From positions 62,001-126,000 of the forward strand of contig NZ_JARGNH010000001.1 in assembly GCF_029213205.1 (NCBI RefSeq): a stretch of 64,000 nucleotides of DNA, given 5' to 3'. Each line of letters opens with the position of its first letter. Positions within the stretch are counted from its first letter, which is position 1. Source of the stretch: Pseudooceanicola sp. GTDB taxonomy: Bacteria > Pseudomonadota > Alphaproteobacteria > Rhodobacterales > Rhodobacteraceae. Shown here in pieces: positions 1-64,000 of the stretch. The notes under the pieces are model-generated. The model had not been told where the DNA came from. It was given only the letters and a program-made list of their open reading frames with translations, and did not search any database. The position numbers and the translations under genes were made by a program.

Positions 1-281
1 GAGGTGCCCTCGCGGCGAGCCAGCTCGGCCTCGACCTCGGCCAGGGTGACGTCACGGGCGGTCAGCATGACCAGCAGGTGATAGAGCACATCCGCCGCCT
101 CGGACGTCAGTCCGGCGCGGTCGCCCTTGGTGGCCTCGATGATCGCCTCGATCGCCTCTTCGCCAAATTTCTCGGCGCATTTCTCCGGCCCCTTGGCCAG
201 CAGCTTCGCGGTCCAGGAGGTGTCAGGATCGGCCCCCTTGCGGGCGACGACGGTGGCGGCAAGGTCGTGCAGAATGCTCAT
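1..281 (-). CDS. hisE: HisE, phosphoribosyl-ATP pyrophosphatase (3' end beyond window)
   Basis: Hydrolyses phosphoribosyl-ATP to phosphoribosyl-AMP and pyrophosphate, the second step of histidine synthesis, in the cytoplasm. About 93 codons are visible before the gene runs off the left edge. The start [20 protein letters not shown], the helix around [17 protein letters not shown] and the segment [14 protein letters not shown] are the metal-binding, all-alpha core of the MazG-like HisE family. The ATG overlaps the hisF stop as ATGA, so the two genes are translationally coupled. Only the last few residues appear to be missing. Confidence 0.93.
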
Positions 282-1039
282 GTCAGCCTCATCGGGATAC
301 CGGCGGCGGCCATATGGGCCTTGGCCTCGGCAATGGTGAATTCGCCAAAGTGAAAGATCGAGGCGGCCAGCACCGCAGAGGCGTGGCCCTCGGTCACCCC
401 TTCGACCAGGTGATCCAATGTGCCGACCCCGCCCGAGGCGATGACCGGGATATCCACCGCATCGGCAATGGCGCGGGTCAGTGGCAGGTTGAAACCAGAG
501 CGGGTGCCGTCACGGTCCATCGAGGTCAGCAGGATCTCTCCGGCGCCTTTCGCGGCCACGGCAAGTGCGAATTCTACCGCGTCAATGCCGGTGGATTTGC
601 GCCCGCCATGGGTAAAGATCTCCCATTTTCCAGGGCTGACGGTCTTGGCGTCGATGGCGACGACGATGCATTGACTGCCAAAATGATCCGCCGCATCGGC
701 GACCACATCGGGATTGGCGACGGCGGCGGAATTGAAACTGACCTTGTCGGCCCCGGCCAGCAGCAGATTGCGCACATCCTGCGACGTGCGCACGCCGCCG
801 CCGACGGTCAGCGGCACATAGCAGCTTTCGGCGGTGCGGGTGACCACATCGAACATGGTGCCGCGGTTTTCATGGGTGGCATGGATGTCGAGGAAACAGA
901 TCTCATCCGCCCCGGCGGCATCATAGGCGCGCGCCGCGTCCACCGGATCACCGGCGTCGCGCAGGTCGACAAAATTCACGCCCTTGACCACACGGCCATC
1001 GGCCACATCGAGGCAGGGGATGATCCGGGTTTTCAACAT
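278..1039 (-). CDS. hisF: HisF, imidazole glycerol phosphate synthase cyclase subunit
   Basis: Cyclase half of IGP synthase. It uses ammonia supplied by HisH to convert PRFAR into imidazole glycerol phosphate and AICAR. The 253-residue length is normal for this TIM barrel. The first strand carries [15 protein letters not shown] with the catalytic Asp at residue 11. The second catalytic Asp is in VVAIDAK near residue 130, and the phosphate loops are [10 protein letters not shown] and PVIASGGVG. It is coupled to hisE by an ATGA overlap. The distance from hisA (about 1.6 kb) suggests the his genes are a cluster rather than one tight operon. Confidence 0.97.
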
Positions 1040-1106
1040 GGGGCCGCTCCTTTGCCGCCTTCATAGCGCCGGGGGGGCAGGGGGGAAAGGGGGCAGCCAG
1101 CCCTAC

Positions 1107-1544
1107 CTAACGGGCGGCGGCGATGCGGCGGATGGCGCTGCGCGGGATCAGCCGGTGGAACGGGGCGATCAGCGCGAGATAGGCCCGGCCAAGCGCGTTG
1201 TTGCGGTGCACCCAGGTGGCGATATGGACCGTGCCTTCGGATTTCAGCACGGTGATGCGGAAATCCAGGTGGCGGTCGTCCATGCCGACGATGAGTTCCT
1301 CGTCGCATTCATATTCCACCGGGAATCCGGTTCGGGCGTCGTCCGCGGCGGTCTTGAGGCCGAAGGGGCCCACCACCGCGTCGCGCAGGCGCAGGAGCGT
1401 GCGGGCCCAGGCGGGCGAGCGCAAGGCGAGGTCGAGCGCCGCGCGCGGGGTGAGCGGGGTGCTCACGGTGTAATTGTCGAGGAAATCGCCCGGTTACACG
1501 CGGCCCCAGATACGGGCGTGGCGGGGCAGGGGGACTGCGGTCAT
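1107..1544 (-). pseudogene. DUF2867 family gene interrupted by an in-frame stop
   Basis: The downstream part (1107-1466, 119 codons from a GTG) has the hallmarks of DUF2867: SPAWARTLLRLRDAVVGPFG, a central FPVEYECDEELIVGMDDRH, LDFRI and GRAYLALIAPFHRLI. In the same frame upstream, an ATG at 1544 opens MTAVPLPRHARIWGRV, then a TAA at 1494-1496, then PGDFLDNYTVSTPL, which resembles the usual N-terminus of the family. The GTG at 1466 has no Shine-Dalgarno sequence. I infer that one gene was split by a single nonsense change; a sequencing error is the alternative. The function of the family is unknown. Confidence 0.6.
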
Positions 1545-1929
1545 CGGGGGCCTCACGGGGTGCTCGCGGGCGACAGGGGAGCACGATCCGCAGCGCCGGG
1601 CCAGTGGGCGGATCGCCTCAGGCGAGGGGTTTCCTGCCCAGCGGCGGCGGCCGGTTTCGGGCCGCGGGTCAATGGGGCGCCGCGGGCAGAGCGGGCGATG
1701 CGCCGGAAGTCGCGCGCAGCGGGTATGCGGGTCGGCAAAGATCCGATCACGGCATCCGCCGGGCGGTGAACCGCCCGGAATTTTTGGTTTTATGGCAATG
1801 TCTTGCCGGTGGTTGAAGCCGCCTTCATTTTCCCTCTCGCGGAGAATGAAAAGCCGGCGTAGCGTCCGCTCACGACTCACCGGATGGTCCGGGAGTTGCG
1901 GACAAACTGACTATAAAAGGAGTGTTGTC
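1545..1929. other. Non-coding gap with an orphan terminator
   Basis: No convincing gene is visible between the DUF2867 remnant (minus) and the EF-hand gene (plus). The stretch holds a strong intrinsic terminator at 1759-1785 that no upstream plus-strand gene explains. The last 40 bases are AT-richer and end in the AGGAG ribosome binding site of the next gene. No convincing -35/-10 pair could be placed. Confidence 0.5.
1759..1785 (+). terminator. Intrinsic terminator without an obvious upstream gene
   Basis: A perfect 9-bp stem, CCGGGCGGT / ACCGCCCGG, with a 2-base loop is followed by AA and five T residues. The U-tract is on the plus strand only. No plus-strand coding gene ends upstream, so it may end a small RNA or antisense transcript from the 1545-1785 region. 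Confidence 0.6.
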
Positions 1930-2175
1930 ATGAAGACGTTTGCCCTGAAATCGGTTGCCCTTGCCGCGCTGATCGCCAGCCCGCTGGCGGTACAGGCGTT
2001 GACGGCCGAGCAGGACGTTGACGGCAATGGCAGCTATTCGCTGGAAGAGCTGCAGGCAGCTGTTTCGGACATGACCGAAGACACCTTTGCCGAGATCGAC
2101 GAGAACGGCGACGGCGAGGTGGACATGACGGAGGTGGAGACCGCGCAATCCGCGGGCCTGCTGCCCGAGAATTGA
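1930..2175 (+). CDS. Small exported EF-hand protein
   Basis: An 81-residue protein with an N-terminal signal peptide (MKTFALKSVALAALIASPLA, cleavage near VQA) and two EF-hand-like calcium loops: DVDGNGSYSLEEL near residues 29-41 and EIDENGDGEVDMTEV near 54-68. Both loops keep acidic residues at positions 1, 3, 5 and 12, so calcium binding is likely. AGGAG lies 7 bases before the ATG, which fixes the start. It is predicted to be periplasmic. The role is unknown; small EF-hand proteins in this order are often calcium buffers or sensors. Confidence 0.82.
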   Translation: MKTFALKSVALAALIASPLAVQALTAEQDVDGNGSYSLEELQAAVSDMTEDTFAEIDENGDGEVDMTEVETAQSAGLLPEN

Positions 2176-2260
2176 TCCGCAGGTGACCGGCGACATGGAT
2201 CACGCGCCGGTCCCGTCCCGGTCTGCCCGCGCCTGACGCGGCGGACCGGGCGCATCCTGG

Positions 2261-2278
2261 CCCCGCGGTATCGCGGGG
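2261..2278. terminator. Possible bidirectional terminator hairpin
   Basis: CCCCGCG-GTAT-CGCGGGG forms a perfect 7-bp stem between the convergent EF-hand gene (plus) and the small membrane protein gene (minus). There is no good T-tract, so the terminator role is inferred from position and fold. Confidence 0.4.
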
Positions 2279-2289
2279 TCAGGTTGGGG

Positions 2290-2589
2290 TCAGGCGCGGT
2301 GGGCGCGGCGGCGCAGGAAGGCCCGAACCAGCGCGAAGAGCCCCCAGAGCGCAGCCGAACCGATCACCACCGGGGCGAAGATCAGCGGCCCCCAGGCGGC
2401 CAGGAGGTCAAGGGTATAGGCGGCCTCGCCCCAGTCGGTCCCGGCGACCAGGCAGGGGGTGGCAAAGCCTTCGTGGATGGTGCAGCCGAAGCCATTGGCC
2501 AGCGTCAGCACGCCGACGGCCGCCCCGAGCCAGATCAGGATCGGGCCGATCACCAGCAGCGCGAAGACAAGGTGGATCAGGCGGGCCAT
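2290..2589 (-). CDS. Small membrane protein of unknown function
   Basis: A 99-residue protein with two strong hydrophobic segments, roughly residues 5-30 (LIHLVFALLVIGPILIWLGA) and 64-90 (AWGPLIFAPVVIGSAALWGL). They are separated by a polar loop holding two cysteines (FGCTIHEGFATPCLVAG). The C-terminus is arginine-rich (FLRRRAHRA), which suggests a cytoplasmic tail. It lies 39 bp downstream of hisA on the same strand and may be co-transcribed. I do not recognise a family; the conserved-looking Cys-Cys loop could be a disulfide on the outer face. Confidence 0.7.
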   Translation of the reverse strand: MARLIHLVFALLVIGPILIWLGAAVGVLTLANGFGCTIHEGFATPCLVAGTDWGEAAYTLDLLAAWGPLIFAPVVIGSAALWGLFALVRAFLRRRAHRA

Positions 2590-2628
2590 GCGGGCAGGCT
2601 AGCACGGATTGTCGGCGGAGGCGCCGCC

Positions 2629-3351
2629 CTAGCCGCGCAGCACCGTCAGCGCCTCTTTCAAGTCGATCGCCCCGTCATAGAGGGCCCGGCCCGAGATCGC
2701 GCCGTTCAGCGCCGCGCCGCAGTCGCGCAGGGCGATGAGGTCGGCGATGGAACTGACTCCTCCACTCGCGATGACCGGGATCGAGACGGCGCGGGCGAGC
2801 GCGGCGGTCGCCTCGACATTCGGGCCCTGCATCGCGCCGTCGCGGTTGATGTCGGTGTAGATGATCGCAGCGACGCCCGCATCTTCGAAGCTGCGGGCCA
2901 GATCGGTGGCGTCGACATTGGTTTCCTCGGCCCAGCCCTTGGTCGCGACCTTGCCGTTTCGCGCGTCGATGCCGACCGCGACCTGACCGGGAAAGGCACG
3001 CGCCGCCTGGCGCACCAGATCGGGATTTTCGACCGCCACGGTGCCCAGGATCACCCGGGCCAGCCCCTTGGACAGCCAGGCCTCAATCGTGGCCATGTCG
3101 CGGATGCCGCCGCCGAGCTGCGCCGGGACCGGGCAGGCGGCGAGGATCGCCTCGACCGCTGCGGCGTTCACCGGGGCACCGGCGAAGGCGCCGTTCAGAT
3201 CGACGAGATGCAGCCACTCGCAGCCCGCAGCGACGAATTCAGTGGCCTGGGCCGCCGGGTTGTCATTGAACACCGTGGCCTTGTCCATCTCGCCGCGCAG
3301 CAGCCGCACGGCCTTGCCGTCCTTCAGGTCGATGGCGGGATAAAGGATCAT
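2629..3351 (-). CDS. hisA: HisA, phosphoribosylformimino-AICAR phosphate isomerase
   Basis: Isomerises ProFAR to PRFAR, the step before HisF/HisH. From the ATG at 3351 the protein has 240 residues, the family norm; longer in-frame starts would add a low-complexity, unrelated N-terminus. [17 protein letters not shown] carries the catalytic Asp at residue 8. The second catalytic Asp is in [10 protein letters not shown] near residue 130. Phosphate-binding loops are LGGGIRD and [10 protein letters not shown]. It is a (beta/alpha)8 barrel homologous to HisF. It is separated from hisH by a gene on the opposite strand. Confidence 0.96.
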
Positions 3352-3482
3352 GGCGGTCTGTCCGGTCAGGTTGGGCGGGATGTCGGCGGGGTTTTGCATG
3401 ACGTGGCGAGATTTGCAATCGGACTTGTCCGGCGCGCGACATCCGGTCAACCTGCGGGCGGGATGAATTGAGGAGAGAGACG

Positions 3483-3866
3483 ATGCGGAGAGTGACGAGT
3501 GCGATTGCGGCCTGGGCACTGCTGGCGGGGATGGCTCTGGCAGATCCGGTTGAGGGAACCTGGAAGACCGAGGTGGATGACGGGGCCTATGCCCATGTGA
3601 CGGTTGCACCCTGCGGCGCGGCGATCTGTGGCGTGATCAGCCGCACCTTCAACGACACCGGCGAATACAAGAGCCCCAATCTGGGCAAGAAACTGGTCTG
3701 GGACATGCAGCCGAACGGCAATGGCGCCTATCGCCACGGCAAGATCTGGCAACCGTCGACGGACAAGGTCTATGCCTCGAAGATGGATATGACCGGCGAC
3801 GTTTTGAAAGTGCGCGGCTGTATCGGGCCGATCTGCAAGAAACAGACATGGAACCGGGTGAAATGA
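3483..3866 (+). CDS. DUF2147 family exported protein
   Basis: A 127-residue protein with a signal peptide ([20 protein letters not shown], then DP). The mature part matches the DUF2147 pattern: [20 protein letters not shown], two cysteines in [10 protein letters not shown], then the C-terminal [20 protein letters not shown]. The ATG at 3483 is preferred over the in-frame TTG at 3468 because GGAGAG lies in between at ribosome-binding distance. It is transcribed against the his genes on either side. The family is a lipocalin-like envelope protein of unknown role. Four cysteines could form two disulfides. Confidence 0.85.
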
Positions 3867-3887
3867 TCTGACGCTGACATCGGGGCG

Positions 3888-3935
3888 GCGAATTTTCGCG
3901 AAAATTCGCGAGAAAAGTCTTGGCCAAGACTTTTC
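3888..3935. repeat. Two tandem perfect palindromes
   Basis: Palindrome 1 (3888-3909, 22 bp) has half-site GCGAATTTTCG. Palindrome 2 (3912-3935, 24 bp) has half-site GAAAAGTCTTGG. Both are perfect. They sit between the convergent DUF2147 gene and hisH, so they could act as a bidirectional terminator. A similar set lies at 39671-39778, sharing the AAAAGTCTT arm and the TTTTCGCGAAAA core. Confidence 0.75.
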
Positions 3936-3956
3936 GCCCGGTGGGGGCGGTGGCGC

Positions 3957-4595
3957 TCAGGGTGTCCAGGTCAGGAAGTTGGCGATCAGCCGCAGCCCGG
4001 TCGCCTGGCTTTTCTCCGGGTGGAACTGGGTGCCGATCATCGTGTCGCGCCCGACAATGGCGGTGATCGGTCCGGCGTAATCGGCATGCGCCAGCAATTG
4101 GTCGGCGGCATTGACCTGCATCTGGTAGGAATGGACGAAATAGGCGTGTTGGCCGGTCTCGATCCCGGCCAGAACCGGATGCGGGCGGTCGATCACCAGA
4201 TCGTTCCAGCCCATATGCGGCACCTTGAGGGCCGGATCATCTGGGGTGATGCGGGTCACCTCTCCGTCGATCCAGCCAAGGCCCGGGGTGTCCTGATATT
4301 CATGGCCGATCCGGGCCATCAGCTGCATTCCGACGCAGATGCCCAGAAACGGGCGACCCCGGGTTTCGACCGCCTCGCGCAGCGCGTCAAACAGGTTTTC
4401 ACGCCCCTTGAGGGCCTGGGCACAGGCCGGAAAGGCGCCGTCGCCGGGCAGGACGATACGGTCGGCACGCGCCACGTCCTCGGCCCGGTCACTGACGATC
4501 ACCTGACCGCCGCCAACCTCACGCGCCATCCGCTGAAACGCTTTTTCGGCGGAATGCAGGTTGCCGCTTTCGTAATCGATCAGAACGGTGAGCAT
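3957..4595 (-). CDS. hisH: HisH, imidazole glycerol phosphate synthase glutaminase subunit
   Basis: Class I glutamine amidotransferase that feeds ammonia to HisF. The length of 212 residues is normal. The nucleophilic Cys is in FLGICVGMQLM near residue 86, and the His-Glu pair is in GTQFHPEKSQATG near the C-terminus. The oxyanion-strand region is VLPGDGAFPACAQAL. It starts MLTVLIDYESGNLHSAEKAF, with the usual conserved SGNL. It lies between hisB and hisA in the same orientation, but an intergenic repeat and an opposing gene separate it from each. Confidence 0.96.
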   Translation of the reverse strand: MLTVLIDYESGNLHSAEKAFQRMAREVGGGQVIVSDRAEDVARADRIVLPGDGAFPACAQALKGRENLFDALREAVETRGRPFLGICVGMQLMARIGHEYQDTPGLGWIDGEVTRITPDDPALKVPHMGWNDLVIDRPHPVLAGIETGQHAYFVHSYQMQVNAADQLLAHADYAGPITAIVGRDTMIGTQFHPEKSQATGLRLIANFLTWTP

Positions 4596-4699
4596 GGTCT
4601 TGGCCTTTTGCTGGGGCAGAGGCAGCAGGTCGCGCGAAATCGCGATGGGGTCAAGGGGGGGGAAGGGGGGGGCGCGCGGGGGCCCTGGGGGGGAACGGG

Positions 4700-4747
4700 C
4701 TGGGGGCGCTGCCCCCAGGCCCCCGAGATGTTTTTGACCAGAAGAAG
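4700..4747 (+). repeat. Dispersed intergenic stem-loop element, copy A
   Basis: A perfect hairpin CTGGGGGC-GCT-GCCCCCAG is followed by CCCCCGAGATGTTTTTGACC and AGAAGAAG. The same order (GGGGGCGCTGCCCCC-type stem, C-run, GA(G)ATA-like AT block, GACCAGA-GAAG) is found at four other intergenic sites in this window. Here it separates hisB from hisH. The G-rich 70 bases just before it are low complexity. Confidence 0.75.
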
Positions 4748-4786
4748 AGCAAGGCAGCTGGCGCCTTGGTCGGCACCGGGACGGGC

Positions 4787-5374
4787 TCAGAGCGCGCCTT
4801 TGGTCGAGGGGATCGCGTCGGATTTGCGCGGGTCGGTTTCCACCGCCTCGCGCAGGGCGCGGGCCACCGCCTTGAATGCCGCTTCGGCGATGTGGTGGGA
4901 ATTGATGCCGTGCAGCGCGTCGATATGCAGGGTGATGCCGCCATGGCTGCTGAAGGCCTGGAAGAATTCACGCAGCAATTCGCTGTCGAATGTGCCGATC
5001 TTCTGGGTCGGCAGGTCCAGGTTCCAGACCAGATAGGGGCGCCCCGACAGATCGAGCGCGGCACGCACCAGCGCGTCGTCCATTGGCAGCAGGCAGGCAC
5101 CGTAGCGGCGGATACCGCGTTTGTCGCCCAGCGCCCGGGCCAGGGCCTGACCCAGCGCGATGCCGGTGTCCTCGACCGAGTGGTGATCGTCGATATGGGT
5201 GTCACCGCTGCAGGTCACATTCATGTCGATCAGCGAATGGCGGGCGAGCTGGTCCAGCATATGGTCAAAGAAGCCGATGCCGGTGCGGTTGTCATACCGC
5301 CCGCTGCCATCCAGATCGATCGAGACGGTGATGTCCGTTTCGGCCGTCTTGCGGGTGATCTCTGCCTTGCGCAT
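4787..5374 (-). CDS. hisB: HisB, imidazoleglycerol-phosphate dehydratase
   Basis: Dehydrates IGP to imidazole acetol phosphate using a manganese cluster. It has 195 residues, the size of the monofunctional enzyme, with no HisB phosphatase domain. Metal ligands are in [17 protein letters not shown], in [20 protein letters not shown] and in the C-terminal half-repeat [17 protein letters not shown] and [20 protein letters not shown]. The last residues [13 protein letters not shown] are the conserved tail. It is the most upstream visible his gene on this strand. Confidence 0.97.
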
Positions 5375-5522
5375 GCCGCCTCCGCTGTCGCTGCCCGGGC
5401 CTTATAGGGCCGCCACCCCGGGGCGCCAAGATGGTTGAGGCAGATTGCTGGCGGCGTGATGCAATGTGGCCATTGCTGGCCGTGAGCCGAGTCGCGGGGC
5501 ATTTTGCGCCCGGTTGCAGGCC

Positions 5523-5553
5523 GCGTAACAAAAGTTTCACGGTCAGGTTACAA
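5523..5553 (+). promoter_or_regulatory. Possible Pho-box-like region before phnC
   Basis: Three related half-sites lie about one helical turn apart: GTAACA, TTTCAC and GTTACA, spaced 10-12 bases. This resembles the direct-repeat layout of PhoB boxes (7-bp repeats every 11 bp), but the match to CTGTCAT is poor. Phosphonate importers are usually PhoB-controlled, which is why I mention it. Confidence 0.3.
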
Positions 5554-5603
5554 AGCCGTTTCGCAGCGTCCCTAACAGGACCTCATCCATTGGAGGGCCG
5601 CGC

Positions 5604-6440
5604 GTGCTGAGCATTGACCATCTGACCAAATCCTTTGGCCGCACTATTGCGGTCGACGCGGCGCGCATCGAGATCGCGCAGCCGATGATGATCGGTATCA
5701 TCGGACGCTCGGGGGCGGGCAAATCAACCTTGCTGCGGATGCTGAACCGGCTGACCACGCACAGCTCGGGCCGGATCCTGTTCGAAGGGCGCGACATCAC
5801 CGCCCTGAAGGGCGCCGCGGTGCGGGGCTGGCAGGCCGATTGCGCGATGATCTTTCAGCAGTTCAACCTGGTGCCACGCATGGATGTGGTCTCGAACGTG
5901 TTGCATGGCACGCTGAACCGTCGCTCGACCCTGCGCAGCCTGTTCAATCTGTTCCCAAGCGCCGATATCCACCGCGCCATCGACATCCTAGAGCGGCTGG
6001 GTATCGCCGAGCACGCGCCCAAACGCGCCGAGGCACTGTCGGGTGGCCAACAGCAACGGGTGGCGATTGCGCGGGCGCTGATGCAGGATCCCAAGATCAT
6101 TCTGGCGGATGAGCCGATCGCCAGCCTTGACCCGATGAATGCCCAGCTGGTGATGGCGGCGCTGCGCCGTATCCACGAAGAGGACGGGCGCATCGTCATT
6201 GCCAATCTGCACACGCTGGACACCGCGCGGCGCTATTGCGACCGGGTGATCGGCATGCGCGACGGGCGTATCGTGTTTGACGGCACCCCGGCGCAGCTGA
6301 CCACCGGGGTTGCCCGCGACATCTATGGCGCCGATGCCAGTTTTTCTGAATCCGCGACCTCGACCGAGATCGAAACACTGGATCGCGAGGGGCCAGGCTC
6401 TGGCCCCGGCGGCCGCCAGGCTGCCGGCGCGACGGTCTAG
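5604..6440 (+). CDS. phnC: PhnC, phosphonate ABC transporter ATPase
   Basis: Energises import of phosphonates (or phosphite/phosphate esters). It has 278 residues starting with GTG, with GGAGGG 7 bases before. Walker [10 protein letters not shown] is near residue 35, the Q-loop is IFQQFNLV, the signature [15 protein letters not shown] is near 145, Walker B is [12 protein letters not shown] and the switch His is in [20 protein letters not shown] is typical of PhnC. A short Ser/Thr/Gly-rich tail extends the C-terminus. It is first in a four-gene operon, phnCDE1E2, 69 bp before phnD. Confidence 0.94.
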
Positions 6441-6509
6441 CCCAATTCCACCCACAATCACCCGCCGCCCGGGATCAACCCGGCGGCTTATCACAGAGGG
6501 AAACCCGAG

Positions 6510-7412
6510 ATGAAAACGCTGATCGCTGTCATTCTGGCCACCACCGCATTGGTGACACCTGCCGCTGCAGAAGAGATCAAGGAATTCCGGATCGGCATTC
6601 TGGGCGGCGAAAACGCCCAGGACCGGATGAACAGCCACGAATGCCTGAAGAAACACACCGAAGAGGCGCTGGGCGTTCCAACCAGGCTGTTTGCCCCCGC
6701 CGATTACAACGGGGTGATCCAGGGGCTGCTCGGCGGCACCATCGACATGGCCTGGCTGGGCGCCTCGGGCTATGCCAAGACCTATCTCGACGACCCTGAC
6801 GCGGTTGAGCCGGTGCTGGTCAAGATCAATGTCGATGGCTCTTATGGGTACCATTCCATCGGCTTTGCCCGCAAAGACAGCGGCATCACCAGGATCGAAG
6901 ACCTGAAGGGCAAGAAATTCGGCTTTGGCGATCCGAACTCGACCTCCGGCTACCTGATCCCCTCGATCGAGATCCCGGCGCAATTCGGGGTGACGATGAA
7001 CTCCGGCGATTACTTTGGCGAAGTTGCCTTTACCGGCGGCCATGAGCAGACCATCGTCGCGGTCAATAACGGCGATATCGACGGCGGCGTGACCTGGGCC
7101 GATGGCCAGGGCACCTGGGAAGACGGCTATAATTCCGGCGCCCTGCGCAAGGCGGTGGATGCGGGTCTGGTGGACATGAACGATCTGGTCGAGATTTGGC
7201 GCTCCAAGCCGATCCCCGAGGGCCCGGTCGTGCTGCGCAAATCGCTGCCCGCCGAGGTCAAGGCCAAGATGACCGCGCTGATCGACGGCATGTATGAGAG
7301 CGACCGCGACTGCACCTACAACATCTCGGCCGGTGAATCGCTGGGTTTCGATCCGATCACCCATGACGCCTATCTGTCGATCATCGCAGCACGTCGCGCG
7401 AAATCGCAATAA
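6510..7412 (+). CDS. phnD: PhnD, phosphonate ABC transporter substrate-binding protein
   Basis: Periplasmic binding protein that delivers phosphonate to PhnE. It has 300 residues with a signal peptide (MKTLIAVILATTALVTPAAA, cleaved before EE). Family features: FRIGILGGENAQDRM, the ligand-contact loop GTIDMAWLGASGYAKTYL, FGFGDPNSTSGYLIPS (Ser/Thr phosphonate contacts) and GGHEQTIVAVNNGDIDGGVT with the conserved Glu-His region. AGAGGGAAACCCGAG precedes the ATG. The ligand preference cannot be read from sequence. Confidence 0.94.
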   Translation: MKTLIAVILATTALVTPAAAEEIKEFRIGILGGENAQDRMNSHECLKKHTEEALGVPTRLFAPADYNGVIQGLLGGTIDMAWLGASGYAKTYLDDPDAVEPVLVKINVDGSYGYHSIGFARKDSGITRIEDLKGKKFGFGDPNSTSGYLIPSIEIPAQFGVTMNSGDYFGEVAFTGGHEQTIVAVNNGDIDGGVTWADGQGTWEDGYNSGALRKAVDAGLVDMNDLVEIWRSKPIPEGPVVLRKSLPAEVKAKMTALIDGMYESDRDCTYNISAGESLGFDPITHDAYLSIIAARRAKSQ

Positions 7413-7470
7413 GCGCAACCTGACCGGGCGGGCCTGCCGGGCCCGTCCGACATTCTTGGGGGTTTCCGAC

Positions 7471-8355
7471 ATGGCCGAGATCACTGCGCAAGCCCGCACC
7501 GGGGTGCAGCATATTCGCGACGATTACCTCGCTCTGACCCGGCGCAAGCGGCTCTATTCCGCGATCCTGCTGGCGCTGTTCGTCGCGGCGATGACCGCCG
7601 GGTTCATGGTCGCCGACAGCCGCAATGCAGGCGGGTTCTGGGACGGCGCGGATAACATCCTTGATTTCCCGATCATCGTGCTGCGCGAGGCTTCGGACAA
7701 GTTGGAACAATTGCCGGGCCATATGGTGGCTTTCCTGCCCGCCCTGCTGGAAACCATCAATATCGCCGCCGTCTCGACCCTGATCGGGGCGCTGGTTGCG
7801 ATCGTTCTGTCGATGCTGTCGACCCGGGGGCTGGCGCGCTGGCCGCGGTTGATCCCGCTGTTCCGCCGTTTGATGGATGTGCTGCGCGCGGTGCCGGAAA
7901 TCGTCGTCGCGCTGATCCTGATCTTTGTACTGGGCGCCGGCCCGGTGCCGGCGATGATTGCGATTGCGTTGCACAGTTCGGGGGCGCTGGGCAAATTGTT
8001 TTCCGAGGTCAATGAAAATGCCTCGTTGAAACCGGTCGAGGGGCTGGCCTCGGTCGGGGCCAGCTGGTCGCAGCGGATGCTGCTGGGGGTGCTGCCACAG
8101 GTGGCGCCGAATTACCTTAGCTATGCGTTGCTGCGGTTCGAGATCAACATTCGCGCCTCCGCCATCCTCGGCTTTGTCGGGGCTGGAGGCATTGGCTATG
8201 AGCTGAAGAATGCGATGACTTGGGGGCAGGGAAAATACGACGAGAGCGCTGCGATCTTTCTGCTGCTCTTTGCCACCATCGTGCTGTTTGATCAGCTGTC
8301 GTCGATGGCCCGCAGCCACCTGACCGAAGGTCGCACCTCGGAGATGCTGACATGA
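7471..8355 (+). CDS. phnE: PhnE1, phosphonate ABC transporter permease
   Basis: Inner-membrane permease of 294 residues. The first membrane segment is LYSAILLALFVAAMTAGFMV; several more follow in the binding-protein-dependent permease domain (about residues 85-285). The coupling EAA loop reads VEGLASVGASWSQRM, followed by GVLPQVAPNYLSY, typical of PhnE. The ATG at 7471 is chosen because upstream in-frame residues belong to the phnD 3' end. It overlaps phnE2 by 4 bases, and the pair should form a heterodimeric channel. Confidence 0.93.
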   Translation: MAEITAQARTGVQHIRDDYLALTRRKRLYSAILLALFVAAMTAGFMVADSRNAGGFWDGADNILDFPIIVLREASDKLEQLPGHMVAFLPALLETINIAAVSTLIGALVAIVLSMLSTRGLARWPRLIPLFRRLMDVLRAVPEIVVALILIFVLGAGPVPAMIAIALHSSGALGKLFSEVNENASLKPVEGLASVGASWSQRMLLGVLPQVAPNYLSYALLRFEINIRASAILGFVGAGGIGYELKNAMTWGQGKYDESAAIFLLLFATIVLFDQLSSMARSHLTEGRTSEMLT

Positions 8356-9671
8356 GTATGGCCCTCGCCCCGCAAGTCATCCACGCCCAGGCCGACGCGC
8401 TGTTCCGGCGCAAACGGCTGACGGCTTTTGCCATCCCGCTGCTGGTCCTTGCCTATCTGACCTACGCGTTCTTTGCCTTTGATGTGCCGGGTCTGGCCGA
8501 CCGGGCCAGCCTGAAAAACGCCCGCACCCTGGTGGCCGACGCCTACAGTTACAAGACCCATGTCAGCCGCGACAACCGCAGTGGCATCATCGACATCGCC
8601 ATCGAAGGCGAGCGCAAGGGCACCTATCCTGAGGGCAGTGCGCCGGATTGGGTGACTCGCGGGGCCGTCACCCTGGTTCAGCTGCGCGACGGCCATCTGG
8701 TGCGGCTTGGCCCGGATCAACAGGTCAGCTATGACATCCCCGGTTATGGCATCCTGCGCGCCAATCCCTCACGCGACGGGGTGAACGCAACCTTCCCGGA
8801 GGGGCCGCTGCCCACCTTCATCAACGCCTCGAAGAACCGGGTTGCGATCACCACCGATGCCGGGCGGGTGACGATCACCCGCAACAAGACCGAGGTGTTT
8901 CGCTATTTCATCGGATGGGAGATGTTCTTTTTCACCCTCGACAGCCGCTTTCACGGCATGGCGCCCGGCACGCTGCTCAGCCAGGCGCTGAACGGTGAGG
9001 CCGGGGCGATCTGGCATGATTTCTGGCAAAATCCGATGTGGCGCCATGGCGAGGTCGCCTGGGCGCTGTTCGAAACCATCCTGATGGCGTTTCTGGGCAC
9101 CTTCGGCGCCGCGATCGTGGCGCTGCCGCTGGCCTTCCTGGCGGCGAAATCCTTTACCCCGCTGGTGCTGATCCGTCAGGCGGCGCGGCGGCTGTTTGAT
9201 TTCTGCCGCGGGGTGGATGCGCTGATCTGGACCATCGTGCTGGCCCGCGCCTTCGGCCCCGGGCCGCTGACCGGGGCGCTGGCGATCCTGATCACCGACA
9301 CTGGCAGCTTTGGCAAGATGTTCTCGGAAACCCTGGAAAACGTCGACACCAAACAGATCGAAGGGCTGCAATCGACCGGGGCCAAACCGCTGCAACGCTA
9401 CCGTTTCGCGGTGATCCCGCAGGTGACACCGGTATTCCTCAGCCAGATCCTCTATTACTTTGAATCCAACACCCGCAGCGCCACCATCATCGGCGCGATC
9501 ACCGGCGGCGGCATCGGCCTGCTGCTGACCCAGGCGATGATCACCCAGAAGGATTGGGAAGAGGTCAGCTATTACATCACCCTGGTGATCCTGATGGTGT
9601 TTGTGATGGATTGGCTTTCCGGCTGGCTCCGCCGCCGCCTGATCGCCGGGGGCCGTGACGGCCAGCCTTGA
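8352..9671 (+). CDS. phnE: PhnE2, second phosphonate ABC permease with long periplasmic insert
   Basis: A 439-residue permease, clearly longer than PhnE1. After a first membrane helix (LTAFAIPLLVLAYLTYAFFA, near residue 25) comes a soluble stretch of roughly 170 residues (about 50-215) rich in beta-prone and charged residues. The usual five-helix permease domain follows, with the EAA loop IEGLQSTGAKPLQRYRFAVI and GAITGGGIGLLL. The soluble insert is also found in other PhnE2-type subunits. It overlaps the phnE1 stop as ATGA. No C-P lyase genes (phnGHIJKLM) follow. Confidence 0.92.
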   Translation: MSMALAPQVIHAQADALFRRKRLTAFAIPLLVLAYLTYAFFAFDVPGLADRASLKNARTLVADAYSYKTHVSRDNRSGIIDIAIEGERKGTYPEGSAPDWVTRGAVTLVQLRDGHLVRLGPDQQVSYDIPGYGILRANPSRDGVNATFPEGPLPTFINASKNRVAITTDAGRVTITRNKTEVFRYFIGWEMFFFTLDSRFHGMAPGTLLSQALNGEAGAIWHDFWQNPMWRHGEVAWALFETILMAFLGTFGAAIVALPLAFLAAKSFTPLVLIRQAARRLFDFCRGVDALIWTIVLARAFGPGPLTGALAILITDTGSFGKMFSETLENVDTKQIEGLQSTGAKPLQRYRFAVIPQVTPVFLSQILYYFESNTRSATIIGAITGGGIGLLLTQAMITQKDWEEVSYYITLVILMVFVMDWLSGWLRRRLIAGGRDGQP

Positions 9672-9687
9672 GCGCGCAGGTCCCCGG

Positions 9688-9747
9688 CTTCCTCTGGTCG
9701 AAAATATCCCGGGGGTGAGGCCAAAGGCCGAGGGGGCAGCGCCCCCT
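9688..9747 (-). repeat. Dispersed intergenic stem-loop element, copy B
   Basis: Read on the minus strand: GGGGGCGCTGCCCCC-type stem, a second small stem around GGCCTTTGGCC, then CCCCCGGGATATTTTCGACC and AGAGGAAG. It sits between the convergent phnE2 and the PhnD-like gene, so it may double as a terminator. Confidence 0.75.
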
Positions 9748-9767
9748 GCGACGGCAGGGTCCGCGCC

Positions 9768-10544
9768 TCAGACGCGACCAATGGGCGGCGGTGCCGGGAT
9801 CGGCTGCGCCAGATAGGCGGCTTCGGGCAACACCACCAGCCCGTTGAGGCCAAGTTGCGCGCGACGCGACTCAGACAGCGCCGCAATCGCCGCGCCGACC
9901 GCCGTGCGCAGGGCAATGACATCGCGGCCCGGCGCGGTGATCAGCGGCAGGCCCGGGGTCGGCGGCGTGCGTCCGACCTCGGCCAGTGCCGCAATCACCG
10001 GATCATCCCGCCGCATCAACCGCCAGCTCTGCGCGTCGATGAAACAGATATCGGCGCGGCCCTCGGTGACGGCGCGGGCCGATGCCGCATGGCCGCCGGT
10101 TTGCAGGCATTCGGCAAAGCCGCCGCCGCGCTGCGCCACCGCGTCGACGGCGGCCGCCCAGCCGGATTGCGACAGCGGATCGTTATAGGCCAGCCGCAGA
10201 TCCCGCCACTGCGCCGAGGCCCGGCGCGGATCCCCGGCGCGCATCGCGATGACGGAATTGTACTGGCCCGCGGCGCAGCCGGGCAGGCCGTAATCCGGGG
10301 TGGCGACCAGCGCCACCTGGCGGTGCAGGCGGCTGCGAAACGGCAATCCGCAGGTCTGCGACAGCAGCAGGTCAGGCGATTGCCACTCGGCCCAGAGATC
10401 GCCGTCATGGCTCAGCCCCTCAGGCGCGGCAATCCCGGCTGTGCGCAGCTGATCCCGGATCGCGACCCAGAGCGCATCGGTGGCGCTGCGGCTCTCGGGG
10501 CGGTCATACATCGGCAGCGCGGCGATCAGCCCGCCGCGGCTCAT
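9768..10544 (-). CDS. PhnD/SsuA-like substrate-binding-fold protein, no signal peptide
   Basis: A 258-residue protein of the periplasmic-binding-protein type II fold, related to PhnD: IAALPMYDRPE at the start, a central LLLSQTCGLPFRSRL, YNSVIAMRAGDP, LAYNDPLSQSGWAAA, and a late EGRADICFIDAQSWRLM. No signal peptide or lipobox is visible, so it looks cytosolic. This is unusual for a transporter subunit and suggests a sensing or enzymatic role. Its ATG overlaps the stop of the TerB-like gene (ATGA), so the two are coupled. It faces phnE2 convergently and is not part of the phn operon. Confidence 0.75.
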   Translation of the reverse strand: MSRGGLIAALPMYDRPESRSATDALWVAIRDQLRTAGIAAPEGLSHDGDLWAEWQSPDLLLSQTCGLPFRSRLHRQVALVATPDYGLPGCAAGQYNSVIAMRAGDPRRASAQWRDLRLAYNDPLSQSGWAAAVDAVAQRGGGFAECLQTGGHAASARAVTEGRADICFIDAQSWRLMRRDDPVIAALAEVGRTPPTPGLPLITAPGRDVIALRTAVGAAIAALSESRRAQLGLNGLVVLPEAAYLAQPIPAPPPIGRV

Positions 10545-10978
10545 CCCGGTGTCACCCGCCGCCGTGCTGCATTGCTGTCCTGATCGGTGATCCCCAGCAG
10601 GTTGGCCACCAGCCGCATCAGCGCGTTTTCGGCGTCATTGCGGGTGCCGTCCTCCAGCACCACCGCCCAGAGCGCCTCAACCACGGCGATGCGATCCTCC
10701 AGCGGCACCGCATCCTTGATCGCGCGGGTAAAGCGGACGGTGTCCGGCGCCTCGACCTCCAGCACTTCGCCATTCTGGCGCAGCTCCAGCGCCTCGGCGG
10801 CGGAGAGGTGATAGCGGTTGGCGAGGATCCGAGAGATGCGCGCCTGCTCGCCGTTGTCGTAATGCCCGTCGCTGCGCGCGGCGCGCACCAGCAGGGCGGT
10901 CAGGGCCAGACGCGCGTCGGCATCGGGCAAGGGGGCGGGGTCGGGCCGGATCAGCCGGGACAAGAGATCAGCGAACAT
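10541..10978 (-). CDS. TerB-like (tellurite resistance TerB/COG4103) protein
   Basis: A 145-residue all-alpha protein with the two acidic metal-site motifs of the TerB family: AARSDGHYDNGEQARI near residues 33-48 and EDGTRNDAENALM near 109-121. No membrane segments are visible. In alphaproteobacteria such stand-alone TerB proteins are common and not tied to a ter operon; the cellular role is unclear, so tellurite resistance should not be assumed. It is translationally coupled to the downstream PhnD-like gene. Confidence 0.8.
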   Translation of the reverse strand: MFADLLSRLIRPDPAPLPDADARLALTALLVRAARSDGHYDNGEQARISRILANRYHLSAAEALELRQNGEVLEVEAPDTVRFTRAIKDAVPLEDRIAVVEALWAVVLEDGTRNDAENALMRLVANLLGITDQDSNAARRRVTPG

Positions 10979-11061
10979 GTCTCAGACATAGGCCTTGGCC
11001 GCCGCCGCGCCAATGCGCAATCCGATCCGGTTGATTGATTTTGCCGTGAACGGGTGCGGCG

Positions 11062-11985
11062 TCAGTATTTCGACGGCACGTAGAGCTCGGCCGGCATCCG
11101 TGACCGTTCGTAATCGGGGTTGAACACCCGCTCCGGCAGGCTGGCGTCCTCATGCGGCACCTCGCAATAGTCAAACAGGCTGAGCAGATGGTCGATGCAG
11201 TTCAGCCGCGCCCGTTTCTTGTCATTGCCGGGTACGATATACCAAGGCGCCTCGGGGATATTGGTGCGCTGCATCATATCCTCCTTGGCCTTGGTGTAAT
11301 CTTCCCAGCGGATCCGCGATTGCAGATCCATCGGGCTCAGCTTCCATTGTTTCAGCGGGTCATGGATGCGGATCAGGAACCGCATCTGCTGTTCCTCGTC
11401 GGTGATCGAGAACCAGTATTTCACCACCTTGATGCCGGACCGCACCAGCATCCGTTCGAATTCCGGCACATCGTGAAAGAAATCGGCAAGCTCCTGGTCC
11501 GAGGCGAATCCCATCACCCGTTCGACCCCGGCGCGGTTGTACCAGGACCGGTCGAACAGCACGATTTCACCACCCGCCGGCAGATGCGGCACGTAGCGCT
11601 GGAAATACCATTGGGTCTTTTCCCGATCCGAAGGCGCGGGCAGGGCGACGGTGCGCACCACGCGGGGGTTCAGCCGCTGGGTGATCCGCTTGATCACCCC
11701 GCCCTTGCCGGCGCTGTCGCGGCCCTCAAAGATCACCACCACCTTTTCGTTGTTGGCGACCACCCAATCCTGCAGCTTGATCAGCTCCGCCTGCAGTTTC
11801 AGCAGGGCGCGGAAATACTCCGGGCGCGGCAGCGTCGGCCCATGCGCCTTGCGATAGATCTCGGCGATCTTCATCGACAGGATTGAGTCTTCCATCTCCA
11901 GCTCGACCTCTTCGTCGAACGAGTCGAGGAGTTCGGCCTCGAGCCAGTCTTCGGGCGAAATATTGCTGTCGTCTGGATTGCTCAC
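11062..11985 (-). CDS. ppk2: PPK2 family polyphosphate kinase
   Basis: Transfers phosphate between polyphosphate and nucleoside diphosphates (or NMPs, depending on class). From a GTG at 11985, preceded by GGAAAGGAC, it has 307 residues; longer in-frame starts add non-conserved residues. Walker A is FEGRDSAGKGGVIKR near residue 85. The lid and Walker B region is FDRSWYNRAGVERVMGF, and the conserved WVVANNEKVVVIFEG precedes the P-loop. The acidic N-terminus (EDWLEAELLDSFDEEVELE) fits single-domain class I enzymes. It stands alone, divergent from the Excalibur-domain gene. Confidence 0.93.
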   Translation of the reverse strand: MSNPDDSNISPEDWLEAELLDSFDEEVELEMEDSILSMKIAEIYRKAHGPTLPRPEYFRALLKLQAELIKLQDWVVANNEKVVVIFEGRDSAGKGGVIKRITQRLNPRVVRTVALPAPSDREKTQWYFQRYVPHLPAGGEIVLFDRSWYNRAGVERVMGFASDQELADFFHDVPEFERMLVRSGIKVVKYWFSITDEEQQMRFLIRIHDPLKQWKLSPMDLQSRIRWEDYTKAKEDMMQRTNIPEAPWYIVPGNDKKRARLNCIDHLLSLFDYCEVPHEDASLPERVFNPDYERSRMPAELYVPSKY

Positions 11986-12228
11986 GGCCTGTCCTTTCCG
12001 GTTCCCGGCGGTTTCGCACGAGTATGTGACGGATTCGTATGGGGGGCCAGAGACGCCCGCTGAGATTTGGCGGGGGCGAGGGGGCAATCGCCGGTGCCGC
12101 CCGATCTGATGACCGGTTCAGGCCGGGCGCGCCATCCAAATTTCTAATATTTGACTGAAATCTGACGATTTTTTGATCCATCACCCTGGCACCCGGGAAA
12201 CCCAGATACCGCTGTACGGGAGGCAGAG

Positions 12229-12558
12229 ATGAAGAAGGACATATACCCGTTGCAGCGCCGCGACACGTGGCGGCCTCAGGGCGCGCGGATGGCGTCGCGA
12301 GCCAGGTCGGCTTTGCTGGCATTCGTTGCGGCGGCGGCGCTGGCTTGGATCGCTGATCGTTGCGTGGCAGAGCTCAATCGTCCATTTCCGGTGTCGATCA
12401 AGCGGGCAAACCAGGGGCCGGATTTGGATTGCGCGGACTTTGTCACGCGCTGGCAGGCCACCCGCTTCCTTCGCGCCCTAGGCGGAGATCGGCACAGGCT
12501 GGACGATGACCGGGATGGCGTCGCGTGCGAGCGTCTGCCCTGGATCACGCTGCGCTAG
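12229..12558 (+). CDS. Membrane-anchored Excalibur calcium-binding domain protein
   Basis: A 109-residue protein. One hydrophobic segment (ALLAFVAAAALAWIADR, about residues 28-45) serves as anchor or uncleaved signal. The C-terminal 45 residues match the Excalibur pattern: DLDCADF, then RFLRALGGDRHRLDDDRDG and VACERLP, with two Cys and the DDDRDG calcium loop. GGGAGGCAGAG lies before the ATG. An internal ATG (residue 21) is a possible alternative start just before the hydrophobic segment. It is convergent with pyrG, whose stop is 5 bp away. Confidence 0.78.
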   Translation: MKKDIYPLQRRDTWRPQGARMASRARSALLAFVAAAALAWIADRCVAELNRPFPVSIKRANQGPDLDCADFVTRWQATRFLRALGGDRHRLDDDRDGVACERLPWITLR

Positions 12559-12563
12559 CGCGA

Positions 12564-14207
12564 TCACACCAGCCGCGACACATCCCTTGCCGCCCGCACG
12601 AAATCGGCGAACAGCGGATGCGGCTCGAACGGTTTCGATTTCAGCTCCGGGTGGAACTGCACGCCAAAGAACCAGGGGTGGTCCTTGATCTCGACGATCT
12701 CGGGCAGGCGGCCATCGGGGGACATGCCGGAAAAGCACAGCCCCTTGGCCTCCAGCGCCTTGCGGTATTTGGTGTCCACCTCATAGCGGTGGCGGTGGCG
12801 TTCCTCGATCTGGGTGCTGCCATAGATCTGGGCCACCCGTGAGCCTTCGGCCAGGGTCGCGCTATAGGCGCCCAGCCGCATGGTGCCGCCCTTGTCGTCA
12901 TCGACCTTGCGTTGCACCGCATGGCTGCCCTGAATCCATTCTTTCAGGTGGTAAACCACGGGCTCGAAACGTTTTTCACCTGACTCGTGATCAAATTCCT
13001 CGGATCCCGCCTTGGCCATCCCGGCCAGATTGCGGGCCGCTTCGATCACCGCCATCTGCATGCCGAGGCAGATGCCCAGATAGGGGATGTTGCGCTCTCG
13101 CGCGAATTGCGCCGCCTTGATCTTGCCCTCGGTGCCGCGCTCGCCAAAGCCGCCGGGAACCAGGATGGCGTGAAAGCCCTCAAGATGCGGCGCTGCGTCC
13201 TCATGGTCGAAGACTTCGGAATCGACCCATTGCACATTGACCTTGATCCGGTTGGCCATGCCACCGTGGATCAGCGCCTCCTTGATTGATTTATAGGCGT
13301 CCTCAAGCTGGGTGTATTTGCCGACAATGGCGATATTCACCTCACCGTCGGTGGTGTGGATGCGGTCATAGACATCCTCCCAGCGGCTGAGATCGGGACG
13401 TGGCGCCGGGCTGATCTGAAACGCATCCAGCACCGCCTGATCGAGGCCCTGCGCGTGATAGGCCAGCGGCGCCTCATAGATCGATTTCAGGTCATAGGCC
13501 GGGATCACCGCATCCGGGCGGACATTGCAGAACAGCGCAATCTTGGCGCGTTCCTTTTCCGGGATCGGCTGTTCGGAGCGGCAGACCAGGATATCCGGCT
13601 GCAACCCGATCGAGCGCAGCTCTTTGACCGAGTGCTGGGTCGGCTTGGTCTTCAGCTCGCCACTGGCCGCCAGATAGGGCAGCAGGGTGAGATGCATGAA
13701 CAGGCATTGGCCGCGCGGCTTGTCCTGGGCAAATTGGCGGATCGCCTCAAAGAATGGCAGGCCTTCGATATCGCCGACGGTGCCGCCGATCTCGCAAAGC
13801 ATGAAATCGACCTCATCTTCGCCAATCTTGATGAAGTCTTTGATTTCATTGGTGACATGCGGAATCACCTGGATGGTTTTTCCCAGGTAGTCGCCGCGCC
13901 GTTCCTTATCCAGAACGTTCTGGTAAATGCGCCCGGAACTGACCGAATCCGTCTTGCGCGCCGCCACCCCGGTAAAGCGTTCGTAATGGCCAAGGTCGAG
14001 GTCGGTTTCCGCGCCATCGTCGGTGACAAAGACCTCGCCATGTTCGAACGGGCTCATCGTGCCGGGATCAACGTTGAGATAGGGATCGAGCTTGCGCAGC
14101 CGCACGGTGAATCCGCGCGCCTGCAACAGCGATCCCAACGCCGCCGAGGCCAGGCCCTTGCCCAGCGACGATACGACGCCACCGGTGATAAAGATAAATC
14201 TGGCCAT
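12564..14207 (-). CDS. pyrG: CTP synthase
   Basis: Makes CTP from UTP, ATP and glutamine in the cytoplasm. It has 547 residues, full length. The N-terminal synthetase domain begins [19 protein letters not shown] with the P-loop, and the CTP-feedback region around [20 protein letters not shown] follows. The C-terminal glutaminase domain (about 295-545) has the nucleophile in [14 protein letters not shown] and the His-Glu of [12 protein letters not shown]. It lies 179 bp downstream of secG on the same strand, the usual order in this group. Confidence 0.97.
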
Positions 14208-14386
14208 GTTCGGATGCCCCCGTGAAATCTGTGTGTCGGACTGGGAATCGTTGCCAAAACACCAGTGCCAGAGGCGGACGAATAACCACCACTCACGGGA
14301 TTTAACAGGTAACAGATTCGCCCCACGGACGCAAGGCGACCGCTAGATGGTGTTGGATCGGGCGCGCGGCCCTCAAAAAGTTGTGG

Positions 14387-14743
14387 TCAGTCCGCCGAAG
14401 GTGTCAGCCCGCCGTCGCCGGATGCGGGCGGCGGAACCAATCCGCCGTCACTGTCGGCGGGTGGGGTGGTGCCATCGACCGGCGCCTCGACGTTGCCGCC
14501 CAGCCGGTCCAGAACCGAGGTGCCGGCGCTTTTCTCGGCTGAAATCACGGTCAGCGCGATCGAGGTGGTGATAAAGGCCGCCGCGATCACCCAGGTGACC
14601 TTGCCCAGAGCGGTGAGCGTGCCGCGTCCCGAGCCACTGCCGCCGCCCATGCCAAGTCCGCCGCCCTCAGAGCGTTGCAGCAGCACCACGCCGATCAGCG
14701 ACAAAGCCAGGATCAGGTGGATGATAAGGACGACGTTTTCCAT
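14387..14743 (-). CDS. secG: SecG, preprotein translocase subunit
   Basis: Small SecYEG partner that assists protein export. It has 118 residues: a first membrane helix MENVVLIIHLILALSLIGVV, the family signature VLLQRSEGGGLGMGGGSGSG, and a second helix near VTWVIAAAFITTSIALTVIS. The C-terminal 40 residues are a Pro/Gly/Asp-rich tail (PPADSDGGLVPPPASGDGG), as in other Rhodobacterales SecG. It is upstream of pyrG. Confidence 0.93.
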   Translation of the reverse strand: MENVVLIIHLILALSLIGVVLLQRSEGGGLGMGGGSGSGRGTLTALGKVTWVIAAAFITTSIALTVISAEKSAGTSVLDRLGGNVEAPVDGTTPPADSDGGLVPPPASGDGGLTPSAD

Positions 14744-14909
14744 GCGATTGGCCTGTCGGTTCGCGGATCGGGACGATGCCGGGTCTGGCGGATGCGGGTC
14801 CGGCCAAACGGCACAGCGGTATCGGCGCTATCTAGTGGAGCAGCGGGCGCAGGGCAACCCCCGGATCACGCATCGTCTCGGATCGCCCCGGATTGCCTGA
14901 TAGCCCGGG

Positions 14910-15311
14910 TCATTCATCGACATCATCGACATCGGCCTGACCGGACAGACGGCGACGCACCAGCGACCAGGACAGCCCGATCCCCAACACCAGCGACAGG
15001 GCAAGCAGGCCCAGCCAGGTGTTCAGCGTCGGGTTGTCCAGCGACAGCAATCCCAGATCCGCCAGCACCCAGGTCAGCGATCCGGCCAGCGCCAGGATCA
15101 GTGTCATGCCGAACACCCCGATCGAACGCAGGGTGGCGCGCAGATAGATGATATAGCCGGTCAGCAGCAGCAGCCCGCAGAACAGGATGATCGGCATCTG
15201 ATCCGGCCAATTGGCGCGGCTCCAGCCGAGGTAATTGTATTTGCCGGGGTTGAAAGTGGCCGACAACAGCAGGAAAGCGGCCAGCCAGCGCAGAATAAAG
15301 CTCATCGTCAT
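14910..15311 (-). CDS. Four-helix membrane protein (DUF6524-like)
   Basis: A 133-residue protein with four hydrophobic segments: around FILRWLAAFLLLSATF, MPIILFCGLLLLTGYIIY, FGMTLILALAGSLTWVLADL and TWLGLLALSLVLGIGLSWSL. It ends in an acidic tail (DVDDVDE). The loop FNPGKYNYLGWSRAN after helix 1 looks like a conserved family motif. The start was placed at the ATG before TMSFIL because upstream in-frame residues are not hydrophobic. It is divergent from purA. Function unknown; the DUF assignment is from memory. Confidence 0.75.
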   Translation of the reverse strand: MTMSFILRWLAAFLLLSATFNPGKYNYLGWSRANWPDQMPIILFCGLLLLTGYIIYLRATLRSIGVFGMTLILALAGSLTWVLADLGLLSLDNPTLNTWLGLLALSLVLGIGLSWSLVRRRLSGQADVDDVDE

Positions 15312-15560
15312 GCCCCGGATCGTTTCGGTTACGGACTCTGACCCAAGAACATGATCGCTGTCCAGAGGCCAGCGTTGCGGCGCAGTGCCGCCGTCGGGCC
15401 TGCGCGGCATCGAGGGCGCGCCGGTCCTGCGATTTCGGTGATTTCGGCCATTTCGAGGCGGGTAAATCGCCGCTGTGCCCCGGTGTGGCGAAAATCCGGT
15501 TTCGCAGCGGCCAGCGCTTCGATATGAGGGGCGCGGGTTTTCTCCTCAAAGGGGTAGGGT

Positions 15561-16856
15561 ATGGCCAATGTGGTTGTCGTGGGCGCTCAATGGGGCGACG
15601 AGGGCAAAGGCAAGATCGTCGACTGGCTGAGCGAGCGGGCCGATATCATCTGTCGCTTTCAGGGCGGTCATAACGCGGGCCACACGCTGGTCATCGACGG
15701 CGAGGTGTTCAAGCTGAACGCGCTGCCTTCGGGCGTGGTGCGCGGCGGCAAGCTGTCGGTGATCGGCAATGGCGTGGTGCTGGACCCCTGGCATCTGGTG
15801 AAGGAAATCGACTCGATCCGCCAGCAGGGCGTCGAAATCACGCCCGAGACGCTGATGATCGCCGAGAACACGCCGCTGATCCTGCCGATTCACGGCGAGC
15901 TTGACCGCGCCCGCGAAGAGGCGGCCAGCAAGGGCACCAAGATCGGCACCACCGGGCGCGGCATTGGCCCGGCCTATGAAGACAAGGTCGGGCGCCGCTC
16001 GGTCCGGGTGGCCGATCTGGCCGATGACGCGACGCTGGGCGCGCGGGTCGATCGCGCGTTGCAGCACCATGATCCGCTGCGCAAGGGGCTGGGGATCGCG
16101 CCGATCGACCGCGACGCGTTGGTGGCGCAGTTGCAAGAGATCGCGCCGGAGATCCTGAAATACGCCGCCCCGGTCTGGAAAATGCTGAACGAAAAGCGCA
16201 AGGCCGGAAAGCGTATCTTGTTCGAGGGCGCGCAGGGCGCGCTGCTGGACATTGATTTCGGCACCTATCCTTTCGTGACCTCGTCCAATGTCATCGCCGG
16301 GCAGGCCGCGACCGGTGTCGGCGTCGGCCCCGGCGCGATTGATTACGTGCTGGGCATCGTCAAGGCCTATACGACCCGGGTCGGCGAAGGCCCGTTTCCG
16401 ACCGAACTGGACGATGACGACGGCAACCGTCTGGGCACCCGCGGGCATGAGTTTGGCACCGTCACCGGGCGCAAGCGGCGCTGTGGCTGGTTTGACGCCT
16501 GTCTGGTGCGCCAGACCTGCGCCACCAGCGGGGTGAACGGCATCGCGCTGACCAAGCTCGACGTGCTGGATGGATTCGAGGTGCTGAAAATCTGCGTCGG
16601 GTACGAATTGGACGGCGAGCGGCTGGATTACCTGCCGACGGCGGCAGACCGGCAGGCGCGCTGTCAGCCGATCTATGAGGAGCTGCCAGGCTGGTCGGAA
16701 TCGACCGAGGGTGCGCGCAGCTGGGCAGACCTGCCTGCCAATGCGATCAAATATGTCCGCCGGGTCGAGGAATTGATCGAATGCCCGGTGGCGATGTTGT
16801 CGACCAGCCCGGAACGCGAAGACACCATCCTTGTCACCGACCCGTTTGCGGATTGA
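15561..16856 (+). CDS. purA: Adenylosuccinate synthetase
   Basis: Converts IMP, GTP and aspartate to adenylosuccinate, the first committed step to AMP. It has 431 residues, normal. [20 protein letters not shown] carries the P-loop and the catalytic Asp. [10 protein letters not shown] has the catalytic His. [14 protein letters not shown] is the IMP loop, and the C-terminal base-recognition segment is [14 protein letters not shown]. It is followed after 4 bp by a DUF2842 gene, so the two are likely co-transcribed. Confidence 0.98.
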
Positions 16857-16860
16857 GCGG

Positions 16861-17082
16861 ATGGCACTGACCCACAAGGCCCGCCGCCGCTGGGCGCTGA
16901 TCATCCTGCTGATCGGCCTTCCGCTCTATATCGTGGCGGCCGTCAGCGTGATGTCCTGGCTCGACCGGCCCGGCATTCTGGTCGAGTTGCTGGTCTATCT
17001 CGGCCTCGGGGTGCTCTGGGCGCTGCCGTTTCGCGCGGTGTTCCGCGGTGTTGGCCGCCCGGCGCCCGACGACGAAAGCTGA
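16861..17082 (+). CDS. DUF2842 small membrane protein
   Basis: A 73-residue protein with two hydrophobic segments (WALIILLIGLPLYIVAAVSV and VELLVYLGLGVLWALPFRAV) and the family features RRRWAL near the start and ALPFRAVFRG near the end. It lies 4 bp after the purA stop. The family is restricted to alphaproteobacteria and has no known function. Confidence 0.83.
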   Translation: MALTHKARRRWALIILLIGLPLYIVAAVSVMSWLDRPGILVELLVYLGLGVLWALPFRAVFRGVGRPAPDDES

Positions 17083-17091
17083 CCCCCGGCA

Positions 17092-17109
17092 CCCCGGCTA
17101 TATCCGGGG
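17092..17109 (+). terminator. Weak terminator hairpin after purA-DUF2842
   Basis: CCCCGG-CTATAT-CCGGGG forms a 6-bp stem 10 bases after the DUF2842 stop. There is no T-tract, so termination is only suggested by position. Confidence 0.35.
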
Positions 17110-17206
17110 CGCATGGCAGATTTGCTTTCCGAACGGCAAGTAGGGGACTTACACTCGCCGCACAATCGGCCTAGAAAGGGGCAAATCAATTGCTCTGACG
17201 GTTTTC

Positions 17207-18430
17207 ATGGCCTTACGCGCCGCTACCACTCCTCCGCATATCGCCACACTGGTGCTGCTGACCGGCAGTTCGGTCCTGACGCTGAACATGTTCCTGCCGT
17301 CGCTGGCGCATATGGCGCAGGATTTCGGCGTCGATTACGGGGTGATGAGCCTGGCCATCGGCGGCTATCTGGCGATGACCGCCGTCACCCAGATCGTCAT
17401 TGGCCCGATTTCCGACCGCTATGGCCGCCGTCCGGTGGTTCTGGTCGGGATGGCGGTGTTTTTCATGGCCTCGCTGCTCTGCACGCTGACCGAGGATTTC
17501 CACTGGTTCCTGTTTGGACGGATGATGCAATCCTCGGCGGCAACTGGCATGGCGCTCAGCCGGGCGGCAATCCGCGATCAATATGACGAACGCGAATCCG
17601 CCGCCAAGCTGGCAGTGATCTCGACGCTGATGGCGGTGGCCCCGATGATGGGGCCGATGCTGGGCGGGTTCCTCGACAGCGTGTTCGGCTGGCGCGCCAA
17701 TTTCGCCGTCTATTCCGCTTCGGGTGCGATCCTGTTCGTGCTCTGCTGGCTGGACGCGGGCGAGACCCATCACAACCGCTCGTCCAGTTTCGGCGCCCAG
17801 TTCCGCGAATATCCCGAGTTGATCACTTCGCGCCGGTTCTGGGGCTATTCCTTTTGCGCCGCCCTGTCGGTGTCGACCTTCCACATCTTTGTCACCGCCG
17901 CGCCGCTGGTGGCGCCCGCCCAATTCGGCATGGGCACCGCCGAGCTCGGCATGTGGATGGGCTCGATCACCCTGGGGTTCATGATCGGCACCGCAATTAC
18001 CAGCCGGATGTCACGCTCCTATCCGCTGACCACGATGATCATCGCCGGGCGGGTTCTGGCGATTGTCGGGATCGGGGTGCCGGGGCTGATCCTTGCGGCG
18101 GGCTATGTGTCCGAGCCGCTGTTCTTTGGCGCGATGATCCTGTCGGGGATCGGCAACGGGCTGACCTCGCCCAATGCCAATGCCGGGTCCATCTCGGTGC
18201 GCCCGCATCTGGCTGGCAGTGCCTCGGGCCTGTCTTCGGCGCTGATCGTTGCCACCGGTGCGGTGGTCACCACCTTGACCGGCAGCCTGGTGACCAAGGA
18301 CAACGGGCTGATCCTGGTGCCCGTGATGATGGTCATAGCCAGCGTTCTAGGGCTGTTGGCGGCGCTCTATGTGCGCCGAATCAACCGGATCGAGGCGCAG
18401 ATCGGCGCGCAACAGGCCGCCGCCGAATAA
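17207..18430 (+). CDS. MFS efflux transporter, Bcr/CflA type
   Basis: A 407-residue drug/proton antiporter-type membrane protein with about 12 hydrophobic segments. Motif A GPISDRYGRRPVVLVG lies between helices 2 and 3. GLILAAGYVS and SGIGNGLTSPNANAGSISV are in the C-half. The N-terminal ATLVLLTGSSVLTLNMFLPS is typical of Bcr/CflA pumps, which export drugs, dipeptides or other small molecules. The substrate cannot be read from sequence. It is convergent with valS, 24 bp from its stop, with a GGCGCC hairpin between them. Confidence 0.88.
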   Translation: MALRAATTPPHIATLVLLTGSSVLTLNMFLPSLAHMAQDFGVDYGVMSLAIGGYLAMTAVTQIVIGPISDRYGRRPVVLVGMAVFFMASLLCTLTEDFHWFLFGRMMQSSAATGMALSRAAIRDQYDERESAAKLAVISTLMAVAPMMGPMLGGFLDSVFGWRANFAVYSASGAILFVLCWLDAGETHHNRSSSFGAQFREYPELITSRRFWGYSFCAALSVSTFHIFVTAAPLVAPAQFGMGTAELGMWMGSITLGFMIGTAITSRMSRSYPLTTMIIAGRVLAIVGIGVPGLILAAGYVSEPLFFGAMILSGIGNGLTSPNANAGSISVRPHLAGSASGLSSALIVATGAVVTTLTGSLVTKDNGLILVPVMMVIASVLGLLAALYVRRINRIEAQIGAQQAAAE

Positions 18431-18450
18431 GGCGCCGGCCGCAGGGCGCC
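18431..18450. terminator. GC-rich hairpin between convergent MFS and valS genes
   Basis: GGCGCC-N8-GGCGCC forms a 6-bp stem followed by C residues, directly after the MFS stop and before the valS stop on the other strand. No T-tract; a bidirectional terminator role is inferred from position only. Confidence 0.3.
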
Positions 18451-18454
18451 CCCC

Positions 18455-21400
18455 TCAGCCCAGTTCGGCAAGCCGCGCCAGCGCTGCCTCGATTTGCCGT
18501 GCCTCGTCCTGGCGCGCTGCCAGATTGGCCTGCGCCTCTGCAACCACCTCTTCGGGCGCGCTTTCGGCAAATTTCGGGTTCTTCAGCCGGCCCTCAAGCC
18601 CGCCGATTTCCTTGCCCAGCTTTTGCAGCGTCTTGTTCAGCCGCGCCTGTTCCTCGGCGACGTCGATCACCCCGGCCAGCGGCAGGCCAAAGGTGGCGCC
18701 CTCGGCGGGGATGGTGATGCAGCCCTTGGGAAAGGCCTCGACAAGGCTCAGCCCCTCAAGCCGCGCCAGCCGGGCGATCAGCGCCTCATTGCGCGCCCAG
18801 GCGCCCTGCGCGGCCGCGTCGAGCCCGGTCGAGACCAGCGGCAAGTGCAGCCCGGCGGGCACATGCACCTGGGCGCGGGCGGAGCGGATGTCTTCGATCA
18901 GCGCAATCACCCAGCCCATTTCGCGATCCGCCTCTGGATCGGCCAGATCGGCGGCGGCAATCTCGGGCCAATCGGCATGGATCAGCATCTTCGCCCGTGT
19001 GCCGGTGGTTTGCCACAGCTCTTCGGTGACAAAGGGCATGATCGGGTGCAGCAGGATCATGCATTGATCCAGCACATAGGCCATCACCTGCCGAGTCTCG
19101 GGTTTTTCGGCGGCATCCTCCTGCAGCAGCGGTTTCGAGAATTCGACATACCAGTCACAGACCTTGCCCCAGACGAACCGGTAAAGTGCCGCGGCGGCGT
19201 CATCAAAACGATAGGCGGCGAGCGCGGCATCGACCTCTTCGCGCACCCGCGCGGTTTCGCCGAGGATCCAGCGGTTCAGCGTCGCGGTGGCGGCGGGCGG
19301 CGTGGCTTGCGTCTCATGCCCCTCCCAGACGCCGTTCATCTCGGCAAAGCGGGCGGCGTTCCACAGCTTGGTGCCGAAATTCCGATAACCGGCGATGCGC
19401 TGCATGTCGAGCTTCAGCACCCCGCCGAGCGAGGCCATGGCGGCATTGGTAAAGCGCAGCGCATCGGCGCCGTATTCACCAATGATATCCAGCGGATCGA
19501 CGACATTGCCCAGCGATTTGGACATCTTCTTGCCCTTGGCGTCGCGCACCAGCCCATGCAGATAGACCTCGTGGAACGGGATATCCTGGACCACCGCCAG
19601 CTGCATCATCATCATCCGGGCGACCCAGAAGAACAGGATGTCCTGCCCGGTGATCAGCACCGAGGTCGGAAAGTATTTCTGCAATTCCGGGGTGTTGTTG
19701 GGCCAGCCCAAGGTGCCGATCGGCCAGAGGCCGGAAGAGAACCAGGTGTCGAGCACGTCGGGGTCGCGACGCATTGAAATCTTTATGTGCTGTGTGCCGG
19801 AAACACTGTCGTTTTCTACCTGGAACCGCGAGCTTCGAGGTTGTTCAAGTCGCCGTTTTGGATAAAGGTTCTCCAGTCCTGTACCCTTCATCAGTTTCCG
19901 GAAATCACCATATTCCTTATCTGTGGTCGGCCACGACGGTTCAGGGTCGACGAGAATTTCGTCCATCTCGAGTGTTGTCGCGCGTTCGAATATTTTGGAG
20001 TATTTTTCGAGCGCAATTTCTTTTGCAGATTGAAAGTCGTGGGCACAAAACATGAAATCGTTCCCGCGCACAATTTCCCCTTCCTCATTCAAGGAAAAGC
20101 CTGGCCCATACCAAACCGGGATCTGATGCCCCCACCACAGCTGGCGCGAAATGCACCAGGGTTCGATATTGTCGAGCCAGTGAAAATACGTCTTTTCACC
20201 GCTCTCCGGCAGGATCTTCACCTTGCCATCGCGCACCGCATCCAGCGCCGGGCCGACGATCTTTTCCGCATCGACAAACCATTGGTCGGTCAGCATCGGT
20301 TCGATCACCACTTTCGAGCGGTCGCCGAACGGCTGCATGATCGGCTTGGCCTCGACCAGCGGCACCAATGCCTCGGCGCCCTCGGCATCGGGTTTCAGCG
20401 CGGCCTTGCCCAGCACCGGATTGTCGGCGCGGGTCATCACCGCCAGCCCCTCGGCGGTGATTTCCTCGATCACCCGCTGGCGCGCCTCGAACCGGTCAAG
20501 GCCGCGCAGATGGTCGGGCACCAGGTTGATCGCATCCGCCTCGGCGACGCTGAGCTGCACCTCGCCCTTTGCCGCGTCTTGGGCGATTTTTGCTGCTTCG
20601 GCATAGGGTTGGCCGTCATTCCTCATCCGCGCCCTGGTGTCCATCAGCCGATACATCGGGATGTCATTGCGGCTGGCAACGCCGTAATCGTTGAAATCAT
20701 GTGCCCCGGTGATCTTGACCGCGCCCGAGCCGAAATTGGGATCGGGATAGTCATCCACGATGATCGGGATCAGCCGCCGATGCGCTTTCGGGCCAACCGG
20801 AATTTCGCAAAATTTCCCAATGATTGAGGCATAGCGTTCATCCGATGGATGAACCGCCACCGCGCCATCGCCCAGCATGGTTTCAGGCCGGGTGGTGGCG
20901 ATCGAGATGTAATCGCGGGTCTCGCGCAGGATCACCGTCCCGTCTTCATCTTTCTCCAAATACTCATAGGTCGCGCCGTCCGCCAAAGGGTATTTGAAAT
21001 GCCACATATGCCCGGCGACTTCCAGGTTTTCGACCTCGAGATCGGAAATCGCGGTTTCGAAATGCGGGTCCCAATTGACCAGCCTTTTGCCGCGATAGAT
21101 CAACCCCTTGTCATACATGTCGACAAAGACCTTGATCACCGCGTCATGGAAATTCGGGCCTTTGCCCGCCTCGGGATCGCCGGGCGCGCCGCCCATGGTG
21201 AACGCCTCGCGCGACCAGTCGCAGGAGGCGCCGAGGCGTTTCAGCTGACCAATGATGGTGCCGCGCGATTGCACCTTTTGCTGCCAGACCCGGTCGAGGA
21301 ATTTCTCGCGCCCCATCTCGGCGCGCGTCGGTTCCTGATTGGCCGCCATTTCGCGTTCGGTGACCATCTGGGTGGCGATGCCAGCGTGATCGGTGCCGGG

Positions 21401-21640
21401 CTGCCAGAGCGTGTCAAAACCGCGCATTCGGTGCCAGCGGATCAGGATGTCCTGCAGGGTGTTGTTAAAGGCATGGCCCATATGCAGCGAGCCGGTGACA
21501 TTCGGCGGCGGGATCATGATGGAAAACGGCTTTGCTCCTGGGCGGGCATTGGCCCCGGCGGCAAAGGCGCCGGACTCGTCCCAAGCGCGGTAAATCCGGG
21601 CTTCGGCTTCGGCAGCGTCGAAGGTTTTTTCCATCGCCAT
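18455..21640 (-). CDS. valS: Valyl-tRNA synthetase with a large insertion
   Basis: Charges tRNA-Val. It is a class I enzyme of 1061 residues, longer than the roughly 950 of E. coli ValS. The HIGH motif is [10 protein letters not shown] (near residue 54) and KMSKS is [21 protein letters not shown] near 507 and [15 protein letters not shown] near 625 are conserved, but about 110 residues separate them where E. coli ValS has about 30. The extra stretch (DNA about 19770-20098) has 47 percent GC by my hand count, against 60-70 percent in two flanking lines. A coiled coil forms the C-terminus ([20 protein letters not shown]). Confidence 0.96.
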
Positions 21641-21693
21641 GGCATGTCTCCTCTGGTCCGGGGTCAGATAGCGAAATGGCGGGGCGAGGGAAA

Positions 21694-21752
21694 GGGGGCG
21701 CTGTCCCCATCGCCCTTTGGGCGATTCCCCCGAGATAGTTTGGAACAGAAGA
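21694..21752 (+). repeat. Dispersed intergenic stem-loop element, copy C
   Basis: GGGGGCGCTGTCCCC-type stem, then a perfect second stem ATCGCCC-TTT-GGGCGAT, then CCCCCGAGATAGTTTGGAAC and AGAAGA. It lies between valS and the Lrp gene, both on the minus strand. The tail has GGAACAGA instead of GACCAGA, making it the most diverged copy. Confidence 0.7.
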
Positions 21753-21767
21753 CGCGGGCCGGAGCTC

Positions 21768-22202
21768 TCAGAGGCCGCGGTCGATCTTGGTGCTGAGGTG
21801 GATCAGGCTTTCGGAGGAGCGCACCCCGGGCGCGTCATGGATGGCGTCGAGCAACTGGTCGAGGGTTTCGGTATCCGGCGCGGCGATCTGGATCAGCAGA
21901 TCGAAGCGGCCGGACAGGGTGTGCACCCGCTCGACCTCGGGCATGGCGCGCAGCCGGGTGAGCAGGCCGGGCATCTGCCGCGACTCGGCCGAAACCAGGG
22001 CGGTTGCGCGCAGCGGAGGCGCCAGGGCGCGGCCGGGGCGGATGGTGTAACCGGCGATCACCCCCTGGGATTCGAGCCGTTCGATCCGCGCCTGCACCGT
22101 GGTGCGGGCCAGGCCAAGGCGGCGCGCGAGGTCAGCCACCGGCAGCCGGGCGTTTTCGCCAAGCAGGGCGAGGAGGGCGCGGTCTGTTTCGTCAGGTTGC
22201 AT
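21768..22202 (-). CDS. Lrp/AsnC family transcriptional regulator
   Basis: A 144-residue regulator. The N-terminal helix-turn-helix ([20 protein letters not shown], then [20 protein letters not shown]) is followed by the RAM ligand-binding domain, which contains [20 protein letters not shown] and [13 protein letters not shown]. The ATG at 22202 is chosen because DETDRALL is the normal family start; upstream in-frame residues are unrelated. It is divergent from the PLP decarboxylase gene with about 110 bp between them, which suggests it controls that gene in response to an amino acid. Confidence 0.9.
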
Positions 22203-22311
22203 GGATACCTCGGCAAAGTGACGCAAATTTCGGGCATTATGGGCGGTCTCACGGGGGAAATCGAGCGCAATTCGCGGCAGACTGAACCAGAGCGGGCAAG
22301 CGGAGGGTGAC

Positions 22312-23436
22312 ATGCAGGGTATCAGGTTGAACGATCCGGTGGCGCATTTGCGCCGGGTCAGGCCGGATCAGGCGGTGATCTATTTTTGCCCGGAGGTGTT
22401 GCAAGCCGCGGCGCGGCGCTTCGTGGTCGGGTTTCCCGGGCAGGTGTCCTATGCGGTCAAGGCCAATGACCGGCGCGAGGTGTTGGAAAATCTCTCCACC
22501 GCTGGAATCAACGCCTTTGACGTGGCCAGCCCGGCGGAAATGGATGCGGTGCGGGACATCGCGCCGGGGGCGGTGTTGCATTACAACAATCCGATCCGCT
22601 CTCCGGGTGAGATCGCCATCGCGGCGCGGCATCGGGTGCGCTCCTGGGCCATCGACGAGGCTGGCGAACTGGCCAAGATTGCCTCTGCGGCACAGGGCGG
22701 CGAGGTGGCGGTGCGGCTGAAACTGCCGGTCGCCGGGGCAGTTTATGACTTCGGTTCCAAATTCGGCGCAGCGCCGGATCAGGCGGCGACGTTGCTGCGC
22801 CAGGTGGCAGCGATGGGCCTCAGCCCGGCGATGACCTTTCACCCTGGCACCCAATGCACCGATCCGGCCGCCTGGACCGCCTATATCCGCGCCTGCGCCG
22901 AGGTGGCGCAGGCGGCGGGGGTGCGGCTGGCGCGGCTGAATGTCGGCGGCGGGTTTCCGTCGCATCGCGGCGGCGAGGCACCGGGGCTGGAGCGGATTTT
23001 CGCAGCGATCAAAAGCGCTGTCCGCGCCGCATTCGGCGCCGAGGCGCCGACGCTGGTCTGTGAGCCGGGGCGGGCGCTAGTGGCTGAGGCCTTTATCCTG
23101 GCGGCACGGGTCAAGGCGCTGCGCGCTGACGGACGGGTCTATCTGAACGACGGAATTTACGGCGGGCTGTCGGAATTGCGCGACATCGGCCCGATCGACC
23201 GGATCCGGGTGCTGACGCCGGACGGGCAGTTCCGACGCGGTGCGGCGCGACGGCGGCAGGTGTTCGGCCCGACATGTGACAGTCTCGATCTGCTGGCCGA
23301 GGGCTTGGCGCTGCCTGCGGACCTTGCCGAGGGCGATTATCTGATGATTGCCGGGATGGGGGCCTATTCGCTGGCGCTGTCGACCCGGTTTAACGGCTAC
23401 GGCCTGAGCGATCCGGTGACTGTCTCCCGCCTCTGA
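22312..23436 (+). CDS. Fold-III PLP-dependent decarboxylase (ornithine/lysine decarboxylase-like)
   Basis: A 374-residue alanine-racemase-fold decarboxylase. The PLP lysine is in QVSYAVKAND near residue 47. The glycine loop is LNVGGGFPSHRG. The phosphate-binding segment is VCEPGRALVAEA. The catalytic cysteine region is GPTCDSLDLLAEG, and the C-terminal MGAYSLALSTRFNGYG is typical of the ornithine decarboxylase group. It should make putrescine or a related diamine, but ornithine versus lysine or other basic amino acids cannot be decided. The adjacent divergent Lrp regulator fits amino-acid control. Confidence 0.88.
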   Translation: MQGIRLNDPVAHLRRVRPDQAVIYFCPEVLQAAARRFVVGFPGQVSYAVKANDRREVLENLSTAGINAFDVASPAEMDAVRDIAPGAVLHYNNPIRSPGEIAIAARHRVRSWAIDEAGELAKIASAAQGGEVAVRLKLPVAGAVYDFGSKFGAAPDQAATLLRQVAAMGLSPAMTFHPGTQCTDPAAWTAYIRACAEVAQAAGVRLARLNVGGGFPSHRGGEAPGLERIFAAIKSAVRAAFGAEAPTLVCEPGRALVAEAFILAARVKALRADGRVYLNDGIYGGLSELRDIGPIDRIRVLTPDGQFRRGAARRRQVFGPTCDSLDLLAEGLALPADLAEGDYLMIAGMGAYSLALSTRFNGYGLSDPVTVSRL

Positions 23437-23504
23437 CCGACATGCTCTGGACACTCGGGGCAATGCCGTTAGTGTCCAACTCAGTCGTCAGTAGGGGGCA
23501 GGTC

Positions 23505-25799
23505 ATGCAAAAATTCGGCAAAAGCCAACCGGTGAAACGGTTCGAGGATCCGCGTCTGGTCAGCGGGCGCGGCGGCTATGTGGATGATGTGGCGCCGGAC
23601 GGCGCGCTCTATGGCTATGTGCTGCGTTCCAGTGTCGCACATGGCGAGATCCGGAGCATCGACCTCAGCGCCGCGCGGGCGGCTCCGGGGGTGCATCTGG
23701 CGATCAGCAATGACGATATCCTGGCCGGTGGCGTGACCGAAGGGCTGACGGCCACCCTGCAGAAAAACCGGGACGGCACCCCAGCGGCCGCACCGCGTCA
23801 CCCGATCTTGGCCGAGGGGCGGGTGCGTTTTGTCGGCCAGCCGCTGGTGCTGATCGTTGCCGAAACCCTGGCCCAGGCCCGCGACGCGGCTGAGCTGGTC
23901 GAGGTCGACATTGACGATCTTCCGGCCCAGATGGCGCTGGCGCGTGGCACGGTCGATATCCACCCCGAGGCGCCGGGCAACCTGGGAGTGGACTGGCACG
24001 AGGGCGATGGCGCGGCGGTGGCCGAGGCGCTGGCCGGGGCGGCGCATGTGGTGCGCGCCCAGGTCGTCGACAGCCGCTGCATGGTCAACGCGATGGAGCC
24101 GCGCGGCTGTTACGCCGAATGGGACGGCACCAGGATGCATCTGTGTTTCGGTGGTCAGGGGGTCTGGGGCGCCAAGACGAACCTGACACGGATTTTTGAC
24201 CTGGCGCCAGAGAATGTTCGCGTCACCCATCCCGATGTCGGCGGCGGTTTCGGGATGAAGACCAAGGCCTATCCGGAATACCTGGCCTGCTGCTTTGCGG
24301 CGCGGGAATTGGGCCGTCCGGTGCGCTGGATCGCCGATCGCACCGAATCGATGCTGTCGGACAATGGCGCGCGTGATCTGGAACATGATGTCGAGATGGG
24401 CTTTGACGCGGATCACCGGCTGATCGCCTATCACGTCAAGACCCGCTACAACCTCGGCGCCCATAATTCCGGCTTTGGCCAGATGATCCAGACCTACCTG
24501 TTCGCGCGGGTCTGCTCAGGTGTCTATGACGTGCAGAACGTCTATCTCGAGGCCGAAGGCTATTACACCAATACCGCACAGACCGATGCCTATCGCGGCG
24601 CCGGGCGGCCCGAGGCGATCTTCCTGCTGGAACGCTCGATGGATATCGCGGCGCGTGATCTGGGTGTCGATCCCTGGGACCTGCGCCGCAAAAGCTTCGT
24701 TCAGGTCGATCAATTCCCCTACACCAGCTTTTCCGGCGAATTGTATGATGTCGGCGATTTCAACCGGATCCTCGACCTGGCGGCGATCAAGGCGGATCGT
24801 GATGGATTTGCCGCCCGCAAGGCGGCATCGACCGCGGCGGGCAAGCTGCGCGGGGTGGGTCTGTGCTATTATATCGAAAGCATTCTGGGCGATCCCACCG
24901 AGGGCGCCAAGGTCGAGTTTCTGGATGATGGCCAGGTGAATATCTATGTCGGCACCCAGTCGAACGGGCAGGGGCATGAGACCGTGCATGCGCAATTCCT
25001 GGCCGATCAGACCGGCATTCCGGCCGAACATATCCGGGTCATTCAGGGCGACAGCGATCTGATCGCCAAGGGCGGCGGCACCGGCGGATCACGCTCGGTC
25101 ACCAACCAGTCGAATGCCACCTTGGCGACGGTGACCAAGATCATCGAAGCCTTCAGCGGGTTTCTGGCCGAGGTGATGGAGGTCGATCCCGAAAAGATCA
25201 GCTTTGACGACGAGAGCTTTCGCATCGAGGGATCGAATGCCGCGCCGTCGATGCTGGATGTCGCCGACTGGGCGCGTGAACGGGGCCGCAGCGAGCTCTT
25301 GGTGCACAGCGGTGTCGCCAAGCTGCCGGGCCGCTCCTATCCCAACGGGGCCCATGTCGCGGAGGTTGAAGTCGACCCTGACACCGGCAAGGTCGATCTG
25401 GTGAAATACACCGTGGTCGACGATTTCGGCAATCTGATCAATCCGATGCTGGCCGAAGGTCAGGTGCATGGCGGGGTGGTTCAGGGCGCTGGCCAGGTGC
25501 TGATGGAAAAGGTGGTCTTTGACGAGGACGGCCAGTTGCTGACCGCGACCTTCATGGATTACGCGATGCCACGGGCGACGGATATGCCGTTTATTTCCTT
25601 CACCAGCGAACCGGTGCCTTCGACCGCCAACCCGATGGGGATGAAGGGCTGCGGCGAGGCCGGGACCGTTGGTTCGATGGCGGCGGTGACCAATGCGGTG
25701 GCGGACGCGCTGCACCAGCGCGGGGTGCGGCAGGCGGATATGCCATTCACCTCTGATCGGGTATGGGCGATGTTGAATCATGCTGAGGCGGCTGAGTAA
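23505..25799 (+). CDS. Molybdopterin-binding large subunit, CoxL form II-like
   Basis: A 764-residue xanthine oxidase-family molybdoenzyme large subunit. It begins with the usual QPVKRFEDPRLVSGRGGYVD. The Mo-pyranopterin motifs GGFGMKTKAYPEY and SNGQGHETVHAQFLADQTGI are present, as is the active-site Glu in MKGCGEAGTVGSMAAV. The signature loop is AYRGAGRPEA, as in form II CoxL, not the AYRCSFR of true CO dehydrogenase. The ATG at 23505 follows a GGGGGCAGG ribosome site. No FAD (CoxM) or 2Fe-2S (CoxS) subunit genes adjoin it, so substrate and partners are unknown. Confidence 0.9.
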   Translation: MQKFGKSQPVKRFEDPRLVSGRGGYVDDVAPDGALYGYVLRSSVAHGEIRSIDLSAARAAPGVHLAISNDDILAGGVTEGLTATLQKNRDGTPAAAPRHPILAEGRVRFVGQPLVLIVAETLAQARDAAELVEVDIDDLPAQMALARGTVDIHPEAPGNLGVDWHEGDGAAVAEALAGAAHVVRAQVVDSRCMVNAMEPRGCYAEWDGTRMHLCFGGQGVWGAKTNLTRIFDLAPENVRVTHPDVGGGFGMKTKAYPEYLACCFAARELGRPVRWIADRTESMLSDNGARDLEHDVEMGFDADHRLIAYHVKTRYNLGAHNSGFGQMIQTYLFARVCSGVYDVQNVYLEAEGYYTNTAQTDAYRGAGRPEAIFLLERSMDIAARDLGVDPWDLRRKSFVQVDQFPYTSFSGELYDVGDFNRILDLAAIKADRDGFAARKAASTAAGKLRGVGLCYYIESILGDPTEGAKVEFLDDGQVNIYVGTQSNGQGHETVHAQFLADQTGIPAEHIRVIQGDSDLIAKGGGTGGSRSVTNQSNATLATVTKIIEAFSGFLAEVMEVDPEKISFDDESFRIEGSNAAPSMLDVADWARERGRSELLVHSGVAKLPGRSYPNGAHVAEVEVDPDTGKVDLVKYTVVDDFGNLINPMLAEGQVHGGVVQGAGQVLMEKVVFDEDGQLLTATFMDYAMPRATDMPFISFTSEPVPSTANPMGMKGCGEAGTVGSMAAVTNAVADALHQRGVRQADMPFTSDRVWAMLNHAEAAE

Positions 25800-26856
25800 A
25801 ACCCTTCTCGCCCGGCTTCTGCCGGGCAGTGCCCGCCGACGGCGGAACGCGCCAAGCGCCCGACGCCGTGGCCCGGTCACCCATGTGGTGATCCTTGATG
25901 GCACCATGTCGACGCTGGACCCGGGCGAGGAAACCAACGCCGGGCTCACCTATCAGCTGTTGCTGGAACGCGGCGGCGCCGATCTGTCGCTCTATTACGA
26001 ATCCGGAATTCAGCTGCAATCCTGGAAACACAGCTGGGACGTGATGGTCGGCAAGGGGATCAATCGCCAAATCCGGCGTGCCTATGGCTATCTCGCCTCG
26101 CGTTACCGCCCTGGCGACCGGATTTTCCTGCTGGGCTATTCGCGCGGTGCCTTCGCGGTGCGCTCGCTGGCCGGGGTGATCGACCGGGTCGGTCTGCTGC
26201 GCGCCGAAGAGGCGACCGAACGCAATGTCGAACAGGCCTATCGTCATTACCGCTCCGGCGCTGCCGGGATCGCCACGGTGGCGTTCCGGGGGGCGCATTG
26301 CCATGACCATGTGGCGGTCGAGATGATCGGCACCTGGGACACGGTCAAGGCGTTGGGGGTGCGGTTGCCGCTGATCTGGAAGCTGACCGAAAAATCGCAT
26401 GATTTCCACAATCTGCACCTGTCGCATTGCGTCAAGGCGGGGTTTCACGCGCTGGCGCTCGAGGAATCGCGTGACGCCTATCGCCCGATCCTTTGGGAAA
26501 CGGATCCGGATTGGGATGGGCGGCTGGAACAGGTCTGGTTTCCGGGCAGCCATGGCGATGTCGGTGGCCAGCTTGGCAATTTGCAGGCGGCGCGGCCGTT
26601 GTCGAATATTCCGCTGGTCTGGATGCTGAACCAGGCCGAAGCCTCGGGGCTGGATCTGCCGCCGCGCTGGCGCGACCGGTTTCCGACCGATGTCCACGCC
26701 CCGTCCAGCGGCACCTGGCAGGGCGTGGGCAAGCTTTTCCTGCTGCGTCATCCGCGCCAGGTTGGTGGTGATCCATCCGAACGGCTGCACGAATCCGCGA
26801 TTGCGCGCGGCTTGCGGATGCCGCAGCCGGCGCAGCGCCGCCGATCCCAGGGTTAG
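25780..26856 (+). CDS. DUF2235 alpha/beta-hydrolase-like protein
   Basis: A 358-residue protein of the DUF2235 group, which includes T6SS phospholipase effectors of the Tle1 type and many housekeeping homologues. The core start is HVVILDGTMSTLD; the nucleophile elbow is FLLGYSRGAFAVRSLAG near residue 115, and the catalytic His/Asp region is VWFPGSHGDVGGQLGN near 265. The N-terminal 30 residues are Arg-rich and non-conserved. The ATG lies 20 bases inside the 3' end of the CoxL-like gene, so the two are probably co-translated. No T6SS genes are visible nearby; the substrate is unknown. Confidence 0.83.
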   Translation: MLRRLSKTLLARLLPGSARRRRNAPSARRRGPVTHVVILDGTMSTLDPGEETNAGLTYQLLLERGGADLSLYYESGIQLQSWKHSWDVMVGKGINRQIRRAYGYLASRYRPGDRIFLLGYSRGAFAVRSLAGVIDRVGLLRAEEATERNVEQAYRHYRSGAAGIATVAFRGAHCHDHVAVEMIGTWDTVKALGVRLPLIWKLTEKSHDFHNLHLSHCVKAGFHALALEESRDAYRPILWETDPDWDGRLEQVWFPGSHGDVGGQLGNLQAARPLSNIPLVWMLNQAEASGLDLPPRWRDRFPTDVHAPSSGTWQGVGKLFLLRHPRQVGGDPSERLHESAIARGLRMPQPAQRRRSQG

Positions 26857-27251
26857 CCGATCGGCACCGGCACCCCGGTTGAGGTGCCCCGCGCCAGCAG
26901 GATGCCGTCGGTGTCGAATAATTCCGCCTCAAGAAACGCGATGCTGCGGCCCTGTTTGATCACCCTGCCATGGCCAATCACCCGGCCCGGTTTCACCGGG
27001 CGCAGAAAGGCGACGTTCAATTCGACCGTGGCGGCGATCACCTTGCCCGCGTTCATATCGGCCAGCGCCCGTGCCATCGCGTTATCGAGCAGCGCCGCGA
27101 CGATGCCGCCCTGCACATCACCGCGCGGATTGATCATTCTCTGATCCGGGTGATAGGCGACTTCGATCTTCCCGGGTTCGGGCCCGGTGGCAATCGGTTC
27201 GATCCCGAACAGCTTGGTGATGTTCGAGCGGGTGTCGAGTGCGTTGCTCAT
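26853..27251 (-). CDS. PaaI-type hotdog thioesterase (third of three)
   Basis: A 132-residue single-hotdog acyl-CoA thioesterase. The active-site region is MINPRGDVQGGIVAALLDNA, with Asp and Gly in place, then VELNVAFLRPVKPGRVIGHG and KQGRSIAFLEAELF. It lacks a signal peptide. Its ATG overlaps the stop of the upstream thioesterase as ATGA, and it converges on the DUF2235 gene. Likely substrate is an aryl- or acyl-CoA, not determinable here. Confidence 0.88.
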   Translation of the reverse strand: MSNALDTRSNITKLFGIEPIATGPEPGKIEVAYHPDQRMINPRGDVQGGIVAALLDNAMARALADMNAGKVIAATVELNVAFLRPVKPGRVIGHGRVIKQGRSIAFLEAELFDTDGILLARGTSTGVPVPIG

Positions 27252-27655
27252 GCGATTTCCATTGGAATGGCCGAGGACGTGGCGCGCGCCAACAGCTTGC
27301 CCTCAGCGTTGAACAATTCGGCCTCGAGAAAGGCAATGGTGCGGCCCTTGCGGATCACCCGGCCACGGGCGATCACCCGGCCCGGATGCATGGGGCGCAT
27401 ATAGCTGATATTGATATCCAGCGAGGCGGCGATGCAGCGCCCGCCGGTCAGCGACATCAGCGCCGGGCCCATGGTGTCGTCGAGCATCGCGGCAACGATA
27501 CCGCCCTGCACATCGCCGCGCACATTGGTCATCTCGTCGGTCGGATGAAAGGCGATTTCGATATCCCCGGTTTCGGGGTCCTCTGAAATCAGCTCCCAGC
27601 CGAGGAATTCGGCAATCGGCGGCGGCGGGAAGCGATCAAAGACGCTGTCAGTCAT
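27248..27655 (-). CDS. PaaI-type hotdog thioesterase (second of three)
   Basis: A 135-residue thioesterase closely related to its downstream neighbour: MTNVRGDVQGGIVAAMLDDT, LDINISYMRPMHPGRVIARG and RKGRTIAFLEAELFNAEGK align with the same segments there. This points to a tandem duplication. The ATG at 27655 before TDSVFDRFPPPPIAEFLGWE is chosen; upstream in-frame residues are not conserved. It lies one base from the stop of the first thioesterase. Confidence 0.88.
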   Translation of the reverse strand: MTDSVFDRFPPPPIAEFLGWELISEDPETGDIEIAFHPTDEMTNVRGDVQGGIVAAMLDDTMGPALMSLTGGRCIAASLDINISYMRPMHPGRVIARGRVIRKGRTIAFLEAELFNAEGKLLARATSSAIPMEIA

Positions 27656-27656
27656 T

Positions 27657-28133
27657 TCAGGAGTCCTTGGGCAGGTTGAACACCATGCAGGTGGTGGTCC
27701 CGGTGGCGTAAAGCCGGTCATCCTCGATGCCGCGAATTTCGCCCGAGGCGATGCCGGTGGACCGGCCGACATGTTGGGTGGTGCCGATGGCGCGCACCGG
27801 CGTGCCGGGCAGGATCGGGCGGATGATATTGACCTTGAATTCCAAGGTGGTGGAAGCTTGCCCGGCCTGCATCATGGTCGACACCGCGCTGGCCATGCAG
27901 CTGTCAAGAAAGGTGCCGACCCAGCCGCCATGCATGCCGCCACTGCCGGCATTGCGCAGCTCTTCGCGCGGGGTCGAGATCAGCGTGGCCCGGCCTGGTT
28001 CCGCCGTTTCCAGCTGAAAGCCCAGCACCTTCCAGATGCCCGGCCCACTGCGGCGCCCGGCAATGGTTTCATGCTGGCGTTCAAGGCCGCTCATCCCCTT
28101 TGCGGCAGCGGCAAGGGTTTTGACTTGATTCAT
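27657..28133 (-). CDS. PaaI-type hotdog thioesterase (first of three)
   Basis: A 158-residue hotdog thioesterase, more distant from the other two. The core motif is GSGGMHGGWVGTFLDSCMAS with His in place of the Asp region of its neighbours, followed by TTLEFKVNIIRPILPGTPVR and HVGRSTGIASGEIRGIEDD. GAAAGGAGATCC sits before the ATG at 28133, which decides the start over an in-frame TTG upstream that would include the ribosome site. It heads a three-gene operon. Confidence 0.87.
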   Translation of the reverse strand: MNQVKTLAAAAKGMSGLERQHETIAGRRSGPGIWKVLGFQLETAEPGRATLISTPREELRNAGSGGMHGGWVGTFLDSCMASAVSTMMQAGQASTTLEFKVNIIRPILPGTPVRAIGTTQHVGRSTGIASGEIRGIEDDRLYATGTTTCMVFNLPKDS

Positions 28134-28184
28134 TCCGGATCTCCTTTCCGGCAACCTAGGAACCGGTTCCGGCGAGGTCCAGAC

Positions 28185-29060
28185 TCAGGCCACGTTTTCC
28201 AGACGCATGTCAGGGGTGATGCCCAGGGCATGACAGACATCACGGGTCAGCTCGGGTTTGTTCATCGTGTAGAAATGCAGGCTGTCGACGCCTTCGTCGA
28301 TCAAAGTCGTGCACATTTCGCTGCACAGCGCGGTGGCTAGCAGATCCTCGCGCCCGTCGCGGATCGCCTTGTCAAACGCCTCGTCCAGCCAGACCGGCAC
28401 CGCGGTGCCGCAGCGTTCGGCAAAACGACGCACGCCCTTCCAGTTCTCGATCGGCAGGATGCCGGGCACGATTGGCGCGGTGATCCCGGCCTTGGCACAG
28501 GCATCGCGGAAGCGCAGGAAATGTTCCGGCTCAAAGAAGAACTGGGTCAGCGCCTCGGCGGCACCGGCGTCGATCTTGCGTTTCAGCCAGTCGACATCGG
28601 CCTTGGCATTGGCGGCCTCGGGATGTTTTTCCGGATAGGCGCCCACCCGGATGGTGAATTTGCCGGTGGCGGACAGCGCCGCGATCAGTTCGACCGAATT
28701 GGCGAATCCGCCGGGATGCACGGCAAAGGCGCCGGCGCCCTTGGGGGGGTCACCACGCAGCGCCACCAGCTCGGTGACCCCGGCGGCGGCAAAGCCATCG
28801 GCGATCTCCATCGTCTCTTCACGGGTGGCGTTGACGCAGGTCAGATGGGCCGCGACATTCAGCCCGGAATGACCATGCAGCGTCGCCACCGCGTCACGGG
28901 TCAGGTCCCGCGTGGTGCCGCCGGCGCCATAAGTCACGGAAACGAAACGCGGTTTCAGCGGCGACAGCACCTGAACCGTGTCCCAGAGCCGGAACGACGC
29001 GGCCAGGCTTTGCGGCGGAAAGAATTCGAATGATACGGCGGGCACGGTCATCTTGGGCAT
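28185..29060 (-). CDS. metF: 5,10-methylenetetrahydrofolate reductase
   Basis: Reduces methylene-THF to methyl-THF for methionine synthesis, with FAD. It has 291 residues, normal for the bacterial form. Motifs: VSFEFFPPQ near residue 9 with the catalytic Glu, SVTYGAGGTTRDLT, AAHLTCVNATREE, ELVALRGDPPKG, and late HFYTMNKPELTRDV. It is divergent from a MetR-like LysR regulator, the classical arrangement, with paired inverted repeats between them. Confidence 0.95.
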   Translation of the reverse strand: MPKMTVPAVSFEFFPPQSLAASFRLWDTVQVLSPLKPRFVSVTYGAGGTTRDLTRDAVATLHGHSGLNVAAHLTCVNATREETMEIADGFAAAGVTELVALRGDPPKGAGAFAVHPGGFANSVELIAALSATGKFTIRVGAYPEKHPEAANAKADVDWLKRKIDAGAAEALTQFFFEPEHFLRFRDACAKAGITAPIVPGILPIENWKGVRRFAERCGTAVPVWLDEAFDKAIRDGREDLLATALCSEMCTTLIDEGVDSLHFYTMNKPELTRDVCHALGITPDMRLENVA

Positions 29061-29095
29061 CCTTTGGTTGCCGTCTTGTCGCAGATTGGATGATG

Positions 29096-29130
29096 TGAGA
29101 CAACTTCAAGATTCTCATCCTGAACATGAG
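29096..29130. promoter_or_regulatory. Putative LysR (MetR) operator between metF and metR
   Basis: Overlapping inverted repeats: TGAGA-N12-TCTCA (29096-29117) and CTCAT-N7-ATGAG (29114-29130). They share a central arm and lie in the 83-bp space between the divergent metF and metR starts. LysR regulators usually bind such interrupted dyads. The assignment to MetR is inferred from position. Confidence 0.5.
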
Positions 29131-29143
29131 GCGGGTTCAGATC

Positions 29144-30049
29144 ATGCATATCGAACTGCGGCATCTGCGCACTGTGCGGGCGATCCACGAGGCCGGAGGC
29201 ATGGCCCGCGCCGCCGACAGGCTGCATATCACCCAGTCGGCTTTGAGCCATCAAATCAAGGGCCTGGAGGATCAGACCGGGGTCGAATTGTTCGTGCGCC
29301 GCTCAAAACCCCTGCGCCTGTCGGCGGCAGGCGAGCGGTTCCTGCGCACTGCCGAACGGGTGCTGCCGGAAATCGACGCGCTGCAGGAGGAATTCGAAGG
29401 GCTGCGCGACGGCAGTGCCGGACGGTTGCATATCGCCATCGAATGCCATGCCTGTTTCGACTGGCTGTTGCCGGTGCTGGAGAAATTCCGCCGCGCCTGG
29501 TCGGATGTCGATGTCGATATCCGCCCCGGCCTGGCATTTACCGCGATGGATGCGTTGCAGCGCGAGGCGGTGGACCTGGTGGTGTCCTCGGACCCGGAAG
29601 AGGTGCCGGGCATCACCTTTGCGCCGCTGTTTGACTATTCGCCGGTCTTTGTCGCCGCCGCCAGCCATCCGCTGGCCGCCAAGGCCTTTGTCACGCCTGA
29701 GGATTTTCGTGGCGAGACGTTGCTGACCTATCCGGTCGACCGCACCCGGCTCGACGTGTTCTCGATGCTGCTGGAACCGGCCGGGGTGGAACCGGCGGCG
29801 GTGCGCCAGGTTGAGCTGACCGAGATGATCCTGCTGCTGGTCGCCTCGGGGCGTGGGGTGGCGGTGCTGCCCGATTGGGTGTTGCGCGAGGTCAAGTATC
29901 ACAGCGATTACGTCACCCGCCCGATCACTGAGGCCGGGCTGACCCGGCGAATGTTCGCGGCGGTGCGCGCCGATGATCTGGACAAACCCTATATGGCGCA
30001 TGTGATCCGCCTGGCCCGCACCGAAGCGGTGAAGCTGCAGCGGGCCTGA
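29144..30049 (+). CDS. metR: MetR-like LysR family regulator
   Basis: A 301-residue LysR regulator. The N-terminal winged helix has ELRHLRTVRAIHEAGGMARA and ADRLHITQSALSHQIKGLED. The effector domain includes LHIAIECHACFDWLLPVLEK, EAVDLVVSSDPEEVPGITFA and ASGRGVAVLPDWVL, features of MetR, which senses homocysteine. It lies opposite metF. The ATG at 29144 gives MHIELRHL, the usual LysR start; the in-frame start at 29126 would add six residues and overlap the operator dyad. Confidence 0.88.
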   Translation: MHIELRHLRTVRAIHEAGGMARAADRLHITQSALSHQIKGLEDQTGVELFVRRSKPLRLSAAGERFLRTAERVLPEIDALQEEFEGLRDGSAGRLHIAIECHACFDWLLPVLEKFRRAWSDVDVDIRPGLAFTAMDALQREAVDLVVSSDPEEVPGITFAPLFDYSPVFVAAASHPLAAKAFVTPEDFRGETLLTYPVDRTRLDVFSMLLEPAGVEPAAVRQVELTEMILLLVASGRGVAVLPDWVLREVKYHSDYVTRPITEAGLTRRMFAAVRADDLDKPYMAHVIRLARTEAVKLQRA

Positions 30050-30077
30050 GAGTGCTGAGGCTGGGATAGCCCGAAGT

Positions 30078-30180
30078 CGGGGGGCAGAGGGGGGGGGGGG
30101 GGGCCCCCCCCCCGGGGGGGCCCCCCCCCCCACCGCCTGCGGCGCCCCCCCCCCCGAGGATATTTCTGACCAGAGGAAGC
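30078..30180 (+). repeat. Dispersed intergenic stem-loop element, copy D, with long G and C runs
   Basis: This copy has runs of G and C more than ten bases long, then a short CGCC-TGC-GGCG stem, a C-run, and the tail GAGGATATTTCTGACCAGAG followed by GAAG. The tail matches copies A and B. The homopolymers can form very stable structures and are also prone to assembly or base-calling error. Confidence 0.65.
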
Positions 30181-30302
30181 GGGGGAGGAAAGGCGACAAT
30201 CGCCGGGTGGAACATGTTCGATTACCAGAGACGCAGGAGGGCGGGCCTTGGCAAGGGGCGGGGGGCGGTCTATACGCGCGGCTCGACCGACAGGAGTCTC
30301 CC

Positions 30303-31091
30303 ATGCCCGGCAGTGCCAATCTGAACATCATGCTCAAGGCCGCCCGCAAGGCCGGCCGGTCGCTTTCCAAGGATTTCCGCGAGGTCGAGAACCTGCAGAT
30401 CTCGATGAAGGGGCCGGGCGATTTCGTCAGCCGCGCCGATATCTCGGCGCAGGCGATCCTGAAGGAAGAGCTGCTCGGCGCCCGTCCGACCTATGGCTGG
30501 CTGGCCGAAGAAGAGGCCGAGATCGAGGGCCAGGACCCGACCCGGCGCTGGATCGTCGATCCGCTGGACGGCACCACCAATTTCCTGCACGGGTTGCCGC
30601 ATTGGGCGGTGTCGATCGCGCTGGAACATAAAGGTCAGATCGTTTCCGGGGTGATCTATGACCCGGTCAAGGACGAGATGTATTTCGCCGAAAAAGGCGG
30701 TGGCGCCTTCATGAACGATCAGCGGATCCGGGTCTCGGGCCGGGCGCAGATGATCGAGGCGGTGTTCGCCACCGGCCTGCCCTTTGCCGGGCGCACCGAT
30801 CTGCCTGCGGTGTTGCAGGACCTGGCCCGGATCAGCCCGGTCTGTGCCGGGGTGCGGCGCTGGGGCGCTGCGGCGCTCGACCTCGCCTATGTCGCGGCGG
30901 GGCGCTATGAGGGGTTCTGGGAGCGGCGGCTACACGCCTGGGACATCGCCGCCGGGGTGATCATCCTGCGCGAGGCCGGCGGGTTCATCGAACCGCTCGA
31001 TCCGACTGGTGACCTGCTGGCCGATGGCGAGGTGCTCTGCGGCAATTCCAACTTGTTCGAGAATTTCGCCAAGATCATCCGCAACACCTGA
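30303..31091 (+). CDS. suhB: Inositol monophosphatase family protein (SuhB-like)
   Basis: A 262-residue Mg-dependent sugar phosphatase. Metal sites: the Glu pair in GWLAEEEAEIEG and RWIVDPLDGTTNFLHGLPHW near residues 82-101; the C-terminal metal Asp is in HAWDIAAGVIILREAGG. The start MPGSANLNIMLKAARKAG is typical for alphaproteobacterial SuhB. It hydrolyses inositol-1-phosphate or similar esters; E. coli SuhB also joins rRNA antitermination complexes, whether this one does is unknown. CAGGAG lies 7 bases before the ATG. Confidence 0.92.
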   Translation: MPGSANLNIMLKAARKAGRSLSKDFREVENLQISMKGPGDFVSRADISAQAILKEELLGARPTYGWLAEEEAEIEGQDPTRRWIVDPLDGTTNFLHGLPHWAVSIALEHKGQIVSGVIYDPVKDEMYFAEKGGGAFMNDQRIRVSGRAQMIEAVFATGLPFAGRTDLPAVLQDLARISPVCAGVRRWGAAALDLAYVAAGRYEGFWERRLHAWDIAAGVIILREAGGFIEPLDPTGDLLADGEVLCGNSNLFENFAKIIRNT

Positions 31092-31138
31092 TCGGCAGCA
31101 CCAGATCGGCGACAACTGAATGGCACCGCGCGCGGCGC

Positions 31139-33166
31139 TCAGCGCCACAGATGCGCGCGGCTGGCCAGCAGCCCCTGCGCCTTGCTCAGCAGCCGATTGG
31201 CCAGTCCGGGGCGCGCCACCTTGCCGCTGGCAAGCCGGTCGACCACCAGTTCGACCGGGCAGGGCAGGCCGCTGACCGGGTCACGGTAGCGCGGATAATC
31301 GATCAGCGTGGCATGGGCGAGCCCGGCCAGTGACACCCGCGCCCGGCGCCGTGGCGGCACATCGCCAAGGTCGCGGGTCAGCCCCCAACCGGCATAGAAG
31401 GGCGCGCCGGTGGTCACCACCCGCTTGCCGCGCAGCAGCGCCTCAAACCCGATCAGCGAGGTCATCGTCCAGACCTCGTCGATCTGGTCCAGCAGCGCGG
31501 CGGGATCGGTGCCGGTCAGCACCGCATCGGCCAACCCCTGAAGCGACTCGGGATCGACGGCGCCGGGGCGCAGCCCGGCCTCGACATCGGGGTGCGGCTT
31601 GAACAGGATCACCGCGTCGGGATTGGCCTGACGGGCCGCGCGGAGCAGGGCGAGGTTGCTGGCCACCGCCCCCGCGCCCCGGCGGATCGAGGCATCGTCC
31701 TCGACCTGGCCGGGGACCAGCACCCGGCGGCCGATGGGCAGATCGGGCAGCGCCCCGCCGAGGTTGTATTTCGACAGGCCCAACCCGACCAGCCGGTCGA
31801 TCAGCGCTTCGGCCCGCGCCTGTTGTTCGGGGCGCAGCCTGGCGCGTTGGGCGATCAGCCGCTCAAGCCGACTTTCGCCGCTCGGATCATAGTAAATCCC
31901 GAGGTCGTCGAGCACCAGCGACAGCGGCGGCACCAAACGCGCGCCGAGCCCGCGTGAGCGCAGGAACCCGTCCTCGACCCGCACGAACCGCCCGACCTCA
32001 GCGGCCCTGCTGGCCCAGCACATCCAGCGCCGTGGCGGCGCCGGGCGGTCGGCGAAACGCACCCGCTGCTGGCGCCCAAAGAAGGCCTGCAGCACCGGGC
32101 GTTTCCACAGCCGCATGCCGGAGGCGACCCAGCCCAGATGATCGTCGCGCCAGGCGCGCGCCTCGGCGGCGAGTTGTTCAACCGCGTCCTCGAACCGGCA
32201 CAGCCGGTCGCGGGCCGGGTCATACCAGACCGGGAATTCCAGCATCACCCCGGCGAACAGCTGGGCCCGGGTCAGCTTGCGCCTGCGTCGAGGGAAGTCT
32301 TGCGGATGGCGGTCATCGCTGAGTCCCCATCCGGCATAGAAGGGCCGTCCAAACACCACCGGGCGGTGCCCGGCCAGGATCGCCTCGAAGCCGAATTGCG
32401 AGGACACCACATAGACGGCGACCGCCCCCTCCATCAGCGCCCAGGGCGAGACCGGATCGCTGAACAGGCTGACCCGGCCATTGACATCGGTGGCATCGAA
32501 ATAGCCGCCGCGCAGCCCGGATTGGGTTTCGGGATGGGTCTTGACGATGATTCGTGCGGCGGGAAAATCCTCCTGCGCCCAATACAGCATTTCGCGGAAT
32601 GTGTTGCGATCGGCGCCGCCAAAGCGGACCGAGGCATCGCCATGGGTCTGGTCGATGACCAGCACATAGCCCGGGTCGGGCAGGGCGGCATCAGGGTCAA
32701 AGGCGTTGTATTTGCTCAGATGCGCCTCGCGCATCCGGGCAATGCCGCCGCGGGCGCGGTTCAGCAGGGTGGTGTCATCGAACGGATGGCTGGCCAGCAG
32801 GGTTTCCAGATCGGACGGCGCAGAAGCATCGAAATGCACGCCGCTGTGGTCGATCATCAGACCGATTGGCGGTTCTCCGGCGCGGCCTGGGAACAGCGAG
32901 CGCAGAAAGGCGTCCTCGATCCGCACCAGCGCGGCGCCGCTGTGTTCCGCCACCGCCTCGCCGCGCGCCGCATAGGGGGAACGGCCCCAGACCGCGATCT
33001 CGTCACCGGCACCGGGGCGACCGAGGCGCAGGCGATACCCGGCCAAATGCAGGATCCGGCGCAGCCGTCGCTGCCGCAGAAAGCCCGCGTTGAAAAAATA
33101 AAGCCGCCGGGGGGTGTCCCCTCCGGCGGCTTGGGTCCGTGTCTCGGAGCTCACGTCAGAGGCCAC
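31139..33166 (-). CDS. kpsC: KpsC-like capsule polysaccharide (Kdo linker) transferase
   Basis: A 675-residue cytosolic protein with two copies of the capsule-synthesis domain. Half 1 (about 35-330) carries EDAFLRSLFPG, IIVKTHPETQSG and VVSSQFGFEAILAGHRPVVF; half 2 (about 355-640) repeats VEDGFLRSRGLG, ILFKPHPDVEAG and TSLIGFEALLRGKRVV. This tandem layout is that of KpsC/LipA, which adds the beta-Kdo linker to lysophosphatidylglycerol for ABC-exported capsules. The first residues overlap the 3' end of the export-lipoprotein gene by 11 bases. It is last of the kps genes here. Confidence 0.9.
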   Translation of the reverse strand: MASDVSSETRTQAAGGDTPRRLYFFNAGFLRQRRLRRILHLAGYRLRLGRPGAGDEIAVWGRSPYAARGEAVAEHSGAALVRIEDAFLRSLFPGRAGEPPIGLMIDHSGVHFDASAPSDLETLLASHPFDDTTLLNRARGGIARMREAHLSKYNAFDPDAALPDPGYVLVIDQTHGDASVRFGGADRNTFREMLYWAQEDFPAARIIVKTHPETQSGLRGGYFDATDVNGRVSLFSDPVSPWALMEGAVAVYVVSSQFGFEAILAGHRPVVFGRPFYAGWGLSDDRHPQDFPRRRRKLTRAQLFAGVMLEFPVWYDPARDRLCRFEDAVEQLAAEARAWRDDHLGWVASGMRLWKRPVLQAFFGRQQRVRFADRPAPPRRWMCWASRAAEVGRFVRVEDGFLRSRGLGARLVPPLSLVLDDLGIYYDPSGESRLERLIAQRARLRPEQQARAEALIDRLVGLGLSKYNLGGALPDLPIGRRVLVPGQVEDDASIRRGAGAVASNLALLRAARQANPDAVILFKPHPDVEAGLRPGAVDPESLQGLADAVLTGTDPAALLDQIDEVWTMTSLIGFEALLRGKRVVTTGAPFYAGWGLTRDLGDVPPRRRARVSLAGLAHATLIDYPRYRDPVSGLPCPVELVVDRLASGKVARPGLANRLLSKAQGLLASRAHLWR

Positions 33167-34304
33167 CGATCCCGGTTGCCGCAGTGTTGAGCGTGTTGAC
33201 CGCGCTCAGCGATCCGGTCAGGGCCGAGATGGTCTTGCTCCACTGGGTGAAGGGCGCTTCGGTGACATAGAGCGTGTCGCCGTCGCGGATGACAAAGTCG
33301 CGGGCCATGAACATGCCATTGGGCTTGGTCAGGTCGAGCACATAAACCATCCGCTGGGCACCGATCAGATCGGTGCGTCCCAGAACCTTGTTGGAAATCT
33401 CGGCATCCTCGTTGCGGAACACGAACACCCCGGTCGGGTCAGAGGTGTTGGTCAGCAAACCGCCAACCTGGGCGATGGCCTCAAGCCCGGACAGGGTCTG
33501 GGTTTCGAACTTGACCCGGGATTGCGATCCGGTGGCCCCGAGCGCGGTGAAGGACCGGGTGTCCTCTTCGATCAGGATGCGGTCGCCACCACGCAGGGCG
33601 ATGTCGAATTTCGGGTTCTCGAACAGATCCTGGAACCAGACCGTCGAGCGATGGCTGCCACGAATCACGGTGATCTTGGCAATCTCCGGCGCAATGGTGA
33701 TGCCGCCAGCCCGGGCGATCATTGCCGAAAGTGTCCGGGTCGGGCGTTCGATGGCATAGACACCTTGCCCGCCGATCGAGCCGACCAGCGACACCGTCGA
33801 TCCGTCACCGGCGATGCGGCGCACCTGGACTTGCGGATCCGGGGTCTGTTCCTTGAGCTTGTTGGTGATGATCCGGCGCACCGCATCCGGCGTGTTGCCC
33901 GCGGCGCGGATCCGTCCGGCATAGGGCACAAAGATAAAGCCTGCGCCGTCCACCTGCACCTCTTCGAGGATGGTGGCATTGGTGCCTTCACCGGCCAGCA
34001 ACCCGTCATCGACGTTTTCCCAGACCGTCAGGCCCAATGTGTCGCCGGGGCGGATGGTGTCCGATCCGATCTGACCGGCATTGATGAAACCCTCGGAAAA
34101 GCCAAGGGCGGGGACGACAGCAGTCGAGCGCGTCACCCGGTCATTCACTGCAACAACAAAGGCATCGCCCTCACGTTGCACGGATCCGGCGAAAATCTCG
34201 CTCTTGCTTGGTCCGACTCGGGGCAACAGGGTGCAGCCCCCAATGCCAACGATGACGGCCAATAGGGCGACGGATCTCGCCCAGCGGTTTGCCTGGAATT
34301 TCAC
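33156..34304 (-). CDS. Wza/KpsD-type polysaccharide export lipoprotein
   Basis: An outer-membrane polysaccharide exporter of 382 residues. The signal peptide ends in a lipobox (VIVGIGGC, Cys near residue 24). The poly-export domain follows with IRPGDTLGLTVWENVD, EVQVDGAGFIFVPYAGRIRA and two SLBB-like repeats (VSLVGSIGGQGVYAIERPTR; later LSGLEAIAQVGGLLTNTSDP). The C-terminus ends in the conserved FVIRDGDTLYVTEAP. It sits between kpsS and kpsC and should form the outer-membrane channel for the capsule. Confidence 0.9.
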   Translation of the reverse strand: MKFQANRWARSVALLAVIVGIGGCTLLPRVGPSKSEIFAGSVQREGDAFVVAVNDRVTRSTAVVPALGFSEGFINAGQIGSDTIRPGDTLGLTVWENVDDGLLAGEGTNATILEEVQVDGAGFIFVPYAGRIRAAGNTPDAVRRIITNKLKEQTPDPQVQVRRIAGDGSTVSLVGSIGGQGVYAIERPTRTLSAMIARAGGITIAPEIAKITVIRGSHRSTVWFQDLFENPKFDIALRGGDRILIEEDTRSFTALGATGSQSRVKFETQTLSGLEAIAQVGGLLTNTSDPTGVFVFRNEDAEISNKVLGRTDLIGAQRMVYVLDLTKPNGMFMARDFVIRDGDTLYVTEAPFTQWSKTISALTGSLSAVNTLNTAATGIGGL

Positions 34305-34397
34305 TGCCCGGTCTCCTCGACCTATTATTCTGCCTCAACTTTTTTTGCCAAGGTATCGGAATCGAGCGAGAAAAGCCAGCAGCGCGTGTGCGACGGC

Positions 34398-35690
34398 TCA
34401 GGTGATGGCGCGCAACTGTTGCCGCGGCGCCGCGGTGCCGGATTTTAACGCGTCATAGGGATCTTCGCGGGCCAGCATCATGTCGACCACAGTGCGCAGC
34501 AACTGCCGGCGGGCGCGCGCGGAATAGAATCCGCCCGCCACCTGGCTGGTTTCCAGCAAATAGCGGCGATAATCCTGATAGGCGCGCCGGTCCGGGCGAC
34601 CGGCCCCGGCAAAAAACTCTGGCAGCGGCTGGGTCGAAACGAACTCAGGCTTGGCATAGACCGCCTTGCCGAAGACCTTGAGCGGAATTCCGCGAAACAG
34701 CACCTGCTGCGCGGCGGTGGAATTGACCGTCACCGCGCTGCGGGCATCGTCCAGCAATTGCGCCAGCTTGCCGCCACGCACATAATGCACCCGGCCCTTC
34801 AGGCCATAGGCGCTGGTCAGGCGGCGGATTTCGCGGCGCATTGGCACCCGTCCATCTTCTAGCGGATGCGCCTTGAACACCAGGTGATGATGGCGCGGCG
34901 CGCCTTCGGCAAAGCCCTTGATCACCAGCTCCAGGAAATCCGGCATCGTGGTGAACGGCGAATGTTTCTGGAATGAACTGTCGTGTTCAAGCTGCAGCAG
35001 CGCCAGATGATAGGGAAAGCCGCTATGGCGGATGCGAAAGCTGGCCGCCCAGCGTTCGGCGGCCTGAAACGGCATCAACAGCAGGCGGCGCAGGTAAAGC
35101 TGGAATTCCTTGGTCACCGGGATCGACCGGTGCGGGGTGAAATTGCGGTACGCGCCATTCCGGAACATCACGAACCAATGATAGAGCGCGCCGTAAAAGA
35201 TATGGTGGCGCATATCGCCCCAGCGCGCCGGTGGCAGCGCGGTGTCCATATCGGAATTTTCCAGCGCGTGACGCATTTCCGGCACCGACATATCCATCAG
35301 CCGCGAATGGCCGTTGGCGCCGTCGCGTTCATAGGTCACCCAATAGGGCCGCATGTAGCCTTCTTCGAACACATGCACCTTGAGGCCAAGGACGCGGGCA
35401 CGGCTGACGGCCTCGGCATGGATGGCGCGGGTATCACCATAGAGCACGATGTCGGTAATGGATTTATCGGCCACCAGGGTTTCGAAGCGGTCCGGCCAGT
35501 CCGCGACCGCGCCGCGATAGGGGATATAACTGTCTGGATCGAACCAGAACGCCCGGTCCCCGGCATTGAAGCCGACGCGCCAGACCTCGGCCCCCGCCAG
35601 GCGCAGCATCCGCCCAAGCCGGTGAAAGAACGGCCCATGCGGCCCCTGCAGAAACAGGAAAACGCGGTTATCTCCGGTGATCGCAGTCAT
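34398..35690 (-). CDS. kpsS: KpsS-like capsule polysaccharide transferase
   Basis: A 430-residue cytosolic protein of the KpsS/LipB group, which adds the first Kdo to the lipid acceptor. Opening motif: RVFLFLQGPHGPFFHRLGRM, then VYGDTRAIHAEAV-type segment (LYGDTRAIHAEAVSRA) and HVFEEGYMRPYWVTYE. The late HHHLVFKAHPLEDGR and VTVNSTAAQQVLFRGIPLKV are the nucleotide-sugar-site motifs shared with KpsC. It is first of the kpsS-wza-kpsC series, and starts 252 bp from ribE, divergently. Confidence 0.9.
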   Translation of the reverse strand: MTAITGDNRVFLFLQGPHGPFFHRLGRMLRLAGAEVWRVGFNAGDRAFWFDPDSYIPYRGAVADWPDRFETLVADKSITDIVLYGDTRAIHAEAVSRARVLGLKVHVFEEGYMRPYWVTYERDGANGHSRLMDMSVPEMRHALENSDMDTALPPARWGDMRHHIFYGALYHWFVMFRNGAYRNFTPHRSIPVTKEFQLYLRRLLLMPFQAAERWAASFRIRHSGFPYHLALLQLEHDSSFQKHSPFTTMPDFLELVIKGFAEGAPRHHHLVFKAHPLEDGRVPMRREIRRLTSAYGLKGRVHYVRGGKLAQLLDDARSAVTVNSTAAQQVLFRGIPLKVFGKAVYAKPEFVSTQPLPEFFAGAGRPDRRAYQDYRRYLLETSQVAGGFYSARARRQLLRTVVDMMLAREDPYDALKSGTAAPRQQLRAIT

Positions 35691-35942
35691 GGGGATGTCG
35701 TTACCTTATTGCCTTTCCTGAGTAGTAGCCGCCCGCAACGGCGAAATTGTGACCGTATTGGGAATAATCTCGACCGTCGCTCGGGGCCGTCGCCCTCGGC
35801 CATCTCTCGCGCGGTCGCCTTCGGGCAGGATACCGCCATCGGCGGGGCCGGTCGCCGTGACATCTGGTGCCAGGCAGAGGGCCAAGCATCTTGCCCTGCG
35901 CCGCTGCCAGAGTTAGGTCAGTATCGGCAAGGAGAAATCATC

Positions 35943-36539
35943 ATGTTCACCGGTATTGTCACGGATATTGGCATCGTCCGCCAAGTGGAAAAACGCGGCG
36001 ACCTGAAGGCGCGGATCGGCACCGGCTATGACATCGACGGCATCGAGATCGGCGCGTCCATCGCCTGCGACGGGGTCTGTCTGACGGTGATCGCGCTTGG
36101 CGCCGACTGGTTCGATGTCGAAATCAGTGCGGAAACCATGGACACGACCACCATCGGGCGCAACGGCTGGGCATCTGGCAAACGGCTGAATCTGGAACGT
36201 GCTCTGAAGGTCGGGGATGAGCTCGGCGGGCATATCGTCTCGGGGCATGTCGATGGCGTCGCCGAGGTGGTTTCGATGCTGGACGAAGGCGACAGCACCC
36301 GGATCGAATTCGCTGCCCCGGCGGCGCTGGCCCGGTTCATCGCGCCAAAAGGCTCGGTCGCGCTGAACGGCACCTCGCTGACGGTGAATGATGTCGAGGG
36401 TGTCCGCTTTGGGGTCAACCTGATCCCGCATACCAAGACGGTGACCACCTGGGGCGATGTGAAGACCGGCGATTTCGTGAATATCGAGATCGACACCATG
36501 GCCCGCTATGTCGCGCGCCTGAACGAGGTTGCGGGCTGA
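35943..36539 (+). CDS. ribE: Riboflavin synthase alpha subunit
   Basis: Dismutates two 6,7-dimethyl-8-ribityllumazine molecules to riboflavin. It has 198 residues, normal, with two homologous barrels: MFTGIVTDIGIVRQVEKRGD at the start, then SIACDGVCLTVIALG, and in repeat 2 GHIVSGHVDGVAEVVSM, GSVALNGTSLTVNDVEG and LIPHTKTVTTWG. AAGGAGAAATCATC precedes the ATG. It heads ribE-ribBA-ribH-nusB. No FMN riboswitch is recognisable in its 252-bp leader. Confidence 0.96.
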   Translation: MFTGIVTDIGIVRQVEKRGDLKARIGTGYDIDGIEIGASIACDGVCLTVIALGADWFDVEISAETMDTTTIGRNGWASGKRLNLERALKVGDELGGHIVSGHVDGVAEVVSMLDEGDSTRIEFAAPAALARFIAPKGSVALNGTSLTVNDVEGVRFGVNLIPHTKTVTTWGDVKTGDFVNIEIDTMARYVARLNEVAG

Positions 36540-36789
36540 CCGGCCAGTCCGAGGACGCCCCCACCTTGTCAGTGGTGTTGCCGCTGCACCGGCTTTGCCG
36601 CGCGCCGCCAGGCAAACCGATTGGGGTGCCGCCGGGGGGCTGGGGGCCTATCTGGCGGCAGAAAGCTGTTTCGTTCCGCTGGCCTGAACTGGGGATGACC
36701 CGCTTCATATCCGCGCGCCAACGCCGCGTCGCTCTGGCAAACCGGGCGCATGTGGTCTATCTGCCCGGTAACGCTCATCGAACGGGATC

Positions 36790-37932
36790 ATGACCATGCC
36801 GAACACTGCCACTTTCGAAAATCCCGGGCCGGTGGAAGACAATTGGCGCGATGCCATTTCCTCGGTCGAGGAAATCCTCGATGACGCCCGCAACGGCCGG
36901 ATGTTCATCCTTGTCGATCACGAGGATCGCGAGAATGAGGGCGATCTGGTGATCCCGGCGCAGATGTGCACCCCCGACGCGATCAATTTCATGGCCACCC
37001 ATGGCCGCGGGCTGATCTGCCTGTCGATGACCGGCGAACGGGTCGATCAGCTGGGCCTGCCGCTGATGTCCTCGACCAACTCGTCGCGGCACGAAACCAA
37101 CTTCACCGTGTCGATCGAGGCGCGCGAGGGGGTTTCAACCGGGATTTCGGCGCATGACCGGGCCCACACTGTCGCGGTCGCCATCGACGCCGCCCATGGC
37201 GCCCAGGATATCGCCACGCCGGGCCATGTATTTCCGCTGCGCGCCCGTGAGGGCGGAGTTCTGGTGCGTGCCGGGCATACCGAGGCGGCCGTCGATATCT
37301 CGCGGTTGGCGGGGCTGAATCCCTCGGGCGTGATCTGTGAGATCATGAACGAAGACGGCACCATGTCGCGGTTGCCCGAGCTGGTCGCTTTCGCACAGAA
37401 ACACGGGCTGAAGGTCGGCACGATTTCCGATTTGATCTCCTATCGCCGCCGCCACGACAATCTGGTGCGGGTGCGGACCGAAGAGGTGGTGCAATCGGAA
37501 TTCGGCGGTGAATGGACCCTGCGGGTCTATACTGACGCGACCCAGGGCAGCGAACATATCGCGCTGATCAAGGGCGATGTGGCTGGCGATGATCCGGTGC
37601 TGGTGCGGATGCATGCGCTGAACCCGTTGCGCGATGTCGCCGGGCTGGGCGGGCCGGGCCGGGCCAGTGAGTTCGCCGACGCGATGCGGGTGATTGCCGC
37701 CGAGGGGCGCGGGGTGCTGGTGTTGCTGCGCGACACCCACATGCGCCTGGCCACCGGCAAGGAGATCAGTCCGCAAGTGCTGAAGCAATATGGGCTGGGC
37801 GCGCAGATTCTGTCCTCGCTCGGCCTGCACAAGCTGGAGCTGCTGACCAATTCGCCGAAACCCTCGATCGTCGGGCTCGATGCCTATGGCTTGGAAATCA
37901 CCGGTACCCGCAAGATCTCCGGGGGTGCGTGA
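36790..37932 (+). CDS. ribB: RibB (DHBP synthase) fused to a degenerate GTP cyclohydrolase II-like domain
   Basis: A 380-residue protein. The N-terminal half (20-215) is an intact 3,4-dihydroxy-2-butanone-4-phosphate synthase: [55 protein letters not shown] and [15 protein letters not shown]. The C-terminal half resembles RibA ([32 protein letters not shown]) but the three zinc cysteines and the catalytic Arg of SxRCDC are replaced ([20 protein letters not shown]). GTP cyclohydrolase II activity is therefore unlikely. A second in-frame ATG lies 6 bases later. Confidence 0.93.
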
Positions 37933-38486
37933 TGGCCGCTTCTGAAACCCATTACACGATGTCGCGCGCCAGCTTGAGCAAACCCGCCAAGGTGCTGATC
38001 GTGGTGGCGCCCTATTATCGCGATATCGCCGATCAGTTGATCGCCGGTGCCAAGGCCGAGATCGAGGCCTGGGGCGCCAGCCATGACCTGATCGAGGTGC
38101 CTGGCGCGCTGGAAGTGCCGACCGCGATCTCGATGGCCGGGCGGCTGTCGAATTTCGACGCCTTCGTCGCGCTGGGCTGCGTGATCCGTGGCGAAACCAC
38201 CCATTACGAAACCGTCTGCAACGACAGCTCGCGCGGGCTGACCCTTCTGGGGCTGTCCGGCTATGCGGTCGGCAATGGCATTCTGACGGTGGAAAACCGC
38301 GATCAGGCGCTGGTTCGGGCGCGGGTGACGGAGCAGAACAAAGGCGGTGGCGCCGCTGCGGCGGCCTTGCATCTGCTGACGCTTTCACGCAAGTGGGGCG
38401 CACCGCGCGCTGGTGTCGGTTTCCGCCCTGCGGAACCGATGGGCGAGGACACGATCATCGCCGGGCTCGCCCAAACCACCCTCTGA
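37932..38486 (+). CDS. ribH: Lumazine synthase
   Basis: Condenses dihydroxybutanone phosphate with the pyrimidine precursor to make dimethyl-ribityllumazine. From the ATG at 37932 it has 184 residues. VLIVVAPYYRDIADQLIAGA, then VPGALEVPTAISMAG, FVALGCVIRGETTHYETVCN and NGILTVENRDQALVRA are the family's phosphate- and substrate-site segments. The ATG overlaps the ribBA stop as TGATG. About 20 residues at the C-terminus extend past the usual end. Confidence 0.95.
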   Translation: MAASETHYTMSRASLSKPAKVLIVVAPYYRDIADQLIAGAKAEIEAWGASHDLIEVPGALEVPTAISMAGRLSNFDAFVALGCVIRGETTHYETVCNDSSRGLTLLGLSGYAVGNGILTVENRDQALVRARVTEQNKGGGAAAAALHLLTLSRKWGAPRAGVGFRPAEPMGEDTIIAGLAQTTL

Positions 38487-38507
38487 TCTGCGATAGAATT
38501 GATCTCC

Positions 38508-38990
38508 ATGACTGGCCAAGCCCCCGCCCTTTCCGGCAACCAGAAACGCAAGATGCGCAGCGCCGCCCGGCTCTATGCGGTGCAGGCGCTGTTCCAGATG
38601 GAAGCCTCGGGCCAACCTGTGCAAAAGGTCATTGCCGAATTCGAGGATCACCGCTTTGGCGCGGTCTATGAGGGCGATGAGATGGCCGAGGGCGACGCGG
38701 TGCTGTTTCGCAAGCTGATGGCGGATGCGGTGAACTGGCAGGCCAAGATTGACCAGATGACCGACCGGGGGCTGGTGGCGAAATGGCCGATCGCCCGAAT
38801 CGACCCGACCCTCAGAGCGCTGTTTCGCGCGGCGGGTGCCGAACTGGTCGAAGGCGCGGCGCCGCCGCGGGTGGTGATCAGTGAATTCGTCGACATCGCC
38901 AAGGCGTTCTTTCCCGACGGCAAGGAATCGAAATTCGTCAACGCGGTGCTGGATCACATGGCCCGCGAGGCGCAGCCGGACAAATTCTGA
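38508..38990 (+). CDS. nusB: NusB, transcription antitermination factor
   Basis: RNA-binding all-alpha protein that joins NusE/S10 at boxA for rRNA antitermination. It has 160 residues. RSAARLYAVQALFQMEASGQ near residue 16, WPIARIDPTLRALFRAAGAE and RVVISEFVDIAKAFFPDGKE, and the final FVNAVLDHMAREA are the conserved segments. The ATG at 38508 is chosen over an in-frame TTG at 38499. It follows ribH by 21 bp, the common ribH-nusB pairing. Confidence 0.94.
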   Translation: MTGQAPALSGNQKRKMRSAARLYAVQALFQMEASGQPVQKVIAEFEDHRFGAVYEGDEMAEGDAVLFRKLMADAVNWQAKIDQMTDRGLVAKWPIARIDPTLRALFRAAGAELVEGAAPPRVVISEFVDIAKAFFPDGKESKFVNAVLDHMAREAQPDKF

Positions 38991-39089
38991 TCGTCGCACC
39001 CCGGGACCAGCTCCGGCAGGCGAAAAAGTCGCGGCGACATTCTGAGTACATTCAGTTATGGTAATGTGATCTGAATGGGGGGTCGCATC

Positions 39090-39389
39090 ATGCCCAAACT
39101 TGTTCGCCTCTATATCCTCAGCGTGGTTGTCGGTTTCGCGGTGGCCGCATTATTCGTCGCCGGGCTGGTCCTGCTGGACGTTGGCGGCTTGCGTCACTTG
39201 GTCCAGGGCGACTCTGGCCCGCTGGCGATCTTCCTGCTGTGGTTCTTTAACGGGATCGTTTTTTCCGGGGTGCAATTCGCCTATCGAATCATGCGGATGG
39301 CGGAAAAACCGCAGCCGCCGCAGGGCGGCAACCGGGCACCGGTCACGGCGCCAAGGCCCGCCTTGGCCAAGGCGCCTGCGCGGCGCTGA
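39090..39389 (+). CDS. Small two-helix membrane protein of unknown function
   Basis: A 99-residue protein with two hydrophobic segments (LYILSVVVGFAVAALFVAGL and LAIFLLWFFNGIVFSGVQFA) and a basic, Pro-rich C-tail (PQPPQGGNRAPVTAPRPALA). The ATG at 39090 follows GGGGGGTC at ribosome-site distance; an in-frame ATG at 39075 would add five residues. I do not recognise a family. A short hairpin, ACCACA-AACG-TGTGGT, lies 19 bases after the stop. Confidence 0.72.
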   Translation: MPKLVRLYILSVVVGFAVAALFVAGLVLLDVGGLRHLVQGDSGPLAIFLLWFFNGIVFSGVQFAYRIMRMAEKPQPPQGGNRAPVTAPRPALAKAPARR

Positions 39390-39825
39390 AATCGAAGCGG
39401 CGGGACCACCACAAACGTGTGGTTAGTGCATTCCCGAGGACCTGTATACACAGGTGGGCGCCAGGTAATCGGACCACGGCCCGGACAGAGCCAGCTCCCT
39501 CGGATTTGCTTAAGGCCACCGGAATGTAACCGTTCACTGGAAGGGCAGAACCCGCCTGTCCCTGATCTAGGCTGCGCCGGGGCGGGCGGCAAGGGCGATG
39601 AGCGCAGGTTTTTAGCTTTGCTCTGGCGGGTGACGCGCGGCGCATCGCTTCTTCCCCTGAACGTCGCCGGGTAAAAGTCTTCGGCGAAGACTTTTACAAA
39701 CGGTTTTCGCGAAAACCGTTGCGTGACGCCAGGGCGCGGGCAGTTGCGTCGAGGCAAAAAACTTCGTCGAAGTTTTTTCTGCGGTGCCCGGTCCGGGCCG
39801 GGCTTGCGGCACCGGCCTTGTCTTT
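39390..39825. other. Non-coding gap with hairpins and palindrome cluster
   Basis: No gene is supported. Near the left end are two small dyads, ACCACA-N4-TGTGGT (39408-39423) and ACCTGT-N4-ACAGGT (39440-39455). The right part holds three tandem palindromes (39671-39778), then the LexA box of mmcB. The middle (39460-39660) shows nothing I can name. Confidence 0.55.
39671..39778. repeat. Three tandem near-perfect palindromes
   Basis: Palindrome 1 (39671-39697): 13-bp arms GTAAAAGTCTTCG with a one-base centre. Palindrome 2 (39699-39720): 11-bp arms AACGGTTTTCG, no spacer. Palindrome 3 (39756-39778): 11-bp arms AAAAAACTTCG with a one-base centre. They resemble the pair at 3888-3935. They lie between two plus-strand genes, about 75 bp before mmcB. 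The third, with its T-run, could act as a terminator in both directions. Confidence 0.8.
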
Positions 39826-39840
39826 GTTCATGAAATGTTC
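39826..39840 (+). promoter_or_regulatory. LexA (SOS) box of mmcB
   Basis: GTTCATGAAATGTTC is an exact match to the alphaproteobacterial LexA consensus GTTC-N7-GTTC. It lies 12 bases before the chosen mmcB start. mmcB is a known SOS gene in Caulobacter. Confidence 0.85.
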
Positions 39841-39852
39841 GATATTTTGCGC

Positions 39853-40308
39853 ATGATTGATCCGCTGCTTTCTCCGGCGCCGACACCACAGCCGGGCCAG
39901 ATTCTCGCCCGTGGCGTCTGTCGGTTTCTGACCCATGCGCTCGACTTTGCCTGTCTTGAGGAATTCGTCCCCGAACGCGGCAAGCGGGTGGATGTGATCG
40001 CCATCGGGCCAAAGGGCGAGATCTGGGTGATCGAGTGCAAATCCTCACGCGCCGATTTCCTGTCGGATGCGAAATGGGATGGCTATCTGACCTGGTGTGA
40101 CCGGTTCTTCTGGGCGGTCGATGTGGATTTCCCGCTCGATCTGCTGCCCGAGGAAACCGGGGTGATCATCGCCGATGGCTATGGTGCCGACCTGCTGCGC
40201 GAGGCCCCCGAGGCGCCGTTGGCCGCCGCCCGGCGCAAGGTGATCACCCGGAAATTCGCCCGCGATGCGGCGCGACGGTTGCAGGGCTGGCGTGATCCGC
40301 GGGTCTGA
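39853..40308 (+). CDS. mmcB: MmcB family DNA repair protein
   Basis: A 151-residue nuclease-like (PD-(D/E)XK-type) protein linked to mitomycin C tolerance. The conserved core is RGVCRFLTHALDFACLEEFV, then GKRVDVIAIGPKGEIWVIEC and KSSRADFLSDAKWDGYLTWC, with the Asp, Glu and Lys of the D-ExK site (VDVIA, WVIECKSS). PLDLLPEETGVIIADGYGA follows. An in-frame ATG at 39835 lies inside the LexA box, so the ATG at 39853 is the more likely start. SOS induction is predicted from the box. Confidence 0.88.
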   Translation: MIDPLLSPAPTPQPGQILARGVCRFLTHALDFACLEEFVPERGKRVDVIAIGPKGEIWVIECKSSRADFLSDAKWDGYLTWCDRFFWAVDVDFPLDLLPEETGVIIADGYGADLLREAPEAPLAAARRKVITRKFARDAARRLQGWRDPRV

Positions 40309-40316
40309 ATCCGTGC

Positions 40317-40523
40317 CTAGCGGCGCTTGCCGGAACGGGCGCCCAGGTGCCGTGCCGTTTCGGCGGCGGCCCGAATCTCTTCGGCGATCTCGATCGCCTC
40401 GTCGGGATCGAAATCCATCGGGATCTCGGTGGTGCCGGAGTCGATGAACAGCCGCACCATGCCCTGATCGGTCGGCCCGATCTGCAAGTTCGCCTCGATA
40501 TCGCGTTCTTTGTCGATGCCCAT
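40317..40523 (-). CDS. Small conserved protein, DUF6324-like
   Basis: A 68-residue acidic protein: MGIDKERDIEANLQIGPTDQ, then GMVRLFIDSGTTEIPMDFDP and DEAIEIAEEIRAAAETARHL, ending in a basic tail (SGKRR). No membrane segment or signal. The pattern (strand-rich N-half, DPDEA-x-EIAEEI helix) recurs in small proteins of this order. The DUF label is from memory and the function is unknown. It converges on mmcB, 8 bp from its stop. Confidence 0.7.
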   Translation of the reverse strand: MGIDKERDIEANLQIGPTDQGMVRLFIDSGTTEIPMDFDPDEAIEIAEEIRAAAETARHLGARSGKRR

Positions 40524-40993
40524 GTTCTCATTTCCTGGCAGGATCGGCAGGGGGGTACGCGCGGCGGCCTTGAAATGCAAGTGGCGACGCGCTTCGATGC
40601 GGCGGTGACCGATGTGAGTCCCTGCCCGTGTGCGCCGCGGGACAGGACCTGGCTGATCGCGCGCCATGCGTTGCTCTACGCGGATGCGGCGGGGGGCGGC
40701 GCCCGCTTTGGTGAGCTGGTGCGCAGGAGGCTCACGGCATTTGTCGCCTGCGCCGCAGGGCCGCGCGTCGGCACTGTCCGGTCCACCCGGCCGGATCAAA
40801 GCACCGGGCAGGTGCGGTTGTTTCGGGTCAACCGGAGCGGCGCGGCAGCGGCATTGCCCCACGATTACTGCAGGCGGGCGAAGATTTCGCGCGCGATGAG
40901 GGCCGCACCATGATGAAGCTTTGGCCCCCTGAAAGCCACCGCGCCGCCTGCGCGCGGCGGGCGGTCGCCAATAACGCTCAGGCCCTGGTCGAG

Positions 40994-41015
40994 GTGGTTT
41001 GGACGAAACCACTTT
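40994..41015 (+). terminator. Possible terminator hairpin upstream of tRNA-His
   Basis: Perfect 7-bp stem GTGGTTT / AAACCAC, 5-base loop, followed by a short T-run. No firm gene ends upstream on the plus strand except the weak frame ending near 40913. Confidence 0.4.
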
Positions 41016-41032
41016 AACGCCGCCGCAAGCCC

Positions 41033-41060
41033 TTGCATTCAGTGGCCGGGGCGGCTACAT
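41033..41060 (+). promoter_or_regulatory. Likely sigma-70 promoter of tRNA-His
   Basis: TTGCAT and CTACAT separated by 16 bases, 12 bases before the first tRNA nucleotide. The position and the near-consensus boxes fit a stable-RNA promoter. Confidence 0.45.
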
Positions 41061-41072
41061 CGCCCCCCACGT

Positions 41073-41149
41073 GCCGCCTTAGCTCAGTTGGTTAGAGCGC
41101 TGGATTGTGGATCCAGAGGTCCCCCGTTCAAGCCGGGGAGGCGGTACCA
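41073..41149 (+). tRNA. tRNA-His (GTG anticodon)
   Basis: A 77-nt cloverleaf with encoded CCA. The anticodon GTG is at 41107-41109 inside CTGGATTGTGGATCCAG. The D arm is AGCTCAGTTGGTTAGAGC and the T arm is CCCCG-TTCAAGC-CGGGG. The acceptor strand GCCGCCT pairs with AGGCGGT, leaving a G1:U72 wobble. Position 73 is A and the base before G1 is T, so there is no encoded G-1. That is the unusual alphaproteobacterial form of tRNA-His, not the usual G-1:C73. Confidence 0.95.
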
Positions 41150-41193
41150 TTCAGCTCCAAAGCCTCACAAATGTTGCAAAACGCCCGGATCAC

Positions 41194-41493
41194 CTATTCG
41201 GTCAGCGCGATCACCTGTTTCAACCGCCCGGTCAGCCGGTCGTGGATCAGCACCCGGTTGCTGTCGGTGACCACGATCACCAGCCCCTCGGCCAGGGTCA
41301 CCGCACGGGCGATCTCACCCTCCGGCAAGTGGATATCAGCGGGCAATGGCGGCGCGGTGTCGCGGAAACGCATGACAATCAGCGCAATGATCAGTATCAG
41401 GCCAGCCAACATCACCGCGGTCAGACCCGTCACCAGCCTGCGCAGGAACCGCAGGTTGGCGGGTTCGGGCGCCTGATCTTCGGGATTCATCAT
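41194..41493 (-). CDS. Single-span membrane protein, DUF6476-like
   Basis: A 99-residue protein: acidic N-terminus (MMNPEDQAPEPANL), basic RFLRRLV, one membrane helix (TGLTAVMLAGLILIIALIVM), then a soluble C-domain (EIARAVTLAEGLVIVVTDSN, RVLIHDRLTGRLKQVI). The C-domain looks like two short beta repeats, as in a propeller blade. It is divergent from the RluD-like gene, with the two starts overlapping by two bases, an arrangement that seems conserved in this order. Function unknown. Confidence 0.75.
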   Translation of the reverse strand: MMNPEDQAPEPANLRFLRRLVTGLTAVMLAGLILIIALIVMRFRDTAPPLPADIHLPEGEIARAVTLAEGLVIVVTDSNRVLIHDRLTGRLKQVIALTE

Positions 41494-42508
41494 GCCTGAC
41501 ACCTTGGTTTTCCGGATCAATGCCGATCCGCCGCAACGTCTGGATAAGGCACTGGCCCGCGATGTGCCAGCGTCTGCCGCCCTGTCACGCACAAGGCTGA
41601 CACGGTTGCTGGCCGAGGGCGCGGTGCGGGTTGCCGGGGCGGTGGCGACGGATGCCAAGGCGCGGGTGGTCGCGGGCGATCTGGTGGAAATCGCGTTGGA
41701 GCCGGCGGTCGAGACCGAGCTGCTGGCGCAGAGTATCCCGCTCGATATCCGCTATGAGGATGCCGATCTGATCGTGCTGGTGAAACCGGCCGGCATGGTG
41801 GTGCATCCGGCGCCGGGGTCGCCATCCGGCACGCTGGTCAATGCGCTGCTGGCCCATTGCGGCGACGATTTGGCCGGGATCGGTGGCGAAAAACGCCCCG
41901 GCATCGTGCATCGGATCGACAAGGACACCAGCGGCCTGCTGGTGGTTGCCAAATCCGATCGGGCGCATCACGGCCTGGCCGAACAATTCGCCGCCCATAG
42001 TGTCGAACGCGCCTATCTGGCGATCTGCCACGGGGTGCCCGATCCCGGCGATCCGCGCCTGCATGGGATGCGCGGGGTCAGTTTCGAACCGGGTGGGGTG
42101 ATGCGGGTGACCACCCAGATCGGGCGGCATCGCAGCGACCGGCAGAAACAGGCGGTGCATTGGGCGGGTGGCCGCCATGCGGTGACCCGGGCGCGGGTGC
42201 TTGAGGCGTTTCACGGCACTGCCGCGCTGGTCGAATGCCGTCTGGAAACGGGACGCACGCATCAAATCCGGGTGCATATGGCCTATTGTGGTCATGGTTT
42301 GATTGGCGATCCGGTCTATGGCGGCAACCGGCGGCTGTCCGCGCGTGCCGCTGGCGAAGTGGCGGCCGAGGCGGCCGCGCGGTTTCCCCGCCAGGCGCTG
42401 CATGCGGCGACCTTGGGTTTTGTGCATCCGGTGTCCGGCGATTCGCTGGTGTTTGAGGCCGACCCGCCCGAGGATTTTGCCACGCTTCTGGCGATATTGC
42501 GGGGCTGA
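41492..42508 (+). CDS. RluA-family 23S rRNA pseudouridine synthase (RluD-like)
   Basis: A 338-residue pseudouridine synthase. The N-terminal S4 domain (about 10-75) contains RLDKALARDVPASAALSRTR and LTRLLAEGAVRVAG. The catalytic domain has the Asp in GIVHRIDKDTSGLLVVAKSD near residue 140 and the late GRTHQIRVHMAYCGHGLIGD. The layout fits RluD, which modifies helix 69 of 23S rRNA, but RluC-like specificity cannot be excluded. It lies just before rpoH. Confidence 0.9.
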   Translation: MPDTLVFRINADPPQRLDKALARDVPASAALSRTRLTRLLAEGAVRVAGAVATDAKARVVAGDLVEIALEPAVETELLAQSIPLDIRYEDADLIVLVKPAGMVVHPAPGSPSGTLVNALLAHCGDDLAGIGGEKRPGIVHRIDKDTSGLLVVAKSDRAHHGLAEQFAAHSVERAYLAICHGVPDPGDPRLHGMRGVSFEPGGVMRVTTQIGRHRSDRQKQAVHWAGGRHAVTRARVLEAFHGTAALVECRLETGRTHQIRVHMAYCGHGLIGDPVYGGNRRLSARAAGEVAAEAAARFPRQALHAATLGFVHPVSGDSLVFEADPPEDFATLLAILRG

Positions 42509-42614
42509 GGCGGGTGGAGCCTGCCGCAGACACATCGCTGTGAGAACCCGGAAACATCACCGCTTTGCCGACGGATCCGCCTTCACGATGCGTTAGGAAT
42601 TCTGTGGCTAGCGT

Positions 42615-42643
42615 CTTGAAGCTGGGGAGCGGGCTGCCTATTT
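42615..42643 (+). promoter_or_regulatory. RpoH (sigma-32)-type promoter of rpoH
   Basis: CTTG, 18 bases, then CCTATTT matches the alphaproteobacterial heat-shock promoter (CTTG-N17/18-CYTATNT). It ends 48 bases before the rpoH start, so rpoH probably activates its own transcription, as known in Caulobacter. Confidence 0.65.
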
Positions 42644-42691
42644 GGATGTTAAGGTCGTAAACATCAAGCCAAGAATACGAAAGGACAGGGT

Positions 42692-43588
42692 GTGAGCAAT
42701 TACGCAAATCTGCCGGCCCCGACGCCGGAAGGCGGTTTGAACCGCTACATGCAAGACATTCGGAAATTCCCGCTGCTTGAGCCGGAAGAAGAATACATGC
42801 TGGCCAAACGCTGGGTCGAAAAACAGGACACCGAGGCGGCGCATCGCATGGTCACTTCGCATCTGCGTCTGGCCGCCAAGATCGCCATGGGCTATCGCGG
42901 CTATGGATTGCCCCAGGCCGAAGTCATTTCCGAGGCCAATGTCGGTCTGATGCAGGCGGTCAAACGCTTTGATCCCGAACGTGGTTTCCGTCTGGCGACC
43001 TATGCGATGTGGTGGATCCGCGCTTCGATCCAGGAATATATCCTGCGCTCTTGGAGCTTGGTGAAACTCGGCACCACCTCAGCCCAAAAGAAATTGTTCT
43101 TTAACCTGCGCAAGGCCAAGGCCCGCATCGGCGCCTTGGAAGAGGGCGATATGCACCCCGACAACGTCAAGCGAATCGCCACCGATCTCGGCGTGACCGA
43201 GGCCGAGGTGATCTCGATGAACCGGCGGATGTCGGGCTCTGATGCCTCGCTCAACGCGACGGTGGGTGCCGAGGGCGAAGGCACCATGCAATGGCAGGAT
43301 TGGCTGGAGGACGAAGACGCCAACCAGGCCGCCGATTACGCCGAAAAGGATGAGATGGACACCCGCCGCGAAATGCTGGTGTCGGCCATGGCGGTGCTGA
43401 ACGATCGCGAGCGCGATATCCTGACCAAACGCCGGTTGAGCGAGGATTCGATCACCCTTGAGGATTTGTCGACCGAATACGGTGTCAGCCGCGAACGGAT
43501 CCGCCAGATCGAGGTGCGCGCCTTTGAAAAGCTGCAAGAGCGGATGCGCGAACTGGCCGCCGAAAAGGGCATGCTGGTCTCGGCCTAG
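42692..43588 (+). CDS. rpoH: RpoH, heat-shock sigma factor
   Basis: Sigma-32 family factor of 298 residues that directs RNA polymerase to heat-shock promoters. The GTG start follows AAGGACAGGG. Region 1.2/2: RYMQDIRKFPLLEPEEEYML, MWWIRASIQEYILRSWSLVK. The RpoH box is QKKLFFNLRKAK, which distinguishes it from other sigma factors. Region 4.2 is LEDLSTEYGVSRERIRQIEV. Rhodobacterales often have a second RpoH; only one copy lies in this window. Confidence 0.95.
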   Translation: MSNYANLPAPTPEGGLNRYMQDIRKFPLLEPEEEYMLAKRWVEKQDTEAAHRMVTSHLRLAAKIAMGYRGYGLPQAEVISEANVGLMQAVKRFDPERGFRLATYAMWWIRASIQEYILRSWSLVKLGTTSAQKKLFFNLRKAKARIGALEEGDMHPDNVKRIATDLGVTEAEVISMNRRMSGSDASLNATVGAEGEGTMQWQDWLEDEDANQAADYAEKDEMDTRREMLVSAMAVLNDRERDILTKRRLSEDSITLEDLSTEYGVSRERIRQIEVRAFEKLQERMRELAAEKGMLVSA

Positions 43589-43663
43589 CGCCCTTGCCCA
43601 TCGCGTAACCGTCAAGAAACCCCACGCCGCAATATCCTCTGACAGGGATTGGGGCTTGGGGTC

Positions 43664-44473
43664 ATGGACAGACATCTAATAATTGCCGGGCAGGGACGGG
43701 CGGGCAGCACCCTGTTCTACAGTATGTTGCGCCACACATTGCGCGGCGTTCACCTGCCCGAAACCGAGATGAGCGCCGCCGCGCTACTTGCCCTGCCGGG
43801 CGATTTCTGCACCAAGCGGCCCAATGATATCCTGGACATCGATCAGATCGGCGCGGCGGCCAAGGGGCGCAAGCGGATCGATCTGATCGTCACCCTGCGC
43901 GATCCCCGCGATATCCTGACCAGCCGCCATGACCGGGTGCCGGACGATTATTTCTGCAGCGCCGACGCCTGCTATACGATGTTCGGCGTGGCGGCGCCCA
44001 AGCGCAACGGCCCCGGGCTGATCGAGGTTCACCAAGCGATTATCGACGTTGCCCAGGGCCCCTGGTTCCCGCAGGGGGTGTATTTCTTGAAATACGAAGA
44101 TCTTCTGGCCGACCCGGATGCGGTGCAGCGGGATTTGGCGGCAGGGTTCGGCTTGCGCTTTGACGCGGCCTTCAGCGCCACCCGCCCGCCGGTGCAGAGC
44201 TGGGAAATGCAGCGGGCCATGGGCGGTGATCGCCCGCTTGAGCACAGCCGCAAGGGCCGTTGGCGTGGCCCCGAACACCGCGACCGGATCCTTGACCAGT
44301 TTACCCGCTTCCCGCAGTTGCTGGATATTCTGGTGGCGCTGGAATACGAACCAGACGCAGGTTGGTTTGACGCCTTTCGCGCCCAGCCGCCGATGACTGG
44401 CCCGCTTGCCGAAGGGGCTGCGCCCGCCGCAGCGTGGCGCGGGTCGGGGCGGCAGGAAAAGGGGGAGTCATGA
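43664..44473 (+). CDS. Sulfotransferase-like protein
   Basis: A 269-residue soluble protein with a PAPS-type P-loop near the N-terminus (IIAGQGRAGSTLFYSMLRHT) and a 3'-phosphate-binding segment (LIVTLRDPRDILTSRHDRVP) near residue 85, then FLKYEDLLADPDAVQRDLAA. It probably moves sulfate from PAPS to a glycan or lipid. The stop overlaps the next gene as ATGA, and that gene resembles KpsS/KpsC transferases, so a sulfated surface polysaccharide is a reasonable inference. The C-terminal 30 residues are low complexity. Confidence 0.78.
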   Translation: MDRHLIIAGQGRAGSTLFYSMLRHTLRGVHLPETEMSAAALLALPGDFCTKRPNDILDIDQIGAAAKGRKRIDLIVTLRDPRDILTSRHDRVPDDYFCSADACYTMFGVAAPKRNGPGLIEVHQAIIDVAQGPWFPQGVYFLKYEDLLADPDAVQRDLAAGFGLRFDAAFSATRPPVQSWEMQRAMGGDRPLEHSRKGRWRGPEHRDRILDQFTRFPQLLDILVALEYEPDAGWFDAFRAQPPMTGPLAEGAAPAAAWRGSGRQEKGES

Positions 44474-45429
44474 CCGGCAGTTTGCCGTCGCGGCGCATTC
44501 AGTTCCACGTCCCCGGCGATTGGCTGACCGCTGACCGGGCGCTGATGCTGCCGTTCTATCGCAAGCTGTCCGACGGCCTGACCGACCGCGGCGTCGATCA
44601 TGGATTCGTGCCGATGGACCGTGATCGGCTGGCCGATCAGGTGACTGACGGCCAGTTGCACATCCTCAACCACGCGCGCTTTCCGCACCCTTCGGTATTG
44701 AGCGCGGGCGTCGCCTATATCTATCCGTTCTGGCATCTTGACCCGCAGGGCATCCGGGCCTTTTCCTCGATCCGCGACCGGGCCTTCCGCCCGGCCCAGG
44801 TCGATGGCGACAAGGCCTCGGCGTTCTTTCAGCGGCTGCGCGCCCGCCTGGTCGCCGCGCGCAGCTCGCGCTACGAACAGCCCGCTGCGATGGAACCGGT
44901 GCCGGAGGGCTGTATCGCGGTGTTCTTGCAGAGCGAGGGCCACAGGATCGTTGGTGAAACCCTCTGGCTGGACCGTTGGAGCATGTTGCGCGCCTGCCTT
45001 GAGGTGGCCAAGGGCCGCCCGGTTCTGGTCAAGCCGCATCCAAGGGATCTGGACCAGACCACCTTTGACGCCCTCAGCAATTTGCAAAGTGAATTTGGCA
45101 ATCTGCACATCAGTTTTGCAAATATTCACGACATTCTGGCGGTCGCCGAACGGGTGGTGACGATCAATTCTGCCGTCGGGATCGAGGCCTATCTGCATCG
45201 CAAGCCGGTGATCCTCTGCGGTCAGGCGGATTTTCAGCACATCGCGGACGAGGCGCGCAGCAGCGCCGACCTCGCCGCGCTCCTCGCCGCGCCGCCGCGC
45301 AACCGGCGCTATGCCAAGTATCTCTATTGGTATTTCGGGCTGAATTGCCTGAACGCCGGTTCGGGCGATTTGGTCGCGCGGTTCCTAGCCCGCCTGCCGG
45401 ATGGGGCGGGGCCGCAGCATCGCATTTGA
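44470..45429 (+). CDS. Capsule-transferase-like protein (KpsS/KpsC-related), unassigned
   Basis: A 319-residue protein without signal peptide. RIQFHVPGDWLTADRALMLP opens; the motif GRPVLVKPHPRDLDQT near residue 190 and AERVVTINSAVGIEAYLHRK with KPVILCGQADF near 240 correspond to the KPHP and GFEALLRGKRV motifs of KpsC/KpsS. It is translationally coupled to the sulfotransferase. It lies 9 kb from the main kps genes and may act on the same or another surface glycan. Exact activity is unknown. Confidence 0.7.
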   Translation: MTGSLPSRRIQFHVPGDWLTADRALMLPFYRKLSDGLTDRGVDHGFVPMDRDRLADQVTDGQLHILNHARFPHPSVLSAGVAYIYPFWHLDPQGIRAFSSIRDRAFRPAQVDGDKASAFFQRLRARLVAARSSRYEQPAAMEPVPEGCIAVFLQSEGHRIVGETLWLDRWSMLRACLEVAKGRPVLVKPHPRDLDQTTFDALSNLQSEFGNLHISFANIHDILAVAERVVTINSAVGIEAYLHRKPVILCGQADFQHIADEARSSADLAALLAAPPRNRRYAKYLYWYFGLNCLNAGSGDLVARFLARLPDGAGPQHRI

Positions 45430-45492
45430 TCTAGGCAAGATGCGCTGTCACACTTTGCCAATATCGCTGTTTCGCTGCTCAGAGGTGCCCCG

Positions 45493-45783
45493 ATGACCGA
45501 CCCGCAAGACCCCGATACTGCCGCCATTCCCGAAAGCTGGGATCGCAACGCGCGCTGGCTGCGTCTGCTCTATGTGATCGTTTTTGCGATCCTGTTCCGG
45601 ATTGGCGACACCGTGCTGGGCATCGCCGCGCTGTTGCAGGCCCTGTGGATCCTGGTCACCGGTCGTCGCAACGATCTGATCGCGGGCTTTGGCGTCGATC
45701 TGGCGCGCTGGCTGGCGGCTGTGGCCCGGTTTCAGAGTGCTGCGAGTGATGAGAAGCCGTTCCCCTGGCGCCCCTGGCCCTGA
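45493..45783 (+). CDS. DUF4389 membrane protein
   Basis: A 96-residue protein with hydrophobic segments around WLRLLYVIVFAILFRIGDTV and LGIAALLQALWILVTGRRND, followed by LARWLAAVARFQSAASDEKP and a PFPWRPWP tail. The W-x-R-LLY start and the FPF/W-x-P ending are typical of DUF4389. Its last 128 bases overlap, on the opposite strand, the 3' part of the next gene. Function unknown. Confidence 0.82.
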   Translation: MTDPQDPDTAAIPESWDRNARWLRLLYVIVFAILFRIGDTVLGIAALLQALWILVTGRRNDLIAGFGVDLARWLAAVARFQSAASDEKPFPWRPWP

Positions 45784-45979
45784 TCCAGCGCCAGAGCGGC
45801 ACAACATCCAGCGCCGCCAGCGCCACGCCCAGCGGCGCCAACCAGAAGCCGAGCACCGGTAGAAATCCAAGGATCCCGCCGAGGATCATCAGCAGGCCAA
45901 GCAGCAGCCTGAGGCCCGGCGGAATCCGCCGCCGCGCCCAGACCTGAAACCGGCGCAGGCGTCTGCGCCAGGAGGTCAC
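45656..45979 (-). CDS. Small membrane protein, GTG-coupled to pepF
   Basis: A 107-residue frame whose first 70 residues look real: basic start WRRRLRRFQVWARRRIPPGL, a long hydrophobic stretch RLLLGLLMILGGILGFLPVL with GFWLAPLGVALAALDVVPL, and an Arg-rich end. The last 37 residues (from about RGARG) overlap the DUF4389 gene antisense and look like read-through. The GTG start overlaps the pepF stop as GTGA, so it is translationally coupled. PGLRLLLG-GGILGFLPVLGFW recurs in small proteins of this order; function unknown. Confidence 0.65.
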   Translation of the reverse strand: MTSWRRRLRRFQVWARRRIPPGLRLLLGLLMILGGILGFLPVLGFWLAPLGVALAALDVVPLWRWIRARGARGTASHHSQHSETGPQPPASAPDRRQSPRSDRCDDR

Positions 45980-47799
45980 CCCTCCATCGCCTCCAGCTCG
46001 TCGATCATGCCCGAGATCATCGACAGGCCCTTGTCCCAGAAAGCCGGGTCCGAAGCGTCGAGGCCGAACGGCGCCAGCAGCGCCTTGTGATGCTTGGAGC
46101 CACCGGCCTTCAGCATATCGAAATATTTCTCCTGAAAGCCCTCCGGCGCCTCCTGGTAGACCGCATAGAGCGCGTTCACGAGGCCGTCGCCAAAGGCATA
46201 GGCATAGACGTAGAACGGCGAATGGACGAAATGCGGGATATAGGCCCAGAAGGTCTCATACCCTTCCATGTAATCGAATGCCGGGCCCAGGCTTTCGGCC
46301 TGCACCGACATCCACAGCGCGTTGATATCGTCCGGGGTCAGTTCCCCCTCGCGCCGGGCCGCGTGCAGCTTGCATTCGAAATCGTAGAAGGCGATCTGCC
46401 GGACCACGGTGTTGATCATATCCTCGACCTTGCCGGCCAGCAGGGTCTTGCGCTCGGCTTGATCCTTGGCGTTGTCGAGTAACCGGCGGAAGGTCAGCAT
46501 TTCACCGAAAACGCTGGCGGTTTCAGCCAGGGTCAGCGGGGTCGAGGACAGCATCTCGCCCTGATCGGCGGCCAGCACCTGGTGCACGCCGTGCCCCAGC
46601 TCATGCGCCAGGGTCATCACGTCGCGCGGTTTGCCGAGGTAGTTCAGCATCACATAGGGGTGCACCTCGGTCACCGTCGGATGCGCAAAGGCGCCCGGTG
46701 CCTTGCCCGGTTTCACCCCGGCGTCGATCCAGCCCTTGTCAAAGAACGGCTGTGCGATCTCGGCCATCCTCGGGTCGAAATCGCCATAGGCGGTCATCAC
46801 CATGTCGCGGGCCTGGGGCCAGTCGATGGTCTTGATGTCTTCGCTCGGCAGCGGCGCGTTGCGGTCCCAGACCTGCATCCGATCCAGCCTCAGCCATTTG
46901 CGCTTCAATTCGTAATAGCGGTGCGACAGCTTGGGATAGGCGGCGACCACCGCATTGCGCAGCGCCTCGACCACCTCGGGTTCAACATCGTTGCTGAGGT
47001 GGCGGCCGGTCTGCGCGGTCGGCATCTTGCGCCAGCGGTCGAGGATCTCCTTTTCCTTGGCCTGGGTGTTGTGCACCCGGGCAAAGGTTTTCACATTGGC
47101 GCCGAACACCCGCGCCAATTCGCGCGCCCCGGCTTCGCGGCGGTCGCGAACCGGGTCGGTCAGCAGGTTCAGCGTGCCCTCGATGTTCATTTCTTCGCCG
47201 TCGACTTCGAAATTCAGCCCGGCGATGGTTTCATCGAACAGCCGCTCCCAGGCGTCGCCGACAACCCCCAGGTCATGCAGGAATTTTTCCAGCTCATCAG
47301 AGAGCTGATAGGGTTTCATCGCCCGAATCCGGTCGAACACCGGCTTGTAGCGTGCCAGTTCGGCATTGGCGGCGAAGAGCCCGTCCAGATGATCGTCGGG
47401 CAGGCGGTTCAACTCCAGCGTGAAAAACACCAGCGGGGTGGTGAAGGTGGTGATCTTGTCCTGGCAATCGGACATGAATTTCGCCCGCTCGGCATCGATG
47501 GTCAGCTGGTAATAGCGCAGCCCGGCATAGGACATGATCCGCCCGGCGACGGTCTGAATCCGCTCATTGCGCTGGACGCAGGTCAGAAACCCCGCCGCGT
47601 CAAGCTGGGCGAGCTTGCCCTCGTATTCCCCGGCAAACCCGGCACATTCCTTTTCGAGCCAGCTCATGTCGCGGGTGATTTCCGGCGCGTCCGGCGCGGT
47701 ATAAAGATCGCTCAGATCCCATTCTGGCAGATCGCCCAGGTCCGGGCCGCCCCCTTTGGTGGCATTGGCATCAAGCAGCGGCAAGGGAAGGGGGATCAT
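45976..47799 (-). CDS. pepF: PepF-type M3 oligoendopeptidase
   Basis: Cytosolic zinc metallopeptidase that cleaves short peptides. From the ATG at 47799, preceded by AAGGACG, it has 607 residues, normal for PepF. The zinc site is LAHELGHGVHQVLAADQGEM near residue 390, with the third ligand Glu in LAETASVFGEMLTF. GDLPEWDLSDLYTAPDAPEI opens the N-terminal domain; the longer start would add unrelated residues. Confidence 0.93.
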   Translation of the reverse strand: MIPLPLPLLDANATKGGGPDLGDLPEWDLSDLYTAPDAPEITRDMSWLEKECAGFAGEYEGKLAQLDAAGFLTCVQRNERIQTVAGRIMSYAGLRYYQLTIDAERAKFMSDCQDKITTFTTPLVFFTLELNRLPDDHLDGLFAANAELARYKPVFDRIRAMKPYQLSDELEKFLHDLGVVGDAWERLFDETIAGLNFEVDGEEMNIEGTLNLLTDPVRDRREAGARELARVFGANVKTFARVHNTQAKEKEILDRWRKMPTAQTGRHLSNDVEPEVVEALRNAVVAAYPKLSHRYYELKRKWLRLDRMQVWDRNAPLPSEDIKTIDWPQARDMVMTAYGDFDPRMAEIAQPFFDKGWIDAGVKPGKAPGAFAHPTVTEVHPYVMLNYLGKPRDVMTLAHELGHGVHQVLAADQGEMLSSTPLTLAETASVFGEMLTFRRLLDNAKDQAERKTLLAGKVEDMINTVVRQIAFYDFECKLHAARREGELTPDDINALWMSVQAESLGPAFDYMEGYETFWAYIPHFVHSPFYVYAYAFGDGLVNALYAVYQEAPEGFQEKYFDMLKAGGSKHHKALLAPFGLDASDPAFWDKGLSMISGMIDELEAMEG

Positions 47800-47901
47800 C
47801 GCGCGTCCTTTCGTGACCTCGGGGGTTGCCCCACAGATAGGCGCTGTGGCGCCCGCTCTCAACCCTGCCTCTCCGGCGATCTACAGCTCTCCTGTCCTCC
47901 G

Positions 47902-47965
47902 CTTCTTCTGGTCGCAACTATCTTCGGGGGGCGGCGGCGCCGTCTAGCCACGCCGTGGGGGCAGA
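47902..47965 (-). repeat. Dispersed intergenic stem-loop element, copy E
   Basis: Read on the minus strand: a G/C stem region around CCCCCACGGCGTGG, then CCCCCCGAAGATAGTTGCGA followed by CCAGAAGAAG. The stem is more diverged than in copies A-C, but the tail is clear. It lies between the divergent pepF and FAH-family genes. Confidence 0.65.
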
Positions 47966-48046
47966 CAGCCGCCTCGATGGCTGACCACCCTTGCGCTGAG
48001 CCCCGGCATCGGCGACCGTTCCGGCGCAAATCTGAAGGAGGCACGG

Positions 48047-48874
48047 ATGAAATTTCTTCGCTATGGCCCGCTGGGCGCCGAAAGGCCCGGGGTTCTGGAT
48101 GCTCAGGGGCGGATCCGCGACCTCTCCGGGGTGATCGACGACCTGACCGGTGCGGCGTTGGAAAACCTGCCCGCCATCGATCCGGACTCGCTGCCGCTGG
48201 CCGCGGGTGATCCGCGCCTCGGTGTGCCGGTCGCCGGGGTTGGCAAGATGGTGTGCATCGGGCTGAACTATTCCGACCACGCCGCTGAGGCGGGGATGCC
48301 GATCCCCGATGAGCCGATCGTGTTCATGAAGGCGACCTCGGCGCTGATCGGGCCGAATGACGATGTGGTGCTGCCGCGTGGGTCGCAGAAGGGCGATTGG
48401 GAGGTCGAGCTGGGCATCGTCATTGGCAAGCGGGCGAAATACGTCAGTGAGGCCGAGGCGCTGAGCCATGTTGCGGGCTACACCATCGTCAATGACGTCA
48501 GCGAGCGGCATTTTCAAATCGAACGTGGCGGTCAATGGACCAAGGGCAAGAGCTGCGACACCTTCGGCCCGGTCGGGCCCTGGATCGTCACCCCGGACGA
48601 GGTTGCGGATCCGCAGAATCTGGCGCTCTCCTGCGATGTGAACGGGCAGCGACGCCAGACCGGCAGCACCGCCTCGATGATTTTCCCGGTCGCCCATATC
48701 ATCAGCTACCTGAGCCATATGATGAGCCTCAATCCCGGCGACATCATCGCCACCGGCACCCCGCCGGGGGTCGGCAGCGGCCAGAAACCGCCGCAATATC
48801 TGAAAGCGGGCGATGTGATGGACCTGGCCATTGCCGGGCTCGGCCAGCAGCGCCAGCAGGTACGCGCCGATTAA
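48047..48874 (+). CDS. Fumarylacetoacetate hydrolase family protein
   Basis: A 275-residue metal-dependent hydrolase/isomerase/decarboxylase of the FAH fold. MKFLRYGPLGAERPGVLD opens; the metal site includes KMVCIGLNYSDHAAEAGMPI, then GDWEVELGIVIGKRAKYVSE and the late GDIIATGTPPGVGSGQKPPQ. GAAGGAGG precedes the ATG. Such proteins often act on acylpyruvates or 2,4-diketo-sugar acids (for example 2,4-diketo-3-deoxy-fuconate); the exact substrate is not decidable. Confidence 0.88.
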   Translation: MKFLRYGPLGAERPGVLDAQGRIRDLSGVIDDLTGAALENLPAIDPDSLPLAAGDPRLGVPVAGVGKMVCIGLNYSDHAAEAGMPIPDEPIVFMKATSALIGPNDDVVLPRGSQKGDWEVELGIVIGKRAKYVSEAEALSHVAGYTIVNDVSERHFQIERGGQWTKGKSCDTFGPVGPWIVTPDEVADPQNLALSCDVNGQRRQTGSTASMIFPVAHIISYLSHMMSLNPGDIIATGTPPGVGSGQKPPQYLKAGDVMDLAIAGLGQQRQQVRAD

Positions 48875-48877
48875 CGC

Positions 48878-49861
48878 CTAGCTGGCGGCCGCCCGTGGCG
48901 TGGTCGCGCCGGAATGGGCATCGAAATGCGCCGCCATCGCGTCAAACAGGGCGCGGCGGCGGCCGGGCGTGTCCATCAACACCTCGTGGCGGCCGTGTTC
49001 GATAATCTCCAGCCGGCCATTGGGCCAGCGCGCCATCAGGGTCTGGACCGCAGCGACATCGACAATACCCTCGTCGCTGCCCAGAAAGGTCAGGCCAGGC
49101 ACTGCTGGAGCGGGCAGCCGGGCCAGGGCGCTGGTTTCCTTCAGCGCGGCGTTGAGCCAGCCATAGGTCACCCCGGCCAGCGCGATCTCGGGATGGGCAC
49201 GGGTCTGGCGGATCATGAAGTCATACATGTCCGGGTCATTGGTCAGGTTGTTGCCCTCGAACGACTGGATCAGCACATAGGCATCGCGCACCACCCCGGG
49301 GGCGTAGCTTTCGGATCGGCCGACCAGGGTGCCCAGCACCCCCAATGCCCAGGCGAGCGGCCGCATCGCGGCGGGCATGCCGATGCCCCACATCGGCCCG
49401 GTGAAGCTGGCAGAGGCCACCGGCACCCCGTCATGCAGCGCGCGCAGCCCGATGCAGCCGCCCATCGAATGGCCCAGCAGATGCCAGGGCCGGGGCAGAT
49501 CGAAATGTTTGGCCACCGCCAAGGCGGCCTGAACGTCGCGTTGATACTCGTCGAAATCGCCGACATGGCCCTTGAGCGGGTCTTTGGTTAGCCGGTCGGC
49601 AATGCCTTGCCCGCGCCAGTCCACCGTCAGGGTCGCATAGCCGCGCGCCGCCAGATCCCCGGCGGCAGGCCCGTATTTCTCGATATATTCGGTGCGCCCG
49701 GGAAACAGCAGAACCGTGCCGCGCGCCCCCGCAAGCGGCCAGAGGCCGACGCGGATGCGCACCCCGTCCGAGGTGCGCGCCCAGACCGCATCACCACCCG
49801 CCGGGCCCTCATCCACATCGGAAAAGTACGGCGCGGGGTCGAATGTCGGGTGATCAGGCAA
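48878..49861 (-). CDS. Lysophospholipase-like alpha/beta hydrolase (PldB type)
   Basis: A serine hydrolase of about 327 residues. RGTVLLFPGRTEYIEKYGPA is the oxyanion region; the nucleophile is in WHLLGHSMGGCIGLRALHDG near residue 130; the Asp and His are in TFLGSDEGIVDVAAV and IIEHGRHEVLMDTPGRR. The start is uncertain: a TTG at 49861 gives PDHPTFDPAPYFSDVDEG, close to family starts, with an 8-base overlap onto the SCP2 stop; an ATG at 49900 gives a longer, unconserved N-terminus. Confidence 0.85.
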   Translation of the reverse strand: MPDHPTFDPAPYFSDVDEGPAGGDAVWARTSDGVRIRVGLWPLAGARGTVLLFPGRTEYIEKYGPAAGDLAARGYATLTVDWRGQGIADRLTKDPLKGHVGDFDEYQRDVQAALAVAKHFDLPRPWHLLGHSMGGCIGLRALHDGVPVASASFTGPMWGIGMPAAMRPLAWALGVLGTLVGRSESYAPGVVRDAYVLIQSFEGNNLTNDPDMYDFMIRQTRAHPEIALAGVTYGWLNAALKETSALARLPAPAVPGLTFLGSDEGIVDVAAVQTLMARWPNGRLEIIEHGRHEVLMDTPGRRRALFDAMAAHFDAHSGATTPRAAAS

Positions 49862-50141
49862 GGGCCGAACCCAGCGCCATCGCCTTGCCCATGTCGCCAT
49901 CCACCGCCAGCTTGCCGGTCATGAAGGCGGTGGTCGGGTTCACATCGCCGGTCATCAGCCCCATGAAGGTTTCGCGATCGGCGGTCAGGGTCACATCGGC
50001 CTCTTCATCGCCGACCCGGGCGCCATTGGCATCGACCATGATCGCGCCTTCGCCTTCGACCACGAATTTTGCAATCCCGTCAAAGCCGCCACCGATCTTT
50101 TCGTTCAACTGGGCCGCGGCCGCGTTCAGATCATCGCTCAT
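49854..50141 (-). CDS. SCP2 sterol-binding domain protein
   Basis: A 95-residue single SCP2 domain: LNAAAAQLNEKIGGGFDGIA, FVVEGEGAIMVDANGARVGD, ADVTLTADRETFMGLMTGDV and NPTTAFMTGKLAVDGDMGKA, the typical lipid-binding fold order. It probably carries a hydrophobic ligand. It overlaps the lysophospholipase-like gene, so a lipid-related partnership is plausible. AAGGAACACC lies before the ATG. Confidence 0.87.
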   Translation of the reverse strand: MSDDLNAAAAQLNEKIGGGFDGIAKFVVEGEGAIMVDANGARVGDEEADVTLTADRETFMGLMTGDVNPTTAFMTGKLAVDGDMGKAMALGSALA

Positions 50142-50227
50142 AATTTGGTGTTCCTTGTTCAAATCGCCGTGGCGGGGCTTCCATGCCCCGAACGGCACGC
50201 TACAGTGATATCGTTATGGGTGTCTCT

Positions 50228-50776
50228 ATGCACAAATTCAAAATTGCCGTTGCGGCACTTGTCACCTGGGCGCTGCTGGCCCTGGCCGCCCCGGCGGCGA
50301 GCGACTCGACCGCTTCTCTTCTAGACCAGTTGCGTCTTGCCGATCCAGCCGATGCCAAAAAGATCGAGCGGGAAATCCGCCTGGACTGGGCGAAGTCCGG
50401 CTCACCAGCGCTGGATCTGCTGCTGAAACGCGGCAAGGATGCGCTGGAAGCGGGCGATCTCGACCTGGCCATCGGCCATCTGACCGCGCTGACCGACCAC
50501 GGGCCGGATTTCGCCGAAGGCTGGCACACCCGGGCGATGGCGTTTTTCCAGCAGGAAAGATACGGTCTGGCGGTTCACGATCTGGAACGCACCCTGGCGC
50601 TGAACCCGGACCATTTTGCCGCGATCTATGGTCTGGCGATTGTATTCGAAAGCCTGGAACGGCAGGACGAGGCCTATAAGCTTTATCAAATGGTATTGGC
50701 GCTGCATCCCAATCACGAGGAGTCGCAAAAGGCGGTTGATCGCCTGCAGACCCGCGTCACCGGCTCAGATCTCTGA
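50228..50776 (+). CDS. Exported TPR-repeat protein
   Basis: A 182-residue protein with a signal peptide (MHKFKIAVAALVTWALLALA, cleavage near APAASD) and about three tetratricopeptide repeats: LEAGDLDLAIGHLTALTDHG, FFQQERYGLAVHDLERTLAL and VFESLERQDEAYKLYQMVLA. It should be a periplasmic protein-protein scaffold. An in-frame ATG at 50216 (adds MGVS) is an alternative; neither has a strong ribosome site. The helicase gene follows 7 bases after its stop. Confidence 0.85.
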   Translation: MHKFKIAVAALVTWALLALAAPAASDSTASLLDQLRLADPADAKKIEREIRLDWAKSGSPALDLLLKRGKDALEAGDLDLAIGHLTALTDHGPDFAEGWHTRAMAFFQQERYGLAVHDLERTLALNPDHFAAIYGLAIVFESLERQDEAYKLYQMVLALHPNHEESQKAVDRLQTRVTGSDL

Positions 50777-50783
50777 GGCGCCG

Positions 50784-53687
<2,904 letters not shown>

Positions 53688-53696
53688 GGCCTCGGG

Positions 53697-54092
53697 ATGT
53701 CAGATGCGACGCCCGTCCAGGACGACCGGATCCGCCTCGACAAATGGCTCTGGTATGCGCGCTTTGTGAAAAGCCGCAGCCTGGCGGCGCGGCTGGTCGG
53801 CGCCGGTCACTGCCGGGTCAACGCTGCAAGGGTGACGAAACCGGCGACGGCGGTCGGCCCTGGCGATGTTCTGACTTTTCCCATGGGCGAGCGGATTCGG
53901 CTGGTGCGGGTTCTGGCCGCCGGCACACGGCGCGGACCGGCACCTGAGGCACAGACGCTCTATATTGATCTCGAACCATCCCCTGAAATCCAGAAAGACA
54001 GCCCGCCAATCCAGCGCGATGCAGGAAATTCGCGTCCGACCAAGCGTGACCGCAGGAAACTCGACCTTGATCGGCGTCGGGCGCTTGAATGA
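53697..54092 (+). CDS. S4-domain RNA-binding protein (HslR-like)
   Basis: A 131-residue protein with an S4 domain in the first 65 residues (DDRIRLDKWLWYARFVKSRS and LAARLVGAGHCRVNAARVTK), then GPGDVLTFPMGERIRLVRVL. The C-terminal 50 residues are charged and probably disordered (RPTKRDRRKLDLDRRRALE). HslR binds stalled 50S subunits with nascent chain in E. coli; the same role here is inferred. It lies 9 bp after the helicase gene and 53 bp before fdxA. Confidence 0.9.
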   Translation: MSDATPVQDDRIRLDKWLWYARFVKSRSLAARLVGAGHCRVNAARVTKPATAVGPGDVLTFPMGERIRLVRVLAAGTRRGPAPEAQTLYIDLEPSPEIQKDSPPIQRDAGNSRPTKRDRRKLDLDRRRALE

Positions 54093-54145
54093 TCCGGAAC
54101 AGCGGGTTAGCTAGCGGCTGAGCCGTTCAAATTTCGGGGGTCACG

Positions 54146-54484
54146 ATGACCTATATCGTCAACGACAGTTGTATCGCCTGCAAATATACCGATTGCGTAG
54201 AAGTCTGCCCGGTGGATTGCTTCTACGAAGGCGAGAATATGTTGGTGATCCATCCCGACGAATGCATTGATTGCGGCGTCTGCGAACCGGAATGCCCGGC
54301 CGATGCGATCCGCCCGGACACTGAGCCGGACATGGACAAATGGGTTGAATTCAACCGCAAGTATTCCGAGATGTGGCCGGTGATCATCACCCGCAAGGAC
54401 CCGCCAGCCGATGCCGAAGAGCATGATGGTGAGTCAGGCAAGCTTGAGAAATACTTTTCCGAGAAGCCCGGCTCGGGCGGCTGA
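54146..54484 (+). CDS. fdxA: FdxA, 7Fe-8S ferredoxin
   Basis: A 112-residue cytosolic ferredoxin. Cluster motifs: [20 protein letters not shown] near residue 9 and [19 protein letters not shown] near 40, an arrangement of one 3Fe-4S and one 4Fe-4S cluster. The C-terminal [20 protein letters not shown] is the family's conserved extension. The physiological partner is unknown. The same gene order, S4 protein, fdxA and carD, is common in alphaproteobacteria. Confidence 0.95.
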
Positions 54485-54782
54485 CATCGATTCGGACGCG
54501 GCTCGGCGGGAAATCGCCGCTTCGCCGGGTGAAACAAGTTCGAATTGTGGCGATTTTTAAGCGAAAACCGGGCGCTGACAGGCGAAGCGCTTTCTTGGGG
54601 GCGGTTTTTGTGGTATGGTCTTCCTGCCTATGAACAAGACTGCCTGCCCCCCGATGCGCGGACGTTGCTGACCGCGCCCCGGAAACCTTGACAGATACTT
54701 TGAACGGTGTGTTGGCTGCCGCCTCGCGCCCGTTGTCTGTGTCGCTGCGTCAGGCTGGGAAGATGGCACCAGGAAGGACTGC
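54485..54782. other. Leader region of carD
   Basis: Nearly 300 bases without a gene. A TTGACA hexamer lies at about 54688-54693, but no good -10 follows at the right distance. GGAAGGACTGC directly precedes the carD GTG. No riboswitch or terminator for fdxA is recognisable. Confidence 0.4.
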
Positions 54783-55292
54783 GTGACCAATATGAAGAAA
54801 AATGAATTCCGTCCGAATGACTACGTTGTGTATCCCGCCCATGGCGTGGGTCAGATCGTGTCCATCGAAAAGCAGGAAATCGCCGGCATCCAGTTGGAGT
54901 TGTTTGTGATCTCCTTCGAAAAGGACAAGATGACCCTCAGGGTGCCGACCCACAAGGCGACGGAGATCGGTATGCGGTCGCTGTCCAGCCCGGACGTGGT
55001 GACCAAGGCGATGACGACGCTGAAGGGCAAGGCCCGGGTGAAACGCGCGATGTGGTCGCGCCGTGCCCAGGAATACGAACAAAAGATCAACTCGGGTGAC
55101 TTGATCGCAATTGCCGAAGTGGTGCGCGACCTGCACCGCAACGACGACCAGCGCGAGCAGAGCTATTCCGAGCGTCAGCTTTACGAAGCCGCGCTTGAGC
55201 GTCTGACCCGTGAAGTCGCCGCCGTGTCCGGTGGTGACGAAATGGCCGCCGCCAAGCAGGTGGGTGATGTTCTGGTATCGCGCGCCGCCTGA
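54783..55292 (+). CDS. carD: CarD family transcriptional regulator
   Basis: A 169-residue protein that binds the RNA polymerase beta subunit and stabilises open promoter complexes. The N-terminal RNAP-interaction domain contains NEFRPNDYVVYPAHGVGQIV, then KMTLRVPTHKATEIGMR. The C-terminal helical DNA-binding part has KRAMWSRRAQEYEQKINSGD and YEAALERLTREVAAV with the Trp used for minor-groove contact in this family. GTG at 54783 after GGAAGG is preferred; an ATG nine bases later is possible. A strong terminator follows. Confidence 0.94.
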   Translation: MTNMKKNEFRPNDYVVYPAHGVGQIVSIEKQEIAGIQLELFVISFEKDKMTLRVPTHKATEIGMRSLSSPDVVTKAMTTLKGKARVKRAMWSRRAQEYEQKINSGDLIAIAEVVRDLHRNDDQREQSYSERQLYEAALERLTREVAAVSGGDEMAAAKQVGDVLVSRAA

Positions 55293-55319
55293 GCGGCCTG
55301 ATATCGCACGTTAAAAAAA

Positions 55320-55349
55320 CCGCGCCCGGGGATCCGGGTGCGGTTTTTT
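55320..55349 (+). terminator. Intrinsic terminator of carD
   Basis: A stem of 10 to 11 bp (CCGCGCCCGG / CCGGGTGCGG with one G-T step) with a GAT-type loop, flanked by A-run on the left and six T residues on the right. The A/T flanks make it work in both directions; it also precedes the DksA-like gene stop on the minus strand. Confidence 0.92.
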
Positions 55350-55368
55350 CATGGCCTTTGACTTTCGC

Positions 55369-55638
55369 CTATTTCAGCTGGCTGTCCTTGAACCCGCGCC
55401 GGTTGATGCCGCTGCGCTGTGCCGGTCTGCCGTCACGCTCTAACTGGCAGTCGATGCAGAGTTTCACGCCGGGCAGGGCGGCGCGGCGGGCGCTTGGGAT
55501 TTCCTCTTCGCATTCAGCGCAATGGGTCAGGCTGACGCCCACCGTTGCCCGCCGGGCCTGAAGGCGCTGCAATTCGTCCTGGATCGACGCTTCGATCTGG
55601 TCCTGCACCGCGCCGTCGCGCGACCATCCACCGGCCAT
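55369..55638 (-). CDS. DksA/TraR C4-type zinc finger protein
   Basis: An 89-residue short member of the DksA/TraR family. The C4 zinc finger is CAECEEEIPSARRAALPG, VKLCIDCQ, with all four Cys present; an N-terminal helix precedes (IEASIQDELQRLQARRATV). It probably enters the RNA polymerase secondary channel like TraR, but lacks the long coiled coil of DksA, so the effect on transcription is uncertain. It converges on carD. Confidence 0.88.
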   Translation of the reverse strand: MAGGWSRDGAVQDQIEASIQDELQRLQARRATVGVSLTHCAECEEEIPSARRAALPGVKLCIDCQLERDGRPAQRSGINRRGFKDSQLK

Positions 55639-55687
55639 GGCTCTGCTCCGCTATTTCAGGCGAGGATAGCGAAATCGCGGCCTTCGG

Positions 55688-56029
55688 TCAAAGCAGCGCC
55701 AGCACGTTTTCCGGCGGACGGCCAAGCGCCGCTTTGGCCCCGACAAAGACCACCGGGCGTTCGATCAGTTTCGGATGCTCGGCCATCGCGGCGAGGATGG
55801 TGGCGTCATCCGCCGTCTTGAGGTTCAGCGATTTGAATTCTGGCTCGCCCCGGCGCAACACTTGCGAGGGCGTCAGCCCCAGCATTTGCAGCGCCGTCTG
55901 CAGTTCGTCCTGCGTCGGTGGGTTTTCCAGGTAAAGCCGCACCTCGGGTGTGATCCCGCGATCCTGCAACAGCGCCAGGGTCTGGCGCGATTTCGAACAG
56001 CGCGGGTTGTGCCAGATTTCCACTTTCAT
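55688..56029 (-). CDS. arsC: ArsC-type arsenate reductase (YfgD-like)
   Basis: A 113-residue thioredoxin-fold protein. The active-site Cys is in [20 protein letters not shown] near residue 10; [28 protein letters not shown] and [20 protein letters not shown], with the conserved Arg residues, follow. GAGGA sits 6 bases before the ATG at 56029, which overlaps the pyrD stop as ATGA; an upstream ATG at 56035 lies too close to the ribosome site. No other ars genes are near, so a general reductase role is possible. Confidence 0.88.
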
Positions 56030-57087
56030 AGCCATTCCTCACGTTGGCAGCCCACCGCCTGGGTGACGTTCTCAAACCCGTCGCGTTCCAGCAGCCGGTC
56101 AAGGCCGCGGGCGATCTCGGCGCCCAGCGACAGGCCTTTGTAGACCAGCGCCGAATACAATTGCACTGCCGAGGCGCCGGCGCAGATCTTGGCATAGGCG
56201 TCTTCGGGGGTCGAAATCCCGCCGACGCCGATCAACGGGATCCGCCCGCCGGTGATCTGCGACAGCCGGGCCAGAACCCGGGTCGAGCGCTCAAACAGCG
56301 GCGTGCCGGACAGCCCGCCGATGATATCGGCCGCGCCGGGGGTCTTCAGCCCGTTGCGCGCCAGGGTGGTGTTGGTGGCGATGATCGCATCGACCCCGGT
56401 GGCCAATGCCACCTCGGCCAGATCGGCCAGCGCCGCCTCGTCCAGATCCGGGGCGATTTTCAGAAAAATCGGCAGCGGGCGGATCATCCCGTCGCGCGCC
56501 GCCATCACCCCGGTCAGCACTTGCGTCAGCGCCGCCTTGCCTTGCAAATCCCGCAGCTTTTCGGTGTTCGGCGAGGACACGTTGACGGTGGCGAAATCCA
56601 GATAGGTGCCGCAGCGCGCCAGCACCCGGGCGAAATCCGCGATCCGGTTGTCGCTGTCCTTGTTGGCGCCGAGGTTCAGCCCGATCACCGCGTCGCGGGG
56701 CCGCCGGACCAACCGCTCGCGCACCGCCTCCATCCCGTCATTGTTGAACCCGAAGCGGTTGATCACCGCGCCGTCCTGCGGCAGGCGGAACAGCCGCGGG
56801 CGCGGGTTGCCCGGCTGCGGCTTCGGGGTCACCGCGCCCAGTTCGATAAAACCGAACCCCGCCCGCGACAGCGGCAGCAGCGCGGTGGCATTCTTGTCGA
56901 ACCCGGCGGCCAGGCCGACCGGATTGCTCAGCGTCAGACCGGCCAGGGTGCTGCGCAGCCGGGCCGAGGTGACGAGGCCGGGCAGGGGCACCGCCCCCAG
57001 TTGCAGCGCCTTCATCGCCAGGTGATGCGCCTGTTCCGGGTCGAGGCGCCGCAGCGCCGCCAGCCCCAGTTTCTCGATGAAGTTCAT
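56026..57087 (-). CDS. pyrD: Dihydroorotate dehydrogenase (quinone), class 2
   Basis: Membrane-associated flavoenzyme that oxidises dihydroorotate to orotate with quinone. It has 353 residues. [60 protein letters not shown] (catalytic Ser) and [20 protein letters not shown] (FMN phosphate) are class 2 motifs; the N-terminal helix that anchors it is [20 protein letters not shown]-like (residues 3-24). The start overlaps the DUF952 gene stop by 4 bases. Confidence 0.96.
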
Positions 57088-57422
57088 GTCAGCCCCTCGG
57101 GGAAGCGATGGTGCCCCGCGACCAGCGGCAAATCCCGCGCCCAGAGCACGTCCTTGCTCCGCAAGGCACGGTAGAGATGCGGGAATAATGCGCCGCCCCG
57201 CGACGGCTCCCAGCGCAGATCCGGGGCCAGCGCATCGGCCTCAAGCGCCAGCAGCACCAGCCCGTCTTCAGTGGCGAAATGCTTGGCGGCGGTCTCAGCG
57301 ACCTGCGCGGCGGTCGAGAAATGGATGAACCCGTCAGCGATATCGACCGGGGCGCCGGCTGTGGTGCCCGCGGTCGTCAGCGCCGCATATTCGGACGCGC
57401 GAAAAATCTTGTAGATCAGCAT
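57084..57422 (-). CDS. DUF952 protein
   Basis: A 112-residue soluble protein: [55 protein letters not shown] and [20 protein letters not shown], the DUF952 order, with the conserved DGFIHFS and FPHLY. An in-frame upstream start (57443) would add seven unconserved residues. Coupled to pyrD by a 4-base overlap. Function unknown; the fold resembles ADP-ribosyltransferase-like domains. Confidence 0.85.
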
Positions 57423-57535
57423 GCCCTCACTTGCCTCTGGCATGGACCGTTGGTCAAGCCGGTAGTTTGGCCTTTGACTATGGCGTCTGATCCGGGCAGC
57501 ATCGAAGCCATAACTCCCACAAAGAGGTTACTGCC

Positions 57536-59095
57536 ATGACCTTCCGCCTACTTGCAGGCTCCGCTGCCCTGGCCCTATGCGCCGGGATGGCCCAAGCCGA
57601 TTATTCCCTGACGATTCTGCACACCAATGATTTCCATGCCCGGTTCGAACCGATCAGCAAATACGACAGTGGCTGTTCGTCCGAGGACAACACCGAGGGC
57701 AAGTGCTTTGGCGGCTCCGCCCGGCTGGTGACAGCGATTGCCGATGCGCGCAAACGGTCGAACAACTCTATCCTGGTGGACGGTGGTGATCAATTTCAGG
57801 GCACCCTGTTCTACACCTATTACAAGGGCAAGCTCGCCGCCGAGATGATGAACAAGATGGGCTATGACGCGATGACCGTGGGCAACCACGAATTCGACGA
57901 TGGCCCGGAGGTTCTGCGCGGCTTCATGGATGCGGTGAAATTCCCGGTGCTGATGAGCAATGCCGATGTCAGCGGCGAACCGTTACTGGCCGATACGCTG
58001 GCAAAATCCGCAGTGATCGAACGCGGTGGAGAAAAGCTGGGCCTGATCGGGCTGACCCCGCAGGACACCGATGAATTGGCCAGCCCCGGCCCGAATGTGA
58101 TCTTTACCGATCCGTCGGACGCGGTGCAGCATGAGGTCGACAAGCTGACCGCGATGGGGGTGAACAAGATCATCGTGCTCAGCCACTCGGGCTATCGCGT
58201 CGATCAGGTGGTCGCGGCCAACACCAAGGGTGTCGATGTGATCGTCGGCGGCCATACCAACACCTTTCTGTCCAACACCTCTGACCGCGCCGAGGGACCC
58301 TATCCGACCATGGTCGGGGCGACCGCGATCGTGTCGGCCTATGCCTATGGCAAATTCCTGGGCGAGCTGAACGTGACCTTTGACGATGCCGGCAATGTCA
58401 CCGCCGCCACCGGCGAACCGATCATCATGGATGCCGCGGTCGGCGAGGACGAAACCACAAAGTCGCGGATCGCCGAGGCGGCGGTGCCGCTGGACGAAAT
58501 CCGCAACAAGGTGGTTGCCGAATCCTCGGCATTCATCGATGGCGAGCGTGAGACCTGCCGGGCGCAGGAATGTGCGATGGGCAACCTGGTCTCTGACGCG
58601 ATGCTGGCGCGGGTTAAATCGCAGGGGGTCGAAATCGCGATCTCCAACAGCGGTGGCCTGCGCACCTCGATCGACTCCGGTCCGGTGACGATGGGCGAAG
58701 TGCTGACAGTGCTGCCGTTCCAGAACACCCTGTCGACCTTTCAGACCACCGGCGCGGTGATCGTCGAGGCGCTGGAAAACGGCGTCAGCCAATATGAGGA
58801 TGTTGCCGGTCGTTTCCCGCAGGTTGCCGGGCTCAGCTTTGCCTTTGATGTCTCCAAACCGGTGGGCGAACGGGTCAGCGACGTGGTGGTCGGCGGCGCG
58901 CCGATTGACCCTGCCAAGGTCTATGGCGTGGTCACCAACAATTACGTCCGCAATGGCGGTGACGGCTACAAGATGTTCCGCGATGGCATGAACGCCTATG
59001 ATTTCGGCCCCGATCTGGCCGATGTGACGGCGGAATACCTGGCGGCTCAGGGGCCCTATACGCCCTATACCGACGGTCGCATCGTCAAGAAATAA
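57536..59095 (+). CDS. Periplasmic 5'-nucleotidase (UshA family)
   Basis: A 519-residue exported nucleotidase. The signal peptide is MTFRLLAGSAALALCAGMAQ, cleaved near AQA. The N-terminal metallophosphatase domain has the metal sites LTILHTNDFHARFEPISKYD, DGGDQFQGTLFYTYYKGKLA, MTVGNHEFDDGPEV and VGGHTNTFLS; the C-terminal substrate domain has ISNSGGLRTSIDSGPVTMGE and NYVRNGGDGYKMFRDG. It releases nucleosides and phosphate from external nucleotides. A clear terminator follows. Confidence 0.93.
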   Translation: MTFRLLAGSAALALCAGMAQADYSLTILHTNDFHARFEPISKYDSGCSSEDNTEGKCFGGSARLVTAIADARKRSNNSILVDGGDQFQGTLFYTYYKGKLAAEMMNKMGYDAMTVGNHEFDDGPEVLRGFMDAVKFPVLMSNADVSGEPLLADTLAKSAVIERGGEKLGLIGLTPQDTDELASPGPNVIFTDPSDAVQHEVDKLTAMGVNKIIVLSHSGYRVDQVVAANTKGVDVIVGGHTNTFLSNTSDRAEGPYPTMVGATAIVSAYAYGKFLGELNVTFDDAGNVTAATGEPIIMDAAVGEDETTKSRIAEAAVPLDEIRNKVVAESSAFIDGERETCRAQECAMGNLVSDAMLARVKSQGVEIAISNSGGLRTSIDSGPVTMGEVLTVLPFQNTLSTFQTTGAVIVEALENGVSQYEDVAGRFPQVAGLSFAFDVSKPVGERVSDVVVGGAPIDPAKVYGVVTNNYVRNGGDGYKMFRDGMNAYDFGPDLADVTAEYLAAQGPYTPYTDGRIVKK

Positions 59096-59118
59096 GCCGT
59101 TTCAATGGCCTGAGCTGC

Positions 59119-59147
59119 GGGCGCGTCAGTGATGGCGCGCCCGTTTT
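59119..59147 (+). terminator. Intrinsic terminator of the 5'-nucleotidase gene
   Basis: A 7-bp stem GGGCGCG / CGCGCCC with a ten-base loop is followed by GTTTT. It lies 23 bases after the stop codon. Confidence 0.65.
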
Positions 59148-59242
59148 CCGTGTGAAGATGGCCCGGGATTCAGGCCTGGTCTGCACCTGGGCGTCACACT
59201 TCCTCTTGCCCCTTGCGCCGTCCGGGCCTAGGGAGCGTTGCC

Positions 59243-60070
59243 ATGCGAATGTTATTTCTTGGTGATGTGATGGGCCGGGCCGGGCGGCAGGCGGTGGCGG
59301 AAATGCTGCCGCGTCTGCGCGCTGACTGGCGGCTCGATTTTGTCGTGGTCAATGGCGAGAACGCCAGCAACGGCGCCGGGCTGACTGCGGCCCATGCCAA
59401 GGGGCTGCTTGAGGCCGGGGCGGATTGCCTGACCTTGGGCGATCACGCCTTTGATCAGCGCGACATGATGCAATTCATCGAGGTCGAGCCGCGCATCGTC
59501 CGGCCAGTGAATTACGCCAAGGGCGCACCGGGACGCGGCTTTGGTGTGTTCGAGGCGACCCAGGGCCGCAAGGTGCTGGTGACCCAGGTGCTGGGCCAGG
59601 TGTTCATGAAGCGCCCCTTTGCTGATCCGTTCAGCCAGATCGAAGCGGTGCTGAAGGCTCATCCGCCCGGCGGGCTGGTGCAGGCCAGCCTGGTCGATGT
59701 GCATTGCGAGGCGACCAGCGAAAAGATGGCGATGGGCCATTGGTGCAATGGCCGTGCCAGCATGGTGGTGGGCACCCATACCCATGTGCCGACAGCCGAT
59801 GCGATAATCCTCTCTGGTGGCACCGCCTATCTGTCCGATGCCGGGATGTGCGGCGATTACGACAGCGTCATTGGCATGGACAAGGCCGAACCGATGCGCC
59901 GCTTCGTGACCGGCATGGACAAGGCGCGGTTCAGCCCGGCGCTGGGCGCGGCGACGCTGTCGGGCCTTTATGTGGAAACCGATGACCGCACCGGCAAGGC
60001 GACGCGGCTTGCCATGGTGCGCCAGGGTGGCCGGTTGCAAGCCTCCGGCCCCGAGGCTGCCGCCGGGTGA
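59243..60070 (+). CDS. YmdB-like metallophosphoesterase (TIGR00282)
   Basis: A 275-residue calcineurin-like phosphoesterase. MRMLFLGDVMGRAGRQAVAE, FVVVNGENASNGAGLTAAHA, CLTLGDHAFDQRDMMQFIEV and MVVGTHTHVPTADAIILSGG carry the di-metal ligands. In Bacillus, YmdB cleaves cyclic nucleotides; activity here is inferred only. An in-frame longer start would add ten residues without a ribosome site. Confidence 0.9.
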   Translation: MRMLFLGDVMGRAGRQAVAEMLPRLRADWRLDFVVVNGENASNGAGLTAAHAKGLLEAGADCLTLGDHAFDQRDMMQFIEVEPRIVRPVNYAKGAPGRGFGVFEATQGRKVLVTQVLGQVFMKRPFADPFSQIEAVLKAHPPGGLVQASLVDVHCEATSEKMAMGHWCNGRASMVVGTHTHVPTADAIILSGGTAYLSDAGMCGDYDSVIGMDKAEPMRRFVTGMDKARFSPALGAATLSGLYVETDDRTGKATRLAMVRQGGRLQASGPEAAAG

Positions 60071-60164
60071 CGCCCCGGCACGGTCCGGGCGCAAAGCCCG
60101 CTGGACGCGGCGGGCGGGCTGCGCCTAGATAGGGTATGTGGACAATCCGGGACCGGCGCAAAGA

Positions 60165-61943
60165 ATGACATTTCTGGAAATCCCACAGGCGGGCCAGGCG
60201 GTGATGACGCTGCTGGTGGTGGTTGGCATGTTCGTGCTGTTCGTGCGCGAATATTATCCGACCGAGGTGGTGGCGATTGGCGGCGCTTGCGTGATGCTGC
60301 TGCTTGGGCTCTTGCCCTATGATCAGGCGCTCGCGGTGCTGTCGAATCCTGCCCCCTGGACCATCGCGGCGATGTTCATCGTGATGGGGGCGCTGGTGCG
60401 CACCGGCGCGCTGGAAGGGGTGACCAAGACCGCCGAACGCCAGGCAACGAAAAACCCGGTTCTGGCGATCGGTGCGCTGATGGCGGTGGTGGTGGCGGCC
60501 TCGGCCTTTGTGAGCAACACCCCGGTGGTGGTGGTGATGATCCCGGTGTTTGTGCAGATCTCGCGCCGTCTCGGCGTCAGCGCCTCGAAATTGCTGATCC
60601 CGCTGTCCTATGCGGCGATCATGGGCGGCACCCTGACCCTGATCGGCACTTCGACCAACCTGCTGGTCGATGGGGTGGCGCGCAGTCGCGGGCTTGAACC
60701 GTTTACGATCTTCGAGGTGGCGCCGCTGGGTCTGGTCATTGTCACCTGGGGGATGCTCTACCTGGCGGTGGTCGGGCGCTGGCTGTTGCCGGACCGGCCC
60801 AGCATGGCCAACCTGCTGTCGGATCGCAGCCAGATGAAATTCTTTACCGAGGCGGTGATCCCGCCGGAATCCAATCTGGTCGGCCGCGAGGTGTCCGGGG
60901 TGCAATTGTTCAAACGCGAAGGCGTGCGGCTGATCGACGTGATCCGCGGCGATGTCTCGCTCCGGCGCGATCTGAACGGGGTCGAGCTGCAGGTCGGGGA
61001 TCGGGTGGTGCTGCGCACCCAGATGACCGAATTGCTCAGCCTGCAACGCACCAAGAGCCTGAAGCGCGTCGATCAGATCTCGGCGGTGGAGACCACTACG
61101 GTCGAGGTGCTGATCACCCCGGATTGCAAGATGGTGGGGCGCTCGCTCGGCTCATTGCGGTTGCGGCGGCGCTATGGCGTCTACCCGCTGGCGGTGCATC
61201 GGCGCAATCAGAACATCGGACGGCAGCTGGATGAGCTGGTGGTGCGGGTCGGTGACACCCTGCTGCTGGAAGGCGCGCCCGAGGATATTCAGCGGTTGGC
61301 GACGGAGATGGATCTGGTCGATGTCAGCCACCCGACCGCGCGGGCGTTCCGGCGCAGCCATGCGCCGATTGCGGTGCTGGCGCTGTTTGGCATCGTGGTG
61401 CTGGCGGCGCTGAATGTGGCGCCGATCCTGATGCTGTCGGTCTTTGCGGTGGCGGTGGTCCTGCTGACTCGCTGCATCGACGCGGACGAGGCCTTTGGCC
61501 AGGTCGATGGTCGCCTGCTGACACTGATCTTTTCGATGCTCACCATCGGCGCGGCGCTGGAACATTCCGGTGCCATTGCGCTGATCGTCAATGCGGTGGC
61601 GCCCTATCTGATCGGTCTGCCGGGGTTCTTTGTGATCTGGGCGATCTACCTGCTGACCTCGGTGTTGACCGAGCTGGTGTCCAACAACGCCGTGGCGGTG
61701 GTGGTGACGCCCATCGCCATCGGGCTGGCGCAGGCGATGGGCATCGACGCACGGCCGCTGGTGGTGGCGGTGATGGTTGCCGCCTCGGCCAGTTTCGCGA
61801 CGCCGATCGGCTATCAGACCAATATGCTGGTCTATGGGCCGGGCGGGTATAAATTCACTGATTTCCTGCGGGTCGGCATCCCGCTGAACCTGACCACCGG
61901 GCTGCTGGCCTCGGCGGTGATCCCGCTGATCTGGCAATTGTGA
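60165..61943 (+). CDS. SLC13-family permease with two RCK_C (TrkA-C) domains
   Basis: A 592-residue divalent-anion/Na+ symporter-type membrane protein. N-half helices include AVMTLLVVVGMFVLFVREYY, and the SNT signature is GGTLTLIGTSTNLLVDGVAR near residue 165. The middle (about 220-385) is soluble with two TrkA-C domains (LVGREVSGVQLFKREGVRLI; MVGRSLGSLRLRRRYGVYPL). The C-half ends with TPIGYQTNMLVYGPGGYKFT. A GTG at 60138 is an alternative start. Substrate (sulfate, dicarboxylate or other) is unknown. Confidence 0.88.
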   Translation: MTFLEIPQAGQAVMTLLVVVGMFVLFVREYYPTEVVAIGGACVMLLLGLLPYDQALAVLSNPAPWTIAAMFIVMGALVRTGALEGVTKTAERQATKNPVLAIGALMAVVVAASAFVSNTPVVVVMIPVFVQISRRLGVSASKLLIPLSYAAIMGGTLTLIGTSTNLLVDGVARSRGLEPFTIFEVAPLGLVIVTWGMLYLAVVGRWLLPDRPSMANLLSDRSQMKFFTEAVIPPESNLVGREVSGVQLFKREGVRLIDVIRGDVSLRRDLNGVELQVGDRVVLRTQMTELLSLQRTKSLKRVDQISAVETTTVEVLITPDCKMVGRSLGSLRLRRRYGVYPLAVHRRNQNIGRQLDELVVRVGDTLLLEGAPEDIQRLATEMDLVDVSHPTARAFRRSHAPIAVLALFGIVVLAALNVAPILMLSVFAVAVVLLTRCIDADEAFGQVDGRLLTLIFSMLTIGAALEHSGAIALIVNAVAPYLIGLPGFFVIWAIYLLTSVLTELVSNNAVAVVVTPIAIGLAQAMGIDARPLVVAVMVAASASFATPIGYQTNMLVYGPGGYKFTDFLRVGIPLNLTTGLLASAVIPLIWQL

Positions 61944-62066
61944 GACCGGTCACGGGTTTGATCAGCGCGGTGATCCAGTTCGCGGTGCAGCGGGCCGGAT
62001 CGGGATGCTCCGGCATCGGGTAACCACATGCCGGGGCGGCTTTGATCCCGGCGGGGTATCGTCGGG

Positions 62067-63317
62067 CTACCGTCCCTCGGCTGTCGCCAGGGCGAGCCCG
62101 TCGACCACTGCGGTGAATGCTTCGGACATATGCACCGCCGCTCCCGGGCAGAGCGCGCGCATGGTTTCGGGGACCAGCTGCATCAGGCTTGAGCCGCCGA
62201 CCAGGATGATGCTGCCGATCTGCTCTGCCGCGATCCCGGCGAGGGTCAGCGTCTCGGCGGCCGCGCCATGCAGGTCGTCGTGAAACCGGGCCAATGCCGC
62301 CGCCATCTCGGTCGGGGACAGCGGCACCTGCAGCCCGGTTTCGATCACCCCAAGGGCAATCGCCGCATCCGCCGCGCCAGCATTGGCGGCGATCTTGCCG
62401 CGCTCGACCGCAAAGGCGATGTCATGACCCAATTCGTCGCGCAGCACAGTGGCCAGCCGTTCCAGCGCCCGCCGGTCGGTCGCCAGCCGCAGCATCGCGT
62501 CGACCTTGCGCCGGGTCTCGGGGGAATAAAGCAGCGGAATCCGCGCCCAGGTCGCCAGATCGGCATAGATCGCGGCGGGCACCGGCAGCAACTCGGAGCC
62601 GAACTCCCGGCGCAAGGTGCCGCCGCGCCCCAGCTCTGGCATCACCTGATCGAGCGAGATCGCCCGATCGAAATCGGTGCCGCCGAGGCGGATGCCGTGG
62701 CTGGCCAGAATCCGCAGTTGGCCGGACTCGACCCGGAACACCGAGAAATCCGAAGTGCCGCCGCCGATATCGACGATCAGCCCGGTGGCACCGGGCTGGC
62801 TCAGGCTGTGGCTGGCCAGCGCCGCCGCCTCCGGTTCGAACAGAAAGGCGACCTCGTCAAACCCGGCGGCGAGGTAACAGGCGCGCAGATCAGCCTCGGC
62901 CTGCGCATCCTTTTCCGCGTCGCGGGTGTGAAAATGCACCGGGCGGCCTGACAGGGCGCGGCGCAGCGGCTGGCCGGTGGCGGCCTCGGCGCGGCTGCGC
63001 AGGGTGGCCAGAAAGGCGGTGATCACCTCGGCGATGCTGCGTCGCTTGCCGCCGATCAGCCGCGACTCATGCAACAGCGGATCGCCCAGCACGCTTTTCA
63101 GCGCCCGCATATAGCGGCCTTCCTCCCCCTCGATCAGTGCCGTGCCGGCGGCGGCACCGATCCGCATCGCGCCCTTGTCGGCGGGAAAGAACACCGCCGT
63201 CGGCAGGGTCTGTGAGCCCGGTTCGGCGGGCAGGCGGCGCAGCTGGCCATTCTCGATCACCGCCATCGCGGAATTCGAGGTGCCAAAGTCGATGGCGAGC
63301 GTGGTGGTGGCGGTCAT
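62067..63317 (-). CDS. Hsp70-family protein (YegD-like)
   Basis: A 416-residue protein with the actin/Hsp70 ATPase domain but no substrate-binding domain. Phosphate 1: LAIDFGTSNSAMAVIENG near residue 8; phosphate 2: TGLIVDIGGGTSDFSVFRVE near 195; adenosine: GSIILVGGSSLMQLVPETMR near 370; the connect segment is EPEAAALAS. It resembles E. coli YegD, a chaperone of unclear substrate. It lies between two SLC13 transporter genes. Confidence 0.88.
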   Translation of the reverse strand: MTATTTLAIDFGTSNSAMAVIENGQLRRLPAEPGSQTLPTAVFFPADKGAMRIGAAAGTALIEGEEGRYMRALKSVLGDPLLHESRLIGGKRRSIAEVITAFLATLRSRAEAATGQPLRRALSGRPVHFHTRDAEKDAQAEADLRACYLAAGFDEVAFLFEPEAAALASHSLSQPGATGLIVDIGGGTSDFSVFRVESGQLRILASHGIRLGGTDFDRAISLDQVMPELGRGGTLRREFGSELLPVPAAIYADLATWARIPLLYSPETRRKVDAMLRLATDRRALERLATVLRDELGHDIAFAVERGKIAANAGAADAAIALGVIETGLQVPLSPTEMAAALARFHDDLHGAAAETLTLAGIAAEQIGSIILVGGSSLMQLVPETMRALCPGAAVHMSEAFTAVVDGLALATAEGR

Positions 63318-63391
63318 CTGTGGCCCTCGACCCCGACGGAAAGGCGCGCCGTGTAGCCCGCCGGTGCGGGGGGCGCAAGCGGCTGCGTCGC

Positions 63392-64000
63392 TCAGAGCGG
63401 CCAGAACACCAGGATCAACGGGATCGATACCGCAATCACCAGCAGTTCCAGCGGCAAGCCCATGCGCCAGTAATCGCCAAAGGAATAGCCACCTGGGCCC
63501 AGTACCAGGGTGTTGTTCTTATGCCCGATCGGGGTCAGGAACGCCGCCGAGGCGGCAATCGCCACCGCCATCAGGAACGGGTCCGGCGACACGCCAAGGC
63601 TCTGCGCCATCTGCACCGCAATCGGTGCCGCGATAATCGCGGTGGCGGTGTTGTTCAGCACATCCGACAGGGTCATGGTGACCACCATCAGCGCGGTCAG
63701 GATGGCCCAGGCGGGCCAGCCCGCCGAGATTGACACCAGCCCGTTGGCGATCAGCGAGGTGCCGCCCGAGGTTTCCAGCGCCACGCCCAGCGGGATCATC
63801 GATCCCAGCAGCACCACCACCGGCCATTCGATATGGGTATAAAGCTCTTGCAGCGGCAGGACGCGGAACAGCACATAGCAGATCACCACCAGCCCCAGCG
63901 CCACCGGCAGATAGACCAGCCCCAGCGAGGCCGCCAGCACTGCTGCGGCGAACAGGCCGATGGCCAGCCAGGTCTTGGAATTCTCGGTCACCGCCAGGCC
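63392..64000 (-). CDS. SLC13-family permease (5' end beyond window)
   Basis: The visible C-terminal 202 codons run off the right edge without a convincing start; the GTG at 63991 is internal to a hydrophobic region. Membrane segments include WLAIGLFAAAVLAASLGLVY, YLPVALGLVVICYVLFRVLP and IEWPVVVLLGSMIPLGVALE. The signature TPIGHKNNTLVLGPGGYSFG is equivalent to [20 protein letters not shown] in the gene at 60165, so the two are paralogues. Substrate unknown. Confidence 0.87.
   Translation of the reverse strand, partial: GLAVTENSKTWLAIGLFAAAVLAASLGLVYLPVALGLVVICYVLFRVLPLQELYTHIEWPVVVLLGSMIPLGVALETSGGTSLIANGLVSISAGWPAWAILTALMVVTMTLSDVLNNTATAIIAAPIAVQMAQSLGVSPDPFLMAVAIAASAAFLTPIGHKNNTLVLGPGGYSFGDYWRMGLPLELLVIAVSIPLILVFWPL

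Follow-up and report, generated by a model that had tools for sequence, protein, structure and literature searches.

A modular, hypervariable segment in the valyl-tRNA synthetase of Rhodobacteraceae as a probable site of cassette exchange

Background

Hypervariable cassettes of low GC content that are swapped between conserved flanks are known from the tips of polymorphic toxins, from CDI modules and from O-antigen loci. All of these serve secreted or surface functions, whereas valyl-tRNA synthetase (ValS, or ValRS), the subject of this work, is a cytosolic housekeeping enzyme. Foreign segments can also be found in frame inside housekeeping genes, as with the Rickettsia palindromic elements, but those are copies of one repeat, while the genome considered here has no second copy of its cassette. 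Synthetase variants linked to an inhibitor are known as well: mupirocin-resistant IleRS (NCBIfam MupA and MupB; PDB 8c8u and 8c8v) occurs as whole-gene variants and not, as in the case reported here, as a hypervariable segment; the AgnB2 synthetase (PDB 5ah5) is encoded by a separate gene. Moreover, a phage protein can act on a host ValRS, the example being Vs of bacteriophage T4, a modifier of the host enzyme known from enterobacteria; its likeness to our case lies in this action.

One precedent comes from an alphaproteobacterium. AgnB2 is reported to be a LeuRS of Agrobacterium radiobacter K84 that confers self-immunity to agrocin 84, with its toxin TM84, and the action of agrocin 84 on LeuRS is a precedent for attack on a class Ia synthetase (PMC5059758). 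AgnB2 is comparable in being a synthetase variant linked to a toxin aimed at that very synthetase (PMC5059758); the difference is that AgnB2 is the self-immunity synthetase of an antibiotic producer, whereas here an internal cassette of valS would be exchanged and no toxin is known. Finally, conserved signature indels of alphaproteobacteria are lineage-specific inserts in housekeeping proteins which are conserved within their clade (PMC2241609), the opposite of what is described below for class B; the word "valyl" is absent from the main text of that source. Among the papers listed by searches of the open-access literature, we found none with a description of variable ValRS cassettes.

Here we analyse the valS gene of a Pseudooceanicola genome, located in a window of 64,000 nucleotides (the whole stretch of DNA under study), together with its counterparts in Rhodobacteraceae and other alphaproteobacteria.

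Results and Discussion

The focal valS gene and its variable segment

The focal gene occupies positions 18455..21640 of the minus strand and encodes a valine--tRNA ligase of 1061 aa, uninterrupted, in agreement with the intact reading frame reported in the initial annotation of this DNA. The protein scores 1172.7 bits against NCBIfam NF004349 (an equivalog model, curated cutoff 704) and 919.8 bits against TIGR00422 (cutoff 612.1), which places it among the bacterial valine--tRNA ligases; it also matches Pfam PF00133, PF08264 and PF10458, and its nearest solved structure is 1gax. Residues H53, G55 and H56, K705-K708 and T249-T254, which we take to be the HxGH, KMSKS and editing-domain TTRPET motifs, are invariant across 70 ValS.

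The variable segment lies past the editing domain, between conserved segments of the catalytic domain, in the connective segment that we assume to be CP3. Upstream it is bounded by the anchor [10 protein letters not shown] (residues 502-511; 20108..20137, minus strand), in which nine of ten columns are invariant or nearly so in the 70 ValS (Y511 is the exception), and downstream by DVLDTWFSS (residues 628-636; 19733..19759, minus strand), whose nine columns are all invariant in the same set. The two anchors are separated by 116 residues (512-627; 19760..20107, minus strand) of low GC and low GC3, assigned below to class B, against 31 residues in ValS of E. coli K-12. Three parts can be recognised in this cassette, all on the minus strand: an N-terminal variable loop (residues 514-530; 20051..20101), whose end was set by the start of the core and which overlaps two predicted strands (509-517 and 523-532); a retained ancestral core, [20 protein letters not shown] (residues 531-550; 19991..20050), matched by eye to the 33-aa segment of other alphaproteobacteria and predicted to be helical at 536-550; and a C-terminal variable loop (residues 551-623; 19772..19990), of a kind that is variable throughout class B and which includes two stretches with a predicted pLDDT below 50 (566-572 and 593-602). 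The enlargement reported in the initial annotation is thus real, but its figure of about 108 inserted residues was too high, since the core and its neighbours match the ordinary 31-33 residues; the true excess is about 83-85 residues, split over the two loops that flank the core. In Thermus, CP3 of ValRS carries a zinc knuckle made of two Cys pairs; residues 512-627 of the focal protein contain a single cysteine, C532.

An AlphaFold2 model of the focal ValS, built with 70 sequences, has a mean pLDDT of 87.9 and superimposes on Thermus ValRS 1gax with Z 39.4 and rmsd 3.1 over 787 aligned residues. Residues 509-562 are modelled with good confidence as two strands, the core helix and one more strand, and the pLDDT drops to 48-67 across residues 561-610.

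In the sequences read from outside the family, the site is short and nearly constant. The region from anchor to anchor of E. coli was matched over at least 80% of its length in 5375 of 5426 complete E. coli genomes, never with less than 90% identity, while the remaining 51 gave no match; three of 5376 E. coli valS places lie on records classed as plasmids. Of 28 alphaproteobacterial ValS from outside the family, taken from the top scorers in a sample of the whole class, 27 carry exactly 33 residues at the site and one carries 55, the usual 33-residue form being mostly GPDGxVFVExTEEEAxxxAxxHYGKxVxLxRDE.

Base composition in the focal genome

The low GC content noticed in the initial annotation was also found: GC is 0.49 in the cassette and 0.59-0.63 in its flanks, depending on the flank length taken, and GC3 is 0.52 against 0.78. 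The 108-codon interval of lowest GC in valS covers residues 517-624 (GC 0.47, against 0.63 in the rest of the gene). When all candidate ORFs with a minimum length of 300 aa in 791 kb of the focal genome (347 ORFs) were ranked by the shift of such intervals, valS came first for GC (dGC -0.156; mean -0.057, SD 0.021) and second for GC3. Using interior intervals of 50 codons, it was first of 419 by GC3, with a slim lead over two other ORFs; several of the next ranks in this list appear to be spurious ORFs, judging from their translations. The ORF ranking second of 347 by GC shift (G000:C11:453746-454777, minus strand, outside the window) has its low GC in the N-terminal third; its N-terminus looks like a nucleotide-sugar dehydratase by sequence, and it is possibly a mosaic polysaccharide gene.

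Five classes of segment at one site

We compared the content of this site in 203 distinct ValS from Rhodobacteraceae and some other alphaproteobacteria, mostly best matches to the focal protein and not a random sample (208 rows, reduced to 203 without duplicates; L078, L089 and L139 were dropped for pattern mismatch). A further 28 loci of the family were read outside the statistics. Segments fall into five classes, assigned by patterns of our own making with class B as the remainder, to which we added by hand the transfer of L041, L080 and L099 from B to C. Class A (96 of the 203) has 102-112 aa and is conserved, mostly with an acidic loop resembling an EF-hand; class B, that of the focal protein, includes 65 ValS with 59-124 aa, in which a core of about 20 residues is kept from the ancestral segment while the loops are unrelated between genomes. 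Classes C (74-77 aa) and S (28-29 aa) have 17 members each, and the rhizobial class M (51-52 aa) has eight.

Concerning class A, Pfam PF13405 (EF-hand) matches five of 59 members, with a best E of 0.015 that lies below the gathering cutoff. Judged by the EF-hand loop pattern as we assume it to be, the segment of L140 (L140:3013-3390) looks canonical. Modelled alone, the class A segment reaches a mean pLDDT of 80.9, and a Foldseek comparison of the model with PDB gave a best match of E 2.1. On sequence grounds, a calcium-binding ValRS is conceivable in this class.

Among 22 species of the focal genus, class B occurs in the focal genome alone; 16 species have class A (102-105 aa), two class C (77 aa) and three class S (28 aa). 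None of the 21 congeners has the focal segment, so that no close relative was found to carry the same insertion at normal GC. A class-B-like cassette of 111 aa, with GC 0.51 against 0.61, was also observed in Ahrensia sp. R2A130 (L092), which we take to be outside Rhodobacteraceae; it suggests that the phenomenon extends past this family.

This survey also bears on the simplest explanation, namely that the segment stems from misassembly, from contamination or from one foreign insertion restricted to the focal genome. It is true that in 393 other genomes of the family the focal sequence has no relative, save a chance match in L036 that by our reading lies in a flagellar locus. However, the frame is intact and the same pattern, with other sequences, recurs in many genera, including the culture-collection isolates L047, L082, L086 and L097; we consider this explanation refuted by the family survey, with hardly any probability left to it.

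Replacement and reuse of class B segments

In class A, the identity of the inserts climbs with that of the flanks, from a median of 0.46 to 0.93, whereas in class B it stays flat, with medians of 0.25-0.32 in all flank bins from 0.50 to 1.0 (L041, L080 and L099 are still counted as B in this comparison). A Cys motif could be recognised in 57 of the 65 class B members, and loops were compared within this set. In 20 class B pairs with flanks 85-98% identical, the loops are at or near chance with respect to shuffled sequences (z between -1.4 and 3.1; in one pair an N-loop was of insufficient length for comparison); these pairs were 22 before the L080 pair was excluded as class C and L091/L094 for having no Cys motif. 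It should be noted that pairs in these comparisons, as in that of omega below, share members and are not independent.

Two Natronohydrobacter MAGs (L049/L056) offer a clear example: their flanks are 98% identical at the protein level and their inserts 26%, with 97-98% DNA identity in the 60 bases on each side of the insert. The two Leisingera loci L047/L048, despite flanks that are 96% identical, even belong to different classes, B and C. Of the two readings offered in the initial annotation, that of a fast-evolving insertion proved right. That of a recently acquired domain fits the composition, but what we observe is not one domain inserted once; the focal segment is one allele at a site that turns over across the family.

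The distribution of class B has some phylogenetic signal, but little. On a tree of the flanks with 203 leaves, inferred by FastTree alone, the label B or not-B (65 B leaves) requires at least 44 changes, below all of 200 shuffles (mean 55.5, minimum 47); keeping only branches with support of at least 95, at least 37 changes are needed (shuffles: mean 47.9, minimum 40).

Similar cassettes do recur, although rarely, less than 1% of the pairs compared being above z 6 in either loop. The inserts of L097/L107 are 90% identical with flanks at 80%, those of L074/L143 63% with flanks at 68%, and L103, L187 and L200 share another cassette family. Recurrence can also concern a single loop. The C-loop of L220 matches those of L097 and L107 (z 16 and 20), but its N-loop does not, and with L059 it has neither loop in common (z 3.1 and 0.0) despite flanks that are 93% identical; L117/L217 have only the N-loop in common (z 6.4).

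Taken from these comparisons of sequence, the site very probably holds exchangeable cassettes in Rhodobacteraceae, and the focal segment is best described as one allele of a modular, hypervariable CP3 cassette, not as a lone foreign insertion.

Codon composition, constraint and length of the exchanged tract

The low GC3 of the focal cassette is general in class B, where inserts average 0.549 and flanks 0.783. The drop exceeds 0.1 in 56 of the 65 inserts, and in seven the difference is above -0.08; in classes A, C, M and S it averages -0.01 to -0.03. The retained core shares in this, its GC3 being 0.50 in class B, whereas in classes A, C and S the core lies at 0.80-0.83 (0.815 in S). Since the low GC3 extends to the core, it suggests that the cassettes have had a separate history and are more than weakly constrained loops; no single donor is indicated. 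Moreover, the GC3 of class B inserts tracks that of the host at an offset (slope 0.85, r 0.59), which is evidence against one fixed donor pool of low GC.

Omega was evaluated on 12 hand-picked pairs with alignable inserts, of which eight were computable and four saturated. The four class C pairs gave 0.06-0.31 and the four class B pairs 0.12 and 0.15 (both with dS near 2), 0.17 and 0.69 (L155/L160). Most established cassettes look constrained, with weaker support in B than in C. The initial annotation had spoken of an insertion that is tolerated; mere tolerance now seems doubtful, omega being below 0.35 in seven of the eight computable pairs, although class C accounts for four of these seven and, of the three that belong to class B, two are near saturation.

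The main rival to an explanation by selection is neutral turnover, in which CP3 would accept nearly every segment, whether folded or disordered, and segments would be replaced with no benefit through relaxed constraint together with frequent recombination by gene transfer agents or transformation. The tolerance of the site to lengths from 28 to 124 residues speaks for it, as do the stretches of the focal C-loop with predicted pLDDT below 50, the class B GC3 that follows the host and the one class B pair with an omega of 0.69. Most bacterial mutation is AT-biased, and under weak constraint such a bias could lower GC. However, the core is low in GC3 within B and not within S, C or A, which loosely constrained loops alone would not explain; the other seven computable pairs have a low omega; class A, at the same site, follows its flanks; and wholly different inserts between flanks that are 93-98% alike require change that is much faster than elsewhere in the gene. 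On balance we regard neutral turnover as rather unlikely, though it deserves to be taken seriously.

Next to swapped inserts (54 pairs), synonymous divergence does not clearly exceed the level seen next to unswapped inserts (98 pairs). An import of long tracts from distant donors is therefore not supported, and the exchanged tract is probably short, or comes from close relatives with other alleles, as would be expected of a polymorphism common within populations.

Searches for a source, a partner or a mobile element

In Pfam and NCBIfam no family was found for the focal insert at E up to 1, hence no splicing, homing or transposase domain; nor did it match PDB sequences or the phage and plasmid collections, and its pattern was not found in a wider collection of genome contigs. 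The whole ValS matches 76 "phage" records, all below 60% identity; the ten listed are at 36-45%, and some are bacterial contigs by name. These records were set aside. In its own genome the insert has no second copy, either as DNA or as protein, its single match being itself. Three candidate origins were rejected on these results: a reservoir of silent cassettes on which gene conversion could draw (absent from the genome), a dispersed repeat of the Rickettsia palindromic type (no further copies in the genome) and an intein or mobile insert (no matching domain in the insert).

The same searches weigh on the possibility of targeted DNA breakage, according to which a homing-type nuclease or a site-specific recombinase would hit the conserved DNA, and cassettes would be scars, or variants destroying the target, spread by repair. 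Replacement does look narrow, between the same two anchors. However, the Pfam and NCBIfam searches showed neither a nuclease nor a mobile-element domain in the insert, the genome has it only once, and the anchors are intact in classes A and S too; we judge this mechanism very improbable.

The genes next to valS were examined in 77 loci (of L037-L116), up to 3.5 kb on each side, and among the 22 largest gene clusters not one occurs with class B alone. A skew was seen in two of them, by p-values that are uncorrected for the 22 clusters and ignore relatedness: one resembling an ABC transporter (nine of 31 B against two of 29 A, p 0.043) and a second commoner with class A (13 of 29 A against three of 31 B, p 0.003). 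Neither in the neighbourhoods nor in the phage and plasmid searches was an antagonist, a partner gene or a phage counterpart of the cassette found.

These neighbourhoods concern another hypothesis, co-evolution with a variable partner, in which the cassette would dock an accessory protein or RNA (a regulator, a complex partner or a moonlighting role) differing between strains. The retained core and the constraint that appears on most alignable inserts agree with it, and so does the low GC3, which is typical of accessory genes. However, no cluster among those 22 is confined to B, the two skews being weak, and close relatives whose ValS flanks hardly differ would have to possess wholly different partners; we find this hypothesis improbable, though less so than targeted breakage.

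Comparison with LeuS and IleS

LeuS and IleS of the focal genome, compared with those of the genus, were used as controls, and colinearity had been expected. LeuS of the focal genome (G000:C10:41002-43710, minus strand, outside the window; L264:1002-3710) has instead an enlarged segment of 89 aa with low GC3 before KMSKS, presumably the leucine-specific domain. Among 80 LeuS, 69 have 39-47 aa in this segment and 11, the focal one included, at least 58. In eight of the 11 (the focal one and seven of ten others) GC3 is below that of the flanks by at least 0.14, and the mean GC3 difference is -0.15 in the 15 segments longer than 46 aa against 0.00 in the 65 shorter ones. Long LeuS segments are more alike than class B cassettes, with a median identity of 0.35, and the enlargement is not tied to the ValS class: G009, G013 and G064 have a long LeuS and a class A ValS (L023, L010 and L127). 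LeuS is a weaker, sporadic parallel of ValS. In IleS (G000:C42:52857-55799, minus strand; L332-L341), the loop ahead of WTTTPWT has 15-22 or 40-44 aa in the 11 proteins read; this loop of varying length has no general drop in GC3.

A possible explanation by diversifying selection

We infer that recombination brings in the new cassettes, as short tracts of DNA exchanged between the upstream anchor and DVLDTWFSS. With less certainty, CP3 may be the docking place of a harmful ValRS binder, such as a protein of a phage, a protein toxin taken up by the cell or an antibiotic of the Trojan-horse type, and rare alleles would escape this binder, giving negative frequency-dependent selection; the stable classes A and C and the short form would then mark lineages with another solution or with no exposure. 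This model is preferred because segments are replaced and do not drift, depend weakly on phylogeny, are reused as modules, have low GC3 and signs of constraint, and because the phenomenon concerns mainly one family and one site. On the other side stand the persistence of A, C and S in the same family, the phylogenetic signal in B, the omega of L155/L160, the four saturated pairs of 12 and the seven of 65 class B inserts with a small GC3 difference. No antagonist or partner gene having been found in the searches above, we keep diversifying selection by a ValRS-binding antagonist as a candidate cause of the cassette turnover to which we give slightly less than an even chance.

Conclusions

A practical consequence is that the variable part of valS is unsuited to phylogenies. 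Few natural inhibitors of ValRS are known to us, and the pairing of cassette alleles with strains would give a precise handle for finding an agent that attacks this enzyme. More generally, one expects a housekeeping synthetase to change slowly, along lines of descent, but in this family one site of ValS is rewritten wholesale between near-identical genes; for an enzyme that is essential and cytosolic, such rewriting is a sign of strong hidden selection. More speculatively, and with more doubt than for the antagonist of ValRS itself, class Ia synthetases, ValRS foremost and LeuRS in part, may be the front line of an undescribed arms race, in which a family of phage proteins, protein toxins or Trojan-horse antibiotics would dock to CP3 of ValRS and to the leucine-specific domain of LeuRS, and the bacteria would escape by swapping in short modular segments from a pool of alleles shared across Rhodobacteraceae.
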